A DNA stretch of 64,000 bases from Bartonella sp. DGB1 (lineage in GTDB: Bacteria > Pseudomonadota > Alphaproteobacteria > Rhizobiales > Rhizobiaceae), in the NCBI RefSeq assembly GCF_041345015.1, contig NZ_CP166769.1:186001-250000 (forward strand), read 5' to 3'. The translations under genes were made by a program, and so were the position numbers. This document shows positions 1 to 64,000 of the stretch, piece by piece (position 1 is the stretch's first letter; each line of letters starts with the position of its first letter). The notes below the pieces were generated by a model, which saw nothing but the letters and a program-made list of their open reading frames with translations, was not told the origin of the DNA and did not search any database.

Positions 1-150
1 AATATAATAAGCGATTCTTTCTTTTTCACATAAGTTACATGGTTTATAACCAATATATTCTATTATAAGAGCTACTGCTATTATAAATAATAATAGCAAT
101 CCTAATAATAGAGTTAAATTATGTTTGTGTAAAAGATTCTTTTTTTTCAT
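1..150 (-). CDS. dsbB: DsbB-type disulfide bond formation protein, N-terminal part (cut by window edge)
   Basis: Reading the minus strand from the ATG at 150 gives a Lys-rich start, one long hydrophobic segment (about residues 12-32) and then the motif PCNLCEKERIAYY, which matches the first periplasmic CxxC of DsbB. DsbB is the inner-membrane quinone-linked protein that reoxidises DsbA. Only about 50 residues lie in the window. The start lies 3 bases after the stop of the upstream YqaA-like gene, so the two are probably translated from one transcript. The CxxC context is strong, but the second Cys pair is outside the window. Confidence 0.75.
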   Translation of the reverse strand, partial: MKKKNLLHKHNLTLLLGLLLLFIIAVALIIEYIGYKPCNLCEKERIAYYI

Positions 151-153
151 TTT

Positions 154-753
154 TTACTTGATAAAGTTAAAATATAAGAGAGCTATTATCATAGCAATGA
201 AAGTAACATAAGTTAGTAATTTTAGTCTTGTTAATATGAAATTTAGCATTTTTTCTCCATATTTCAAGATTATCCACGCCGTGATATATGATCTTAACCC
301 TCTACTTACTATTGATAAAATAATAAATAAAAATAAATTTAAATGTATGACACCAGCTAATAAAGTCATAACCTTCATAGGGGGTAAATGCATTAAGCCA
401 GAGGTGAAGATAAATAATAGTAATAAACTAAAAGGTAGAGTATCTTTAAAATATAAAAAGCTATCGAATTTTCCATAAAATTCTAATATAGGCTTTACAA
501 TTACTTCAAACGAATAATATCCAAGAAACCATCCTATTATTGCACCGATAATAGATGCTATTAGTGAGATGGTAGCATATCGCCAAGCTTTACTTGGGTT
601 TCTTAAGGTCATAGGAATGACTAATGCATCAGATGGTATAAAAAACACTGAAGTTTCCACTATAGCTAGAAAGATAACCCAATATTCAGCACTTTTTTTA
701 TCTATAGTTCTAATAAACCAATCTTTTATGTTTTTTATTGACTTTTTCAGCAT
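154..753 (-). CDS. YqaA family / VTT-domain inner membrane protein
   Basis: This 199-residue protein has about five hydrophobic segments and the family pattern near the N-terminus: an acidic residue in the first membrane segment (VETSVFFIPSDALVIP), then NPSKAWRYA and a glycine-rich GAIIGWFLGY segment. This resembles the YqaA branch of the DedA/VTT (SNARE-associated Golgi) superfamily, inner-membrane proteins linked to lipid or proton homeostasis whose exact substrate is unsettled. It sits directly upstream of dsbB with a 3-base gap. Its length is normal for YqaA. The family call is good; the function is not known. Confidence 0.8.
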   Translation of the reverse strand: MLKKSIKNIKDWFIRTIDKKSAEYWVIFLAIVETSVFFIPSDALVIPMTLRNPSKAWRYATISLIASIIGAIIGWFLGYYSFEVIVKPILEFYGKFDSFLYFKDTLPFSLLLLFIFTSGLMHLPPMKVMTLLAGVIHLNLFLFIILSIVSRGLRSYITAWIILKYGEKMLNFILTRLKLLTYVTFIAMIIALLYFNFIK

Positions 754-877
754 TGATTCTCCTCACTGTTTATTGTAACGTTTATAATGATATTTAGTTT
801 AATATTAAACAAGAAATTTATTTTAATTAATTTATCTAGTTGACGGTTTTATAAAAATATGTAAAAAGAAATAAAAT

Positions 878-962
878 GCGGGTGTGGTGGAATTGGTAGA
901 CGCGCCGGACTCAAAATCCGGTTCCTCACGGAGTGTCGGTTCGAGTCCGACCACCCGCACCA
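878..962 (+). tRNA. tRNA-Leu (CAA)
   Basis: An 85-base cloverleaf with a GCGGGTG/CACCCGC acceptor stem, encoded CCA, a class II long variable arm and the anticodon loop CTCAAAA (anticodon CAA). The TTCGAGTCC T-loop is present. Confidence 0.95.
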
Positions 963-1500
963 TATTTTCCATAAAACCTAGAACAATCAACGATTTACAG
1001 AAGATTTAATATTGTAATCTTACCCTTTTACATACCATTTTAAGCTCAGTGTACTTGAAAGCATACGAAAGAATTTGTAAATCTTATTCTTTGCTAAATA
1101 ATTTTTTTAGCTATTCAAAGATGTTATTTATAGCTGTTAAAAATCTCTGATCTTCTGTAAGCATAACAAAGATTGCGAAGATAAGTCATTTTAACTAACG
1201 TGACAAAGTTTTAAATCTAGCGTAATCAGTAGCTAATTCTCTTAGCGTCTGTTTTTCTTGTGTTGTTAATCGTGTTCTTTCTTTTTATTTATTCTTTTAT
1301 AACCCTATCATCACTTACAAACTTTAGCGTCAGTTTCGTTATGTTTTAATAATTGTCTAGCTAAACTGTGGGCTAATACATTCAAATTTTTATATTTTAA
1401 ATAGGAGTAAAGAAAATACAATTAGCTGGTCGCGTCATTACTGCGCACCAACTTACGCAAAGAGAGCATAAATTGTAATATATTGGAATTGAGTAAAAAC
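963..1500 (-). repeat. Decayed gene remnant, inverted copy of the segment at about 57715-57990
   Basis: No intact gene lies here. The minus strand of about 1160-1470 aligns with the plus strand of about 57715-57990. Shared blocks include GACGCTAAAGTTTGTAAGTG, GAGAATTAGCTA and ACTTTGTCACGT or close variants. Short conceptual peptides such as KYKNLNVLAHSLARQLLK and LRELATDYARFKTLSR appear between stops on the minus strand, so this was probably protein coding. I do not recognise the family. The two copies have diverged by many substitutions and small indels. Confidence 0.55.
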
Positions 1501-1532
1501 AATAAAAAAACCCTATAAAAATTATAGGGTTT
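1501..1532 (-). terminator. Rho-independent terminator of the outer-membrane protein gene
   Basis: AAACCCTATAA and TTATAGGGTTT form an 11-bp stem with a 3-base loop, followed on the minus strand by a T-rich tract. It lies just past the stop codon at 1552. Confidence 0.8.
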
Positions 1533-1551
1533 AGATACTATATAAATTGTC

Positions 1552-2439
1552 TTAGAAATAATAGCTTACACCAAGACGTACATCGTGTCTACTAAGATTG
1601 TCTAAACAATAAGTTAAAGTAGTATTTTCTTTTTCGGCTTTTGTGTTGGTATAAGTTATTTTCTTATTGTGATTAGAAAAACTATTACTATAACGATATT
1701 CTGTTCGAAGAGTTAGATTTCGATTTATTTTATATTCAAAACCTGTTCCTAATGACCAGCCAATATACAGGTCATTACTACCTTCAATCTTTGTTATTAT
1801 ATTATCTAGTTCTTCTTTTTTAAATTTACTCTCTGTTAACATATCCTGTAACATATTTTTTGCGTATTGTTCCATATTTGGGCTTGATAAATCGTATGCT
1901 ACATTAATCCCACCAGCAAGATAAGGTGAAAAATCACTTAAATTTAGTCCAACGCGAGCACGTAAAGTGCTATCTAAATAGCTAGTAAAAGGTAATTCTA
2001 GACGGTTAACCCTTATAGGAAATCCATGTTTTGGCACGATGGTTTCTGTATAATAAAGCTCATTAGCATTTAACTTAAAAGATACATCTAATTCTGCGCC
2101 GAAAAGTACCCATTGGGTAATTGCTTGATTATAACCTAATAATAACCCGACTGAACTAGGAAAATTCTTAACGGATTCATTTGTTTCATCTCCATTATTT
2201 GTGGTCTGGTAATTTAAACTATGTTTTTTAGATGGTGTTGATTTCAGCGAAGGATTATCATATCTATCTATACCGAAAGAATATTGCAAACCCATATAAG
2301 TACCAGACCAATGGTTATTTAAAATTTTGCTATTAGATGTTTTTTGTATGTCCGTTGTTTTACTTGTGTTATCAGCAGATGTTTGACCAATTGAGAAAAT
2401 AGAGCCAAGTAAAAGATAAAATAAATATTTAATTTTCAT
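1552..2439 (-). CDS. Outer-membrane beta-barrel surface protein
   Basis: The 295-residue product starts with a Lys plus hydrophobic signal peptide (about residues 1-22, possible cleavage after SADN or nearby). It has the entry motif HWSGTYMGLQYSFG, alternating polar/apolar strands with VGLLLGYN, LDSTLRARVGLN, YLAGGINVAYD and LTLRTEYRYS, and ends in DVRLGVSYYF with a terminal Phe, the usual BAM recognition signal. This is the OmpA-like eight-stranded porin/surface antigen fold, common in host-associated alphaproteobacteria (Msp/P44-like and Omp25-like). A decayed paralogue lies at about 36410-36840. It is probably a surface-exposed host-interaction protein; the ligand is unknown. Confidence 0.8.
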   Translation of the reverse strand: MKIKYLFYLLLGSIFSIGQTSADNTSKTTDIQKTSNSKILNNHWSGTYMGLQYSFGIDRYDNPSLKSTPSKKHSLNYQTTNNGDETNESVKNFPSSVGLLLGYNQAITQWVLFGAELDVSFKLNANELYYTETIVPKHGFPIRVNRLELPFTSYLDSTLRARVGLNLSDFSPYLAGGINVAYDLSSPNMEQYAKNMLQDMLTESKFKKEELDNIITKIEGSNDLYIGWSLGTGFEYKINRNLTLRTEYRYSNSFSNHNKKITYTNTKAEKENTTLTYCLDNLSRHDVRLGVSYYF

Positions 2440-3671
2440 AATAAACTCATAAACAATTAAACTACATGTAACTTTATTATCATTGTAACATATCTTTTTA
2501 TATAAGAATAAATTTAGATACTATAGTTGTAAACAGTATTTTATTTAAAAATACATTTTACAGATTCTGTTACTTTGTTATAGCAGGAGTAAATTGCGTT
2601 CTATTATTATAAAGTTGTTATTTTATTGGTTGTATGAATATATTAATTAATAAATCACCTTATTAATTGATAACACTGGAATTTCGGCTATAATATATTA
2701 TTCCGTGCTTTAACCATCATATTGAACTTGTATTATGCCAACCTTGCAGATTGATCTTAAATTATATTAACTATAACCATTCATTTAACTAATATATTTT
2801 TAAAAATTATAGTTAATTATTAAATAATATTGTTGCGAAATGAATATAAGCTTGATAGCTTGATATTAAAGATAAATATTTTGAGAAGCTATATTTGTCT
2901 TATCTTATATGTAATTAATATAACTATATATGAGGTGTTTTGGGAGGAGCTAAAAAAGCTCGTTTTGCTTGGTTCTGTACATGAACATAAGTTTAAAATA
3001 GGTAGTTTACAGTTTTAGGCTAAGTTTGTTCCTGATATAGAACCTTATATGGATGGTTTAATCAGCGGCTTATCTTATGAAAAGCTATGTTTATAGTGGA
3101 TCTTGTGACGCGTGAATTTTATTTTAGTTATGTAATCTATGATTCATATTGATCAAGCTAATTGATTGGTTTTTACTTGTGATAGTATAAAATACATACA
3201 CGAGCATTTTAGTGATGGTAGAGAGGATAATCCTAGTTTACATCATCATACTGGAGTTTTAGTATATATTGTCGTTTTATTCTTCTTAGGAGGAGTAATG
3301 CATAAGTTTAATAAGAATAATGCATAAGTTTGATAATGGGTATATTATAACTCACGCTGAATCTGTCTTATATTATGACTTTAATAAGCTAGCTTGGTGT
3401 GTTGATAATGAGATTGTGTTACGGGATGAAAAGCAGAGCTAAATTTATTTTTTATGGTGAAAGTAAATATTTATCTATTTTTTACAAAGGACTTATTTTT
3501 ATCTAAACTTTTGCAAAAGCTGCTTGTGAATATTAGTAATTATAAGACTTTAATGTAAATTGTCTTTACATTAGTTAGAAGTAATTTTCAAAACTTACAA
3601 CAATTAAAGGCTGAATTGCGAGATGATGTAGAAGCTAGCAGTTTAATGTTAGAGAGATTATAGAGATTATA
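2440..3671. other. Non-coding or decayed region, AT-rich
   Basis: About 1.2 kb without a convincing gene. A 62-codon open stretch at 2830-3018 on the plus strand ends in WEELKKLVLLGSV...KFKIGSLQF. Beyond its stop, readable peptides continue between stops (VPDIEPYMDGLISGLSYEKL, then HAESVLYYDFNKLAWCVDNE near 3350-3420). This looks like an old gene broken by several stops. I do not recognise the family. The last 150 bases may hold the promoter of the following transporter. Confidence 0.45.
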
Positions 3672-4937
3672 ATGCAGACCTTAGTTCTATATATCCAGAG
3701 AAAAACTCCGATTTTTATTTCACTCGGAGTTTTCTTTATTTTATCTTCAGCTATTTATGATTTAGTATTCGCCAATATTGCTTATAATATTACTGGTAAA
3801 ACAACTTCTATTACAACAACCTATGCTATTGGTTATGGTGCAGAGATTCTTGTGACTGTGCTGGGCGCTGGTTTTATAGATCAATTCAATAAATGGCGAT
3901 TATTCATTGTAACACAGGCAGTTAATATTGTGGTTTTTTCTATCGCTATGATATTTCTTAGCGGTGATAATGTATCAATTTATGCTGTTTGGTTCTTTGC
4001 TTTTTGGGTTGATTTAATTCATCATTATGCTGATCTTGTAGTCTTTTCGTTAATGCCATTTCTTTTTACTAGAGAGCAAATTCCTGCTATTAATGGCTCA
4101 AAAGCAATGTTTCATGGTATGGCTGCAGTGATAGGGCCAACACTTGGAACAATGGCTATTATTTATCTAGGCTTGAGTACGTCATTGTTAGTTTCAGTTG
4201 TTTTTATGATTATAGCTCTCATTCTTACAATTTCATTAGCGGTTATGGTTCCGTTAAAAAATGAGAAATTTAATATAGCTAATGCAACGAAAGCAAGCTT
4301 TAAGGATCTTGTTCAAAAAAGTATTTTAGGAGCCTCTAAAGCTGCTTATAAGTTGGTTAAAGATCAACATTGGCGTACTTTTTTGCTTTCTTATTCAAGT
4401 TGTGTTTTAGTTATAGGTATTCTTACTTTATTGTGGATCCCTCTAATACGTGGTTTCCATGGTTTTTCATTAGAGATGACTGGTTATCTTGCTACTATAG
4501 CAACTATTGGAGGCATATTAGGCGGATTTCTATTATTACGTTATGGTCAAGGTGGTGGACTAGTGACTATTTTACGGTTAGCTCATGTTATTATGGCAAT
4601 AGGTATTTGTTTAGCTCTTTTTGTACGTGGTAATTTATATAGTGTTGCTATTGGTATGTTCCTCTTTCGGCTTGGTGGAACATTATATTTTCGTACAACA
4701 GAAAGTGTATTACAAACAACTATCCCTAAAGAAGTGATAGGCAGCTGGTATGGTGCTATAGATTTTATTCTTCGCTTTGTAGGTCTTATTGGAATTTTAT
4801 TAGCTGGATGGGCATTTGATGCTATCGGTGCTTATGCGCTTTACTCAATTTTGATTGTAATGTTGCTTGTTACAATGTTGGCCTGGCGTAAAAATAAAGT
4901 ATCTATTATTAATAAGACTAACGAGATTAAAGTTTAA
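3672..4937 (+). CDS. MFS transporter (MFS_3/EntS-like)
   Basis: A 421-residue membrane protein with about 12 hydrophobic segments in two halves, separated by a charged central loop (about residues 190-225, with NATKASFKDLVQ). The first half has the long segment around AMFHGMAAVIGPTLGTM, typical of the helix 5 region of MFS exporters. The second half has MTGYLATIATIGGILGGFLLLRYG. The set of features resembles the enterobactin-exporter-like MFS_3 group. It stands alone: decayed sequence upstream, a pseudogene downstream. Substrate unknown. The start is the first Met in frame; the upstream AGAGATTATAGAG gives only a weak ribosome binding site. Confidence 0.8.
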   Translation: MQTLVLYIQRKTPIFISLGVFFILSSAIYDLVFANIAYNITGKTTSITTTYAIGYGAEILVTVLGAGFIDQFNKWRLFIVTQAVNIVVFSIAMIFLSGDNVSIYAVWFFAFWVDLIHHYADLVVFSLMPFLFTREQIPAINGSKAMFHGMAAVIGPTLGTMAIIYLGLSTSLLVSVVFMIIALILTISLAVMVPLKNEKFNIANATKASFKDLVQKSILGASKAAYKLVKDQHWRTFLLSYSSCVLVIGILTLLWIPLIRGFHGFSLEMTGYLATIATIGGILGGFLLLRYGQGGGLVTILRLAHVIMAIGICLALFVRGNLYSVAIGMFLFRLGGTLYFRTTESVLQTTIPKEVIGSWYGAIDFILRFVGLIGILLAGWAFDAIGAYALYSILIVMLLVTMLAWRKNKVSIINKTNEIKV

Positions 4938-5219
4938 ATTAATTGGCTTGTTAGAAAAATTTTAATAATAGCTTTTGTTAGCTGTTATTTAGTAAATTAT
5001 TTAAGTAGTTTATTAAAAGGTAGCAATTTAGATCAAATTATTAATTATTTGATTTTTAGTTAATAAATGTCTAACAGTAGGTTTTACAAGTAATATTATT
5101 TTGATACTGATTATAATTTAGTAATTCAATAAATGGATATTATATCATTAAGATGTGTAGCAACTTATATAATAATTACTATATCAAATGTTTAAGAATA
5201 ATTACACTAATCTTGTTGA

Positions 5220-5530
5220 TTGCTAATATATGTATATATTGGATATAAGGTGTATAAATATATGGTAGTGGTCTGCTATTTACACTATTTAGCAATTTTA
5301 TTTTATTTTATTTTATTTAGTTAGTATAATATTGTAGCTATAAGTTAAAAAAGGTAATTTTTCGATAAAATATTATTAGCTAATATTAAATTATTTATTT
5401 TATTTATAGTTAGTCCTCTTTATTTAGTTTTAATTTCGTTGCTGTGACTAGTAGAAAGACTAATTTTGACTGAATTGGTAAATATATGGGCGTTAGTTTT
5501 AGTTTTTTTTAATATATCATACATGAGATT
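5220..5530 (+). pseudogene. Decayed 5' part and upstream region of an outer-membrane protein gene (paralogue of 33365-34157)
   Basis: The sequence from about 5220 to 5530 aligns with 33240-33535. Matching blocks include GATAAAATTATTATC-like sequence at the start codon, the signal peptide region, and CCTAATTTTGACTGGAGTGG against GACTAATTTTGACTGAATTG. The equivalent of the SGK segment carries a stop (TGACTGAATTGG for DWSG). Only the upstream region and about the first 60 codons can be recognised. The similarity breaks off just before a hairpin at about 5521-5545 and the transposon remnant at 5580. Confidence 0.6.
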
Positions 5531-5579
5531 TTAGAATCTCATATAATTGTAAGCTAATTCAGACTATTTATCAGTTTTT

Positions 5580-5832
5580 ATTCACCTCGCCGTAAAACCC
5601 CGTGCTTTAGGGGGTGGATATAAGGTGTTTGTTTTGCTAGTATTATTAGTCGGCGTTTTTTGCCTAATAATTTTTTAATATTTCATACATTAAATTTAGC
5701 GGCCGGGTATGCGTGTTAGCCTGTTAAGAGACTACCAATAGGAGCTCAATGAAGCCCAGGAATCTGTCGAAATGAGTTAAGCTATGGCTCTTTGACCACA
5801 GTAGGAATTTTCGTCTTTTAGGGCGGGGTTAA
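5580..5832 (+). mobile_element. IS200/IS605-type (IS1341 group) internally deleted remnant: left-end hairpin, tnpB 3' tail, right end
   Basis: The left part has TTCACCTCGCCGTAAAACCC followed by the CCCC-GTGCTTTA-GGGGG hairpin and GGATATAAGG, the layout of an IS605-family left end. After about 90 AT-rich bases comes a GC-richer block from about 5699 with codons reading LAAGYAC, then MKPRNLSK-like sequence. It closes with GGAATTTTCGTCTTTTAGGG and CGGGG, resembling an IS605 right-end hairpin. The middle of tnpB and any tnpA are missing, so it cannot move by itself. In intact relatives the tnpB 3' end plus right end encodes the guide (omega) RNA; whether this remnant is transcribed is unknown. 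No target duplication is expected for this family. Confidence 0.6.
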
Positions 5833-5846
5833 AATATTATTAATTA

Positions 5847-5878
5847 AGATCTTATTAATAATAGTTTTAATAAGATCT
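5847..5878. repeat. Perfect inverted repeat (hairpin)
   Basis: AGATCTTATTAA and TTAATAAGATCT form a 12-bp perfect stem with an 8-base loop. It lies between the IS605 remnant and the gcvP terminator. There is no T-tract, so it is not a clear terminator. Confidence 0.5.
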
Positions 5879-5919
5879 GATATGTTTGTTATCAATAATA
5901 GGCTAAAGGTAACTAATTA

Positions 5920-5960
5920 ATAAACCATATTATAAATTTTATCATTATAATATGGTTTAT
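5920..5960 (-). terminator. Terminator downstream of gcvP
   Basis: ATAAACCATATTATAA and TTATAATATGGTTTAT form a 16-bp perfect stem with a 9-base loop, 17 bases past the gcvP stop on the minus strand. The flanking AT-rich sequence makes it a plausible operon end. Confidence 0.7.
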
Positions 5961-5976
5961 TATAGTGAGATATTTA

Positions 5977-8811
5977 TCATAAATCAGATACCGGAGGCGG
6001 ACAGCTGCAGATTAAATTTCTATCTCCATTAACATTGTCTATGCGAGATACAGGTGACCAATATTTTGTACTATAATCTTGTTCTTGCGGCATAGCGGCT
6101 TCTTCGCGGCTATAACTATGCTGCCAGTTACTGCTCATTATTTCTTCCAAAGTATGAGGTGCATTAATCAGTGGATTATCAGTAGCACTCCAAGAACCGT
6201 CTTCTATTTTTTTGGTCTCTTTGGCTATATTTAATAACGCATTACATAGCCTATCTATTTCTGCTTTAGGTTCAGATTCTGTAGGTTCTATCATTAATGT
6301 ACCGGCAACAGGAAAAGACATAGTTGGCGCATGAAAACCATAATCAATAAGTCTTTTTGCTACATCATCGACTGATATATTAAATTTTTCTTTTAATGGT
6401 CTAGTATCAATAATACATTCATGTGCTACCCAGCCATTTTTACCGGTAAATAAAATAGGATAAGCGGCTTGTAATTTTTTAGCTATATAATTAGCATTTA
6501 AAATCGCTACCTGAGTAGCTTTTTTTAAGCCCTTAGCGCCCATCATACGAATATACATCCAGCTAATCACCAAAATTGATGCGCTGCCAAACGGGGCTGC
6601 AGAAACAGCATAATTAGAAGAGTTTATACAATGACCTGGTAGAAACGGTTCTAAATGTTTCGCTACTCCAATGGGGCCCATTCCTGGACCACCACCGCCG
6701 TGAGGGATAGCAAAAGTTTTATGTAAATTCATATGACAAACATCAGCACCAATATCAGCTGGACGAGCTAAACCAACTAAAGCATTTAAATTAGCGCCGT
6801 CAAAATATACTTGCCCTCCAACATTATGGACGATCTGACAGATTTCTTTAACTGTTTCTTCAAAAACACCGAAAGTTGAAGGATAAGTAATCATTAAAGC
6901 AGATATTTTATTATTATATTTGTCACATTTATCTTTTAGGTCATTTACATCTATGTTACCATTTTCTAAACATTTTACTACTATTACATCCATACCAACC
7001 ATATGTGCAGAAGCTGGATTAGTACCATGTGCAGAGCTAGGAATTAAACAAATGTGGCGTTCGCCTTCTCCTTGTGAATTATGATATCTTTTGATTGCTA
7101 AGAGTCCAGCATATTCACCTTGCGCTCCAGAGTTAGGTTGTAAACTTACTGCGCTAAAACCAGTAATTTCTTGTAACCATTCAGCAAGATCATTTAACAT
7201 TTTATGATAACCAGTAACATATTTCTCTGGTGTAAAGGGGTGAACCATACTGACATTAGCCCAACTGAGAGGCATCATTTCTGCAGCCGCATTTAGTTTC
7301 ATTGTGCAAGAGCCTAATGGAATCATGGCGCGATCTAAACTAAGATCTTTATCACTTAATTTGCGTAAAAAACGCATCATTTGCGTTTCACTTTTAATTG
7401 AATTAAAAATTTCTTGTTGTAAAATTTTATCTTGACGAGGAAGAGGTAATTTTATTTCATGTTTTTTACTATTGGTATCATCTATATTGGATGAGATTAA
7501 AATAGATAATAAGTTACTTACATCTTCTTCTGTTGTCATTTCGTCAAAATTAACACAGATAATATCTTTATTCACTATTCTGATTAAATATCCTAGCTCG
7601 GCAGCTTTTTGTGCTATTGCTTTAGCTTGTGAGCGGGTATTTATACTAACGTTATCAAAAAAACTACCAGTTAATAGTTCAATGTTATTTTTTTGTAATT
7701 CTAATGCAAAATTTGCAGCAAAATTATAAATTTTTTGCGCTATTGCTTTTAAACCATCTGGTCCATGCCAAATAGCAAAAGCAGCTGCTATATTCGCTAG
7801 CAAGGCTTGAGCTGTGCAAATATTTGATGTTGCTTTATCACGTCGAATATGTTGCTCTCTGGTTTGTAATGCTAAACGATAAGCAGGACGATTTTTAGTA
7901 TCATAGGATTTACCAACAATTCTACCTGGTAACAAACGGGTTAAATTTTCAGTAGCGGCCATAAATCCTGCATGTGGTCCACCAAAGCCCATTGGAACAC
8001 CAAAACGCTGCATTGAACCAACTGCTATATCACAGCCCCAAGCAGCAGGAGATTCCAATAAAGTAAGAGCTAACGGATCACATATACTGATAACTAAAGC
8101 ACCAGAATTTTTTATAGTTTTTACAATCTCTTTAAAATTTTTATAGTGTCCTAAAGTATCTGGATAAGCAATTACAACAGCAGCTATATCATCTGTTAAT
8201 GAATCAGTTAATTTAGTTTCATCTAAAATCTTTTCAGTGACTATATTCTGACCTTCACATCTAGTTAAAATAACATCTAATGTTTGCGGGTGGAGATCAT
8301 TTAAAATCAATATTTTATTGCGTTTATTTTTATGATGTCTGATAGCTACAAATACTGCTTCAGCAGCTGCAGTAGCTTCATCTAATAATGATGCAGGGGC
8401 AATTGGTAAGCCAGTAAGTTCAGTAACTAACGTTTGAAAATGAAACGACATTTCTAAACGACCTTGACTGATTTCTGCTTGATAAGGAGTATAGGAGGTG
8501 TACCACGCTGGATTTTCAAAAAAATTACGTTGTATAACAGGAGGGACAAAAGTACCATGATAGCCTTGACCGTAAAAGCTTTTCAACAAAATATTTTTAT
8601 TAAAAATATTTTGTAATTCTTGTAAAGCTTCTGATTCGCTAGCCGCTGGCGGTAAATTGAGATCTGCTTTAAATCTAATAGAGGAAGGAACTGCTTGATC
8701 CGATAGATCTTCAAGAGAAGTTGCATTAACCGTGGTGAGCATTTCCTTTATATCTGATTCAGATGCACCTATATGCCTACTAGTAAAGGTTACCTCATTA
8801 TCTAATGTCAT
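5977..8811 (-). CDS. gcvP: Glycine dehydrogenase (decarboxylating), P-protein of the glycine cleavage system
   Basis: A 944-residue single-chain P-protein, near the usual 950-960. This PLP enzyme decarboxylates glycine and passes the aminomethyl group to lipoyl-GcvH. The N-terminal half starts with [17 protein letters not shown] and has the typical [12 protein letters not shown] segment. The C-terminal half carries the PLP lysine motif [16 protein letters not shown] (Lys at about residue 695), [14 protein letters not shown] and [13 protein letters not shown]. All motifs look intact. It is the third gene of gcvT-gcvH-gcvP, 18 bases after gcvH, with an AGGAAAGGG-like ribosome site ahead of ATG. 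A strong hairpin follows the stop. Confidence 0.97.
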
Positions 8812-8829
8812 TTTTTGCCCTTTCCTAAG

Positions 8830-9195
8830 CTATATAAGTTTTTTGTAATCTTCTAAACTTAGTAAATTATCTAACTCATCTTTTGAAGAAAAACGCATTT
8901 TCCACAACCATCCTTCATTTTCTGCCGATTGATTAACCAAAGAAGCATCATTTTCAAGATTGTCGTTTATTTGAATTATTTCACCACTTAAAGGACTATA
9001 TACATCAGACGCTGCTTTTACTGATTCTACAACTACTGTTGTTTCTCCTTTTTTTATTTTTTGTGCCACTTCAGGTAATTCAACGAAGACTAAATCGCCT
9101 AACTGATTTTGAGCATAATCTGTAATGCCAACAGTTGCTATATCACCATCAATAGTTACCCATTCATGATCTTCTGTATAATAAGTTTTTGTCAT
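8830..9195 (-). CDS. gcvH: Glycine cleavage system H protein
   Basis: A 121-residue protein of normal length. It carries the lipoyl attachment motif [18 protein letters not shown] with Lys at about residue 60, the N-terminal [20 protein letters not shown], and the C-terminal GWLWKMRF. GcvH shuttles the aminomethyl group on lipoyl-lysine between P and T proteins and is reoxidised by the L protein, which is not in this window. It sits 9 bases downstream of gcvT and 18 upstream of gcvP. The ATG is preceded by a GGAGAAAT-like ribosome site. Confidence 0.97.
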
Positions 9196-9204
9196 TATTT
9201 CTCC

Positions 9205-10308
9205 TTAGCCTTTGTGATAACGTTGGGGTGAAAAAGGTAGTTTTTTTATAATTAAATTATAATTTTTTCCTCGTACAGATGCAGTTAATTCAGTATCTAT
9301 GGTTTTATATTCATTTTTTACGTAACCCATAGCAATAGGATAATTTACTGAGGGACCAAAACTACCAGAAGTGATATATCCTACTTCATTACCATCTGTA
9401 CTGAATAATTTTACACCTGATCTTAAGGGTTGTTTGCCTAAGACTTTTAATCCTACTCTTTTATATTCTGAACCGGTTTTTAGTTGTTCATTTAAAGCAG
9501 ATGCTCCAATAAAAGCCGCTTTTTCTCTAACGATTGGTGGAATAGCCCACATTAGATTAGCTTCTAGAGGTGTAATATTTTCAGTTATATCATTACCATG
9601 TAAGCAAAGTCCGGCTTCTAATCTTAGACTATCTCTAGCTCCTAGACCAATCCATTGTACTCTCGTATCTTTTAATAAATCATTTACTAATTTTTCTGCT
9701 TCTGTTAAGGGGAGGGCAAATTCAAACCCATCTTCACCAGTATAACCAGATCTTGATACGAACCACCCATTGTTGGTTTCACATGCTTGCATGAATAATA
9801 GATCATTAACAAAAGTTAAACCTAAATCATTACAGACAGCTGCAGATTCAGGCCCTTGTAGGGCTAAAAATACATAATCTAACATAGTAATATTACAATT
9901 ATAATTGCTATTACGTAGTTTTAATATTTCCAGATCTTTATAAGCATTACCAGCATTAACAGCTATTATATATTTTTGTTCGGCTAATCTAGTAATAATC
10001 AGATCATCTATTATGCCGGCTTGCTCATTCAATAAGAAATTATATTGTGAATGATTAATAGATAATTGTTCGGAATTGAGTGGTAGAGAATAATCTAAAA
10101 AATTAGTTACATTATTACCTTCTACTAGGATTAATTTCATGTGAGAGATATCAAATAATCCAGCATGTTGACGAACATGTAAATGTTCTTTCAATATTCC
10201 TAAGGGATATGATATTGGCATTGACCAACCTGCAAAAGAACAAAATTTTGCCTCAGCTTGTTGATGAAAAGATTCAAGAGGAAGTTTTTTTAAAGGTTGA
10301 TTAGTCAC
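9205..10308 (-). CDS. gcvT: Aminomethyltransferase, T-protein of the glycine cleavage system
   Basis: A 367-residue protein. GcvT transfers the methylene group from aminomethyl-lipoyl-GcvH to tetrahydrofolate, releasing ammonia. Family motifs are clear: FAGWSMPISYP, HVRQHAGLFDISHM near residue 45-60, SRSGYTGEDGFEFALP, and ARDSLRLEAGLCLHGND with the folate-site Asp/Arg region. It is the first gene of the operon. The start is GTG, chosen because of the AGGGTGGATATCA ribosome site 5' to it. I saw no glycine riboswitch in the 190 bases upstream, although many gcv operons have one. Confidence 0.96.
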   Translation of the reverse strand: MTNQPLKKLPLESFHQQAEAKFCSFAGWSMPISYPLGILKEHLHVRQHAGLFDISHMKLILVEGNNVTNFLDYSLPLNSEQLSINHSQYNFLLNEQAGIIDDLIITRLAEQKYIIAVNAGNAYKDLEILKLRNSNYNCNITMLDYVFLALQGPESAAVCNDLGLTFVNDLLFMQACETNNGWFVSRSGYTGEDGFEFALPLTEAEKLVNDLLKDTRVQWIGLGARDSLRLEAGLCLHGNDITENITPLEANLMWAIPPIVREKAAFIGASALNEQLKTGSEYKRVGLKVLGKQPLRSGVKLFSTDGNEVGYITSGSFGPSVNYPIAMGYVKNEYKTIDTELTASVRGKNYNLIIKKLPFSPQRYHKG

Positions 10309-10427
10309 TGATATCCACCCTAATAATTACAATAATATAGTATTATTTAACTTATATTTATGTTTAAGTCATCTTATATTTTTACTCATTCACATTAAAA
10401 ACATTAGTGATTTTTGAATAAAGTTAA

Positions 10428-10456
10428 TTGACATCTAGAAAATTAAACTATAAATT
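10428..10456 (+). promoter_or_regulatory. Predicted sigma70 promoter of the siderophore uptake genes
   Basis: TTGACA at 10428-10433 is followed by TATAAA at 10449 (15-bp spacer) or TAAATT at 10451 (17 bp), upstream of the binding-protein gene at 10502. I saw no clear palindromic Fur site. Confidence 0.45.
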
Positions 10457-10501
10457 AAATATGACTATTAAACTCATAATTAATTATAATAGAGGCATAT
10501 T

Positions 10502-11431
10502 ATGAAAATTTTTAAAAAAATTAGCGTTGCAGTTTGCATGGCAGTTGGCTTACTGACGTCTTCTTTTTGTTTCGCTGAACAAATACAGGTGAAACATGCG
10601 CAAGGTGTGACAAATGTAACTGTTAATCCTAAACGGGTTATAGTATATGATTTAGGTATATTAGATAATATGGATTTAATTAATGCAACTGATAATATTG
10701 TTGCTTTGCCTGAAATTGAATTTCCTAAATATTTGAAAGATCTAGAAAATATAGAAAAAGCTGGGTCTTTATTTAGTCCAGATTATGAAAAAATTGCAGC
10801 TTTAAAGCCTGATTTAATTATTATTGCAGGGCGTTCTTCTAGAAATTATGAACAATTATCTAAAATGTTTCCAACTATTGATTTGAGTTTACGTAATGAA
10901 CATACAGTAGAAGATTCTATTGCTAATATGCGTTTGTTAGGAAAAATATTTAACAAAACAAAAAATGCTGAAAGAGCTATTAAAGCTCTGGAAAGAGACA
11001 TTAGTTATGTGAAAAGTGTAACTAACAAAAGAGGTGATGCTTTAGCTTTAATAACTACTGGTGGTAAAATAAATCTACTTAGTCCTCAATCTAGATTTGG
11101 TCTGTTGTTTTCTAATTTTGGTATAGAAAATGCTCATAAAAAATTAGGCACTGATTCTGCACATGGACAAACAATATCATATGAATTTATTTTAAATGAA
11201 AATCCTGATTGGTTGTTTGTATTAGATCGTGATAAAGCAATTAACAATGGTGGAACACCAGCAACAAAATTGTTAGATAATTCTATTATTCGTAAAACTA
11301 AAGCTTGGAATAAAAAGCAAATAGTTTATTTAGATCCACATGGATTTTATTTAGCTACTGGTGGTTTTCAGTCCCTGCAGACTAATATAGATATAATCTT
11401 AGAAGCTTATCAACAGCAAGCTAAAAAATAA
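10502..11431 (+). CDS. Iron-siderophore ABC transporter, periplasmic binding protein (YclQ/CeuA/VctP-like)
   Basis: This 309-residue protein has an N-terminal signal peptide (Lys-rich start, hydrophobic to about residue 24, cleavage likely at CFAEQ). No lipobox Cys follows directly, so it is probably free in the periplasm. It shows the FecB/PBP2 pattern: NPKRVIVYDLGILDNMDL near residue 40, SPDYEKIAALKPDLIIIAGRS, and NPDWLFVLDRDKAI. This subgroup binds catecholate or petrobactin-type siderophores. It is followed after about 40 bases by two FecCD-type permeases. The exact ligand cannot be told from sequence. Confidence 0.88.
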   Translation: MKIFKKISVAVCMAVGLLTSSFCFAEQIQVKHAQGVTNVTVNPKRVIVYDLGILDNMDLINATDNIVALPEIEFPKYLKDLENIEKAGSLFSPDYEKIAALKPDLIIIAGRSSRNYEQLSKMFPTIDLSLRNEHTVEDSIANMRLLGKIFNKTKNAERAIKALERDISYVKSVTNKRGDALALITTGGKINLLSPQSRFGLLFSNFGIENAHKKLGTDSAHGQTISYEFILNENPDWLFVLDRDKAINNGGTPATKLLDNSIIRKTKAWNKKQIVYLDPHGFYLATGGFQSLQTNIDIILEAYQQQAKK

Positions 11432-11470
11432 CTATAGAATAATCAGAATAATCAGAATAAGCTAAATATT

Positions 11471-12451
11471 ATGATAAACATTAAAAATAATTCTATTTGG
11501 TGGATAATTTTAGTATTTAGTTTATTCATTTCTTTGTTTTTTGCCAGTTTATTTATCGGTATTTCTTCCATAACTTTGATAGATTTGTTACTATTGGATG
11601 GATTTGCTTGGGATATTTTATTGGCTACTAGAATACCACGCACCGTAGCATTAATATTATCAGGTAGTTCTCTTGCAATTGCAGGGGTTATTTTTCAGAG
11701 TTTAACACAAAATAAATTTGTTGAACCAAATACATCAGGTACCACAGCTGCTGCTGCTTTGGGTTTACTGATTACTTTGATATTTTTTCCTGATATAACT
11801 ATTTTAGGCCGAATATTAGTTACCACTATATGTGCTTTAATTGGTGCTTTTTCTTTTTTAATCATTTTGCAAAATTTACCGTTAAAAAATGCATTAGTTG
11901 TACCTTTGGTAGGTATAATTTTTACTTCTATTTTAAATTCTATAGCTACTTTTATCGGTTATAAATTTAATTTGTTGCAATCATTATTAGCATGGAAAAC
12001 AGGTGATTTTGCATTAATATTAGCGGGCAGATATGAATTAATTTGGTTAACGGCTATAGTTTGTATATTTGCTTATTTATTCGCTCACAAATTTACTATT
12101 GCTGGTTTAGGAAGAAATATAACTGAAGGTTTAGGGGTTAATTATCGTGTAACGGTAACCTTAGGTATTATTATGGTTTCTATTATTTCGGCTTTAACTA
12201 TGACTATTGTTGGCTCTATTCCCTTTGTAGGTTTAGTAATTCCTAATTTTGTTTCATTGTTATTAGGAGATAATTTAAAAAAGTCTTTGCCTATTGTCGC
12301 TTTGTCAGGAGCAATTTTATTATTAATTTGCGATATTTTAGGAAGAATAATCGATTATCCATATGAAATACCAATTGGCACGATGATGGGTGTAATAGGC
12401 AGTGGGTTATTTTTAATAATAATTTTATCACAAAAGAAACATGTGGGTTAA
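11471..12451 (+). CDS. Iron-siderophore ABC transporter permease 1 (FecCD family, YclN/VctD-like)
   Basis: A 326-residue FecCD-family permease with about nine membrane segments. Diagnostic parts are ATRIPRTVALILSGSSLAIAG near residue 55 and, near the end, the coupling-helix region PFVGLVIPNFVSLLLGDNLK, which contacts the ATPase. It would form a heterodimer with the next gene product in the inner membrane. Its end overlaps the start of the next gene by 11 bases. The binding protein gene lies about 40 bases upstream, so the three form one operon. Confidence 0.9.
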   Translation: MINIKNNSIWWIILVFSLFISLFFASLFIGISSITLIDLLLLDGFAWDILLATRIPRTVALILSGSSLAIAGVIFQSLTQNKFVEPNTSGTTAAAALGLLITLIFFPDITILGRILVTTICALIGAFSFLIILQNLPLKNALVVPLVGIIFTSILNSIATFIGYKFNLLQSLLAWKTGDFALILAGRYELIWLTAIVCIFAYLFAHKFTIAGLGRNITEGLGVNYRVTVTLGIIMVSIISALTMTIVGSIPFVGLVIPNFVSLLLGDNLKKSLPIVALSGAILLLICDILGRIIDYPYEIPIGTMMGVIGSGLFLIIILSQKKHVG

Positions 12452-13445
12452 TATGTTAAGAAACACTGATAAACAACATCAGCAAGAACATGTAAAAGCG
12501 TTAACTATTATATTTAGATTAGCTATAATAACTATAATTTCTATGGTTTTATTTATGACTATAGGGGTAGTAGGTGATTGGAGTTTTATTATTCCATTCA
12601 GAGCTGGTAAATTATTAGTGCTAACTGTAGTATCATGTGCTATTGCAATGTCTACCGTGGTTTTTCAAAGTTTAACTCATAATAATATTTTAACACCATC
12701 TATTATTGGTTTTGATAAATTATATATTTTAATACAAACATTAATAGCTTTTTTCTTTAGTAAATCTTATATAAGTTTAGCTAATTCTAATTGGGTTTTT
12801 TTTATAAATGTTATAGTGATGACAACTTTAAGTAGCTTATTGTTTCACTGGTTATTTTTATCACAAAAACGTAGCTTGCATGTTGTGTTATTAGTTGGAA
12901 TTATTTTAGGTAGTTTTTTTTCAAGTTTGAATGTTTTTATGCAGCGTATTTTGGAGCCTGACTTATTTGCTGTGTTACAAGATAATAGTTTTGCAAATTT
13001 TAATAACTATAAAATGTCTTTAGTATATTTAGCTGCCTTAGCAGTAATACTTATGGCGATTTTATTATGGTATAAATTACCCGAATTAGATGTGCTTTCA
13101 TTAGGGAGAAATAATGCTATAAATTTAGGGATGGATTATTCATTAACTATGTTTCAATTTTTAATTATAGTTAATATTTTAGTAGTTTTTTCTACCGCAT
13201 TAGTAGGACCTGTTACATTTTTTGGTCTTATAGTAGTACATTTAGCTAGAATTATTATTAAGACTTCTAAACATAAATATTTACTTCCAGCTGCTTGTTT
13301 AATTGCTATTATGACGTTGGTAATTGGACAAATAATCTTAGAAAGAATTTTTAATTTTAATACTGCTTTATCTATAATTGTAGAATTTATTGGGGGTCTA
13401 TTATTTTTATTTTTATTATTTAAAGAGTCTAAAATTAAACATTAA
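12441..13445 (+). CDS. Iron-siderophore ABC transporter permease 2 (FecCD family, YclO/VctG-like)
   Basis: A 334-residue second permease, paralogous to the preceding one. It has RAGKLLVLTVVSCAIAMSTV in place of the usual RLPR motif, then VVFQSLTHNNILTPSIIGFD, and the C-terminal coupling region TALVGPVTFFGLIVVHLARI. These are features of the YclO/VctG subgroup. The first Met (12441) overlaps the previous gene by 11 bases; the ATG at 12453 is an alternative. The usual fourth gene, the ATPase, is absent: murA converges from the other strand one base after the stop. Confidence 0.88.
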   Translation: MWVNMLRNTDKQHQQEHVKALTIIFRLAIITIISMVLFMTIGVVGDWSFIIPFRAGKLLVLTVVSCAIAMSTVVFQSLTHNNILTPSIIGFDKLYILIQTLIAFFFSKSYISLANSNWVFFINVIVMTTLSSLLFHWLFLSQKRSLHVVLLVGIILGSFFSSLNVFMQRILEPDLFAVLQDNSFANFNNYKMSLVYLAALAVILMAILLWYKLPELDVLSLGRNNAINLGMDYSLTMFQFLIIVNILVVFSTALVGPVTFFGLIVVHLARIIIKTSKHKYLLPAACLIAIMTLVIGQIILERIFNFNTALSIIVEFIGGLLFLFLLFKESKIKH

Positions 13446-13446
13446 A

Positions 13447-14733
13447 TTATTTAGTGATCCGGCAGATATTAGCCCCACAGCGAGATAATTTTTTTTCTAA
13501 AAATTCAAAACCTCTATCTAAATGATGAATGTTTTTTATAATGGTTTCACCATCAGCGGCTAGTGCTGCAATAACTAAAGAAGCAGAGGCTCGTAGATCA
13601 GTAGCTTTTACATCGGCACCGGTTAAAGACTTAACTCCTGTTACTGTTGCTTCTTGTTCATCTAAAGTAATGTTAGCTCCTAATCTTCTTAGTTCTGGTA
13701 CATGCATGAAGCGATTTTCAAATACAGTTTCTTTTATCCGTGAAGTACCACATGATTTGGTCATTAAACCCATAAATTGTGCTTGTAAGTCTGTAGGAAA
13801 TTCAGGATAAACGCCGGTAATTATATCTACGGGGTAAATTATATTTCCGGTACGTTTTACTCTTAAACCTTCATCATATTGAGTAATTTCTGCACCAGTT
13901 TTACGTAGGACATCTATAACTGTAGGTAGTAATTTTTCCTCACCATTTACTAGCATTACATCACCGCCTGTCATAGCAACAGCCATAGCATAGGTACCAG
14001 CTTCAATACGGTCACTTATGACTTTAATATTTGCTTTATGTAATTTAGTGACACCTTGAATGGTAACTGTATCAGTTCCTGCGCCTTTTATATTACCGCC
14101 CATAGCATTTATACATTGTGCTAAATTTACGATCTCGGGTTCTTTGGCTGCATTGTGTAAAATGGTTTCTCCATTAGCTAAACTAGCAGCCATTATCATA
14201 ATATGTGTACCGCCAACGGTAACTTTAGGAAATTTATAAGCGGCACCGGTTAAACCATTCGAAGCTTTTGCCATTGCATAACCATTTTTTATTTCAATTT
14301 CTACGCCTAAAGCTTCTAGACCTTTAAAGATAAAGTCTAATGGGCGAGCTCCTATAGAGCAACCTCCGGGTAAAGAAACGCAAGCTTCTCCAGTGCGAGC
14401 TAATAATGGGGCTATAACCCAAAAACTTGCACGCATTTTAGAAACTAATTCGTAGGGTGCAGTTGTATTAGTAATTTTATTTGCAGTAAAATGGATAGTT
14501 CTAGAATAGTTTTGGTATTCATTTTCATGATCTTCAATGGAGATATGAACCCCGTGATTAATTAAAATTTTGATTAATTGTTCAACATCAGCTAAATATG
14601 GAATATTTTTTAATGAAAGAGTTTCCTCAGTTAATAATGAGGAAATCATTAAGGGAAGCGCAGCGTTTTTTGCTCCTGAAATAGGTAAATAACCATTCAG
14701 TTGGTTGCCGCCAATAATTTTTATAACATCCAT
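13447..14733 (-). CDS. murA: UDP-N-acetylglucosamine 1-carboxyvinyltransferase
   Basis: A 428-residue protein, the normal MurA length. It catalyses the first committed step of peptidoglycan synthesis, moving enolpyruvate from PEP to UDP-GlcNAc. The catalytic loop is LPGGCSIGARPLDFIF with Cys at about residue 123; the N-terminus has GGNQLNGYLPISGAKNAALP and the C-terminus DLRASASLVIAALAADGET. It indicates that a peptidoglycan pathway is kept, consistent with alr and dapA in this window. The stop lies one base from the stop of the converging permease gene. Confidence 0.97.
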   Translation of the reverse strand: MDVIKIIGGNQLNGYLPISGAKNAALPLMISSLLTEETLSLKNIPYLADVEQLIKILINHGVHISIEDHENEYQNYSRTIHFTANKITNTTAPYELVSKMRASFWVIAPLLARTGEACVSLPGGCSIGARPLDFIFKGLEALGVEIEIKNGYAMAKASNGLTGAAYKFPKVTVGGTHIMIMAASLANGETILHNAAKEPEIVNLAQCINAMGGNIKGAGTDTVTIQGVTKLHKANIKVISDRIEAGTYAMAVAMTGGDVMLVNGEEKLLPTVIDVLRKTGAEITQYDEGLRVKRTGNIIYPVDIITGVYPEFPTDLQAQFMGLMTKSCGTSRIKETVFENRFMHVPELRRLGANITLDEQEATVTGVKSLTGADVKATDLRASASLVIAALAADGETIIKNIHHLDRGFEFLEKKLSRCGANICRITK

Positions 14734-14891
14734 ATTATAACCAATCTCTAAGTTTAATTACAAAAGTAACTATAGTCATCTCATTTGTGGATAAGTGATT
14801 AGTTCCTACTAAAAATAATAATTAATATAGCTTAGTTCTTATCTTAAGAAATAGTTATTAGCAATATTTTATTATAGATTATAACCATCTA

Positions 14892-15899
14892 TTATAAATT
14901 TTCAAAAAAATTTATTAATAATTTAAAGTCATTTGGTAGAGGACTATTAAAAATTAATTTTTCTTTAGTGCGGGGATGGTTAAAACCTAAGCTATAAGCA
15001 TGTAAAGCTTGCCGATTGAATTTAGTTAAATATTCTGCAGCTTCTGTAGTTAATAAATTTATTTTAGATTTAAAAGATTTACTATATTCGGGATCTCCTA
15101 CTACCGGATGCCCTATATGTTGCATATGGACTCTTATTTGATGAGTTCTGCCGGTTTCTAAGCTACAACAAATTAAACTAGCTATTATATTGCCATCTGA
15201 ATTAATAAATTTTTTACAGAGTTCATAATGAGTAACGGCCCAGCGCGCATTAGGTCTTGAGTTTGTTATAGCTTTTTGTTTTTTTCTATCTTTTTCATCT
15301 TTACAGATATAACTAGAGATAGTTCCTTGTTGTTTCTCAATATCGCCCCATACTAAAGCATAATATTTTCTCACTAAGAAAAGATTCTTACCGTGATCAG
15401 CAAATAGAATACTTAATTGTTGGTGTGCTAAATCATTTTTAGCGACTACCATAATACCAGAAGTATTTTTATCAAGCCTATGAACAATTCCAGGACGTTT
15501 TATGCCCCCTATGCCCGATAGGCTATCTGAGCAGTGATATAATAGAGCATTAACTAATGTGCCACTCCAATTACCATGTGCAGGATGGACAACTAAACCA
15601 GCTGGTTTATCAATAATTAAAATATCGTTATCTTCAAATAAAATATTCAGAGTAATATTTTCTGCTGTAGGGGTATCATCCACAGCGTCAGGTATCTTTA
15701 CACTAATAGTATCATTCGTTTTTAGTAAAAATTTTTTTTCAAAAATAACTTTATTATTGACACAGACACAACCATCTTTAATAAGTAATTGTAAACGATT
15801 GCGTGATAATTGATTGGAGAAAATATTTGATAAATAACTATCTAATCTTTGTGTTTTAGCATCTGTATAGATAAATATATTACTCAAGAAAAGCCTCAC
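14892..15899 (-). CDS. rluD: RluA/RluD-family 23S rRNA pseudouridine synthase
   Basis: A 335-residue protein with an N-terminal S4 RNA-binding domain (RLDSYLSNIFSNQLSRNRLQ, about residues 18-65) and the catalytic motif GIVHRLDKNTSGIMVVAKND with Asp at about residue 143. The closing motif GRTHQIRVHMQHIGHPVVGD is present. RluD modifies helix 69 of 23S rRNA; RluC is the alternative and sequence alone does not fully separate them. The longest reading starts at GTG 15899, but TTG at 15887, giving MSNIF, has a better placed GAGG and may be the true start. It diverges from the small membrane protein gene at 15923. Confidence 0.88.
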   Translation of the reverse strand: MRLFLSNIFIYTDAKTQRLDSYLSNIFSNQLSRNRLQLLIKDGCVCVNNKVIFEKKFLLKTNDTISVKIPDAVDDTPTAENITLNILFEDNDILIIDKPAGLVVHPAHGNWSGTLVNALLYHCSDSLSGIGGIKRPGIVHRLDKNTSGIMVVAKNDLAHQQLSILFADHGKNLFLVRKYYALVWGDIEKQQGTISSYICKDEKDRKKQKAITNSRPNARWAVTHYELCKKFINSDGNIIASLICCSLETGRTHQIRVHMQHIGHPVVGDPEYSKSFKSKINLLTTEAAEYLTKFNRQALHAYSLGFNHPRTKEKLIFNSPLPNDFKLLINFFENL

Positions 15900-15922
15900 T
15901 TAAATTTAAAGGAATTTTTTAG

Positions 15923-16303
15923 ATGAACGAAGAACAATTAAACCAACAAGATGAAAATAACAGAATAGATCCATCTTTTGAAAAAGTAAAACGAAAATTA
16001 ATGCGCTTAATGTTTATTTCTGTAACTATTATGGTTGTTAGTATAGGAGCAGTTATAATTGCTATCATAATGAAAATGAACTCTAAAAATAACAATAGTA
16101 TTACTGAATTACAGTTAAATAATATGAGCCAATTTAATTTAACTTTACCTAAAAATACGCAATTAATCTCAACACAATTAAATAACAATCATTTATTAAT
16201 GGAGTTTAAAGATAATACAGGCAAAACACATTTTGCTATTTTGGATATCATCACTAAAAAGCCAATATTAAATGTTAATCTTTTGTTTAACAACATAGAT
16301 TAA
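15923..16303 (+). CDS. Small single-pass membrane protein (DUF6476-like)
   Basis: A 126-residue protein with an acidic, Gln/Asn-rich N-terminus, a basic stretch (VKRKLMRLMF), one membrane helix at about residues 33-50 and a C-terminal domain of about 70 residues with FNLTLPKNTQLI and GKTHFAILDI. Short proteins of this plan sit beside the rluD-type gene in many alphaproteobacteria and are annotated as DUF6476; I infer the match from plan and position. A GGAATTTTTTAG stretch precedes the ATG. Function unknown. Confidence 0.65.
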   Translation: MNEEQLNQQDENNRIDPSFEKVKRKLMRLMFISVTIMVVSIGAVIIAIIMKMNSKNNNSITELQLNNMSQFNLTLPKNTQLISTQLNNNHLLMEFKDNTGKTHFAILDIITKKPILNVNLLFNNID

Positions 16304-16332
16304 TAAAATAATCCATTAGTTATATTAATAAA

Positions 16333-16893
16333 TTAACATGCTTCACTAGCCGCAGGAGGATTGTCATCTAAAGAATCATTAGAACTATTTTCAACATTTT
16401 CAGTTTCTTCTACATTTTTTTTAGCTGTTTTTGTAGTAGTTCTTCTTAATCTTTTTACTTTTTTAATTGGTTTTTTAGTTGACTCTACATCTTCTTCTAC
16501 TTTAACTTGCTTTTCTTCGCAATTTTCCTCAGTAGTTTCAGTGGTGATTTCTGTCGCAACTGGAGTAGGGGCTGGTTGATTAGCTTCAGCATTATTATTT
16601 GCTACCAGATTAGCTTGTTGTGCAGCAAAAATAAGGCGGTTATAATGCTCAGCGTGTTGCAGATAATTTTCTGCCATGATCCTATCTCCAGATGAAAGAG
16701 CATCCCTAGCAAGAGCTATATATTTTTCCGCTACTTGTTGAGCGTTGCCACGGACTTTAACATCTGGACCATTACTTTCATAGGTGCGAGAAAGAGGATT
16801 TTGTCCTTTACGATTTTGGTTATTATTACGCACACGGTGATTATATTTATTTTGTTGTCCAGTTCTCATTATACTCAGCACTTTTGTTATCAA
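16333..16893 (-). CDS. DUF4167 domain protein
   Basis: The N-terminal half carries MRTGQQNKYNHR, NPLSRTYESNGPDVKVRG and KYIALARDALSSGDRIMAE, the hallmark of DUF4167, a domain found in alphaproteobacteria. The rest is low-complexity, rich in Glu, Lys and Thr with a KKPIKKVKRLRR basic patch. It is probably a soluble, partly disordered, RNA- or nucleoid-associated protein; its role is unknown. Family members normally begin at MR.GQQNK, so the true start is probably the ATG at 16869, eight codons inside the longest reading. Confidence 0.85.
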   Translation of the reverse strand: MITKVLSIMRTGQQNKYNHRVRNNNQNRKGQNPLSRTYESNGPDVKVRGNAQQVAEKYIALARDALSSGDRIMAENYLQHAEHYNRLIFAAQQANLVANNNAEANQPAPTPVATEITTETTEENCEEKQVKVEEDVESTKKPIKKVKRLRRTTTKTAKKNVEETENVENSSNDSLDDNPPAASEAC

Positions 16894-17071
16894 ATATATA
16901 TTATACGTTACTTTATGTAGTAAGTATTGGTTTATTCAAGGTCTATGTGATATATTACATATTAGATATAATTATCTAATTAATTTATAGATAGCTTATA
17001 AATATTCAAGGTTTTAAATTGCCTTTGCCACATTATACTAGCCTTTTTTATGATTAATTACAAGAGTATAA

Positions 17072-17320
17072 TTAATTTTTATTAAATTTTATATAAATAT
17101 CGGATTTTTTGGTAAATTTCTTCATAATTACGGCTATTAGTAGCAAAAAGCTAACTAGATATATAATTATTGGTGAAAATACAAATAAGAAAAATATTAA
17201 ACTAAAGAAAATTATCCCTCCTGTTAGGATAGTAAATGCTGTTATAATTGCAAATAAAGATAGATAACTACCAGAATATATAAGCGCTAAGAATATGATC
17301 AAGCTAACTAAAAATAACAT
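17072..17320 (-). CDS. Small hydrophobic membrane protein, unknown
   Basis: An 82-residue product with three hydrophobic segments covering most of residues 1-66 and a basic C-terminal tail (MKKFTKKSDIYIKFNKN). I do not recognise a family. Support for it being real comes from a good GGAGG ribosome site 6 bases before ATG and the positive-inside tail. It stands alone between the DUF4167 gene and alr, with AT-rich spacers on both sides. Confidence 0.5.
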   Translation of the reverse strand: MLFLVSLIIFLALIYSGSYLSLFAIITAFTILTGGIIFFSLIFFLFVFSPIIIYLVSFLLLIAVIMKKFTKKSDIYIKFNKN

Positions 17321-17511
17321 AACAGCCTCCAGTATTATTCTCTATTTGCTATAATAGGTAATATTTTCTTTAAATTGTAAATTAACTTATATATTTTAGC
17401 TAATTATACTTAGGTTAGTCAATATTCCTATATCTTACGAAAGAAAATTAATCTTGTTGTGATTTATGTTTGGTTGTTAGCTTGCTTTTTTGGAATCTAA
17501 TAATTTTTTAA

Positions 17512-18624
17512 TTAAATTAATTGATGTATTTTTTCACAGCCCTTACCTAAATTTGTTAAACATTCATATGGAATACTATTGGCTTTATTGGCTAAGTCAG
17601 ACCAAGTTTGTTGTGAACTTATTAGATCTACCCAACTATATAACTGGAGGTCTTGTTCCTTTAATGCGCTTATATCTACGGTTGTTACATCCATAGATAT
17701 AGTTCCTACTATTGGAAGCTCTTTATTTTTATAATAGAAACAACCTTTATTGCTTAATTGTCTAGATAATCCATTACCATAACCTATAGCTAAAGTTGCA
17801 ATTTGAGTATCTTCAGTGGTTATATATGTTTCATTATATCCTATAGCGGTTCCAGCTTTTACGTTTCTTATTTGTATAACACATGCTTGTACTTGTGCTA
17901 TTGGTTTTAATTTTTCTTGTATAGTTGAGTTATTAGTTAAACCGTAAATACTTATTCCGCAACGAATAAGGTCTTTATGAAATTTTTTTTCTAAAAACAT
18001 CCCGTGTGAATTAGATAAAGATGATTTAATTTTAGGGAAAAAATTATTAACTGTTTGTGTGAATAAGTTTAACTGCTTTTCATTACTGGAAGCTAAAGGA
18101 ATTTCTGATTGAGATAAATGACTAATGATATATTTTATATCCAGCATTTTTATTATTTCTGTAATATTGACCATAGAAGTTAAACAGTCTATATCTAATC
18201 CTAATCGTGCCATTCCTGTATCTATTTGTAGTAAAATAGTGGGTTTTATATGATTATTTTTAGCAAAATTATACCATTCATTTAATTGTTCAAGATTGTT
18301 GATAATTGGTGTTATATTATATTTTAAATAACATTCTATATTACCATTTTCTGGGCCGTTAAGTACATAAATGGATCTATCCGGCGGTAATATAGTATTT
18401 ATTTTAAGAGCTTCAGTAAAATGGGCAACAAAATATTCTCGACAACCTTGTTGATAAAGAGTTTTTGCTATTTCAATATCACCTAGACCATAACCATTAG
18501 CTTTGATAACGGCGGCTATGGGAACATCATGTGCTTGTTGTTTAAGCACATGATAATTGTGAGATAAATTTTTATGTGAAACAATAATTCTAGGTTTGTA
18601 ATTATTAAAAGTTGTTGTACTCAA
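17512..18624 (-). CDS. alr: Alanine racemase
   Basis: A 370-residue PLP enzyme making D-alanine for peptidoglycan. The PLP lysine lies in AAVIKANGYGLG (Lys41). The second-half motifs AIGYNETY and LAIGYGNGLSRQL and the substrate-site segment GTISMDVTTVD are present. RCGISIYGL is typical of the barrel end. Length is normal. It is monocistronic, with an AGGAGTTTC-type ribosome site before ATG. Together with murA and dapA it argues for a working cell-wall pathway. Confidence 0.95.
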   Translation of the reverse strand: MSTTTFNNYKPRIIVSHKNLSHNYHVLKQQAHDVPIAAVIKANGYGLGDIEIAKTLYQQGCREYFVAHFTEALKINTILPPDRSIYVLNGPENGNIECYLKYNITPIINNLEQLNEWYNFAKNNHIKPTILLQIDTGMARLGLDIDCLTSMVNITEIIKMLDIKYIISHLSQSEIPLASSNEKQLNLFTQTVNNFFPKIKSSLSNSHGMFLEKKFHKDLIRCGISIYGLTNNSTIQEKLKPIAQVQACVIQIRNVKAGTAIGYNETYITTEDTQIATLAIGYGNGLSRQLSNKGCFYYKNKELPIVGTISMDVTTVDISALKEQDLQLYSWVDLISSQQTWSDLANKANSIPYECLTNLGKGCEKIHQLI

Positions 18625-18709
18625 GAGAAACTCCTATAAATAATTATCATTGTTTATACAATAATTCATATAATAATATGAGTCTACTCTTTAATATAAC
18701 AATATAATT

Positions 18710-19858
18710 TTACTTTTTGAAATATATTATATCTGAATTTATTTCCTTAATATTTGTTTTACCAGTTAAACCCATAGTAATATCAAGTTCTGTATGGATA
18801 ATTTCTAAGGCGCGTGTAACACCTGCTTTTCCTGCTGCTCCGAGACCATATAACCAAGGACGTCCTATATAAGTTCCTTTGGCGCCTAGTGCTAAGGCTC
18901 TTAATACATCTTGCCCTGATCTAATACCACCATCTATATGAACTTCTATATCATTACCAACTGTTTCCACAATCTCTGGTAATAAATCAATAGAAGCAGG
19001 AGCGCCGTCTAATTGTCGTCCTCCATGGTTGGACACTGTTAGAGCATCAGCACCAGAATTTACAGCTGCTATAGCATCATCTTTACGCATGATACCTTTT
19101 ATTATTAGTGGGCCGTTCCATAATTTTTTTACCCATTCAACATCATTCCAACTAAGAGCTGGATCAAATTGTTCTCCTATCCAGGAAGAAAGAGAGCTTA
19201 AGTCGCTAACATCTTTTGCGTATCCTACGATATTTCCAAATGAATGTCTGCGTGTTTTGAGCATTTGCCAACACCATCTTGGTCTAGTCGCAAATTGTAA
19301 AAAACTGTCAAAATTAATTTTAGGGGGCGCAGAAAGGCCATTCTTTATATCTTTATGACGTTGACCTAAAACTTGTAAATCTACTGTTAAAATTAATGCA
19401 CTACATTTAACCTGTTTAGCTCTCTCGATCAAATTTTGCATAAAATTTCGATCTTTCATCATATAAAGTTGAAACCAAAAAGGTGAATTAGTTACTGACG
19501 CTACATCTTCTAATGAACAAATGCTCATAGTAGATAAGCAAAAAGGTACGCCAAATTCATTAGCTGCTTGGACTGCTAGCATCTCCCCATCAGCATATTG
19601 CATGCCTGCAAAACCTGAAGGAGCTAAAGCAACAGGCATAGTAACTTTTTGACCTATCATAGTGGTCGCGGTAGAGCGCTGACTTATATCGGTTAAAACT
19701 TTTTGTGAAAAGAGAATATTTTTATAAGCTTCTTCATTGTTATTATAAGTGGATTCACTCCACGACCCAGAATCAACATAGTCAAAAAACATTCTAGGGA
19801 CTTTATCTTTTGCTTGTTTTTTAAGATCTGCTATAGTTAAAAGTTGTTTTAAAGACAT
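18710..19858 (-). CDS. lldD: FMN-dependent L-lactate dehydrogenase
   Basis: A 382-residue member of the alpha-hydroxy-acid oxidase family. It oxidises L-lactate to pyruvate and passes electrons to the quinone pool. It shows PRMFFDYVDSGSWSE at the start, PVALAPSGFAGMQYADGE, the catalytic loop SNHGGRQLDGAPAS with His at about residue 277, and the FMN phosphate site HIDGGIRSGQDVLRALALGA. An alternative substrate such as glycolate is possible, but the length and motif set fit LldD. A GAGGAATAA ribosome site precedes ATG. It suggests host lactate is used as a carbon or electron source. Confidence 0.93.
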   Translation of the reverse strand: MSLKQLLTIADLKKQAKDKVPRMFFDYVDSGSWSESTYNNNEEAYKNILFSQKVLTDISQRSTATTMIGQKVTMPVALAPSGFAGMQYADGEMLAVQAANEFGVPFCLSTMSICSLEDVASVTNSPFWFQLYMMKDRNFMQNLIERAKQVKCSALILTVDLQVLGQRHKDIKNGLSAPPKINFDSFLQFATRPRWCWQMLKTRRHSFGNIVGYAKDVSDLSSLSSWIGEQFDPALSWNDVEWVKKLWNGPLIIKGIMRKDDAIAAVNSGADALTVSNHGGRQLDGAPASIDLLPEIVETVGNDIEVHIDGGIRSGQDVLRALALGAKGTYIGRPWLYGLGAAGKAGVTRALEIIHTELDITMGLTGKTNIKEINSDIIYFKK

Positions 19859-19987
19859 TTATTCCTCAATTATTTTTTAATCCATCTCTGTACGAATTAG
19901 AATATCTTTTGTATATAATACGAATAATATTTATAAACAATTGATTTTCCTATAAAATATAAAATTATTATAAATAAGGATAAATGG

Positions 19988-20773
19988 ATGAGCGAAGATA
20001 AAATACCAGCTAATTGTTATAAGCTTAAGGTTCTAGAAGTGGAACATTACACAGATAGGCTATTTAGATTTGTTACCGAAAGACCGGCTGACTTTCGTTT
20101 TCGTTCTGGTGAATTTGTAATGATCTCATTACCAAAATTAGAAAAATTAATTTTCAGGGCTTATTCAATAGCTAGCTCTGCTTGGGACGAAACGTTAGAG
20201 TTTTTTTCTATTAAAGTGCCAGATGGACCGTTAACAGAACAGTTACAAAAAATAACCATAGATGATGAAATTATAATGCGTAAAAAATCTACCGGCACCT
20301 TAGTCGTAGATGCATTATTACCTGGAAAAAGGTTATATCTATTATCAACAGGTACGGGTTTTGCTCCTTTTGCTAGTTTATTAAGAGATGTTGAGATATA
20401 TGAAAAATTTGAGCAGATTGTAGTTATACAAACTACTAGAGAGGTAAATGAATTAAATTATGCTAAACAAGTGGTTGAAGCATTAAATCAACATCCAATT
20501 ATTGCAGAATGGGTGGATAAAATTAAATTTTATCCAATGACAACTAGACAGCAGTCAGAATATATGGGCAGAATAACTAGTCATATTAAGGCGGGTACGT
20601 TATGTAGTTGGACAGGATTACCTCCTCTTAATCCAGAAGAAGATAGGATAATGATTTGTGGATCGGTAAATATGCTAAAAGAGTTAAAAGAAATAGTTAC
20701 TGAACTAGGATTTAAAGAAGGAGCAAATAATTCACCTGCGAGCTTTGTAGTAGAAAAAGCTTTCGTAGAATAA
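19988..20773 (+). CDS. fpr: Ferredoxin/flavodoxin--NADP+ reductase
   Basis: A 261-residue flavoprotein of the Fpr type. FAD-binding part: FRSGEFVMISLP, then RAYSIASSAWDETLEF (the RxYS FAD motif). NADP-binding part: YLLSTGTGFAPFASLLRD, followed by DRIMICGSVNMLKEL. The C-terminus ends in VVEKAFVE, as in bacterial Fpr. It moves electrons between NADPH and ferredoxin or flavodoxin, for Fe-S assembly and oxidative stress. The ATG at 19988 is in frame; the ATG four bases earlier is not. AAGGATAA is the ribosome site. Confidence 0.93.
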   Translation: MSEDKIPANCYKLKVLEVEHYTDRLFRFVTERPADFRFRSGEFVMISLPKLEKLIFRAYSIASSAWDETLEFFSIKVPDGPLTEQLQKITIDDEIIMRKKSTGTLVVDALLPGKRLYLLSTGTGFAPFASLLRDVEIYEKFEQIVVIQTTREVNELNYAKQVVEALNQHPIIAEWVDKIKFYPMTTRQQSEYMGRITSHIKAGTLCSWTGLPPLNPEEDRIMICGSVNMLKELKEIVTELGFKEGANNSPASFVVEKAFVE

Positions 20774-20861
20774 GCTATTCTTTATCGCACTTGTAATTAA
20801 ACCGAAAAATATGTTAATTATCTATGATCGTTGGTTATTTGACATATGTGTGGAACTTAAA

Positions 20862-21779
20862 ATGGAAAAAAAATATAAAATTGCAGCATTATATTGTTTC
20901 GCTGATTGGAAGGATTTTGAAAAAGCTAGATCAGCTTTATTGGATTTCTGTAAAAATAACAACCTAAAAGGAACTTTATTAATAGCAAAAGAAGGTATTA
21001 ATGGAACTGTGGCAGGTAAGCATACGGCTATAGATCAACTAATAGAATTTATTAAGTCATATAAAATATTTGATAATATGGAACTTAAATTTTCTTATAG
21101 TGATAAGATGCCTTTCTTACGTATGAAAGTAAAAATAAAAAAAGAAATAGTTACTTTGGGCGTAGAAGGAGTAAATCCTTTAGCTGCGGTAGGAACTTAT
21201 TTAGAGCCACAAGAGTGGAATGATTTGTTAGCTAAGGAAGATACAGTAATCATTGATACAAGAAATGGTTATGAATATGATATTGGCACTTTTAAAGGTG
21301 CTATTGATCCTGCTACGAATACTTTTAAAGAATTTCCAGCTTGGGTAGAGTTAAATAAGGCTAAGTTAGAAGGTAAAAAAATTGCTATGTTTTGTACCGG
21401 GGGTATTCGTTGTGAAAAGGCGACTTCTTATCTGAAAACTATAGGCTACAATAATGTATATCATTTAAAGGGGGGTATCCTCAAATATTTAGAAACTATT
21501 CCTCCACAAGATAGTTTATGGGAAGGTCAATGTTTTGTATTTGACGATAGAGTATCAGTAGGACATGGATTAAAAGAGGGGGATTATAGCTTGTGCAGAG
21601 CTTGTCAGAGACCTTTATCACCTAGCGATAAATTACATGAACATTTTGAAGAAGGTGTATCTTGTGCTGATTGTTACTCTGTTAGGACAGAAAGTGATAG
21701 AAGTAGGTTTAAAGAAAGACAAAGACAGATTGAATTAGCAAAAATTCGAGGAAATGGTGCTCATTTAGGGCAAGCATAA
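20862..21779 (+). CDS. trhO: tRNA uridine(34) hydroxylase, rhodanese-like
   Basis: About 305 residues from the chosen ATG. The N-terminal acylphosphatase-like part has GTLLIAKEGINGTVAG and is followed by a rhodanese domain with the active loop MFCTGGIRCEKATSYL (Cys at about residue 178). The C-terminus has a zinc-type Cys cluster (LCRACQRPLSP, VSCADC). TrhO (YceA) catalyses oxygen-dependent 5-hydroxylation of tRNA U34. The longest reading begins at 20811, but homologues begin close to the MEKKYKIAALYCF Met, so I set the start at 20862. Confidence 0.93.
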   Translation: MEKKYKIAALYCFADWKDFEKARSALLDFCKNNNLKGTLLIAKEGINGTVAGKHTAIDQLIEFIKSYKIFDNMELKFSYSDKMPFLRMKVKIKKEIVTLGVEGVNPLAAVGTYLEPQEWNDLLAKEDTVIIDTRNGYEYDIGTFKGAIDPATNTFKEFPAWVELNKAKLEGKKIAMFCTGGIRCEKATSYLKTIGYNNVYHLKGGILKYLETIPPQDSLWEGQCFVFDDRVSVGHGLKEGDYSLCRACQRPLSPSDKLHEHFEEGVSCADCYSVRTESDRSRFKERQRQIELAKIRGNGAHLGQA

Positions 21780-21830
21780 TAACCTCGATTTTGTTGTATT
21801 AAACATATGTTCCACCATAAGGAATTGCAG

Positions 21831-22988
21831 ATGTATCTTGATAAGATTGCAAAATATTTAGAAAATAACCAACCTAACACACCTTGCATATTGTTGGATT
21901 TAAGTCAGGTTGAGAAAAATTTTAATGCTTTTAGGAATTCAATACCAAAGGCAAAAATTTTTTATGCTATAAAAGCTAACCCAGAGTTAGAGGTGTTGCA
22001 ATTATTACATTCTATGGGTAGTTGTTTTGATGCAGCTTCAATTCCTGAGATTGAGATGGTAGTAAAGCTGGGTGCAAAAGCAGAAAATATTTCATTTGGA
22101 AATACGATTAAAAAAGAAAGCGATATATTAAAAGCTTATCAATTAGGTATAAGATTATTCGCTGTTGATTCTCTCGAAGAGTTAGAGAAAATTGCAAGAG
22201 TTGCACCAAATAGTAAAATATTTTGTAGAATATTAGTAGAAGGAGAAGGCGCTCAATGGCCTTTAACTCGTAAATTTGGTTGTGAATCTGACTATGCTAT
22301 ACATATTTTACAAAAAGCTGTAACGTTAGGTTTATCACCCGTAGGTGTGTCTTTTCACGTTGGTTCTCAACAGGTTTGTTTAGATGCTTGGGATAAAGCT
22401 CTTAAAAAAGTCAAATATATTTTTGATGTTATGGAGAAGAAAAATATTAATTTAAACCTTATTAATATGGGCGGAGGATTCCCTATATCTTATTTAACAG
22501 ATGTTCCAGAAATATCATGTTATGGCACGGCAATTATGGAATCCTTTAATAAATATTTTGCTGATAAAAACATTGATATTATAATTGAACCAGGTAGAGG
22601 AATGGTAGGAGACGTTGGGGTATTGTTAACCGAGGTAGTTTTAATATCGCGCAAAAATTTGAGTAATCAAGAAAAAAGATGGATCTTTTTAGATAGTGGC
22701 AAATTTAATGGCTTAATAGAAACGTTAGATGAATCAATCAGATATGATATTAGATTATTAGATAATTTCTTACAGGATAAGCCTAATGATAAAGGAGAAG
22801 CTGCTATAATTGCTGGGCCAACTTGTGATTCTGCAGATATTTTATATGAAAAAAATCCTTATCCATTACCAGATAATTTGCAAATAGGTGATAAATTAGT
22901 AGTATTAGGAGCAGGGGCTTACACGAGTAGTTACGCTTCTGTAGCTTTTAATGGTTTTGAACCAATAAAAACTTATGTTATTTCATAA
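21831..22988 (+). CDS. PLP-dependent (fold type III) ornithine decarboxylase
   Basis: About 385 residues. PLP lysine in FYAIKANPELEVL (Lys48), FGNTIKKESDI, FHVGSQQ, the glycine-rich phosphate site NMGGGFPISY, EPGRGMVGD, and the catalytic GPTCDSADILYE (Cys at about residue 331). This is the eukaryote-like ODC/LysA-fold group found in alphaproteobacteria, where it makes putrescine; some members also accept lysine. The start at 21831 is chosen because of AAGGAATTGCAG before ATG. The stop overlaps the next ATG by one base, so it is coupled to the GNAT gene. Confidence 0.92.
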   Translation: MYLDKIAKYLENNQPNTPCILLDLSQVEKNFNAFRNSIPKAKIFYAIKANPELEVLQLLHSMGSCFDAASIPEIEMVVKLGAKAENISFGNTIKKESDILKAYQLGIRLFAVDSLEELEKIARVAPNSKIFCRILVEGEGAQWPLTRKFGCESDYAIHILQKAVTLGLSPVGVSFHVGSQQVCLDAWDKALKKVKYIFDVMEKKNINLNLINMGGGFPISYLTDVPEISCYGTAIMESFNKYFADKNIDIIIEPGRGMVGDVGVLLTEVVLISRKNLSNQEKRWIFLDSGKFNGLIETLDESIRYDIRLLDNFLQDKPNDKGEAAIIAGPTCDSADILYEKNPYPLPDNLQIGDKLVVLGAGAYTSSYASVAFNGFEPIKTYVIS

Positions 22989-23527
22989 TGAAGATAGATA
23001 ATTTACCGGAAGGTTTTTACCTTAAGACAGAAAATGCGTCGCTTGTTGAGAAAAAAGATGCTTTTTTAGATGAGTGTTTTTTTTCAAGGCGCAGCGGTCC
23101 ATGTCATGCTATTAGATTAGAATCTTCGCAAATTTTATCTTTATCTTATTTGGTTTTTTCTGACAAAGATGAAATAATTGCTAACATTCAAATTTGGTCG
23201 ATAACGGCGGGAGATGTGCCGGCCGCTTTAATGGGACCGTTGGTTGTAGATCCAAAATTTCGTGGATTAGGACTTGGAAAATATTTGACTAACTTAGTTA
23301 TTGAACAAGCTAAAGCAGAAAATATTGGTGCTTTATTTTTAATAGGGGATCGTGCTTATTATGAAAAATTTGGTTTTTCTCATCAATTAACTAAAAATTT
23401 TTATATACCGCAGACGTTTGGCAGTTATGATCCTAATAGATTCCTTGCAATGGAACTTAAGCAAGATTATCTAAAAAATATTTCTGGTTGTTTATTGCCA
23501 GCTAAAATAACAATTTTTTCTAATTAA
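22988..23527 (+). CDS. GNAT family N-acetyltransferase
   Basis: A 179-residue GNAT protein. Acetyl-CoA binding motif A is LMGPLVVDPKFRGLGLGKYL, followed by GALFLIGDRAYYEKFGF, typical of the YhbS-like group. The start overlaps the stop of the decarboxylase gene (TAATG). This pairing recurs in alphaproteobacteria, which suggests, but does not prove, that it acts on a polyamine or related metabolite. The 3' end overlaps the converging znuB by 8 bases. Confidence 0.88.
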   Translation: MKIDNLPEGFYLKTENASLVEKKDAFLDECFFSRRSGPCHAIRLESSQILSLSYLVFSDKDEIIANIQIWSITAGDVPAALMGPLVVDPKFRGLGLGKYLTNLVIEQAKAENIGALFLIGDRAYYEKFGFSHQLTKNFYIPQTFGSYDPNRFLAMELKQDYLKNISGCLLPAKITIFSN

Positions 23528-24320
23528 ATTTCTTCTTTATAATATGATAGAAAGTTGTAATAAAGAATAGGCAACTAGCTGCTACTACTATCGTTGGGGC
23601 AGCTGGAGGATCCCAATATAATGACACAAATAATCCGATAATAGATGATAAAATAGCAAAGATAGATGATAAAATAGCCATTTGCGTAGGGCTAGTAGAA
23701 AAATATCTTGCTGTGGATGCGGGTATTATTAATAAGGCGGTAAATAATAATATTCCGATAATTTTCATAGCTATAGCAATTAAAATAGCTAACATAAAAG
23801 TAAATGTTATCCGTAGCATAGAAGATGATATTTTTTCAGCTTGCGCTAATGATGGTGAGATGGTTTCTAATATTAAGATTCTCCAAATTTTTGCTAGCCA
23901 TAATAATAATAATACCCCCCCTCCCCAAACAAGAATTATATCTTCTATAGAGGTGGCTAGTATATCACCAAATAAATAAGACATTATGTCAATTCTTACC
24001 CACGTCATAAAGCTGAAAATCACTAAACCTAGCGCTAGAGTAAAATGTGAAATTATACTTAAGATAGTATCATTGCTAAAATTATGTAATCGTTGAAAAA
24101 ATAGTAGCAATAAAGCGCTTATAATAGCTATAATAAAAATAGCTAGATTTAGATTTATTTTTAATAAAAAAGCAAAGACAATACCAAGAATAGCAGAATG
24201 AGCCATAGTATCACCTAAATAAGCCATTCTACGCCAAATTAATAAACAGCCAAAAGGTCCGGCAATCAAAGCTAGTCCACTAGCAGATAAAAGGGAATAA
24301 ATAAAAAAAGTTTCATACAT
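23520..24320 (-). CDS. znuB: Zinc ABC transporter permease
   Basis: A 266-residue ABC-3 family permease with about eight membrane segments. Signature parts: AGPFGCLLIWRRMAYLGDTMAHSAILG near the N-terminus and LLFTALLIIPASTARYFS in the coupling region. It lies 5 bases after znuC. Together with ZnuC and ZnuA it forms the inner-membrane zinc importer. Its 3' end overlaps the GNAT gene on the opposite strand by 8 bases. Confidence 0.95.
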   Translation of the reverse strand: MYETFFIYSLLSASGLALIAGPFGCLLIWRRMAYLGDTMAHSAILGIVFAFLLKINLNLAIFIIAIISALLLLFFQRLHNFSNDTILSIISHFTLALGLVIFSFMTWVRIDIMSYLFGDILATSIEDIILVWGGGVLLLLWLAKIWRILILETISPSLAQAEKISSSMLRITFTFMLAILIAIAMKIIGILLFTALLIIPASTARYFSTSPTQMAILSSIFAILSSIIGLFVSLYWDPPAAPTIVVAASCLFFITTFYHIIKKKFN

Positions 24321-24325
24321 TAAAA

Positions 24326-25030
24326 TTATACCTGCGAATCACGAATTTTATGCATAGAAGGAGCCGGGCAAAGTAAAAATTGTTGAGAGAATTCTTTAGA
24401 ATCGCCATTGAATATAATTTTACCTTCTTTTAAGTGAATAATTTTATCACTGATATTTGATATTATCATTAAATCGTGAGAAATTAAAAAGATAGAAATT
24501 TTTATATTATTTTTTACCCAAGAAAGTAATTGATAAAGTTCAGTTTGACCTTCACTATCAATATTTTGAATTGGTTCATCTAGAATCAATAAATCTGGGC
24601 GTCTAGCAATTGCACGTGTCAGAAGAACCCTCTGTTTTTCTCCGCCGGATAAAGTATGCATTTGTTGATTTTTTAATGATGTAATTTTAGTCTTTTCTGA
24701 TAAACTAGAAAGTAATTCCTTATCTAGAGCGAATGGTAGATTCAGAAAATCATTCACGGTTAGTGGTAAAATTTCATCGAATTGTAAATATTGAGGAAGG
24801 TAAGAAATGTTAAGTTGGTTAGAAAAAGATATTTTTCCAGCTGATGGTTCACGTAAACCTAACAAAAGTTTTGCAATAGTGCTTTTGCCCGCTCCATTGT
24901 GACCGATCAGTGTAATAAATTCGTTTGTGTTTATTCTGAAATTAATATTAGATAAAATTTGATTCTTTTTTTGCCCAAAGTATATATGTTCAAAGTTTAC
25001 TAGATAATGATCTTTTGTATTGATAATCAT
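24326..25030 (-). CDS. znuC: Zinc ABC transporter ATP-binding protein
   Basis: A 234-residue ABC ATPase. Walker A is GHNGAGKST, the signature is LSGGEKQRVLLTRA, and Walker B is DLLILDEPIQNID, followed by the SHD switch (FLISHDLMI). The order znuC-znuB on one strand, divergent from znuA, is the usual zinc-uptake layout. It is the only ABC ATPase in the window, so it is not dedicated to the orphan siderophore permeases by position. Confidence 0.95.
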   Translation of the reverse strand: MIINTKDHYLVNFEHIYFGQKKNQILSNINFRINTNEFITLIGHNGAGKSTIAKLLLGLREPSAGKISFSNQLNISYLPQYLQFDEILPLTVNDFLNLPFALDKELLSSLSEKTKITSLKNQQMHTLSGGEKQRVLLTRAIARRPDLLILDEPIQNIDSEGQTELYQLLSWVKNNIKISIFLISHDLMIISNISDKIIHLKEGKIIFNGDSKEFSQQFLLCPAPSMHKIRDSQV

Positions 25031-25155
25031 AATTGTTATTGATTCGCTTAGGGGTATGGTTTATCTTGAGGGTAATTTCTAATATTAAGTTTACTTATAT
25101 TAAGGTTATTTTTTATTTTATACAATAGTTCATATCTTAATTTTTGAGGAAATAA
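25031..25155. promoter_or_regulatory. znuC/znuA divergent intergenic region with an imperfect inverted repeat
   Basis: The spacer between divergent zinc-uptake genes must hold both promoters. An imperfect palindrome, TAATATTAAG and CTTATATTA, lies at about 25080-25102. It does not clearly match the Zur box that I know from alphaproteobacteria, so an operator role is a guess. Confidence 0.3.
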
Positions 25156-26568
25156 ATGAAACAAAATTCTTTAATTATAAAAATGATAATATTATTATTT
25201 GGTTTATGGGTGTCTTTAACAGCTGTAAATGCACATAATAACATTAAATCAACTAATAAAGTACCTAATGTTGTAGTATCCATTGCACCATTATATTCGT
25301 GGGTCTCCGCTGTAATGGGTGATCTTGGAACTCCTAAATTATTAGTTACAGGAAATAATTCACCTCATGGATATAATTTGCGTCCTTCTGATATGAACTT
25401 ATTATCAAAAGCAGATGTTATATTTTGGGTAGGCGAAGAGTTAGAGCATTTTCTTATAAAGCCTTTAGCAAATTTAGGGAAATCTACTAAGGTTGTATCC
25501 TTAATAAATACACCTAATTTATTATTATTGAGCCCTAGATCTACAGGAGATTTTGAACATCACCATCATCATGAGCATGGGCATAAACATGGAAACTCAG
25601 AAGAGCATGAATGCACTTGTGATGAAGAAGACGGTCATGGACACAAACACAAACATGGCGAATCTGAAGAGCATGAATGTCTTTGTGATGAGGAAGACGG
25701 TCATGGACACAAGCATAAATATGGCGAATCTGAAGAGCATGAATGTCTTTGTGATGAGGAAGATGGACATGGACACAAACACAAACATGGCGAATCTGAA
25801 GAGCATGAATGTCTTTGTGAGGAAGAAGATGGTCATGGACACAAACATAAACATGGCGAATCTGAAGAGCATGAATGTCTTTGTGATGAGGAAGATGGAC
25901 ATGGACACAAACATAAACATGGCGAATCTGAAGAGCATGAATGTCTTTGTGATGAGGAAGATGGACATGGACACAAACACAAACATGGCGAATCTGAAGA
26001 GCATGAATGTCTTTGTGAGGAAGAAGATGGTCATGGACACAAACATAGCTCTATAGATTCACATTTTTGGTTAGATCCTGTGAATGCAAGGATTTCTGTA
26101 TTGCATATAGCTAAGGTTTTAAGTGCTCAGGATCCCAAGAATGCGGCTACATACAAGAAGAATGCTGGCATCTACATAAAAAAGTTGGAAACTTTAGAAA
26201 AAAATATTGCAGAAAAATTATCGTCAATAAAAGATAAGCCATTTGTGGTAGAACATGATGCTTACCAGTATTTTAGTAATCGTTTTAATTTAAATATAGT
26301 AGGAGCAGTTATGCTTGATCCTTCTCACGGTGTTGGAGCTAAACATTTAGATGAAATACGTAGAAAAATTAAGAGGTTAGACGCAAAATGTATTTTTGCT
26401 GAACCGCAGTTTTCTCCTAAAATGATTGATTCTATAGCTAAAGATTTAGGTATTAAGGTAGCTATCTTAGATCCATTAGGAGCCAATTTACCTTTAAATT
26501 CGTCTTTATATTCGTCTTTATTGTTTGGTTTAAGTGGTTCTTTGTTGGAGTGTTTAAATATTAATTAA
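25156..26568 (+). CDS. znuA: Zinc ABC transporter substrate-binding protein with a His/Cys tandem-repeat loop
   Basis: A 470-residue cluster 9 (A-I) metal-binding protein, against about 310 for ordinary ZnuA. Residues 1-26 are a signal peptide. The N-lobe has VVVSIAPLYSWVSAVMGD and the metal-ligand His in NNSPHGYNLRPSD. An expanded metal loop at about residues 134-298 starts with five consecutive His, then seven 22-residue repeats. After it come SHFWLDPVNAR, FVVEHDAYQYF and the last ligand region CIFAEPQFSPKM. The core looks intact and functional. The loop in normal ZnuA gathers zinc; here it is several times longer and contains paired cysteines. The ribosome site is TTGAGGAAATAA. Confidence 0.95.
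   Translation: MKQNSLIIKMIILLFGLWVSLTAVNAHNNIKSTNKVPNVVVSIAPLYSWVSAVMGDLGTPKLLVTGNNSPHGYNLRPSDMNLLSKADVIFWVGEELEHFLIKPLANLGKSTKVVSLINTPNLLLLSPRSTGDFEHHHHHEHGHKHGNSEEHECTCDEEDGHGHKHKHGESEEHECLCDEEDGHGHKHKYGESEEHECLCDEEDGHGHKHKHGESEEHECLCEEEDGHGHKHKHGESEEHECLCDEEDGHGHKHKHGESEEHECLCDEEDGHGHKHKHGESEEHECLCEEEDGHGHKHSSIDSHFWLDPVNARISVLHIAKVLSAQDPKNAATYKKNAGIYIKKLETLEKNIAEKLSSIKDKPFVVEHDAYQYFSNRFNLNIVGAVMLDPSHGVGAKHLDEIRRKIKRLDAKCIFAEPQFSPKMIDSIAKDLGIKVAILDPLGANLPLNSSLYSSLLFGLSGSLLECLNIN
25597..26046 (+). repeat. 66-bp tandem repeat inside znuA (6.8 units, 22 residues each)
   Basis: Each unit encodes a variant of SEEHECLCDEEDGHGHKHKHGE. Seven SEEHEC starts are seen; the first has ECTC, the fourth and seventh CEEE, and the third unit HKHKYGE follows the second. 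The last unit stops after 18 residues. At DNA level the units are nearly identical, showing recent amplification or homogenisation. Because 66 is a multiple of 3, long open frames also appear on other frames here; they are not genes. Confidence 0.97.
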
Positions 26569-26610
26569 ACATCTTGTGTGGAAAACTTATAAAAAAGTTA
26601 TATAATTTTA

Positions 26611-26640
26611 TTGACAAATTGTTATTGAATTAGCTATAAG
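26611..26640 (+). promoter_or_regulatory. Predicted rRNA operon promoter
   Basis: TTGACA at 26611-26616 and TATAAG at 26635-26640, spacer 18 bp, followed by an AT-rich leader. It lies upstream of the boxA at 26746, but a terminator-like hairpin (26696-26721) intervenes. Confidence 0.5.
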
Positions 26641-26695
26641 TGTGTATGTCGTTGATTGATTAATTTATAATTTGTTTAATGACTGATTGGAATTA

Positions 26696-26721
26696 CCGAG
26701 CTTTATTGCTCGGCTTTTTTT
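26696..26721 (+). terminator. Rho-independent terminator or leader attenuator ahead of the rRNA operon
   Basis: CCGAGC and GCTCGG form a 6-bp GC-rich stem with a 6-base loop, followed by C and seven T. It could end znuA transcription or act on transcripts from the promoter at 26611. Confidence 0.75.
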
Positions 26722-26745
26722 CCACCGAATGTTATTTAGGTGGAT

Positions 26746-26765
26746 TGCTCTATGAAAAGTGAATA
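26746..26765 (+). promoter_or_regulatory. boxA-like antitermination element, 16S leader
   Basis: TGCTCTATGAAAAGTGAATA resembles the boxA consensus (TGCTCTTTAACA) and is nearly identical to the element at 29138-29157 ahead of 23S. NusB/NusE binding here would let RNA polymerase pass terminators. Confidence 0.6.
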
Positions 26766-26766
26766 T

Positions 26767-26797
26767 GGAAAGAGAAACGTAGGCGGCATAAGCAGCT
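26767..26797 (+). other. 5' half of the 16S rRNA processing stem
   Basis: GGAAAGAGAAACG and GGCATAA-AGCT here are complementary to 28533-28562 beyond the 3' end of 16S. The long paired stem is the expected RNase III site in the primary transcript. Confidence 0.75.
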
Positions 26798-26976
26798 GCT
26801 CTATTTTTAGAGCAAAGACATTTATGTCTGCCACGTTTAAGAGAGTATTGACGTATATTTGTTGATATTTGATCATTGATTTATCATTGATTAAGTTATT
26901 GATATATATATATGGTGTAAATAATGTTCTCGTCAATTTAATAAGCGTGACCAGATTATAGCCAAATTAAACTTTT

Positions 26977-28466
<1,490 letters not shown>

Positions 28467-28615
28467 AGAAAATAATTTTCATTAGATATTATTTTCTTAA
28501 TTTAGACAAAGATCGTAAGATCTGACAAATAAAGCTGTTATGCCGTCTTCGTTTCTCTTTCCGATGAAGTATCCTGTAATCAAAAGAATGTTATGCCTTG
28601 TATTTTATTGCTTTT

Positions 28616-28692
28616 GGGCTTGTAGCTCAGTTGGTTAGAGCGCGCGCTTGATAAGCGTGAGGTCGAAGGTTCAAGTCCTTCCAGGCCCACCA
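28616..28692 (+). tRNA. tRNA-Ile (GAT)
   Basis: A 77-base cloverleaf in the 16S-23S spacer. Acceptor GGGCTTG/CAGGCCC, anticodon loop TTGATAA (GAT), T-loop GGTTCAAGTCC, encoded CCA. Confidence 0.97.
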
Positions 28693-28902
28693 TAAGTGTA
28701 GTTCTAACAATAGTGCTCACTAATTTAAAATATTCTTGTATTTAGTAAGCTAGCTTTATGCTTTATATAATTATTATCTTTCCTGATTATTTTATATTAG
28801 TTGCATTTTAGCTAGCTTTATCTATTTATTAGATATTGTTACTTATTCTAAAGCTATTTAGTTTATTAATTTTATAATGAAAATTATAAAATAAAGATTA
28901 GG

Positions 28903-28978
28903 GGGGCCGTAGCTCAGCTGGGAGAGCACCTGCTTTGCAAGCAGGGGGTCGTCGGTTCGATCCCGTCCGGCTCCACCA
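28903..28978 (+). tRNA. tRNA-Ala (TGC)
   Basis: A 76-base cloverleaf in the 16S-23S spacer. Acceptor GGGGCCG/CGGCTCC with the G3:U70 pair that marks alanine tRNAs, anticodon TGC in CTTTGCAAG, encoded CCA. Confidence 0.97.
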
Positions 28979-29137
28979 TAATTATAAATTATTATCTAGG
29001 TATAACTATTGTAGTTTTTCTTTGAATATGTTATTTATGTTATATACCGATTCTTTAAGTTTTGTTATATTATTAAATAATAATTAGATTACTATAGTTA
29101 TTATTTGATTATTGGCTACTTCATATCTATGAGTAGA

Positions 29138-29157
29138 AGCTCTATGAAAATTGAATA
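29138..29157 (+). promoter_or_regulatory. boxA-like element ahead of 23S rRNA
   Basis: AGCTCTATGAAAATTGAATA is almost the same as the element in the 16S leader. A second boxA in the spacer is usual for rRNA operons. It is followed by two small spacer hairpins at about 29174-29220. Confidence 0.6.
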
Positions 29158-29301
29158 GAAGATATATTTGGATTACTTAATAATTAAGTAATGTCGCATT
29201 CCGAGCTCAAGGAATGCACCATGATTTCTGTATAACTGTCAGAACCGAATATATCTCAAGAAGCTGGTCTTTTTGTTAATATTAAGATATTAGAAATGAG
29301 A

Positions 29302-32108
<2,807 letters not shown>

Positions 32109-32159
32109 TCTCATTTCTTATATCTTTTTATTAAGATCAGCTTCTATATGATATTTTTA

Positions 32160-32278
32160 GACTTGGTGGTTATTGCGAAGTGACTGCACCCGATCCCTTT
32201 CCGAACTCGGTCGTGAAACGCTTCAGCGCCAATGGTACTTTGTCTTAAGGCACGGGAGAGTAGGTCGCTGCCAGGTCT
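32160..32278 (+). rRNA. rrf: 5S ribosomal RNA
   Basis: About 119 bases with the conserved loops CCCGATCCCTTTCCGAACTC and GGGAGAGTAGGTCGCTGCCA. The ends GACTTGG and CCAGGTCT form the terminal helix. Confidence 0.95.
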
Positions 32279-32328
32279 AATAATATCATATCAATTTTTA
32301 TAGATATTTAGATAATTAGTTACAGATT

Positions 32329-32360
32329 AAGCTATTAAAGTTAACTTTAATAGCTTTTTT
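32329..32360 (+). terminator. rRNA operon terminator
   Basis: AAGCTATTAAAGTT and AACTTTAATAGCTT form a perfect 14-bp stem followed by six T. It lies 50 bases after 5S, and tRNA-fMet is therefore outside this transcript. Confidence 0.85.
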
Positions 32361-33364
32361 GTTATCTAAAATATTTGCTTTAGACGGTTTAAAATTTATT
32401 TAGCTTGGAGATAAGCAACTTAATATTAAATTTTAAGTTAGCTTATTAAGCTGTTTTAAGATTAAATTTTTTAACAAAAACTACCTAAAATTAATATTAT
32501 TTTGATATCATTATCACTTAATAATTAAATATATTCTGCATCGAGATAGTAATAAAAACTGATGAATGATTATTATTTTATCTGCAATAAGCTAATGTTG
32601 TTACGATAACTACCGCGGATATATAAGTTATAGATGGTTATTTATGACAACCTCTAAGAGATAATCCTTTCTAGGAGGTTGTTGCTACAGCATTATTATA
32701 TTAACTGTTAGCTATTATTGGTAATATATAAAATTGATTTTAATTAGATAAAAGTTAGTTAATAAGTTAAGTAAAGTTATTTGCTTTATTAATTATACCT
32801 ATACTTTTTATAAGTATTTATTCTGTAACTTAAGATGGCGTGCTAGCAGAGAATATTTAATAACATACAATTAGCTGTGTTCTGGTAGGGGTAAAGTTGT
32901 TGAAAAAAATAGCAAAGTTGAGGCTATATCTGTAGCAGTAGAAATAGCTAAAGATATTTATGAATTGACTAAACAAAAACCTTAGTATTATAGATTTATA
33001 AAAAGATTAACATTCTAAGTTAGAATCTTAATAGTGAACTTCAACTTATAAGAATAACAATGAGAGTTTTAAAATATTAATTGCCGTATTTTATGATATT
33101 CGTGCTGAGTTTTTTCATCGCAATTATTATTTAAATTTGTTACGTTGGGTTAATAGCATATTGAATATAATTATACCAACGGGTTGTATCTCCTTGTTGT
33201 TCTTCTATTATCTGTTAATTTTATGGTAAATACTAACCTTACGGTTTGCTAATATATATTGATATAGTTATGCTTAATATAGATTAATAGATCCTGATAT
33301 TTATATATTTCTTTATTTAGCTAATATAGCATATATAGCTTATAGATTTAATAAAGGTAGTTTT
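32361..33364. other. Non-coding or decayed region between the rRNA operon and an outer-membrane gene
   Basis: No complete gene. A short open stretch on the plus strand at about 32894-32985 reads KVVEKNSKVEAISVAVEIAK and ends ELTKQKP before a stop, with no good start; it may be the tail of a lost gene. An inverted repeat ACAACCTC/GAGGTTGT lies at 32647-32682. From about 33240 the sequence resembles the upstream region at 5220-5355. Confidence 0.5.
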
Positions 33365-34157
33365 TTGATAAAATTATTATCAGTTAATATTAAATTCCTT
33401 TTTTTTTTAATTATAATTAATCTTTTTTTGTTCAGTGCTAATTTTGTTGTAGCAGTTAATAAAAAGCCTAATTTTGACTGGAGTGGCAAATATATAGCGG
33501 TTGGGTTTAATTTTTCTAATATATCATTTAAAGGTTTGCATATATTGCAATCTGCTCGTACAGATAATTATAGTTCTTATGAAAGTAGTTACTTTTTTCC
33601 ACGAGCATCACAAAATAATTTCAATATAAATTTTTTATATGGCCGTAATTTATCGTTAAAGGAAAATATTTTATTTAAAAAAGAAGTTTCATTAAATTAT
33701 ATGCTTGTCCCTAATATTTATAACATAGATTATAAGGTAATTTTTACAGAAAAATCTGCTGATAAAGCTGAGGAACAATCTAATCTTGCTTGTTTAGGAT
33801 ATTTTAATCAAATTATATCAGGTAATTTATTAGGTGGGTTAAGTTATCATTATAAAAAATTTAATAATTTTATTATGATAGGAGGTAATTTTTTTGATGT
33901 TATCTTATAATAAAGATGGCAGTAAAATTGATAATTTTACTATTTCAGGTTTAGTAAGTTTAGGTGTTGAATATGGTTTTTCTGAACATATCTTTTTAAG
34001 ATTAGAATATTTATTTAATTTTCCGCTATATATTAAAAATTATTCTTTTTCGCCATTTGTGAATTTTAGGAAAGATAATATGGTCACAACAGATAATATT
34101 ATCTTTGATAGCATATCTTCTAATAATATTAAATTATCTTTAATTTATAAATTTTAG
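33365..34157 (+). pseudogene. Outer-membrane beta-barrel protein, frameshifted at a T7 tract
   Basis: Two adjoining frames make one barrel protein. The first (33365-33910) has a signal peptide ending near FVVAVNK, then FDWSGKYIAVGFNFS and NINFLYGRNLS. The second (33894-34157) continues with FTISGLVSLGVEYGFSEHIF and LRLEYLF and ends in NIKLSLIYKF with terminal Phe. The switch is at the T7 run 33889-33895: with six T the frames join as GGNFLMLSYNKDGS. The start is TTG at 33365. It may be a pseudogene, a slippage-controlled gene or a sequencing error. A decayed paralogue of its 5' part lies at 5220-5530. Confidence 0.75.
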
Positions 34158-34296
34158 CAGGTATTTTTGAGCATTTGATTGAAAAATATATTTAACTAAT
34201 CAATAAATCTTCTTAACCACATTAACCACAAAAGTTATCAGATAACTTTTTAGGAGACTTAAAGTTGGGGATATAGTCAGATAAGTAAGTAATTAT

Positions 34297-34325
34297 TTGA
34301 CATGATATTAAAATTACTCTATAAT
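34297..34325 (+). promoter_or_regulatory. Consensus sigma70 promoter of tRNA-fMet
   Basis: TTGACA at 34297-34302 and TATAAT at 34320-34325 with an exact 17-bp spacer, 17 bases before the tRNA. Both hexamers match the consensus perfectly. Confidence 0.9.
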
Positions 34326-34341
34326 TCGCATAGTAAATTGT

Positions 34342-34465
<124 letters not shown>

Positions 34466-34599
34466 ATATATTTTGTTATATTCCGTAGCTAGGTTTAATA
34501 TAAAAGTATCCTGACCAAAGCAAATAGAAGATTATCTGAATATTATATATAAGCCAAATAATTTACAACTATATCAAGCTCTTTTTATAATTTAGCTGG

Positions 34600-34895
34600 T
34601 CATGTTATTGGAATTCTCTTTGCGTGTTTATCAAATTTACTTACATCAATATTAACAGACGCCCAAATTCCACCATTGCAATCTTTATCATTTAAGTAAT
34701 TTGATATAGATTTATGTAAAGGAATATCTAAATTCTCATCTACTAATAGTTGAAAATGTGCTTTTAAAGCACTATAAGCTTCTACTACGGTATCTTCAAA
34801 AGTACTCTCCCTGCAAAATAACATCCTTCTACGGCAAAAAAAAAACCACTATATCCACTATTTGATTTATGTATATAGGCAAAATATAATATAAT
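34600..34895 (-). pseudogene. hicB: HicB antitoxin remnant
   Basis: The minus strand holds YIHKSNSGYSGFFFAVEGCYFAG in one frame and then, after a one-base slip at a short G run near 34812, STFEDTVVEAYSALKAHFQ and GGIWASVNIDVSKFDKHAKR. This follows HicB order: the GCxxxG loop, TFEEA helix and the WVxVDVD-K-KRI linker. It stops after RIPIT, where HicB normally enters its DNA-binding domain. No start codon is visible near the expected place. It lies directly behind hicA, the canonical order, so a decayed HicAB pair is well supported. Confidence 0.75.
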
Positions 34896-34907
34896 TACTC
34901 CTAACCC

Positions 34908-35087
34908 TTATTTTAAACTAGCATCTTTTTAAATTTTATTTAAAGTACCTTTAGCAATATCTTTTTTAGGATGTGGAACAGTAACAACCTTACTAAAATT
35001 TGTGTGTTTAAATTGATGATGACTTCTAACAATTTTTTTTAATCTTCACCCAGACTTTTCTAAAAATTTTATACATATGCTATGCAT
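34908..35087 (-). pseudogene. hicA: HicA mRNA interferase toxin remnant
   Basis: From ATG 35087 on the minus strand: ICIKFLEKSG, a TGA, RLKKIVRSHHQFKHTNFSK, VVTVPHPKKDIAKGTLNKI, a TAA, KDASLK. This matches the whole HicA fold: the catalytic His in GSHH (here RSHH), VPHPxKK, GTLxxIL. Two nonsense changes (TGG to TGA at the conserved Trp, TTA to TAA near the end) break it. Confidence 0.8.
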
Positions 35088-35302
35088 ATTTTTATATTTA
35101 AAAAAAAATAGGTTGCGGTATTTTATTAGTAAATAATATTAAAATATTTTTTTAGATAAAAGTTTACTGAAAATATGTAAAAAGGCTGTTTAAATTTTAA
35201 TAATTATATACACTAAAGAAAAGATTTTCACTAAAAATAATTTATTTAATTAAGTATTTTTGTTATAGTTAATTTAGGTTAATATGTTAAGGCTTTTATA
35301 TT

Positions 35303-35554
35303 ATGAGGACTAAACTTGATAAATTATTAGATGAATGTAAAACCGAAGAAGAAGTCTTTGAGCTTATAGATAATAATCCTGAAATAATAGCTGAAGATTT
35401 ATTAGAAAGAGGACATCGTATTATTTATTCTGTAGATGATCTACCTAAAAATCAATTTGTAATGGAATATCCAGATGGTAAAAAAATCATTGTTACTAAT
35501 GGTCCAAATGAAACTATAGTAGAGTTAGGAGATTATCATGAAAGAAAACAATAA
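35303..35554 (+). CDS. Small acidic protein, possible antitoxin of the adjacent zeta-like toxin stub
   Basis: An 83-residue acidic protein without membrane segments: MRTKLDKLLDECKTEEEVFE, then AEDLLERGHRIIYSVDDLPK and YPDGKKIIVTNGPNETIVEL. I do not recognise a named family. Its stop overlaps by 17 bases the ATG (35538) of a frame whose first residues look like a zeta-type toxin, an arrangement typical of antitoxin-toxin pairs. On that basis it is a candidate antitoxin that outlived its toxin. The TTATATT before ATG gives no clear ribosome site. Confidence 0.55.
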   Translation: MRTKLDKLLDECKTEEEVFELIDNNPEIIAEDLLERGHRIIYSVDDLPKNQFVMEYPDGKKIIVTNGPNETIVELGDYHERKQ

Positions 35555-35690
35555 TATCTATATACAAAAAATAAAACTTAAATTATGGGTTTTTGCTGGG
35601 TATTAATGGGCCGGTAAGATTACAATATAAAGAAAATTTAGCAAAGACTGATGCTGTAGTAGTATAATTAATAGATAGGGACGTAAGTTA
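35538..35690 (+). pseudogene. Zeta-type toxin (P-loop kinase) 5' stub
   Basis: ATG at 35538 gives a product ending KIKLKLWVFAGY with a stop after 22 codons. Removing one base at the GGTATT gives KLWVFAGINGPVRLQYKENL and then KTDAVVV, close to the LxVxAGPNGSGKST(T) start of zeta toxins and related P-loop kinases; the GKS core itself is already lost. Everything beyond is gone. Confidence 0.45.
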
Positions 35691-36409
35691 AATATATTTA
35701 TATATGAGGTAAAGAAAATTTAACTTAAAATGTGGTTGGTTAGCGTGTAAGGTTTGAAAAATGCAAGGTTTAAAAATATTAGTAAAAACATTCATGCTAT
35801 TCACTTTGGTTTTGATAGTAACATTACTAATTAAATTTTTATTCTATTTAATTTAGTTTTTTTAAGAGAAGTTTGGTTAATGCTTAGTTGGAAGTCTGCG
35901 TTAAAATTGGAGAATGGATTATATGGTATAGTAATTTATATTAGTTATAATATAGCTGGTATTTTATTTAAATATGTCATAAAGCCTTATTTAGATGAAA
36001 ACTTTTCTCTAGACGGTTGGCTGCTTAGTTTATTAAGCAGCTTCCTAGGATTTTAAGAATCTAATTATATGAATTTTATCCATTAGAATATCTATTTTTA
36101 AGTTATTTTTATGTTTATAATTTTGTTAAGTTCTTTTAAAATTTTTTTAATAAATAGATAGATATATAACTTTGTAATTAACAAAGCATAGAATTTTACA
36201 ATCTTGGATTAATAAAAAATCTAGCCATAAAAAAGATAACGAAAAAAACTATAAGTTTATAGGTTTCCAAAAAATATTAGAAATAATAACCTATGCTAAG
36301 ACGAGTGCTATGTTGATTAATGCTCTTTAATTATAAATTGTGCTTATTGATGAAGATAGTTCTCTATTAAATTCAAGTATGGACGATTTTTTCTTTTGAT
36401 TAGAAGTTA
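35691..36409. other. Decayed region with two small membrane reading frames
   Basis: No recognised gene. A 31-codon frame at 35761-35856 encodes one membrane helix (FMLFTLVLIVTLLIKFLFYL). A 58-codon frame at 35880-36056 (MLSWKSALKLENGLYGIVIY, later KYVIKPYLDENFSLDGWLL) has an AGAGAAGTTTGG-type leader. Its 3' end contains the inverted repeat GCTGCTTA/TAAGCAGC at about 36019-36042. Neither matches a family I know. The remainder to 36409 has stops in all frames. Confidence 0.35.
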
Positions 36410-36842
36410 TACTATTATAGAGATATTTTGCTATAGCGATAGTCTGCTCGCACGAATAGATTTCGTTTTATATTCAACACCTGCTTTTAATAGCTAGCCA
36501 AGATATAATTTATTATCATCAATTTTTACTTTTAGCTAATTATCTAGAATTTTTTCATTTATGGCGAAAAGATTAGCATATTTTTTATCATTTATAAGTA
36601 GATTATATATTATATTTATTCCACCTGCAAGATAAGGTAGAAAATTTCCTAAATTCCATCTCAATTGAGTCCGTAAAATTCTATCTAAATAGTGATTCAA
36701 AGGTAATTCTATAGATTTAAAATTTTATTATTAGGTGTATGGGATAAAGGTAACAAGTTAGCTGCAAATGTTTGACCTATTGAGAAAACTGAACAAAGGA
36801 TCGTATAATAAAGATATTTAAACTTTATGGTAAACCCTTATA
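36410..36842 (-). pseudogene. Decayed paralogue of the outer-membrane protein at 1552-2439
   Basis: The minus strand aligns with the minus-strand gene at 1552-2439, including its signal peptide end (CTATTGAGAAAACTGAACAAAG on the plus strand against TTGAGAAAATAGAGCCAAG), the CACCTGCAAGATAAGGTAGA block and the C-terminal strand region with TTCGTTTTATATTCAA. Many stops and a deletion of the part equal to about residues 35-85 make it non-functional. Upstream bases also match the intact gene's leader. Confidence 0.75.
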
Positions 36843-37237
36843 ATTATATTGTTTCTTAAGTAAGCTACCGTTTAGTTGCTTTTTGTACGTATCTAATTTT
36901 AAAAGTTTTTATATTATATATGTTTATATGCATTTTAAGATATTTAATTATTGGATATTTTAAAATATTGATTAAAAAATACATTTGGTATGAGAGCCAT
37001 ATAGAAATATCTTGCTATATAAATAATTAGCCTTTTAAATATAAAATTGTATCTTGCTAAGTTAATGTTTTGATCTATGGTTATAATTTTGCTGAGCAAA
37101 ACAATTGTTTGAGATAGACTAGCTGAGAATCATAATTAATGAGTTTAGTAATAAAGATTTACTAAGTTATTATTAGTTATAAATTTTGCAAGGACAATTA
37201 ATCTGGATATAGTCTGTAATAACAGGTGTATAGTAAA

Positions 37238-38072
37238 ATGAGAGAATTAATTATTCCAAACTTTGAAGATAATATTGAAACTATTTCTGTAAAAATACCT
37301 TACGTAGGTCATTATGACTGGGACTATTTTTTAAATTTTCAAGAGAAAAGATTGATTGATGAGATAGAAAATATAAAAGGTAATAGCTAGCTATAAACGC
37401 ACAATTAAAATAGATAATATCAAAGGTGTTTTTGAGATTCAGCCAAGCGAAAATATGTTTAATATAAATTTATCAAAATCATTTTTACCTATATTGACTA
37501 TTGTATTAAAAAAAATTTCTTTAATATTTGGTTTGATGGATGACACTAGTTATATTGAAAAGCAACTAAAAAAAATTTATATCCATTCATACAAGTAAAA
37601 TCTGGAATACATATACCAGGAGTATTTTCTGCCTATGAAGCCGGTGTTCGAGCAATATGTGAACAACAAATTTCTATTTCCGCAGCAAATAAATTATTAA
37701 ATCAATTCGTTTTATTATTTTCTACAACGGATGAAAATGGTAATCGGTTTTTCCCTGAACCACATGATGTAACCATACAAGGATTGGATCAGATGAAAAC
37801 GATGCAGTCGAAGAAAAACACATTATTTTTATTTTCTCAGTGGTGTATTTTAAATGATATAAATTTACATATTAATGATCTCTGATTAAGTAAAAGGTAT
37901 TGGAAAATGGACGCTTGATTATATTAAATTAAGAGCAATGAATGATCCAGATATATGGATGGGAACAGATTTAGCAATAAAAAATCTTATAAAAAAACAT
38001 GGATCTTTAGATATTAACGCTGCCTCTCCTTGGAGGAGTTATTTAACCCTCCATTTATGGAATAATTTATAA
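37238..38072 (+). pseudogene. alkA: AlkA-type DNA-3-methyladenine glycosylase II, broken
   Basis: Readable in pieces: YDWDYFLNFQEKRLIDEIEN (the AlkA N-terminal domain), RTIKIDNIKGVFEIQPSENM, then GVFSAYEAGVRAICEQQISI (the helix-hairpin-helix glycosylase core), and at the end VKGIGKWTLDYIKLRAMNDP and WMGTDLAIKNL with the catalytic Asp region. At least three frameshifts or stops separate the pieces (near 37388, 37570 and 37880). The full length is otherwise near normal, so decay is recent. It is the only alkylation-repair gene in the window. Confidence 0.8.
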
Positions 38073-38842
38073 TATATCAAGATTGACTTAGTGAAAATCA
38101 GAACAGCCTTTAAGGGGGTATTTTTCTAGCACTTTAAATATTTATAAATAGGTTATCTATATTTCTTTGTTTGTCTTACTAAACTAATGATCAAGTCGTT
38201 AAAAGAAGTATATTTATTAGTAAGAATATTATAATAGTAAATTATGGTTAATACTAGAGAATAGGCGCTTGAATTTATAATATTATTAATATTGTCAAAT
38301 AATATAGTTATTAAATACTTGTAATTTGTATAATTCTATATTAGCTTATCTGGTTAAGGTATTGCGAAAGGTATAGATATGGAATGTAAGTTTCTTCATG
38401 AAAGGTTAAGTTAAGGTTGGTTTATAAGAATTGTTAATCAGTAGTTGCTAGGGCTATTAGATTATAGATGTTCTTAGGGGGTATATAGATTGTTAGAATA
38501 TGTTGTTTATAAAAGATCTGTAGTTAATACCGCTCTCGCACATATTCAGATAGTTAGCACCACGCCTCTTAACGAAGAAGCTTGACGCTAGAACTATACT
38601 TTAAGCTCCTACAATCATGTGCTAATTTAGCTTTGGCGAAGTCGTTGTTGAAAAAGCGATGTTATGTTGTAGGATTCTAACGTAGATAAAAGAAAGTAAA
38701 AAAAATAGATATAGATTATTGATCAGAGGAAAAGAGTGGAATAAAATTCCCTTATTTTTTTGCCCTTCTATGTGTTTAAGGAACTGCGCTATAAATCCTC
38801 TTTTGTTGCTATATCTAATAATTGTCGAGAGGTGGAATTCCA
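38073..38842. other. Non-coding region
   Basis: AT-rich and closed in all frames except an 80-codon minus-strand frame at 38622-38861 that overlaps the transporter start region and lacks a ribosome site. A GC-richer patch at about 38520-38640 (CGCTCTCGCACATATTCAGA) may be a relic, but I recognise nothing. Confidence 0.4.
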
Positions 38843-40079
38843 ATGTCTTTGATATCTCCAAATTATTCAGTAAAAATGAAATGTTTTTTTATTAGCTGCA
38901 ACCTCTGTTTTTACGTCTTTTACTGTTTGGAAAGGTATTTTTATTTTATATTTGTTAGATGCAGGTTTATCTAGTGGTGAAATCTCCATTTTACAAGTAG
39001 CATTGTTTTTAATGGCTTTTTTCTTTCAAATCCCCGTGGGAATGTTTGCTGATAAATTTGGCCGCAAAAAAAAAAGTATTTTTATTTTTATAATATTGTT
39101 ACTTATCAATACGGTTGGTATGATAGTAACGCAAAATTTCTTTTTACTTTTTATTCTTTTTTGTATTTATGGGTTAGCAATTTGTTTTGAATCTGGGTCA
39201 AGCGCATCTTTGCTTTATGATTATTTAAAGACAGAAAAATGTAATCATTTGTTTGAATATTATCTATCTTGTATTAGGATGTCATCAACTTTTTCATTGA
39301 GTATGTCATTTTTAGTAGGCGGTTATTTATATGAATTATCTGGTTGGTATGTTTATGGAGTTTATGCTATTTGTTTAATCATAAGCTTGCCTTTTTTATA
39401 TTTTATAAAAGAACATCTTCCAAGTAAAATACAGGAGGATAGTGTTGTTAATGCTTCTGAGCCAGCTGTTGAGAAAGTTTCAGTATATCAGTTTTTAACA
39501 AATAAAGAACTACGTCCGTTTATAATATTTCTTATGGGGGATAGTATATTTATTGCCAGTTTAACACCTTATTATATTTATGCGCAACAAATGTTTGCTG
39601 ATTTGAACTTTAGGGGGACGCAAATTGGGCTAATGTATTCGGTTTTGGAAATATTAAGCTGTGTTATGTTTTTTATTTCTGGAAAATTTAAAATACAAGA
39701 TAATTTTTTGCGTTATGCTTTTTTTACAATGTTGGTCACAGGAATTATAACATCGCTTAATTTATTAGTTATACCCTGGTTGTCTTTTATTCTTTTCTTT
39801 ATTGCTTTTACAGCGCCAGATCTTATTAGTGTGCATACTGCTACTTATACTCATGATAGGTTAGAGCCCGCCATTAGGGTAACTTTATTAGGTGTCGAAA
39901 GTTGTTTTTCAGCTGTTGTGGTTAGTTTTTTCTATCTTTTCTATGGTGTTTTAAATACTTATTTCTCTATGGCTTATGTAATTGGTTTATCTAGTATGTT
40001 TATGTTTATGAGTGCAATAATTACTTTAGGTATAATTATTTGGGAGAGAAAGAGACAAAATACATTAAATGCGGTTTAA
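38843..40079 (+). pseudogene. MFS transporter with an N-terminal frameshift at a T7 tract
   Basis: The frame from 38952 to 40079 encodes most of a 12-helix MFS protein, with the helix 2-3 loop motif GMFADKFGRKKK at the start and a charged central loop (SKIQEDSVVNASEPAVEK). It lacks helix 1. That helix is readable upstream: ATG 38843 gives MSLISPNYSVKMKCF, and after removing one T from the T7 run 38884-38890 it continues as LLAATSVFTSFTVWKGIFI into the main frame. A single base is the only lesion. It may be slippage-rescued or inactive. Confidence 0.75.
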
Positions 40080-40165
40080 GATAGCAAAAGATATTAAATG
40101 ATAACTTTATTGAGAAGAAGAATTATAATGCTATGTAAGATCTATAAGCGGGTTTAATATAGATT

Positions 40166-41370
40166 TTACATAGCACTTGATTTCTTACTATTAGTAAAGT
40201 TTGGACGCTTTAAATATAAAATTAGTAAAGAAGCTAATAAAAATCCTACAATTGAACATATTAAAAATGCCAATGGTGTTCCTATTTTATCAGCTAGAAT
40301 TCCTGCTAAAATAGGGACTATTGCCCCAATTACAATTTGTTTTCTGTAACTTTTAGCAAAAGCCTCTGCTACTGACTTGATCATTAGAGAAATTTGTTAA
40401 CAAACTGTAACAACTCATGCTAGCAATGATGTTAGAAAAAATATGAGCAAAAAAAAAATAATAATAATAATATTATTAAAGAAGTGGTTAGTGGAATAAA
40501 TAAATAACATATAATAAAAGCTGCCATACACGTTATAATAAATAACGAGGTTTGATTTTTATAACGTTCTTCTTTAACTACGAAGGGTCCAAGTAGTTGT
40601 CCTAAACTTCGTGCTAATAATAAATAAAGTATAATATCTTTTTTAGTGCTTTGTACTAATGTAGGTAAAAGCGATATAGCTGGAGTGCCAACTATAGTTA
40701 ATGCAGACATTAAATAAAGGCTAGCTATTTGTTTAGAAGATAAATTTTTATCTAAATTTTTTGCATATATCTCCTTCTTGGTAAGAGTAGCTAAGCGTGG
40801 AAGGAATAATATAAATATAATAGATAAACTATAACCGATAAGATTTGCTATTAAGTAACTAGTATTAGATATAATATCATATAGAAACACGCCAATACTC
40901 ATACCAAATACAATATGACAAGCAAATATTATGGTATCTATAACTACAGCTGCACCAATATCTTCTTCTTCAAGTAGAGCTTTTGTGTAATGATTAATGC
41001 TAGGTATTAATATACCAGCAGCAAATGATGCTGTAATGCCAGAAAATTGCAGAATAGTTGCTGAGCTATAAAATATACCATACCAGGGAATTAATAAGCC
41101 AATCGCGCCAATTACTTCAGCAATAATCAAACAATATTTTACTTCCATGTAAGATAGCATATGTTTGCCAAGTATGCTTCCAATGAAACCAGGTGTTATT
41201 GATAGCATAAATGCTAAAGTAAAAGAGGAGGGGTTTGCATTTAACTTAATAAGTTCGCCAAAAACCATAACAGAGGTTAGACCGGCGCCTATGGAGCTGA
41301 AAATAAATGCTAATATAAGAGTTCTTAACCAAGAATATTTATATATAGACTTTCATAATATTGAAAACAT
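40166..41370 (-). pseudogene. MFS transporter with several lesions
   Basis: The core (41268-40432) has about eight membrane segments. Upstream the frame continues as KSIYKYSWLRTLILAFIFSS, preceded by a TGA in MFSIL-stop-KSIY from ATG 41370. At the 3' end the frame is lost at an A10 run (40449-40458 on the plus strand); the next frame reads AHIFSNIIASMSCYSLLTNF, and a further slip leads to SVAEAFAKSYRKQIVIGAI and ILAGILADKIGTPLAFLI. So there are at least one nonsense change and two frameshifts. It converges on the previous MFS gene. Confidence 0.75.
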
Positions 41371-41997
41371 ATTAACTAATCCCTTTTTTTTTACTTGTTC
41401 TTTATATTTCAAACTATAATTAAGACAAGTTATTCACTATCAAGAGACATTAACAAATAATTTTAATTATGTAAAGTGTCAGTTTTTTGTATGTTTTAAT
41501 TATATAACTAAGAATAGTTTATGTATTAATGTAAAGATAGTTATTATAAATATAGTAATTAGAATTTTATTGTAAGTTACGGTCTTTTGGAAGATATGTA
41601 CTAAATATAAAGTTTATCTCCTTTGCTAGATCAACCCGATAAGCTATTGGAAGAGGCTATAACAAGAAATGCTATTATTACGAGTATAGTAAAATATTAC
41701 GACAGAAATCACTAATAACATTTAAAGTAAAGGCGGTAAAGTTTATTGCTGTTTAGTTATAAGTAAAAAGGGATGATAGCAGAATTAGCTAAAGATTTTT
41801 TAAAAATTAAAGCAAGGTCTATTATTTTCTTATTATTTTGTGTTCTAGTTATTTAACTTTTATTATCCAATTCTTTCTTGATTTTGAAAATTAGTTATGT
41901 TTAATTATTCACTTTATTATCGTTAGCGTTATAATATATTATTTATAACTTGAATATGTTACAATTTGTATTGTTAACATCAGATTAAGAGGTTATT
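41371..41997. other. Non-coding or decayed region
   Basis: No gene. A short readable piece at about 41620-41700 (DQPDKLLEEAITRNAIITSI) and another at about 41770-41830 (MIAELAKDFLKIKARSIIF) lie between stops. I do not recognise them. The last 60 bases must hold the promoter of the DoxX-like gene. Confidence 0.35.
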
Positions 41998-42485
41998 ATG
42001 TATAATATCAAGTTTAAATTACCGGATTTAGGTGTTTATAAACCCTTAGCTGTAATAGGTATGATTTTATGTCTAGTTTCGTTTAGAGGGGCTGATGATA
42101 TACATGGTTATATGCTAAATTTTATGGCTGGTTTTTTTATTATTTTTGCTACTTTTAAACTTTTTGATTTGAATGCCTTTCAAAACGCTTTTTCTAAATA
42201 TGATATTGTAGCTGAAAAATATCCATTGTATGGTTATTTTTATCCTTTTATTGAGTTGATTTTAGGATTAGCATTTTTATATCGTTTTTTAATAACTGTT
42301 GCACTTTTTCTAGTGCTTGTAATTATGTCTATAGGATGTGTTGGTGTTATTAAGGCGCTTGTTAAAGGAGAAAAATTAACCTTGTTTGTTTAGGGTTAAC
42401 GTTTAATCTACCTATGTCTAAAATTACTGTTTTTGAAAATGTTACTATGATTATAATGTCGGTATTTATGTTGTTTTTCGTTTAA
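41998..42485 (+). pseudogene. MauE/DoxX-like membrane protein, frameshifted near the C-terminus
   Basis: The first frame (41998-42393, 131 residues) has four hydrophobic segments and the pattern FSKYDIVAEKYPLYGYFYPF followed by IELILGLAFL, typical of MauE/DoxX-like redox-associated membrane proteins. It ends LTLFV. In another frame the sequence goes on as LGLTFNLPMSKITVFENVTM and ends FFV at 42485, which is the normal family C-terminus. One base, probably in a T run at about 42386, is missing. The truncated form may still fold. TAAGAGG precedes the ATG. Confidence 0.65.
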
Positions 42486-42490
42486 GATAG

Positions 42491-42537
42491 CTATCAGTGC
42501 AAGTTGGTTTTATATTATAATTAACTTGCACTGATAG
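42491..42537. repeat. 15-bp perfect inverted repeat (possible terminator)
   Basis: CTATCAGTGCAAGTT and AACTTGCACTGATAG with a 17-base loop, just after the DoxX-like gene. No T-tract follows. The rest of 42538-42865 is AT-rich, without a gene, and must contain the dapA promoter. Confidence 0.6.
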
Positions 42538-42877
42538 ATATAACAATTGGTTAGTATTTCGTTATATTTTAGTAAATAGTCCATTTATCTATACATTAGT
42601 GTTCATTAATGTTTGTCGTGTAATTGATTAATATATTAAGTGGGGGTTGTTGTTATATTTGAGCTTATAAGTTATTAATATTAGAGGATAACTTATAATT
42701 AATTTTATTTATGTAGTTGCTGTTATGCGGTATCAGGGTGATCTATATTCAACGTATTTAGTTAAAATGTGAATAGAATAAAATATTAACAGTTTAATTA
42801 CACCTTTATAAGATCTCTTGTTAAACTATATGAAGTAATGTAATAATTATTTTCTTACTACTATTATGGAGTTTATA

Positions 42878-43756
42878 ATGTTTAAAGGTGCAATAACGGC
42901 TTTAGTAACGCCTTTCACCAGTGATAATAAAATAGATGAAGAGGCTTTTAGAAATTTAGTAGAATGGCAAATTAGTGAGTCGATACATGGGCTGGTTCCC
43001 TGCGGTACTACTGGAGAGTCACCAACTTTGTCTCATGACGAGCATAAAAGGGTGATAGAACTATGCGTAAAACAAACAAAAGGAAGAGTGCCCGTCATAG
43101 CTGGTGCTGGATCAAATAGTACTTGTGAAGCGATAGAATTAGCAGAACATGCACAAAAAGCCGGCGCTGATGCTATATTAGTAGTTAGTCCTTATTATAA
43201 TAAACCTAGTCAAAAAGGACTATTTGAACATTATAAAAAAATAGCAAAATCTGTACAAGTTCCCTTAATTATTTATAATATTCCAGGTAGATCAGTAATA
43301 GATGTTGTTCCTGAGACTATCGCCGCACTGCGAAATGAATGTAATAATATTATAGGAGTTAAAGATGCTACTTGCGAGGTTGCTAGGGTAACAAGACACA
43401 GAGAGATGTGTGGTAAAGATTTTTTACAGTTTTCAGGGGATGATTCTACTTCTTTAGGATTTAATGCGCATGGAGGCTGTGGTTGTATATCTGTAACTTC
43501 AAATATTGCTCCAAAATTATGCGCTACTTTACAACAAGCATGTCTTGATGGTGATTATCATAAAGCACGTGAAATACATGATAAGTTAGCAGAATTAGAT
43601 AGAATTTTATTCATCGAACCTAATCCTACCGGGGTAAAATATGCTTTATCCAAATTAGGTAGAATTAAACCCTTTGTTAGATCACCTTTATATGAAATAG
43701 AAGACGCCCTGAAAGTTACAATCGATGCAGCATTAATTAAAGCAGGGTTGCTTTAA
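42878..43756 (+). CDS. dapA: 4-hydroxy-tetrahydrodipicolinate synthase
   Basis: A 292-residue class I aldolase-like enzyme. It condenses pyruvate with aspartate semialdehyde in the lysine/diaminopimelate pathway, which also feeds peptidoglycan. Motifs: [12 protein letters not shown] at the start, [17 protein letters not shown], the Tyr in [12 protein letters not shown] and the Schiff-base Lys in [10 protein letters not shown] (about residue 162). The longest reading begins at 42866, but TATGGAGTTTATA before the second ATG and homologue starts at MF.G favour 42878. It is followed by smpB after 11 bases. Confidence 0.96.
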
Positions 43757-43767
43757 GGGGGGGTTAT

Positions 43768-44238
43768 ATGAAAAAATTAAAAGAAGTAAGGAAGTTATTA
43801 GCCGAAAATAGAAAAGCGCGTTTTAATTTTGAGATTTTAGATGTATTTGAGGCTGGTCTTGTTTTGACTGGAACTGAAGTAAAATCTTTGCGCGTAGGAC
43901 AATCTAATATAGCAGAGAGTTATGCTAGCTTTGAAAATGGTGAATTTTGGTTAATAAATTCTTATATTGCTGAATATACAGAAGCAAACAGATTTAATCA
44001 TGAACCAAGGCGATTGAGAAAATTATTAGTAACTAAAAAAGAGGCATTTAGGCTTTTTCATGCCGTATCTCGTGATGGTATGACTATAATACCACTAAAG
44101 TTATATTTTAATAGTAAGGGTAGAGTAAAATTAGAATTAGCTACTGCTAAAGGTAAGAAAATATACGATAAACGGGAGACTGATAGAAAAAGAGATTGGG
44201 ATAGAGAGAAAGCTAGATTATTGCGTCATACTCACTAA
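43768..44238 (+). CDS. smpB: SsrA-binding protein
   Basis: A 156-residue protein needed for trans-translation with tmRNA. Motifs: [40 protein letters not shown] and the C-terminal [20 protein letters not shown]. All are canonical. A GGGGGGGTTAT ribosome site precedes ATG. It probably shares a transcript with dapA and ends in a strong terminator whose stem overlaps its last codons. The ssrA gene itself was not found in this window. Confidence 0.97.
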
Positions 44239-44280
44239 TATAAATAATATTTACCTGTAATATTTATATTAGTGAGTATT
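44229..44280. terminator. Bidirectional terminator between smpB and rpoZ
   Basis: TACTCACTAATATAAATAAT and its complement ATTTATATTAGTGAGTA form a stem of about 20 bp with TTT on one side and AT-rich sequence on the other. It serves the two converging genes and starts inside the smpB coding end. Confidence 0.8.
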
Positions 44281-44285
44281 TCGTT

Positions 44286-44657
44286 TTAGAAATTGTCATT
44301 CTGTATAGGTTGTTCTAACTGTTCCAGTTGTTTTAACAATTCTTCTTCACTTAACTGATCAAAGTCTTTGTTATTCTTATCAGTTTCAGCAAACATATTA
44401 TAAGTTTCAGCGCAATCAGGTTCATCAATTTCTACATGTCGCTGCATAGAGTGGATAAGATCTTCTTTTAAATCCTCTGGTGATAGAGTGTGTTCTGCCA
44501 TTTCTCTTAATGCTACAACAGTATTTTTATCATTATCACGTTCAACAGTGATAGCATTCCCTTGCGATATTTGTCTTGCTCTGTGAGCAGCTAACAATAC
44601 AAGTTCGAATCGGTTAGCTACTTTATCAATACAATCTTCAACCGTTACACGAGCCAT
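44286..44657 (-). CDS. rpoZ: RNA polymerase omega subunit
   Basis: About 123 residues starting [20 protein letters not shown], with [12 protein letters not shown] and the [12 protein letters not shown] segment: a standard omega. The C-terminal 50 residues are acidic and Gln-rich, as in other alphaproteobacteria. Omega helps RNA polymerase assembly and forms part of the ppGpp site 1, apt because rel lies 0.8 kb away. The longer start at 44672 adds MEITN; GGAGATCACTAAT is the ribosome site for the ATG at 44657. Confidence 0.95.
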
Positions 44658-44771
44658 ATTAGTGATCTCCAAAAAAATTTATTTACAATATAATTTATTT
44701 TTATTCTTTTTACTAGTATTTTTTCTTAAAAAATGTAAAATGTCACCGAAAGTATAATTATGTGATTTGTA

Positions 44772-45431
44772 ATGAGGAAAGTAAATAATAATATTTTGGT
44801 TCCTAATATACCTTGTAAAATTTGTATAAGGTTATATAATTTTTTGCAACAGCAGCAATTGAAAAACCCAGATTGGTATAATGCTCCTATAACTAGTTTT
44901 TTACCAGTTAATCAGCCTTATCAGAGTGAAATTTTAATTGTAGGTTTAGCACCAGGGTTACAAGGGGCTAATCGCACAGGGCGACCATTTACTGGAGATC
45001 ATGCTGGTATATTACTATATAATACCTTAAGAAAATATGGTTTTGCTATTGGAGATTATGATCCTGATGCAAATGATAATTTGCAATTAGTTAATTGTAT
45101 TATTGCCAATGCGGTGCGTTGTGTTCCACCACAAAATAAACCAACGACAGATGAAATTAATAATTGTAGAGGTTTTTTAGCTTCATTGATTGAAAATTTA
45201 CCTAACTTAAAGGTTATTATACCTTTGGGTACTATTGCTCATAATAGTTTATTAAAAATCTTGAAGCTAAAAATTAAAGACTATCCATTTAAACATGGGG
45301 CTTTAGGTCAATTTGAGAATAAATATATTTTATCTAGTTACCATTGCTCGCGTTACAATACTCAAACTAATAGGCTCACTACACAAATGTTTGAGGATAT
45401 TTTTAGCAGAGCAAAAAGTTTAATTAGTTAA
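44772..45431 (+). CDS. Uracil-DNA glycosylase, family 5 (UDGb)
   Basis: A 219-residue protein. The active-site region reads LIVGLAPGLQGANRTGRPFT and GDHAGILLYNTL, and the second motif is SSYHCSRYNTQTNRLT, both of the type V UDG group that removes uracil and some other deaminated bases. An N-terminal CKICIRLY segment gives two Cys of the expected Fe-S cluster, with CIIANAVRCVPPQNKP further on. It diverges from rpoZ. An AGGAA is close to ATG (TGTAATGAGGAA overlaps), so the exact start is less sure. Confidence 0.88.
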   Translation: MRKVNNNILVPNIPCKICIRLYNFLQQQQLKNPDWYNAPITSFLPVNQPYQSEILIVGLAPGLQGANRTGRPFTGDHAGILLYNTLRKYGFAIGDYDPDANDNLQLVNCIIANAVRCVPPQNKPTTDEINNCRGFLASLIENLPNLKVIIPLGTIAHNSLLKILKLKIKDYPFKHGALGQFENKYILSSYHCSRYNTQTNRLTTQMFEDIFSRAKSLIS

Positions 45432-45503
45432 AATTCTTGTAATCTTAGCAAGAAAAATGCTAATATCCATGGATATTCAAGTAGTTATTAGGAGCGGCAT
45501 GGC

Positions 45504-47765
45504 ATGATGAGTTGTTGCGAGTTAATCGCAAAGGTTAAATCATATAAAACTGATGTAAATGAAGAACTACTCAGAAAAGCCTATGAATTTGGATTACGCA
45601 AACATGGAGCACAGAAACGAGCTTCTGGTTTGCCTTATTTCTCTCACCCTGTAGAAGTAGCTAATATAATAACAGATATGCGCTTAGATGAGAAAACTAT
45701 CGCGGTAGCTTTATTGCATGATACTCTAGAAGATACTAGCGCTACAAAAGCTGAATTAAATTTATTATTTGGTAAAGAAATAGGAAGATTAGTCGAAGGG
45801 GTAACAAAATTACAAAAATTAGACTTTATTTCTCATAAAATAGCACAAGCAGAAAATTTAAGGAAATTATTATTAGCAGTTTGTGATGATGTAAGAGTTT
45901 TATTGGTTAAATTTGCCGATAGATTACATAATATGCGTACCTTAGACGTTGTTAGGTTAGATAAAAGACTTAGAATATCTGAAGAAACGTTAGATATTTA
46001 TGCTCCTTTAGCTGGAAGAATGGGGATGCAAGATCTGCGGGAGGAGTTAGAAGAAATATCATTTAGATATGTTAACCCTGAAGCATGGCAGCTAATCCAA
46101 GATAAATTAGCTATGATGACGTATAAAAATCAAAATTTAATTTATGAGATTGAACATAGTTTAGCTGTGGAATTAAAGAAAGCAGGTATTGAAGCCGTTG
46201 TATACGGAAGAAAGAAGGCCGCATGGTCTATTTTTCGTAAGATGCAACGTAAAGCTTTGTCATTTGAACAATTGTCTGATATTTATGGTTTTAGGGCTAT
46301 AGTTAAAAATAAAGAGGATTGTTATAAAACGTTAGGTGTCATTCATGTTAATTGGTCTGTAGTTCCAGGAAGATTTAAAGATTATATATCTACTCCTAAG
46401 CAGAATGGTTATCAGTCTATTCATACGACGATAGTAGGTCCTTCACGTCAAAGAATAGAATTGCAAATAAGAACTAATTTAATGCATGAAATAGCTGAAT
46501 ATGGTGTGGCTGCTCATGCATTTTATAAAGATGCATCTTTACAGGAAAGAGCCAATGCAGATTTATCACCTTTTTCTAAAAATGATGAAAAAGGATTATA
46601 TAATTGGTTGCGGTTAACAATACAATCTTTATCCGATGGAGCGCACCCTGAGGAATTTTTAGAAAATACAAAATTGGAGTTATTCCAAGATCAAGTTTTT
46701 TGTTTTACTCCACGTGGAAGATTGATATCGTTACCTTATGGAGCTAAACCGTTAGATTTTGCTTATGCTGTGCATACTCAAATAGGTAATCATTGCAGTG
46801 GTGTAAAAATTAATGGTTGCGTAATGTCGCTAGCAAGTGATTTATGTAATGGGGATGAAGTGGAAATATTATGTTCGCCATCTGTTGTACCTTCTCCGAG
46901 TTGGGAGGCTTTGGCTACTACGGGTAAAGCGCGTGCAGCTATTAGACGCGCTAGCAAGGCTGCAGCTAGGCGACAATATGAAGCTTTAGGCACACAATTA
47001 TTAGAAAAAAAATTTTCTGAAGCAGAAAAAATTTTTTCCAGAGAAAGTTTAGGCTTAATACTAGCGCGTTTAGATAAACAAAATATTGAAGATCTTATAA
47101 TTAGTGTTGGTTGTGGTGAGATAACACCCGTTGATGTATTAAAAGCGCTTTATCCTAATTATAAGGAAGAAAGATATTACGCAAGTAAAGTAAAAAATAA
47201 TCTTTCTCTAACAGATGTAACTGAAAGGCAAAATGATGATAAATCAAAACTATCAGTTAATTTCTATGAAAAAGATAATCTTAATAGTAAAACAAATAAG
47301 ATATTAGCTATTAAAGGACACAATAAAGATTTACCGGTTAAATTTGGTGTTGGTGGCGCGGTTCCAGGAGATAGAATTGTTGGTATTTTAGAGCCTGGAG
47401 TAGGAATAATTATTTATCCTATTCAGTCAACTGCTTTAACAAAATATGAAAATGATCTTGAACGATGGGTTGATGTTAGATGGGATTTATCCAAAGATAG
47501 TGAGGATCGTTTTGCTGCTGTTATTAGAATTATAGTCGCCGATAATGTAGGACTTTTATCACAATTAAGTACAATAATCTTTGAGCATGACGTTGATATT
47601 AAAAATATTGTACTTAATAAATTAGCTGAGGATTTCTATGAAATATTTATAGAGTTAAAAGTATGGAATTTAGCAAATTTAAATACTTTAATATCTAGGT
47701 TAAAAATTGTAGAATCTGTACGTGAGGTAATTAGAGTTTTTGATGAAATACCGTTTAAGAAATAA
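45504..47765 (+). CDS. rel: Bifunctional (p)ppGpp synthetase/hydrolase
   Basis: A 753-residue long RSH protein. The HD hydrolase domain keeps HPVEVA, LLHDTLEDT (His72-Asp73) and KFADRLHNMRTL. The synthetase domain has LSDIYGFRAIV and RFKDYISTPKQNGYQSIHTT. TGS (about residues 395-460: VFCFTPRGRLISLPYGAKPL) and C-terminal ACT domains follow. Both activities look intact. Retained stringent response is notable for a decaying genome. TTAGGAGCGGC precedes two adjacent Met codons, so the start may be 45504 or 45507. pyrE follows 11 bases later. Confidence 0.95.
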   Translation: MMSCCELIAKVKSYKTDVNEELLRKAYEFGLRKHGAQKRASGLPYFSHPVEVANIITDMRLDEKTIAVALLHDTLEDTSATKAELNLLFGKEIGRLVEGVTKLQKLDFISHKIAQAENLRKLLLAVCDDVRVLLVKFADRLHNMRTLDVVRLDKRLRISEETLDIYAPLAGRMGMQDLREELEEISFRYVNPEAWQLIQDKLAMMTYKNQNLIYEIEHSLAVELKKAGIEAVVYGRKKAAWSIFRKMQRKALSFEQLSDIYGFRAIVKNKEDCYKTLGVIHVNWSVVPGRFKDYISTPKQNGYQSIHTTIVGPSRQRIELQIRTNLMHEIAEYGVAAHAFYKDASLQERANADLSPFSKNDEKGLYNWLRLTIQSLSDGAHPEEFLENTKLELFQDQVFCFTPRGRLISLPYGAKPLDFAYAVHTQIGNHCSGVKINGCVMSLASDLCNGDEVEILCSPSVVPSPSWEALATTGKARAAIRRASKAAARRQYEALGTQLLEKKFSEAEKIFSRESLGLILARLDKQNIEDLIISVGCGEITPVDVLKALYPNYKEERYYASKVKNNLSLTDVTERQNDDKSKLSVNFYEKDNLNSKTNKILAIKGHNKDLPVKFGVGGAVPGDRIVGILEPGVGIIIYPIQSTALTKYENDLERWVDVRWDLSKDSEDRFAAVIRIIVADNVGLLSQLSTIIFEHDVDIKNIVLNKLAEDFYEIFIELKVWNLANLNTLISRLKIVESVREVIRVFDEIPFKK

Positions 47766-47776
47766 GGAATACATAA

Positions 47777-48355
47777 ATGAATGTAAGTGAAGTAATAGAT
47801 ATTTTTAAAGAATCTGGTGGTTTATTAGAGGGGCATTTTATTTTAACTTCTGGATTACATAGTCGCATTTTTTTACAAAAAGCACGGGTTTTTATGTATC
47901 CAGATAAAACAGAGAAATTAATGAAAGCTTTAGCCGAAAAAGTAAAAGAAGCTAATTGGGGAAATATAGATTATTTAGTTGCTCCAGCAGTAGGAGCTAT
48001 TATTCCTGTGTATGAAATGTCACGTCATATGAAAGTACCAGCAATTTGGGTAGAGCGTGAAAAAGGACAATTTCAATTGCGGAGATTTGCTATTAACCCT
48101 GGTGCAAGAGTAGTTGTTGTTGAGGATATAGTAACTTCTGGTTTATCCATAAAAGAGACTATAAAATGTATGCAGGATCTTGGAGCAGAGGTTATAGGAG
48201 CAACTTCTATTATTGACAGGTCAGCAGGTAGGGTAAATTTAGGAGTTCCATTCATTCCATTATGTGAATATGATGTTCCTGCTTATCAACCTAATGATTT
48301 GCCAGAAGATTTGCGTCAGATTGAGGCCATTAAACCAGGAAGTCGTCATCTTTAA
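47777..48355 (+). CDS. pyrE: Orotate phosphoribosyltransferase
   Basis: A 192-residue enzyme of pyrimidine synthesis that joins orotate to PRPP. It has the PRPP motif VVVVEDIVTSGLSIKE, HFILTSGLHSRIFLQKARVF at the start and VAPAVGAIIPVYEMSRHM. It belongs to the alphaproteobacterial OPRT subgroup found next to rel. It follows rel after 11 bases. A decayed copy of its 3' third follows at 48360-48515. Confidence 0.95.
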   Translation: MNVSEVIDIFKESGGLLEGHFILTSGLHSRIFLQKARVFMYPDKTEKLMKALAEKVKEANWGNIDYLVAPAVGAIIPVYEMSRHMKVPAIWVEREKGQFQLRRFAINPGARVVVVEDIVTSGLSIKETIKCMQDLGAEVIGATSIIDRSAGRVNLGVPFIPLCEYDVPAYQPNDLPEDLRQIEAIKPGSRHL

Positions 48356-48359
48356 TAAT

Positions 48360-48515
48360 GTTGATAGAGTCTCTCTATCCTCGTTACATCTGCTAGAGAG
48401 GTAAATTTAGGGTAGCATTTAGTTTACTTATGTGATTATGTTGAAGCTACTTATTTAACTGTTTGATTGGGTCACATATTTGTGAAAGATTGAAGCAATT
48501 AAACTATGAAGCAGT
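48360..48515 (+). pseudogene. Decayed tandem duplicate of the pyrE 3' end
   Basis: The sequence aligns with 48190-48345 inside pyrE: AGGTAAATTTAGGGTAGCAT against AGGGTAAATTTAGGAGTTCC, TTATGTGATTATGTTGAAGC against TTATGTGAATATGATGTTCC, and GATTGAAGCAATTAAACTAT against GATTGAGGCCATTAAACCAG. Several stops interrupt it. It fills most of the 250-base gap before hemN. Confidence 0.7.
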
Positions 48516-48605
48516 GATCTTGTTAATGAAATATTAAAATAATACTAGCTTTTAGTTAGTGAAATAGATTAAAACAATATCAATTATGCTTTTAAATGGT
48601 AAATT

Positions 48606-49949
48606 ATGAAACAAGAGAAACTTTTATTTTATGCAACTCAGACTATACCTAGATATACCTCTTATCCTACAGCGGTAGATTTTTGTAATGAGGTTAATGA
48701 GCAAGTTTATGCTGAATGGTTGACGCAACTTAATGATAATGAACCGCGTGAAATATCATTATATTTGCATGTACCTTATTGTAAGGAAATTTGTTATTAT
48801 TGTGGTTGTCATACTAAAGCAGCTATTCGCGAAGAAGTTATACATAGTTATGCCACATTGTTAGTAAAAGAAATTGCTCTTTATCGTAATTATTTAAAAA
48901 AACCTCTGAAAGTTTCTCATATTCATTGGGGCGGAGGTACTCCTTCAATATTGGGATCGTCTGGTTTATTATATGTAATGGATGCGTTACAGGAGCATTT
49001 TCTTTTAAAGGATGATTTAGCTCATGCAATAGAGTTAGATCCAAGAACTTTAACAGCTGAAATTGCTGATGCTTTAGTGAAAATGAGAGTTAATAGAGTG
49101 AGTTTTGGTATTCAAGATACTAATCTGAAAACTCAAGAAGCAATTGGAAGAATACAGTCTTTAGCTTCTGTTAGGCAGGCTTTAACCTTGGTTCGAGAAA
49201 GAAATATCAATGCTATAAATTTTGATTTAATTTATGGTTTACCTTATCAGACCTTGGAAAGTTTAACAGAAACTTGTAATCTGGTAGCTGAATTAAAACC
49301 ATCTAGAATTGCTTGCTTTGGGTATGCGCATTTACCGCAACGTAGAGCTAACCAACGGTTGATAAAAACAGAAATTTTACCTAAGGCGCTAGAGCGCTTT
49401 CAACAAGCAGATTTAGTTGAAAAAATATTATTAGAACAAGGTTATGTGTCGATAGGTATAGACCATTTTGCTCTTCCTGATGATGAGTTGGCTAAAGGTT
49501 TGGAAAGTAAAAAAATACATAGAAATTTTCAGGGCTATACGGATGATAACAATAATATTTTGTTAGGCCTAGGTTCTTCGTCTATATCACAATTACCGTT
49601 GGGCTATGCACAAAATTTTGTAGATCTTCATAGTTATGAAAAATCTATTAAAGCAGAAAAATTACCTATTGTAAGAGGCTATATTCTTAAAGGAGAAGAT
49701 AGTATTAGAGCAGGAATTATTAAAAACTTAATGTGTCATTTCCAAGTTTCGCTAACTGACTATGCTCCTTTGGAATTATTTAAGAAAGAAATTGAACAGT
49801 TGAGTACGTTGATAGATGATGGCTTAGTGGAATATTCTGACGGTATAATTAAGGTAACTAAAGTAGGTCGCCCATTTGTGCGAGCAGTCGCCGTTTTATT
49901 TGACCAATTCAGACAAAAGATAACCGCTAAATTTAGTCCGGCTATTTAA
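48606..49949 (+). CDS. hemN: Oxygen-independent coproporphyrinogen III oxidase
   Basis: A 447-residue radical-SAM enzyme. The cluster motif VPYCKEICYYCGCHTK has Cys59, 63, 66 and 68 (CX3CX2CXC, the HemN pattern). RYTSYPTAVDF at the start and HIHWGGGTPSIL, RVSFGIQDTNLKTQ and FDLIYGLPYQT follow. It catalyses protoporphyrinogen formation without oxygen, so haem synthesis can run under low oxygen. The DUF2062 gene starts 5 bases later. Confidence 0.95.
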   Translation: MKQEKLLFYATQTIPRYTSYPTAVDFCNEVNEQVYAEWLTQLNDNEPREISLYLHVPYCKEICYYCGCHTKAAIREEVIHSYATLLVKEIALYRNYLKKPLKVSHIHWGGGTPSILGSSGLLYVMDALQEHFLLKDDLAHAIELDPRTLTAEIADALVKMRVNRVSFGIQDTNLKTQEAIGRIQSLASVRQALTLVRERNINAINFDLIYGLPYQTLESLTETCNLVAELKPSRIACFGYAHLPQRRANQRLIKTEILPKALERFQQADLVEKILLEQGYVSIGIDHFALPDDELAKGLESKKIHRNFQGYTDDNNNILLGLGSSSISQLPLGYAQNFVDLHSYEKSIKAEKLPIVRGYILKGEDSIRAGIIKNLMCHFQVSLTDYAPLELFKKEIEQLSTLIDDGLVEYSDGIIKVTKVGRPFVRAVAVLFDQFRQKITAKFSPAI

Positions 49950-49954
49950 TTAAC

Positions 49955-50443
49955 ATGAAAAAAATTTGGAATAAAATAATTAAATCTTATTGGGAGCCTT
50001 TATTGAGGCTTAAGACTAGTCCTCATAAAATAGCTTTAGGTGTTGCTATTGGGGTGTTTTTTGCTTTCTCACCATTCTTTGGTTTTCATATTTTTTTAGC
50101 TGTGTTATTTACGTGGTTTTTTTCTGCTAATATTACCGCTGCTGTTATTGGTACTACGGTTTCTAATCCTTTAACCTTGCCAATTATGTTAAGTGCCTGT
50201 TATCATGTAGGTAAATATTTTTTTAATGTATTAGATATAAACGTTAAAAATGAGGAGATAAGTAATTTATCGGTTAGTCATATATGGCAAATGTTGCAGA
50301 CATTAGATTTTTATTATTTTTGGGATTCTATTTTTAGATATATAATGTTTGGATCCTTATTTTTAGGAATTTTATTTGCTATTATATTTTATTTATTAGT
50401 TCTTTCTTTAGTAAAGAAAGTTCAACATAAGATTAAAAAGTGA
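49955..50443 (+). CDS. DUF2062 membrane protein
   Basis: A 162-residue protein with the DUF2062 signature: SPHKIALGVAIGVFFAFSPF then GFHIFLAV, and VIGTTVSNPLTLPIML. Four or so hydrophobic segments; positive C-terminus. Function is unknown. It lies between hemN and acpS, and its stop overlaps the longest possible start of acpS by 4 bases. Confidence 0.88.
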   Translation: MKKIWNKIIKSYWEPLLRLKTSPHKIALGVAIGVFFAFSPFFGFHIFLAVLFTWFFSANITAAVIGTTVSNPLTLPIMLSACYHVGKYFFNVLDINVKNEEISNLSVSHIWQMLQTLDFYYFWDSIFRYIMFGSLFLGILFAIIFYLLVLSLVKKVQHKIKK

Positions 50444-50451
50444 AAATAAAT

Positions 50452-50847
50452 ATGATATTAGGTATTGGTAGTGATTTTCTTAATCAAACGAGGATCGCAG
50501 AGATTATTCATAAGTATGGTCAAAAATTTATTAATAGGATTTTTACCGAAGATGAAAAAACCCTAGCCGGTAAATATAAGGATCCTATAGCTTTTTATGC
50601 TAAACGATTTGCTGTTAAAGAGGCTGCTGCAAAAGCCTTAGGAGTAGGAATAGCTCAAGGTGTTTCATGGTTAGATTTTCAAACGATTAATTTAAATTCT
50701 GGACAGCCTATATTAAAAATCTCTAGAGTAGCTGAAGAGATATTATTAACTAAATTACCAGAAAATTACAAATATATAACACATGTTACAATAACGGATG
50801 ATAAACCATGGGTGCAAGCATTTGTAATTATTGAGGCGGTAAAATAA
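50452..50847 (+). CDS. acpS: Holo-[acyl-carrier-protein] synthase
   Basis: About 131 residues. It attaches phosphopantetheine to acyl carrier protein. Motifs: MILGIGSDFLNQTRIAEII with the Mg-binding Asp, FTEDEKTLAG, and FYAKRFAVKEAAAKALG with the catalytic acidic residue. In many alphaproteobacteria pdxJ precedes it, but not here. A GTG start at 50440 would add MKIN and overlap the DUF2062 gene; I prefer ATG 50452 because homologues begin MI.GIG.D. Confidence 0.93.
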   Translation: MILGIGSDFLNQTRIAEIIHKYGQKFINRIFTEDEKTLAGKYKDPIAFYAKRFAVKEAAAKALGVGIAQGVSWLDFQTINLNSGQPILKISRVAEEILLTKLPENYKYITHVTITDDKPWVQAFVIIEAVK

Positions 50848-50904
50848 TTAACTAAATTAAGTTATATTGGTAATTAAGTTATTTAAAATACTTGGGTAAA
50901 TTTA

Positions 50905-50923
50905 TGAGTTACGCTCGTAACTC
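50905..50923 (+). terminator. Small hairpin between acpS and lepB
   Basis: GAGTTAC and GTAACTC form a 7-bp stem with a 5-base loop, followed by TATTATTTTTG. It is a weak terminator or an attenuator. Confidence 0.45.
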
Positions 50924-50973
50924 TATTATTTTTGTTATATGGTAAGCAAGGTAATAATTTTGGTGGATATAAA

Positions 50974-51777
50974 ATGTCGTTAAAGAAAAAAGTAAAAAAA
51001 GAAACAGCAGTAAATGACGGTTTTTGGGGCAATATAAAAGCTTTATTATATGCTGCTTTGATAGTATTAATAGTTAGAAGCTTTATTATACAGCCGGTTA
51101 AAATTCCTTCGGGGTCTATGCGTCCTACATTGCTAGTAGGAGATTATTTATTTATTTCTAAAATGGCTTATGGATATTCTAAATTTTCTATTCCCGTGAC
51201 TTTTGATTTTTTCTCGGGGCGTCTCTGGGGTAGTGAACCAAAAAGAGGAGACATTGCAGTATTTCGGTTGCCTTCAGATAATTCAGTTGATTATATAAAA
51301 AGAGTAATAGGATTACCTGGTGAAACTGTTCAGTTAATTAATGGGCTAATTTATATTAATGGTAAAGCAATTGAAAGGCAAAAACTGCCTGATTTAAATG
51401 ATAAAGATGTGACAGATATTAATGGACCAGTGGAATTATATAAAGAAACATTACCTAATGGAGTAAGTTATAATAGTATTTATATTTTTCCGGAGTCAAT
51501 TGCGAATAATACTAAAGTTTATAGAATACCTGAAGGACATTATTTTATGTTAGGTGATAATAGAGATAACTCTCTTGATAGTCGATTTGAGGTAGGATTT
51601 GTTCCATATGAAAATTTCATAGGTAAGGCTAATATAATATTTTTATCTTTAAATGATGTTGCTCGCATATGGGAAATATGGAAATGGCCTCTTGCTATTC
51701 GTTATAATAGGTTGTTTACTTGGGTTAGTAATTTAACTTATGGTGATGTGGAAACTAACTTAAAAGATGAACGTTGA
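50974..51777 (+). CDS. lepB: Signal peptidase I
   Basis: About 267 residues from the chosen start. A Lys-rich N-terminus, one membrane helix (about 20-38), then the catalytic Ser in PSGSMRPTLLVGDYLF (Ser48) and the general-base Lys in VDYIKRVIGLPGE (Lys109). The box E motif GDNRDNSLDSR is present. It cleaves secreted proteins at the inner membrane. The longer reading from 50932 adds 14 residues; GGTGGATATAAA before ATG 50974 favours the shorter form. rnc follows. Confidence 0.95.
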   Translation: MSLKKKVKKETAVNDGFWGNIKALLYAALIVLIVRSFIIQPVKIPSGSMRPTLLVGDYLFISKMAYGYSKFSIPVTFDFFSGRLWGSEPKRGDIAVFRLPSDNSVDYIKRVIGLPGETVQLINGLIYINGKAIERQKLPDLNDKDVTDINGPVELYKETLPNGVSYNSIYIFPESIANNTKVYRIPEGHYFMLGDNRDNSLDSRFEVGFVPYENFIGKANIIFLSLNDVARIWEIWKWPLAIRYNRLFTWVSNLTYGDVETNLKDER

Positions 51778-51805
51778 TAAGTAATAGGAAAGATATGTTA
51801 GTATA

Positions 51806-52492
51806 ATGAATTTGCGCTTGAGTGATAAAATAGAGCTTGAAAAAAAGATAGGGCATAAATTTAAAAATTTACAAAGATTAGAGATAGCTCTTACCCACTC
51901 TAGTCTTCAAAAAGGTAATAATTATGAAAGGCTAGAATTTTTAGGAGATAGGATTTTAGGTTTAGCTATCGCCGAATTAGTTATTAAATTATTTCCTGAG
52001 GCAACAGAGGGTGAGTTAGCTGTAAGATTAAATGGGTTAGTTAATGCTGAGGTGTGTTATCAGATATCTCAAGAATTAGAATTGTCTAAAGTGGTTAAAT
52101 TAGGTGCGGATGTTAAAGCTTTAAAAGGTACTAGATCTGTTAATATTTATGCGGATGTTTTAGAAGCTTTAATAGCTGTAATTTATTTAGATGATGGTTT
52201 ACCAGCTGTCTATAATTTTGTAAAAAAATATTGGGAAAAGCGCGCTTTACAACAAGGAGCAGAAAGAAGAGATCCAAAAACTCAATTACAAGAATGGGCT
52301 CATAAATGTAAATCTGAACAACCTTTATATCGTTTATTAGAACGTAAAGGACCAGATCATGATCCTTTTTTTAAGATAGAAGTTAGAGTGAAAGGTGTTG
52401 CTCCGGCTGAAGGTGAAGGAAATTCTAAAAAAATGGCAGAACGAGATGCAGCAAAAAATATGCTTATTAGGGAAAAAGTATGGGAAAATTGA
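51806..52492 (+). CDS. rnc: Ribonuclease III
   Basis: A 228-residue protein. The nuclease domain has YERLEFLGDRILGLAIAEL with the Mg-binding Glu and Asp, and ADVLEALIAVIYLD. The C-terminal double-stranded RNA-binding domain starts at about residue 155 (DPKTQLQEWAHK...) and ends with KMAERDAAKNML. It would cut the rRNA processing stems seen in this window. It sits between lepB and era, the standard order. Confidence 0.96.
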   Translation: MNLRLSDKIELEKKIGHKFKNLQRLEIALTHSSLQKGNNYERLEFLGDRILGLAIAELVIKLFPEATEGELAVRLNGLVNAEVCYQISQELELSKVVKLGADVKALKGTRSVNIYADVLEALIAVIYLDDGLPAVYNFVKKYWEKRALQQGAERRDPKTQLQEWAHKCKSEQPLYRLLERKGPDHDPFFKIEVRVKGVAPAEGEGNSKKMAERDAAKNMLIREKVWEN

Positions 52493-52504
52493 GAAAGTAA
52501 TGTT

Positions 52505-53437
52505 GTGGATGAGTTAGAAGATAAAAAGAATATAAATAATCAATCAGATGTTGTTACACGTTCAGGATTTGTAGCCTTGATAGGTGCACCAAATGCTGGT
52601 AAATCTACTTTGATTAACCAGCTAGTAGGTGAAAAAATCTCTATAGTTACTCATAAGGTGCAAACAACCAGGCGTCTTATTAGGGGCATAGTCCAATATC
52701 AGCAAAGCCAAATTATTTTAGTAGATACACCTGGAATTTTTAAACCAGGTAAAAATCTAGATAAAGCTATGGTTTCTACTGCTTGGCAAGGAGTAAAAGA
52801 TGCTGATATTATTTTATTATTAATTGATGCTGTTACAGGTATAACTTCTAATGTGGAAGAGCTTCTACAAGGAATTGTTAATAATAAAAAAAGAAAATTA
52901 TTAGTATTAAACAAAGTTGATAAAATAGATCGTAAAAAATTATTAGCTTTAACTAATGAGTTAAATCAAAAAGTAAATTTTCAAGATACTTTTATGATAT
53001 CTGCTTTGACTAGCGAAGGTTGTGAAGATTTAATTAAATATCTAGCTGAGCATTTACCTTTAGGTCCGTTTTATTATCCAGAAGATCAAATATCTGATTT
53101 ACCTTTGCGCTATTTGGCAGCTGAAATAACTCGAGAAAAATTATTGTTGCGACTTCATGAAGAAATACCTTACGCAGCTACTGTGGAAACTGAAATATGG
53201 GAAGAAAAAAAGGATGGTTCAGTTAAGGTGCAACAAGTAATTTATGTGGAAAGACAAAATCAAAAAAGAATAATCTTAGGGCATAATGGTGAAACAATAA
53301 AAGCTATAGGTCAAGCGTCGCGTTTAGAATTATCTGAGTTTTTGAAGCAAAAAGTACATTTATTTTTATTTGTAAAAGTGCGTCCAAATTGGAGATCTGA
53401 TGCTGAAAGATATAAAGAAATGGGGCTAAATTTGTAA
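52505..53437 (+). CDS. era: GTPase Era
   Basis: A 310-residue GTPase for 16S rRNA maturation and 30S assembly. P-loop GAPNAGKSTLINQLVG, VQTTRR, DTPGIF, NKVD, then a C-terminal KH domain (about 225-300) with ILGHNGETIKAIGQASR. The start is GTG at 52505. It is 12 bases downstream of rnc and 12 upstream of recO. Confidence 0.96.
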   Translation: MDELEDKKNINNQSDVVTRSGFVALIGAPNAGKSTLINQLVGEKISIVTHKVQTTRRLIRGIVQYQQSQIILVDTPGIFKPGKNLDKAMVSTAWQGVKDADIILLLIDAVTGITSNVEELLQGIVNNKKRKLLVLNKVDKIDRKKLLALTNELNQKVNFQDTFMISALTSEGCEDLIKYLAEHLPLGPFYYPEDQISDLPLRYLAAEITREKLLLRLHEEIPYAATVETEIWEEKKDGSVKVQQVIYVERQNQKRIILGHNGETIKAIGQASRLELSEFLKQKVHLFLFVKVRPNWRSDAERYKEMGLNL

Positions 53438-53449
53438 GGGTTATTAAGT

Positions 53450-54172
53450 ATGATTTGGCAAGATGAAGCTATAATTGTAGGAAAAAAGCTTATAGGGGAA
53501 AATCATATCTTATTAGAAGTGCTGACAAAGAATAATGGATTTTATAAAGGAATAGTATTTGGTGGAACTTCTAAGAAGAAACAACCGTTATTGCAATTGG
53601 GTAATTATGTTTCGTTAGATTATAAATGTCGAACAGAAGAACAACTAGGAAGTTTTACGGTAGAGCCAATTACTTATTTTTTTGGACAAATTATGTCTTC
53701 TGCTATTAATTTATATTACGTACAGTTGATAGCTATCTATTTACGTTGTTTGCCTGAGCGAGAAGCTTACCCGGTTATTTATTCATTATTTTTAACATCT
53801 TTTTCTTTTTTCGATAAGAAATATATATTAGGAGAATTTTTAGCTAGGTTAGAATTAAAATTATTAGAGGATTTGGGGTTTGGTTTACCTTTTTCAAAAT
53901 GTGCAGTAACTGGTAAGAAAGAGGGTTTAACTTATGTGTCACCTAAAACTGGTAATGCAGTTTGTCAAAATATCGGGGAGCCATGGAAAGATAAATTATT
54001 TTTTTTACCAGAATTTTTATTAAATATTAATTTACGCCCTAAGTCTAATATAGATATTTTAAATGCTTTAAAAATAACAGGATATTTTATAGATAAATAT
54101 GAATGGCAGAGACAGAAAAAACAACCACCAGATATTAGAGAAAAAATCGTTAAAATCTTAGCCACAAATTAG
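53450..54172 (+). CDS. recO: DNA repair protein RecO
   Basis: A 240-residue protein. The N-terminal OB-fold part begins WQDEAIIVGKKLIGENHILL and has YKGIVFGGTSKKKQPLLQLG; the C-terminal part has KLLEDLGFGLPFSKCAVTGK. Only some Cys of the usual zinc motif are seen. It loads RecA with RecR in recombinational repair. It closes the acpS-lepB-rnc-era-recO cluster. Length is normal. Confidence 0.92.
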   Translation: MIWQDEAIIVGKKLIGENHILLEVLTKNNGFYKGIVFGGTSKKKQPLLQLGNYVSLDYKCRTEEQLGSFTVEPITYFFGQIMSSAINLYYVQLIAIYLRCLPEREAYPVIYSLFLTSFSFFDKKYILGEFLARLELKLLEDLGFGLPFSKCAVTGKKEGLTYVSPKTGNAVCQNIGEPWKDKLFFLPEFLLNINLRPKSNIDILNALKITGYFIDKYEWQRQKKQPPDIREKIVKILATN

Positions 54173-54208
54173 CAAGGACATTGACATAAATTTGACTATG
54201 GAGAAATT

Positions 54209-55624
54209 ATGGCAGAAATTGAACAAATGAAAAAGACTTTTTCTAGACGTCGTAATTTAACGAGTGGACCTATTGTAAAGACGCTTATTTTATCATCTTT
54301 ACCTACCGTGTTTGGAAATATGTTACAATCATTTAACGGTTCTATTAATGCTATGTGGATCGGACAATATCTGACTGAAAAAGGTTTAGTTGCTTCAGCT
54401 AATACTAACATAGTTTTCTTTATGGTTTTATCATTAGTATTTGGTTTTGGAATAGCTGCTACCGTATTAGTTGCACAATCTTTAGGTAAAAAGGATGAAG
54501 ATGGAGCCCGGCAGGCTTTTGGGTCTGCTCTAGGGTTTTGCGTGGTTTTATCTGTAATTATTGTAATATTAGGAGAGATATTTTTAGATAATATTTTTCA
54601 TGTGTTAGCCACACCAGTAGATGTGTTGCCTATGGCTAAAACTTATGCGCATATTATGCTTTGGGCTTTGCCTGCAAGTATAATTACTATAATGATATCT
54701 ATGGGGCTAAGAGGAGGGGGTGACTTTGTTACACCTTTTTACTTTATGGCTTTTAGTTGTTTAATAGATGCAATTTTAAATCCATTATTAATAGCAGGAT
54801 TATGGGGATTTCCGCAGTTAGGAATAGCTGGATCAGGTTTATCTACGGTAATCGCGTCTTATAGTAGTTTAATGCTTATGCTGTTTTATATTTCAAGACA
54901 AAAATCTTATTTAAGTTTTGATTGGGAGCATTTACATTATCTGTTGCCTAGAAAAGAAGTATTAATGTTTTTACTCACGCGCGGGATACCTATGGGCGCT
55001 CAGTTGATTTTAATGTCGGCTTCTGCTTTAATTATGGTTGCTTTAGTGAATGCTGAAGGGGTGATAGCTAGTGGAGCATATAGTGCTACTCAACAATTAT
55101 GGTCTTATTTGCAAATGCCTGCAATAGGCGTAGGTGCCGCTGTTAGTGCTATGGTTGCGCAAAATATTGGAGCTGGAGCATGGGACAGAGTTAATAAAAT
55201 TACTTACTCTGGAATAGCTTTATCTTTATTTGTCACTACTGTATTTTTATCATTATTGCTTATTTTTAATGATAAAATTTTATCATTATTTTTAGGAGGA
55301 ATAAAAACTTTACAAGCTAATCCTGCAATAGCTATGGGGCAACATATTCAATTATGGGCTTCTTGGAGTTTTTTATTTTTTGGTGCTGCTTTAGTGTTTT
55401 TTGCGGCTATGAGAGCTAATGGTTATGTAATAGGACCTTTATTGATTTTATTTTTATCCTTTTTTCCAGTGAGGTTAACATTTTATTACATTAGTTACCC
55501 TTATTTAAAAGCTGATGCTATATGGTTAAGTTTTCCGGTTAGTTCATTTATATTAATGGTATTAGCTTATATATTATATAAATCAGGTGGTTGGCGTAAA
55601 AAATTGAAAATTGGTAAACATTAG
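54209..55624 (+). CDS. MATE family multidrug/toxin efflux transporter
   Basis: A 471-residue protein with about 12 membrane segments in two MatE halves. First half: RNLTSGPIVKTLILSSLPTV and FGNMLQSFNGSINAMWIG, then ATVLVAQSLGKKDEDGARQA. Second half: RGIPMGAQLILMSASALIMV and VGAAVSAMVAQNIGAGAWDR. It is a Na+ or H+ driven exporter; substrate unknown. A GGAGAAATT ribosome site precedes ATG. It is intact, unlike the MATE gene at 61603. It overlaps the converging MFS gene by 4 bases. Confidence 0.92.
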   Translation: MAEIEQMKKTFSRRRNLTSGPIVKTLILSSLPTVFGNMLQSFNGSINAMWIGQYLTEKGLVASANTNIVFFMVLSLVFGFGIAATVLVAQSLGKKDEDGARQAFGSALGFCVVLSVIIVILGEIFLDNIFHVLATPVDVLPMAKTYAHIMLWALPASIITIMISMGLRGGGDFVTPFYFMAFSCLIDAILNPLLIAGLWGFPQLGIAGSGLSTVIASYSSLMLMLFYISRQKSYLSFDWEHLHYLLPRKEVLMFLLTRGIPMGAQLILMSASALIMVALVNAEGVIASGAYSATQQLWSYLQMPAIGVGAAVSAMVAQNIGAGAWDRVNKITYSGIALSLFVTTVFLSLLLIFNDKILSLFLGGIKTLQANPAIAMGQHIQLWASWSFLFFGAALVFFAAMRANGYVIGPLLILFLSFFPVRLTFYYISYPYLKADAIWLSFPVSSFILMVLAYILYKSGGWRKKLKIGKH

Positions 55625-56808
55625 TTATCTAAAGCTTTTTTTAATTTATTTGAAGTTAAAAAAAGTAATAACAATGCTGCTGCTGATGCAATAATGGCAA
55701 TTAAAAATCCATATTGCGCGCCCATAAGATCAATTAAACGACCTGAAGTAATCGAACCTAGAGCTACTCCAATACCAATACCAGATCCTTCATAGGCAAT
55801 TCCTTCAGTTAATTGAGCTGGTGGAGATATTTTTTCAACTACAGAAAAACAACAAATAAGTAAAGGCGCACATGCAAAGCCAGCTAAAAATAAAGCAAGA
55901 ATTAATTGCCATAAACTATTAACAAATAGCGGTGGTATAGCTAGTAATAAAACTGCTATCGTGAATAACATAAGCTGTTCATTTAAAGGTTTTTTCCATT
56001 TTACCATACCAAATAATAAACCAGAAATAAGTGAAGCCACCGCATAAGCTACTAAAGCATAGCTAGCTTTAGCTGGATCTCCTATTTTATTTGCAAAAGC
56101 TACAGATACTAATTCGCATGAACTAATAATTGTCCCTACCGCTACGGTTATTAAAAATATAATTTGTATAGATGGCATATATATTAAAGGCTTAGGACTA
56201 ATTTTTAAAGTATTTTTTATTTTGGGTTCGCTATTGGTTTGTAAACAAAACCATAAACCTCCAGTAGAAAGAAAAAATAGAGCGGCTAATAATCCAGCGC
56301 TAGAAAACATATTAACACTTAGATAAACAGCTAGAGCCGGTCCTATAATAAATACTATTTCATCTATTACTGCTTCAAATGAAAAAGCCGTATGTAGTTG
56401 TTTTTTTCCACGAAATATTTCTGACCATCTAGTTCTAACAAAAGCACCATAATTTGGTTTAAAACCCATTATAAAAACTAGAATAAATAAGATAAATAAT
56501 GGACCATTTAAATATAGATTAAATAAAAATAATAATGATGCTAGTAAAGAACTTGTACCAAAAATTATTCCTACTCTACCTTGTCCATATATATCTGAAA
56601 AACGAGCAATAACGGGTGAAGAAAGAGCTAATGTAAAAGCAAATATACCAGCTATAATTCCAGGGATAGTATAATTACCTAGTTCTCTTTCTAGCATAGT
56701 GATGATAGATAATGTCATCATAGACGATGGCAATCTAGCTATTAGTCCTGCCATGGAAAAAGAAAAAGAGCCTTTTGAGGTGAAGATATTACGATATGTA
56801 GTAAACAT
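55621..56808 (-). CDS. MFS transporter
   Basis: A 395-residue, 12-helix protein with helix 2-3 loop ARFSDIYGQGRVGIIFG and helix 4-5 features FKPNYGAFVRTRWSEIFRGK and FSFEAVIDEIVFIIGPALAV. It resembles sugar/drug MFS exporters of the MFS_1 type; the substrate is not evident. It has no lesion. The C-terminal end overlaps the MATE gene by 4 bases. tRNA-Arg lies 97 bases beyond its start on the same strand. Confidence 0.88.
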   Translation of the reverse strand: MFTTYRNIFTSKGSFSFSMAGLIARLPSSMMTLSIITMLERELGNYTIPGIIAGIFAFTLALSSPVIARFSDIYGQGRVGIIFGTSSLLASLLFLFNLYLNGPLFILFILVFIMGFKPNYGAFVRTRWSEIFRGKKQLHTAFSFEAVIDEIVFIIGPALAVYLSVNMFSSAGLLAALFFLSTGGLWFCLQTNSEPKIKNTLKISPKPLIYMPSIQIIFLITVAVGTIISSCELVSVAFANKIGDPAKASYALVAYAVASLISGLLFGMVKWKKPLNEQLMLFTIAVLLLAIPPLFVNSLWQLILALFLAGFACAPLLICCFSVVEKISPPAQLTEGIAYEGSGIGIGVALGSITSGRLIDLMGAQYGFLIAIIASAAALLLLFLTSNKLKKALDN

Positions 56809-56904
56809 TCACATAGCCTTTTTCAGTAACGGAACGAATTTATTCATTATTTAAAATTATAGTTATAACTAATAATATAAATTAAATGAATTTATATAAG
56901 AAAA

Positions 56905-56981
56905 TGGCGCGCCCGAAAGGATTCGAACCTCTGACCCCCAGATTCGTAGTCTGGTGCTCTATCCAGCTGAGCTACGGGCGC
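56905..56981 (-). tRNA. tRNA-Arg (ACG)
   Basis: A 77-base cloverleaf on the minus strand. Acceptor GCGCCCG/CGGGCGC, D-loop AGCTCAGCTGGATAGAGC, anticodon loop CTACGAA (ACG, presumably read as ICG), T-loop GGTTCGAATCC, encoded CCA. Confidence 0.96.
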
Positions 56982-57128
56982 TAACACTACTCTTGTTAAA
57001 GGTTTTTTTATACTTTTGCAAGATTATTGTAAAATATTCATCATTTTTCCCACAAATATTAATTTTATTAATTGTGACTTAATGGCTATATTATACAAAG
57101 ATCAATATTTCCAAGGTCTTTTATAAGC

Positions 57129-57224
57129 TTAATCAAATATAAAACCCGTTATCCAGTAGGTTATAAAAAATGATATTATAAAAACCCCTATAGCTAGGGG
57201 GATAATACGACGATATTTAGTCAA
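57129..57224 (-). CDS. Possible 31-residue single-pass membrane protein
   Basis: The minus strand reads MTKYRRIIPLAIGVF followed by IISFFITYWITGFIFD from a TTG start, with TAGGAGA 8-9 bases upstream as a good ribosome site. The plan (basic N-terminus, one helix) fits a small membrane protein or respiratory-complex accessory peptide, but no family is recognised. The CCCCTA/TAGGGG pair inside may be a hairpin instead. Confidence 0.35.
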   Translation of the reverse strand: MTKYRRIIPLAIGVFIISFFITYWITGFIFD

Positions 57225-57714
57225 AGTAGATGTCTCCTATATTGTACTATTCAAACCAAAGCACTACACTGGCAAAGACTTTACATACTAATAGAGTGCA
57301 GCGGATAGTAATTGCTTGCAACATATATTCTACCATGACTATAGATAATTTTAAATATTTTTCATTAATATTCTGATTTGAAAAATATATTTACACTAAT
57401 AATTAAATCTATTGTTAGTAAATAGTATAAATATTAAAAGTATATTTTTTTATGTTATAAAAACAATTAATGAATATCAAAATTTATTTTGTTCTACAAT
57501 ATAGTTAATATGATCATCACCTTAGCTTATGTTGTTGCTATTCTTTATTACAGTTATAATTATATTTTTTAGTTATCATTTATTCATATCTAGGAGTTAT
57601 ATTTACTATACCAACCTAACAAACTAACGAAATAAGCAAGATAAGAAACATTAACATCGATTGTAATAAGTCAAACGGTCGAGAATGACATTAATAAAAT
57701 CTAATTTAATATTC
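57225..57714. other. Non-coding region
   Basis: AT-rich sequence with stops in every frame. I see no gene, tRNA or strong hairpin. Confidence 0.5.
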
Positions 57715-57990
57715 GTAACGCTTGGCGTAAGTGGGGACGGTAATGACTAAACTTGATAATTGTATTTATTTGCTGTAATTTATTTAGAATATAAAGATTA
57801 GATGTTATCAATATATAATTAGATACTTAATTATTAAGTCGTAATGAAATTGACGCTAAAGTTTGTAAGTGGTGATGGTAAAATAACAGAGAAAAATAAA
57901 AGAGTATTTTTGACAGTACAAGAGAAGTCAATACCACGAGAATTAGCTATTATTTACGCTACTTTTAAAATTTTGTCACGTGGAATAAAA
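57715..57990 (+). repeat. Decayed gene remnant, second copy of the segment at about 1160-1470
   Basis: The plus strand aligns with the minus strand of 1160-1470: GCGTAAGTGGGGACGGTAAT, GACGCTAAAGTTTGTAAGTG, GAGAATTAGCTATTATTTAC and TTTAAAATTTTGTCACGTG. Between stops the peptide RELAIIYATFKILSRGIKVQ appears. This copy keeps some blocks better than the other. The family is not recognised. Further decayed sequence to 58460 includes VAVTSIVALGVTLIKIARAI at about 58068-58128. Confidence 0.55.
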
Positions 57991-58462
57991 GTTCAATCGT
58001 AGTGTTGTAATGTGTAGATTGTTATAGATGTGAACAAGACAAATAAACAAAATGAATAGGTAAATTAGTTGCCGTTACTTCTATTGTTGCTCTAGGTGTA
58101 ACATTAATTAAAATAGCTAGAGCAATTCCGCCATAATCAGAGAATGTTAACATATTATGTTATGTTGTTAATATTTTAATTTTGCTGTTTGGTTAGGTTA
58201 ACAGTTTTCGTTATTAGAAGAGGTAAATTTTAGTCAGGTATATTTTAAAAAACTTTTGATAGAATTTTTTATGGTGTTATACTAATTTTAATAAATAACA
58301 TCGGGCGAAGTTCTATGTAATGTATATTGAAACTTCAAAGAAAACAATTTATCAATATTTCATCGGACTTAATATAATTTTCTCAAGAACCCTTGTTGTA
58401 CGGTTTCGTCGCTAATGAAATGTTTTCTAAGTAGGGATTTTGTTAAAAAATATAGGTAAATA

Positions 58463-59682
58463 ATGGAAAAAGATCAAAATCCTTTTAGAGTGAAAGCATA
58501 TGCTCACCTGCTTTCGCTAAATATTTTATCGTTTGCGATAGCAATTACAGATTTCACATTAATATTGTCTATTCTGACGTATACTTTTGAAGTTAGTGCA
58601 ATGGAAATTGGTTATGCTACTGCATTGTATGGCTTGCCAGGAGTAATTTTTGGGGTATTTATAGGTCGCTTTTCAGATTCCCGGGATCCATTTATTATCT
58701 TATATGCTTCAGTTTTTCTTAAACTAATAGTTGCTATAAGTCTTATGTTCGCTCCGAATGTATATTTTTTCATATTTATGGTATTCATTAAGGGGATCGC
58801 AAATACATTAGGGGTAGCACCAGGGCAATTTTTATTACGGGCAATCTTAAATGATAAGCAGTTAGTTGCAAACAACAGCTTTATGACGGTTGCATTCCAA
58901 TTAACAAAGATTTTGGCTCCTTTAGTCACAGCTGCTATTATTTTATCAATGGGTATGAATTCGTTTCTTATATCAGTTTTACTATGCTTACTTAGTCTAC
59001 CTCAAATATATTTTATTAAATTTTATCATAGACATATAGCAAAAATGAGGTCATCAAAAGCAAAGGCTAGTATCTTTGCACTATATTCTCTTTTACAACA
59101 AAAAAAAAACTATTTAAGTTTCTTTTTCTTACATCAGTGGTACAGACACTCGTATTATCTCTTTACGATTCTTTGTTTCCTCTTTTTTTAAGATCTGAAA
59201 GTTTCGCCGCTTCTGTATTTGGTATGGTCATAAGTTGTACTGCTATCGGAGGTATGGTTGCGGGTATAATTTTTCCAAAATTTTTTAAGCGTAAATATGC
59301 TCTTCATCTAACTTCATTTTCTTTATTTGGTTTTAGCTTGACTATTTTGATACCAGGAGTTTTAGCAATTAATGGATTTTCATTCCAAGTTTACTTTCTA
59401 TGTTTATTGTGGGGACTTAACGGTTTTTTTTATACAGTTACTACGCTAGTATTTGGTACAACTGTGCAGATAGAATCTCCTATCGAGAGCATTGGAACTA
59501 TTACTTCCAGTATAAGCAGTATGCAAATGGCACTATTGGTATCCGGTCCTATAATGGGTGCTATGTTATCAGAACTTACATCTATTAGTTTTGTGTTTAT
59601 ATTAAGTGGTCTTATTGGTTTGGTGTTTTCGGTATATTCAGCGGTACTAACTTTTCAGCATAGAATAAATGGAGTTTCTTAG
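58463..59682 (+). pseudogene. MFS transporter frameshifted at an A10 tract
   Basis: Two adjoining frames make one MFS protein of about 405 residues. The first (58463-59191) carries helices 1-6 with the loop GRFSDSRDPFIILYASVFLK and ends in garbage after SLLQQKKNYL. The second frame resumes as FLFLTSVVQTLVLSLYDSLF and runs to 59682. The switch is at ten A (59100-59109): with eleven A the frames join as LLQQKKKLFKFLFLTSVV. No other lesion is visible. It has a GTAAATA leader and no obvious ribosome site. Confidence 0.75.
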
Positions 59683-59775
59683 AACGTAGGATTATAAAAG
59701 TTAGTAACAAGGCTTTCTAGACATTTGAAGACAAACTTCCTTTTATTTAGTTTAATTTTTGAAAGCGAATAGATA

Positions 59776-60095
59776 ATGAAAAATATAATATTTTTTTAAT
59801 GATTCTATGTGCGTCTTTAGCCTTATCTTTAAATATATAGGCGCAAAATATTGAGTACAACAATGCTTAAAATCATAGTTAGCAGAAAGTTATAGATGAC
59901 GCTTTTGAAGGCTTAATAAAAGGCGCAATGCTCAGAGATATTTACAGGTGCTTTCATTGTAATCGTGATCGGGGTCTTTTTTACTGGTGGATTATGGCAT
60001 TAGCAATTGGAGTGATCACTGGCACAAATATAATGCGTTTTCTTTGGAATCTTCTTATAGGATTAATTATCGAACGAGTTAGTGGAATAGTATAG
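59776..60095 (+). pseudogene. Decayed small membrane protein, possibly a VirB2/TrbC-type pilin
   Basis: Pieces read KNIIFF..ILCASLALSLNI (a broken signal-like start), KVIDDAFEGLIKGAM, IFTGAFIVIVIGVFFTGGLW and ALAIGVITGTNIMRFLWNLL, then IGLIIERVSGIV. A signal peptide, then two hydrophobic helices with a short turn and a C-terminus near the second helix, is the plan of VirB2/TrbC pilins of type IV secretion. At least three stops or shifts break it. The match is by plan only. Confidence 0.3.
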
Positions 60096-60535
60096 AATGG
60101 TGATAGCTTAACACTAACAGTTATCGTGTTTATCATCTTAAATCTTACGCTATGGAAAAAAGTAAGTGTAAAAATTGTTTAAAATTATTATTTTTTAACT
60201 ATACCAAAAGAAAATTTTTAAAATAGTACATATATAATTCTTAGTTACTAGAGTTTTTATTAAATTAACAACTTTTGTGTTGTTTATCTCTTTTTATGAC
60301 ATGGTTCTACTGAGGAAGGCAGCCCAGCTCAGGTTAATAGAATTGGACATATACTTTTTGTTTTAGAGCAAGCTAACTTTTTTCAAAATGTGAATTTTGT
60401 TGGTTTTGGTTCACATTCTTTAGTAGGAAACTTAAAAATTATTATGTTGTTCGGGGGAGCTAAAATTGGTAACTTTAAATTTATAGGACAGACATTGAAC
60501 TAGTTGAGTATTATTAATTATAAGGAGTTAATAAT
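60096..60535. other. Decayed region upstream of the higA remnant
   Basis: No gene. A readable piece at about 60330-60500 (VNRIGHILFVLEQANFFQNV, NFVGFGSHSLVGNLKIIML, KIGNFKFIGQTLN) has no start. I looked for a HigB toxin here and did not see one. Confidence 0.4.
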
Positions 60536-60781
60536 ATGGTATATAAACCACCGCAACCAGGAAAATCGCTTAAATATGATGTTATAGAAGCTTTATGACT
60601 AACAATAACTGGTGTAGCCAATTATTTAAAATAAACAAGAGTAACATCATCACGTATTTTTAATGGACATGCTAATATAACTCCTAACTTAGCAATATGT
60701 CTTGAAAAAGCAGGGATTAGTATATCTAGATATTGGTTAGCTATGCAATCAGCTTATGACTTATATGATGCAAAACTTTAA
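60536..60781 (+). pseudogene. higA: HigA-type addiction module antitoxin, two nonsense mutations
   Basis: From ATG 60536 with a good AAGGAGTTAATAAT ribosome site: VYKPPQPGKSLKYDVIEAL, TGA, LTITGVANYLK, TAA, TRVTSSRIFNGHANITPNLA and ICLEKAGISISRYWLAMQSA, ending YDLYDAKL. This is the whole HigA/XRE fold (HPGE.L start, helix-turn-helix, LS.ILNG, W...Q..YDL end). Only the two stops disturb it. Confidence 0.8.
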
Positions 60782-61205
60782 ATTAATATTTCTCTTTTTT
60801 AACACGTGAAATAAAACAGCTATTTAATAGAATATATTGTAATAGTGTATTGAATATTTTTAAAATGGTAAGTTGATGTGAGATGATTATAGTTAGGTTA
60901 AAAGTAGCTCTATAATTTTTTTTTAGAATTACAAGAGCATTAAACTTATTTTTAATTAAAATAAACATATTTTTAGCAATCAAATTTTATTTTTTGGTGA
61001 AAAAAAGATAATAAAAAAGATTAAAAAGCGTTCAGCAAGCTTTTAAATTAATTTTAAGCTGTGTTTAATATTTAAATTTCTAAGAATAATTAAAATATTA
61101 AACTATTAGGGTTAAATTTATAATTATAAGCTAAGTGTGACATATATTATTAAAATAATTATTTAATAATATATCAATAATGTTTTATTAAAATTATTTG
61201 TTAGT
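60782..61205. other. Non-coding region
   Basis: Extremely AT-rich sequence without a gene. I see only short direct and inverted AT motifs such as TTATTTAATAATATATC. Confidence 0.5.
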
Positions 61206-61452
61206 TAAACTGGTTTATTAGGGTATTTAAGTGGTTTTTTGTTGCCAAAGATTGGTTTCCTAGGGGGTATCAACTCTTGTGTCATGAAATTTTTCAAAAA
61301 CGGTGGTGGAAAATATTGAAAATGGAGATACCAGACGAACTAAGTCATGCTCTCGACGTTTTATCAACAACTGTAGTTGTTTGGGGACATAATGTCGTAC
61401 AAAAAATGCGTGTGCTGAAGTGGACGGCTAGCGGAGCATTGCGCTTTTTTTA
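61206..61452 (+). other. Open reading stretch without a clear start, GC-richer, unknown
   Basis: About 80 codons are free of stops in one plus-strand frame: FVAKDWFPRGYQLLCHEIFQ, KRWWKILKMEIPDELSHALD, VLSTTVVVWGHNVVQKMRVL, ending KWTASGALRFF. The first start codon is a TTG at about 61275. Base use resembles the following MATE gene and not the sequence before it. It may be the 3' end of a gene that arrived with the MATE gene. I do not recognise it. Confidence 0.35.
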
Positions 61453-61602
61453 AGAATTGGGACTCGCCGCTTTGCGTAAAGAGTACTAATTATTCATTCT
61501 TTACTTAGGATTATAATGGCAGGCGCTGATGAAAAAAATTAATAAATTTTCTTTGAATGCTGATGACGTAACCGTCTTGTTACGCAAGAAGGATATCGCA
61601 TC

Positions 61603-62937
61603 ATGTTTGCTATGATGAAGAAATTGCTTGCACTTGGTATTCCTTTGGCTGTGGGGTTTGTTGCGCAAATGATGATTCCCTTCACCGATGCAGCTCTTGT
61701 GGCGCATTTGGGTGTTGTGGCTCTGAGCGGCACTATGTTAGCGCTCAGCCTGTTTTTAGTTTTGTTATGTTGCTGGGGCTTGGTATTATTACTGCCGTTG
61801 TACCAAAACTTGCAGAAAGCCATCAAAGGAAAGAGCCAGAGAATTTGAAAGCATGGTTTGATCAAGGCTTATGGCTTAGTGTGTTGATTGGTATGATCAG
61901 CATGGTGATTTTATTCAATACGGGGAATATTTTGCGTCTGTTTGGACAAGATGAGGAAATTGTTTATAGTGCGCAGGAGTATAATATGGGCGCTGCTATG
62001 GGGGTGGTGTTTTTCTATCTCTATGTAAATTGCCGTGGCTTAATGTCAGCAATTGGTAATCCAAAACCTTTAACTTGGGTTATGCTCGCGGCCATACCTT
62101 TGAATTTTCTTATTGCTTGGCCCCTTATTTTTGGTTTTAATTCCTTTTCCGGCTTGGGCGTTTTGGGTGCTGGAATTGCTAGTAGTATAATTCGTGTTTT
62201 GATTGTACTTGCTGCAGTAATGATTTTATCGCGTAGCTCTATTCTTCGCTCCTTGCGCTTTAATTATTGGTGGCCAAAGCTAGAGATAGCGCGTATAGTT
62301 AAATTACTGGTGATAGGCTTACCTATTGGTATACGTATTTTTATTGCGGAGGGGTTTCCTTCTTTTATAGCTTTTATGATTGCGGTTTATGGGGTAGAGG
62401 CTCTAGCAGCTCACAGCATTGGCATGCGTCTTGATATGTTGATTTCTGTCGTCGCTTTAGGGATATCTAGTGCCTCAACAACACTAGCCGCGTGGTATAG
62501 AGCTGATAATAATTCTGCGGCTTTGCAACAGCTGCGAAAAAGCGTTACCATATTTGCGCTTATCTATATTTTACTTTTATCGGGCGTGGTATATTTTTCT
62601 TATAATTTTCTTCTCACACGTATATTTGCTCTTTCAGACACTGCTGTTGTTGATTTTGCGTGGCATCTACTTCCGTTTGTTTTATTATCGATTGCATTTG
62701 GTATTTTAGGTACTATGCTTAATGGTATATTAGTGGGGTTGCTGGATACATTTTGGGCAACAATCGTGGTAACCGCTAGCTATTGGGGGATAGGTTTGGT
62801 GGGGGGGTGCACTACTAGCACAATTTTTTAACTATGGTTTTTTTGGCTATTGGCTTGGTATGATTAGTGCGAGTTTAATTGTTTCAATTTTTAATTATAT
62901 GCGTGTGGGCGCTTTGATAAAACGTGACGTGTGTTAG
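61603..62937 (+). pseudogene. MATE efflux transporter broken by two frameshifts
   Basis: Three frames make one MATE protein of about 445 residues. Frame 1 (61603 to about 61760) reads KKLLALGIPLAVGFVAQMMI and PFTDAALVAHLGVVALSGTM. Frame 2 (to about 62800) reads LLGLGIITAVVPKLAESHQR and on through the second half (LLVIGLPIGIRIFIAEGFPS). Frame 3 ends ALLAQFFNYGFFGYWLGMIS to the TAG at 62935. The first shift is near 61757-61766; the second is at the G7 run 62801-62807, where six G restore LVGGALLAQFF. Codon use is clearly GC-richer than in neighbouring genes, suggesting later arrival. Confidence 0.8.
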
Positions 62938-64000
62938 CTAGGAGTCGAAAATGGATAAACATATACACCTGCACCTAGTAAAACACAACTATCTTTAATT
63001 AAAAGATATCCATATTTTACTTTCCAAACATCTAAATAGTTAACGAAATATTTGATTAAGGAAGAAGAAATACCTAAATCAGTTTTCTAAAAAAATATTT
63101 TAATAAAGTATTTGTTATACAATTTCTTCAACCACGGCAGTTACAGGAACTTTATATGTATTTTAACTCTATACTTTCATTTATTTCTATTTCCTCTAAT
63201 GAAAGATTAGGAATGGAATTTTTAGTTATAATTTTATGTAATTTATGTTTAAATTTTCTGTACAGTATTCAGATGCGGATCTTTAGTATAAAATTTTAAA
63301 AGACCATTTCCAATTTTCTGTCTCGACGGATTTTCTTAATAATTTATAAAGGAATTTTCTATTTCACTTTTTAAAGTAAAATATTGGATAATAAATTTTT
63401 TTCCTAATGAACTTCCTGAAAGGAATCAGCAATTAGGCAAATACTTTTTATTAATAGATGTTAGCAATTGGTCAATGGTAGACAGTAGCAATAATGTTTA
63501 CTTTTAAGCTTTTAGATTTTTAGAACATAGTAATAGGCATATCTATGATGTTTTTTTAATTTTAAATAATATTTTGCATTAGTTACAATTGTGTACCTAT
63601 TATATTTACAACTATTTTTTTAGCTCCAGATAAATTTCTTTTATATCTTGGTTATTAATTTTGGTTTTAATATATTTATATTTTTTAATGAATTTAGGTA
63701 ATGAATTGTTTTAAGCATTATGTTTGATCACTATCTCTTATAAGAGATAAATTTTTGTTAAGTTATACTTAATTATGATGTTTTTAGAGCGGGTAAAATT
63801 GGGGTGCTATTGTTATACCTGTGACTTGCACTCCCAATAAGACTCATAGAAAAAAGCTAGTAAAAGTTTTTTAATTTAATCTCAGAAAAATAGTATATTT
63901 CGTTTTACCTTGTTACCTCGCGTAGGACATTTCTACTGCGAGGATGGGTAAACTTAATTATTAAAATAATTAAGATCACTCTTAGCGTGTTTTGCTTAGT
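62938..64000. other. Decayed, mostly non-coding region to the window end
   Basis: No intact gene. A readable piece at about 63355-63510 (FSISLFKVKYWIINFFPNEL, PERNQQLGKYFLLIDVSNWS) belongs to something I do not recognise. A hairpin CCTCGCGTAG/CTACTGCGAGG lies at 63916-63942, possibly a terminator of a gene beyond the window or a small repeat. Confidence 0.4.

Follow-up and report, generated by a model that had tools for sequence, protein, structure and literature searches.

In E. coli ZnuA, the periplasmic protein that delivers zinc to the ZnuBC importer, the zinc ligands include His60, His143 and His207 (PMC8900738). The C. koseri protein has at least three zinc sites with its His-rich loop and one without it (PMC8900738), and the His loops of other ZnuA proteins bind zinc at micromolar strength (PMC4542158). 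Deletion of the ZnuA His loop in P. denitrificans left zinc acquisition in vivo unimpaired, and there is no cross-talk between importer components (PMC7731109). The role of the loop is still called enigmatic (PMC8900738, PMC7731109). Here we describe a ZnuA from Bartonella sp. DGB1 in which the loop is long, tandemly repeated and rich in cysteine as well as histidine. The gene was analysed within a stretch of 64,000 nucleotides (contig NZ_CP166769.1, positions 186,001 to 250,000), referred to below as the window.

The znuA gene, its product and its surroundings

The genes and sites concerned are listed here by their position in the window.

1..120, minus strand: part of the DsbB gene (genome 185665-186120), which crosses the window edge; PF02600, E 2.5e-25
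23520..24320, minus strand: znuB, importer permease; best NCBIfam match ZnuB, 209.3 bits, under the equivalog cut-off of 284
24326..25030, minus strand: znuC, importer ATPase, divergent from znuA; best NCBIfam match ZnuC, 167.4 bits, under the equivalog cut-off of 306
25031..25155, plus strand: znuC/znuA intergenic region, searched by a simple palindrome scan
25156..26568, plus strand: znuA, a complete open reading frame of 470 aa with an ATG start
26696..26720, plus strand: stem with a T run, resembling a terminator, in the interval from znuA to the 16S rRNA gene

A GAGG motif resembling a Shine-Dalgarno sequence lies directly 5′ of the znuA ATG. The product is laid out as a signal peptide (about residues 1 to 26, placed by eye), an N-lobe (residues 38 to 134), the repeat loop (135 to 297) and a C-lobe (298 to 470). 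It scored 207.7 bits against Pfam ZnuA (cut-off 29), and no other Pfam family passed its curated cut-off. In a sequence comparison with the PDB it was closest to the ZnuA proteins of C. koseri and E. coli. Both results bear out the initial annotation of the protein as ZnuA. The best fold match found by Foldseek was E. coli ZnuA (2osv), with a target TM-score of 0.91. The top NCBIfam model was the ZnuA equivalog NF007091, at 231.6 bits; its cut-off of 268 bits, which is an annotation threshold and does not define the family, was not reached because the long insert splits the match.

It was found that H71, H303 and H367 align with the three E. coli histidine ligands and are invariant in relatives, and that Pro70 stands at the position of the E. 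coli ligand Glu59, as it does in nearly all aligned relatives. The only cysteines outside the loop are C412 and C466, also invariant in relatives, which we take to form the core disulfide of ZnuA. As judged from its sequence, the protein is the zinc-binding component of an ordinary ZnuABC importer, for which import and high-affinity zinc binding are predicted. Near the metal site, at window positions 26251-26346, the core deviates from that of relatives, with Glu366 instead of a nearly invariant Phe before the ligand His367; His391 and His397 sit in the loop that follows the next strand.

The divergent znuCB-znuA order is common to two relatives. No Fur-family protein (PF01475) was detected in the whole genome by a search whose controls were positive in 13 of 14 genomes, and the scan of the intergenic region gave no strong long palindrome; on these two grounds, regulation by Zur was rejected. 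Because the Fur family was not found, the control of zinc, iron or manganese in this genome must rely on other regulators or on none. ZinT was likewise not detected in the genome. The dsbB-like gene that had been noticed at the window start is indeed DsbB, and a DsbA-like thioredoxin is encoded as well.

The genome is a single contig of 1.4 Mb, and other genomes of the family are mostly larger. A further metal-binding protein, encoded at 768 kb, is part of a Mn/Fe-type importer, and window positions 10502-13445 encode an ABC importer of the iron-siderophore or B12 type (binding protein and FhuB/BtuC-like permease). The rRNA operon of the window (from about 26505) is matched by a second one (L033 7034-12000, at about 257 kb in the genome) at 99.8% identity over 4,974 bp, the match extending to the end of the L033 stretch compared. 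This match begins within the 3′ end of znuA; about 20 codons at the close of the gene were copied with the upstream region of the operon. Immediately behind a tRNA-Met gene, at 34419-34465, the 7-bp unit ATCTTCC is repeated perfectly in tandem 6.7 times.

The repeat loop and its history

The following features lie within znuA.

25558..26046, plus strand: metal-loop DNA, encoding residues 135 to 297 (163 residues, from HHHHH up to the start of SSIDSHFW)
25597..26046, plus strand: seven 66-bp units of consensus SEEHECLCDEEDGHGHKHKHGE, the last ending after HGHKH (from Tandem Repeats Finder, TRF, and a unit table)
25721..25849, plus strand: 129-bp segment that recurs exactly 198 bp (three units) further on, without mismatch; first copy
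25919..26047, plus strand: second copy of this segment, left by a recent duplication of three units

The loop opens with HHHHHEHGHKHGN and continues with seven 22-residue units. The units begin at 25597 and then every 66 bp, and their extent is that given in the initial annotation, 25597-26046. TRF reported one array (25585-26045, period 66, 7.0 copies, 93% matches, no indels), the score of which, 768, far exceeded any other in the window. When translated back into a degenerate DNA pattern, the motif H-x-C-x-C-[DE]3-x-x-H-x-H gave seven exact matches on the plus strand of this genome, and none in reverse or with a control pattern. The TRF score and these seven matches, with none in the controls, exclude a chance origin of the array. 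A minus-strand open reading frame with exactly the coordinates of the array (25597-26046) and +2-frame open reading frames over it were regarded as shadows of the repeat.

The 163 residues of the loop include 41 His, 14 Cys, 44 Glu and 12 Asp (56 acidic residues). Each unit has two Cys, eight acidic residues and 5 His, or 4 His in the case of units 2 and 7, and both Cys are present in all seven units. The earlier estimates of about 45 His in the loop and of six to seven per unit were therefore too high, and the repeat loop itself is confirmed. In the AlphaFold model, which was built from 43 aligned sequences, the core was confident and the pLDDT was below 50 for nearly all of residues 134-296; the loop is therefore predicted to be disordered, at the position usual for a ZnuA loop.

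Units 3 and 4 are the same as units 6 and 7, being identical over 129 bp at the 198-bp shift, and this identity marks the three-unit duplication of 198 bp as recent, in agreement with an earlier suggestion that copy number had lately changed. Among the units there are 11 variable sites, 7 of which are synonymous, whereas random single changes in the unit would give about 16-25% (P from 0.0005 to 0.007, depending on a transition bias, kappa, of 1 to 4). Because the variable sites in duplicated units are not independent, this excess is suggestive. Together, the mostly synonymous substitutions and the recent 198-bp duplication suggest selection on the protein unit while its copy number changed. 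The GC content at third codon positions is the same in the loop and the C-lobe (0.23), so the loop has evolved in the composition of its own genome; a horizontal origin of the array is thus unsupported by composition. Derivation of the unit from elsewhere in the genome was ruled out, as protein and pattern searches matched only znuA.

Loops of other ZnuA proteins

The rarity of this loop was evaluated by gathering ZnuA genes from relatives, the order and the phylum and excising the loop between the two lobes. Because the sample was picked by similarity to the window protein, and in some cases by length, and is mostly from Alphaproteobacteria, the absence of CxC loops holds for this sample and is unproven outside it. 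In 248 other distinct ZnuA proteins the loops had a median length of 49 residues and a 99th percentile of about 127, and the longest reached 294, so that the loop described here, which had been called unusually long, is the second longest. Loops with five or more His were found in 227 of the other proteins; these comprise 13,017 residues, of which 3,749 are His and none is Cys, compared to 14 Cys in the window loop. None of the 248 other proteins has a loop cysteine, which upholds the view that paired cysteines are unusual at this position.

Repeat expansion, on the other hand, is ordinary, since about half of the surveyed loops carry in-frame tandem arrays (127 of 247, the window's included, at a TRF score of 50 or more), 47 of them with at least three copies. 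The most extreme is the ZnuA of L234 (164-1894), from another family of the phylum, with a 294-residue loop containing 98 His and encoded by an array of an 18-bp unit (KGHDDH) in about 45 copies; one residue is X, from masked or ambiguous bases. The premise of the initial annotation that ordinary ZnuA proteins have one short loop is therefore not sustained. It is the cysteine pair, and not the expansion, that is exceptional in the window loop. The survey also shows that in many Pseudomonadota the ZnuA loop is a region where repeats expand, in some cases to far more than the 12-50 residues quoted in PMC4542158.

Searches beyond the survey agreed with this result, and the possibility raised at the outset that many ZnuA proteins carry the CxC unit was not borne out, as the unit was absent from the other ZnuA proteins and genomes searched. 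No relative of the unit peptides was found among 84,980 species, each represented by one genome, or in 385 genomes of the class; in the latter search the statistic may under-call low-complexity matches. The degenerate DNA pattern had no match in 397 other genomes of the phylum. A PDB sequence search with the unit gave no match even at E 5, the unit had no match in Pfam, and a plasmid search gave nothing beyond matches less than 60% identical. A literature search for a ZnuA with a CxC or Cys-rich loop found nothing relevant. The CxC units are a genuine variation on a known protein, and as yet a unique one.

Possible roles of the loop and its known counterparts

On balance, we think it probable that the loop is a periplasmic arm that captures zinc at several sites and buffers it. 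In this reading the loop, predicted to be disordered, has grown by in-frame tandem duplication of the 66-bp unit, each copy of which supplies two Cys, four to five His and neighbouring acidic residues. Zinc would be collected in the periplasm at up to seven sites of the Cys2His2 type if the thiols are free, or otherwise at His/Asp/Glu sites. Zinc held by the loop would raise the local level of the metal around the site between the lobes, from which ZnuB is supplied. Because known His loops add zinc sites, so long an arm would be expected to keep several zinc ions close to the site of transport, and because neither a Fur-family regulator nor ZinT was found, a buffering role would not be redundant with these. 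The tolerated loop deletion in P. denitrificans means that the loop may matter little. Unit sites of the Cys2His2 type would probably be tighter than His-only sites, making the arm more a buffer than a feeder. Reduced Cys2His2 sites would probably also exceed the nanomolar core site in zinc affinity, and the loop would therefore be a sink instead of feeding zinc onward, except where transfer is helped or the cysteines are oxidised. A bolder version, which we consider unlikely, is that of a metallothionein-like zinc store inside the importer, in which Dsb oxidation of seven tandem Cys2His2-type sites would release zinc to the core and replace the missing Zur control. We infer export of the protein, metal binding by its cysteines, buffering and any redox control; the loop may also serve in metal storage, redox switching or competition for host metal.

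It is possible, though doubtful, that all 14 cysteines are oxidised by DsbA/DsbB to disulfides, within CxC pairs or between units, which would compact and protect the loop and leave zinc to the His and acidic residues, or would couple zinc release to Cys oxidation as a redox switch. The genome encodes both DsbB and a DsbA-like thioredoxin, the number of cysteines is even and they are paired in every unit, and ZnuA already has the conserved pair C412/C466. Nevertheless, disulfides within CxC are strained and rare, and the His and acidic residues packed about each pair resemble a metal site more. Clusters of Cys and His favour soft metals, and the loop might bind Cd, Cu(I) or Ni, for protection or for discrimination against the wrong metal, and not mainly zinc; as it sits in a ZnuA core beside znuCB, and the genome's other metal-binding protein is a Mn/Fe-type one, we regard this as very improbable.

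The array might alternatively be a neutral minisatellite in a loop that tolerates nearly any polar sequence, where a chance Cys version was spread by unequal recombination in a reduced genome. The loops of relatives are hypervariable and prone to repeats (in-frame arrays in 127 of 247), the duplication of 198 bp took place recently, and P. denitrificans tolerates loop deletion (PMC7731109). However, neutrality accords poorly with the synonymous excess among the units, with the retention of both Cys in 7/7 of them, and with the lack of any Cys in the 13,017 residues of 227 other His-rich loops, a lack that points to selection normally acting against Cys in such loops; we therefore hold a neutral origin to be quite unlikely. 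That the repeat number, or the entire array, is an artefact of assembly seems scarcely credible. Near-identical 66-bp units are difficult to assemble, and the exact copy number could be wrong, but the differences between units are mostly synonymous, frame and phase are kept without indels, and similar arrays occur in the ZnuA of many other genomes.

A natural loop with seven Cys units in countable copies provides a sharp test of whether the ZnuA loop buffers zinc, and equally of the behaviour of thiol sites in a periplasm that is oxidising.

In comparison with known systems, the protein is not a metallothionein, that is, a small free-standing Cys-rich protein of a known family, as its Cys units lie within a 470-aa ZnuA in which no Pfam family but ZnuA passes its curated cut-off. 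Arms of the SlyD or metallothionein type presumably resemble the window loop in having Cys pairs with His, in being disordered and in likely binding several metal ions; they are cytoplasmic or free-standing, unlike the loop of this ZnuA. The long His loops of L234, L172, L008 and L188 are like it in place, in their in-frame tandem DNA repeats and in their His and acidic residues, whereas they are without Cys, their units are usually based on Asp and His, and most of these units are shorter. In Ca. Liberibacter asiaticus, which has ZnuABC, zur and fur are reported missing (PMC3360030), just as no Fur-family protein was detected in this genome; PMC3360030, on which this comparison rests, mentions no His-rich loop or repeat. 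The closest system remains ZnuA of group II, cluster A-I, with a His-rich loop (E. coli, Salmonella, C. koseri), with which the window protein shares the core fold, the three His ligands, the Cys pair, the position of the loop and the adjoining znuCB. It differs from E. coli ZnuA in having Pro70 in place of the ligand Glu59, and from the ZnuA loops that have been studied, which are 12-50 aa long (quoted in PMC4542158), in having a loop of 163 aa with seven CxC units.
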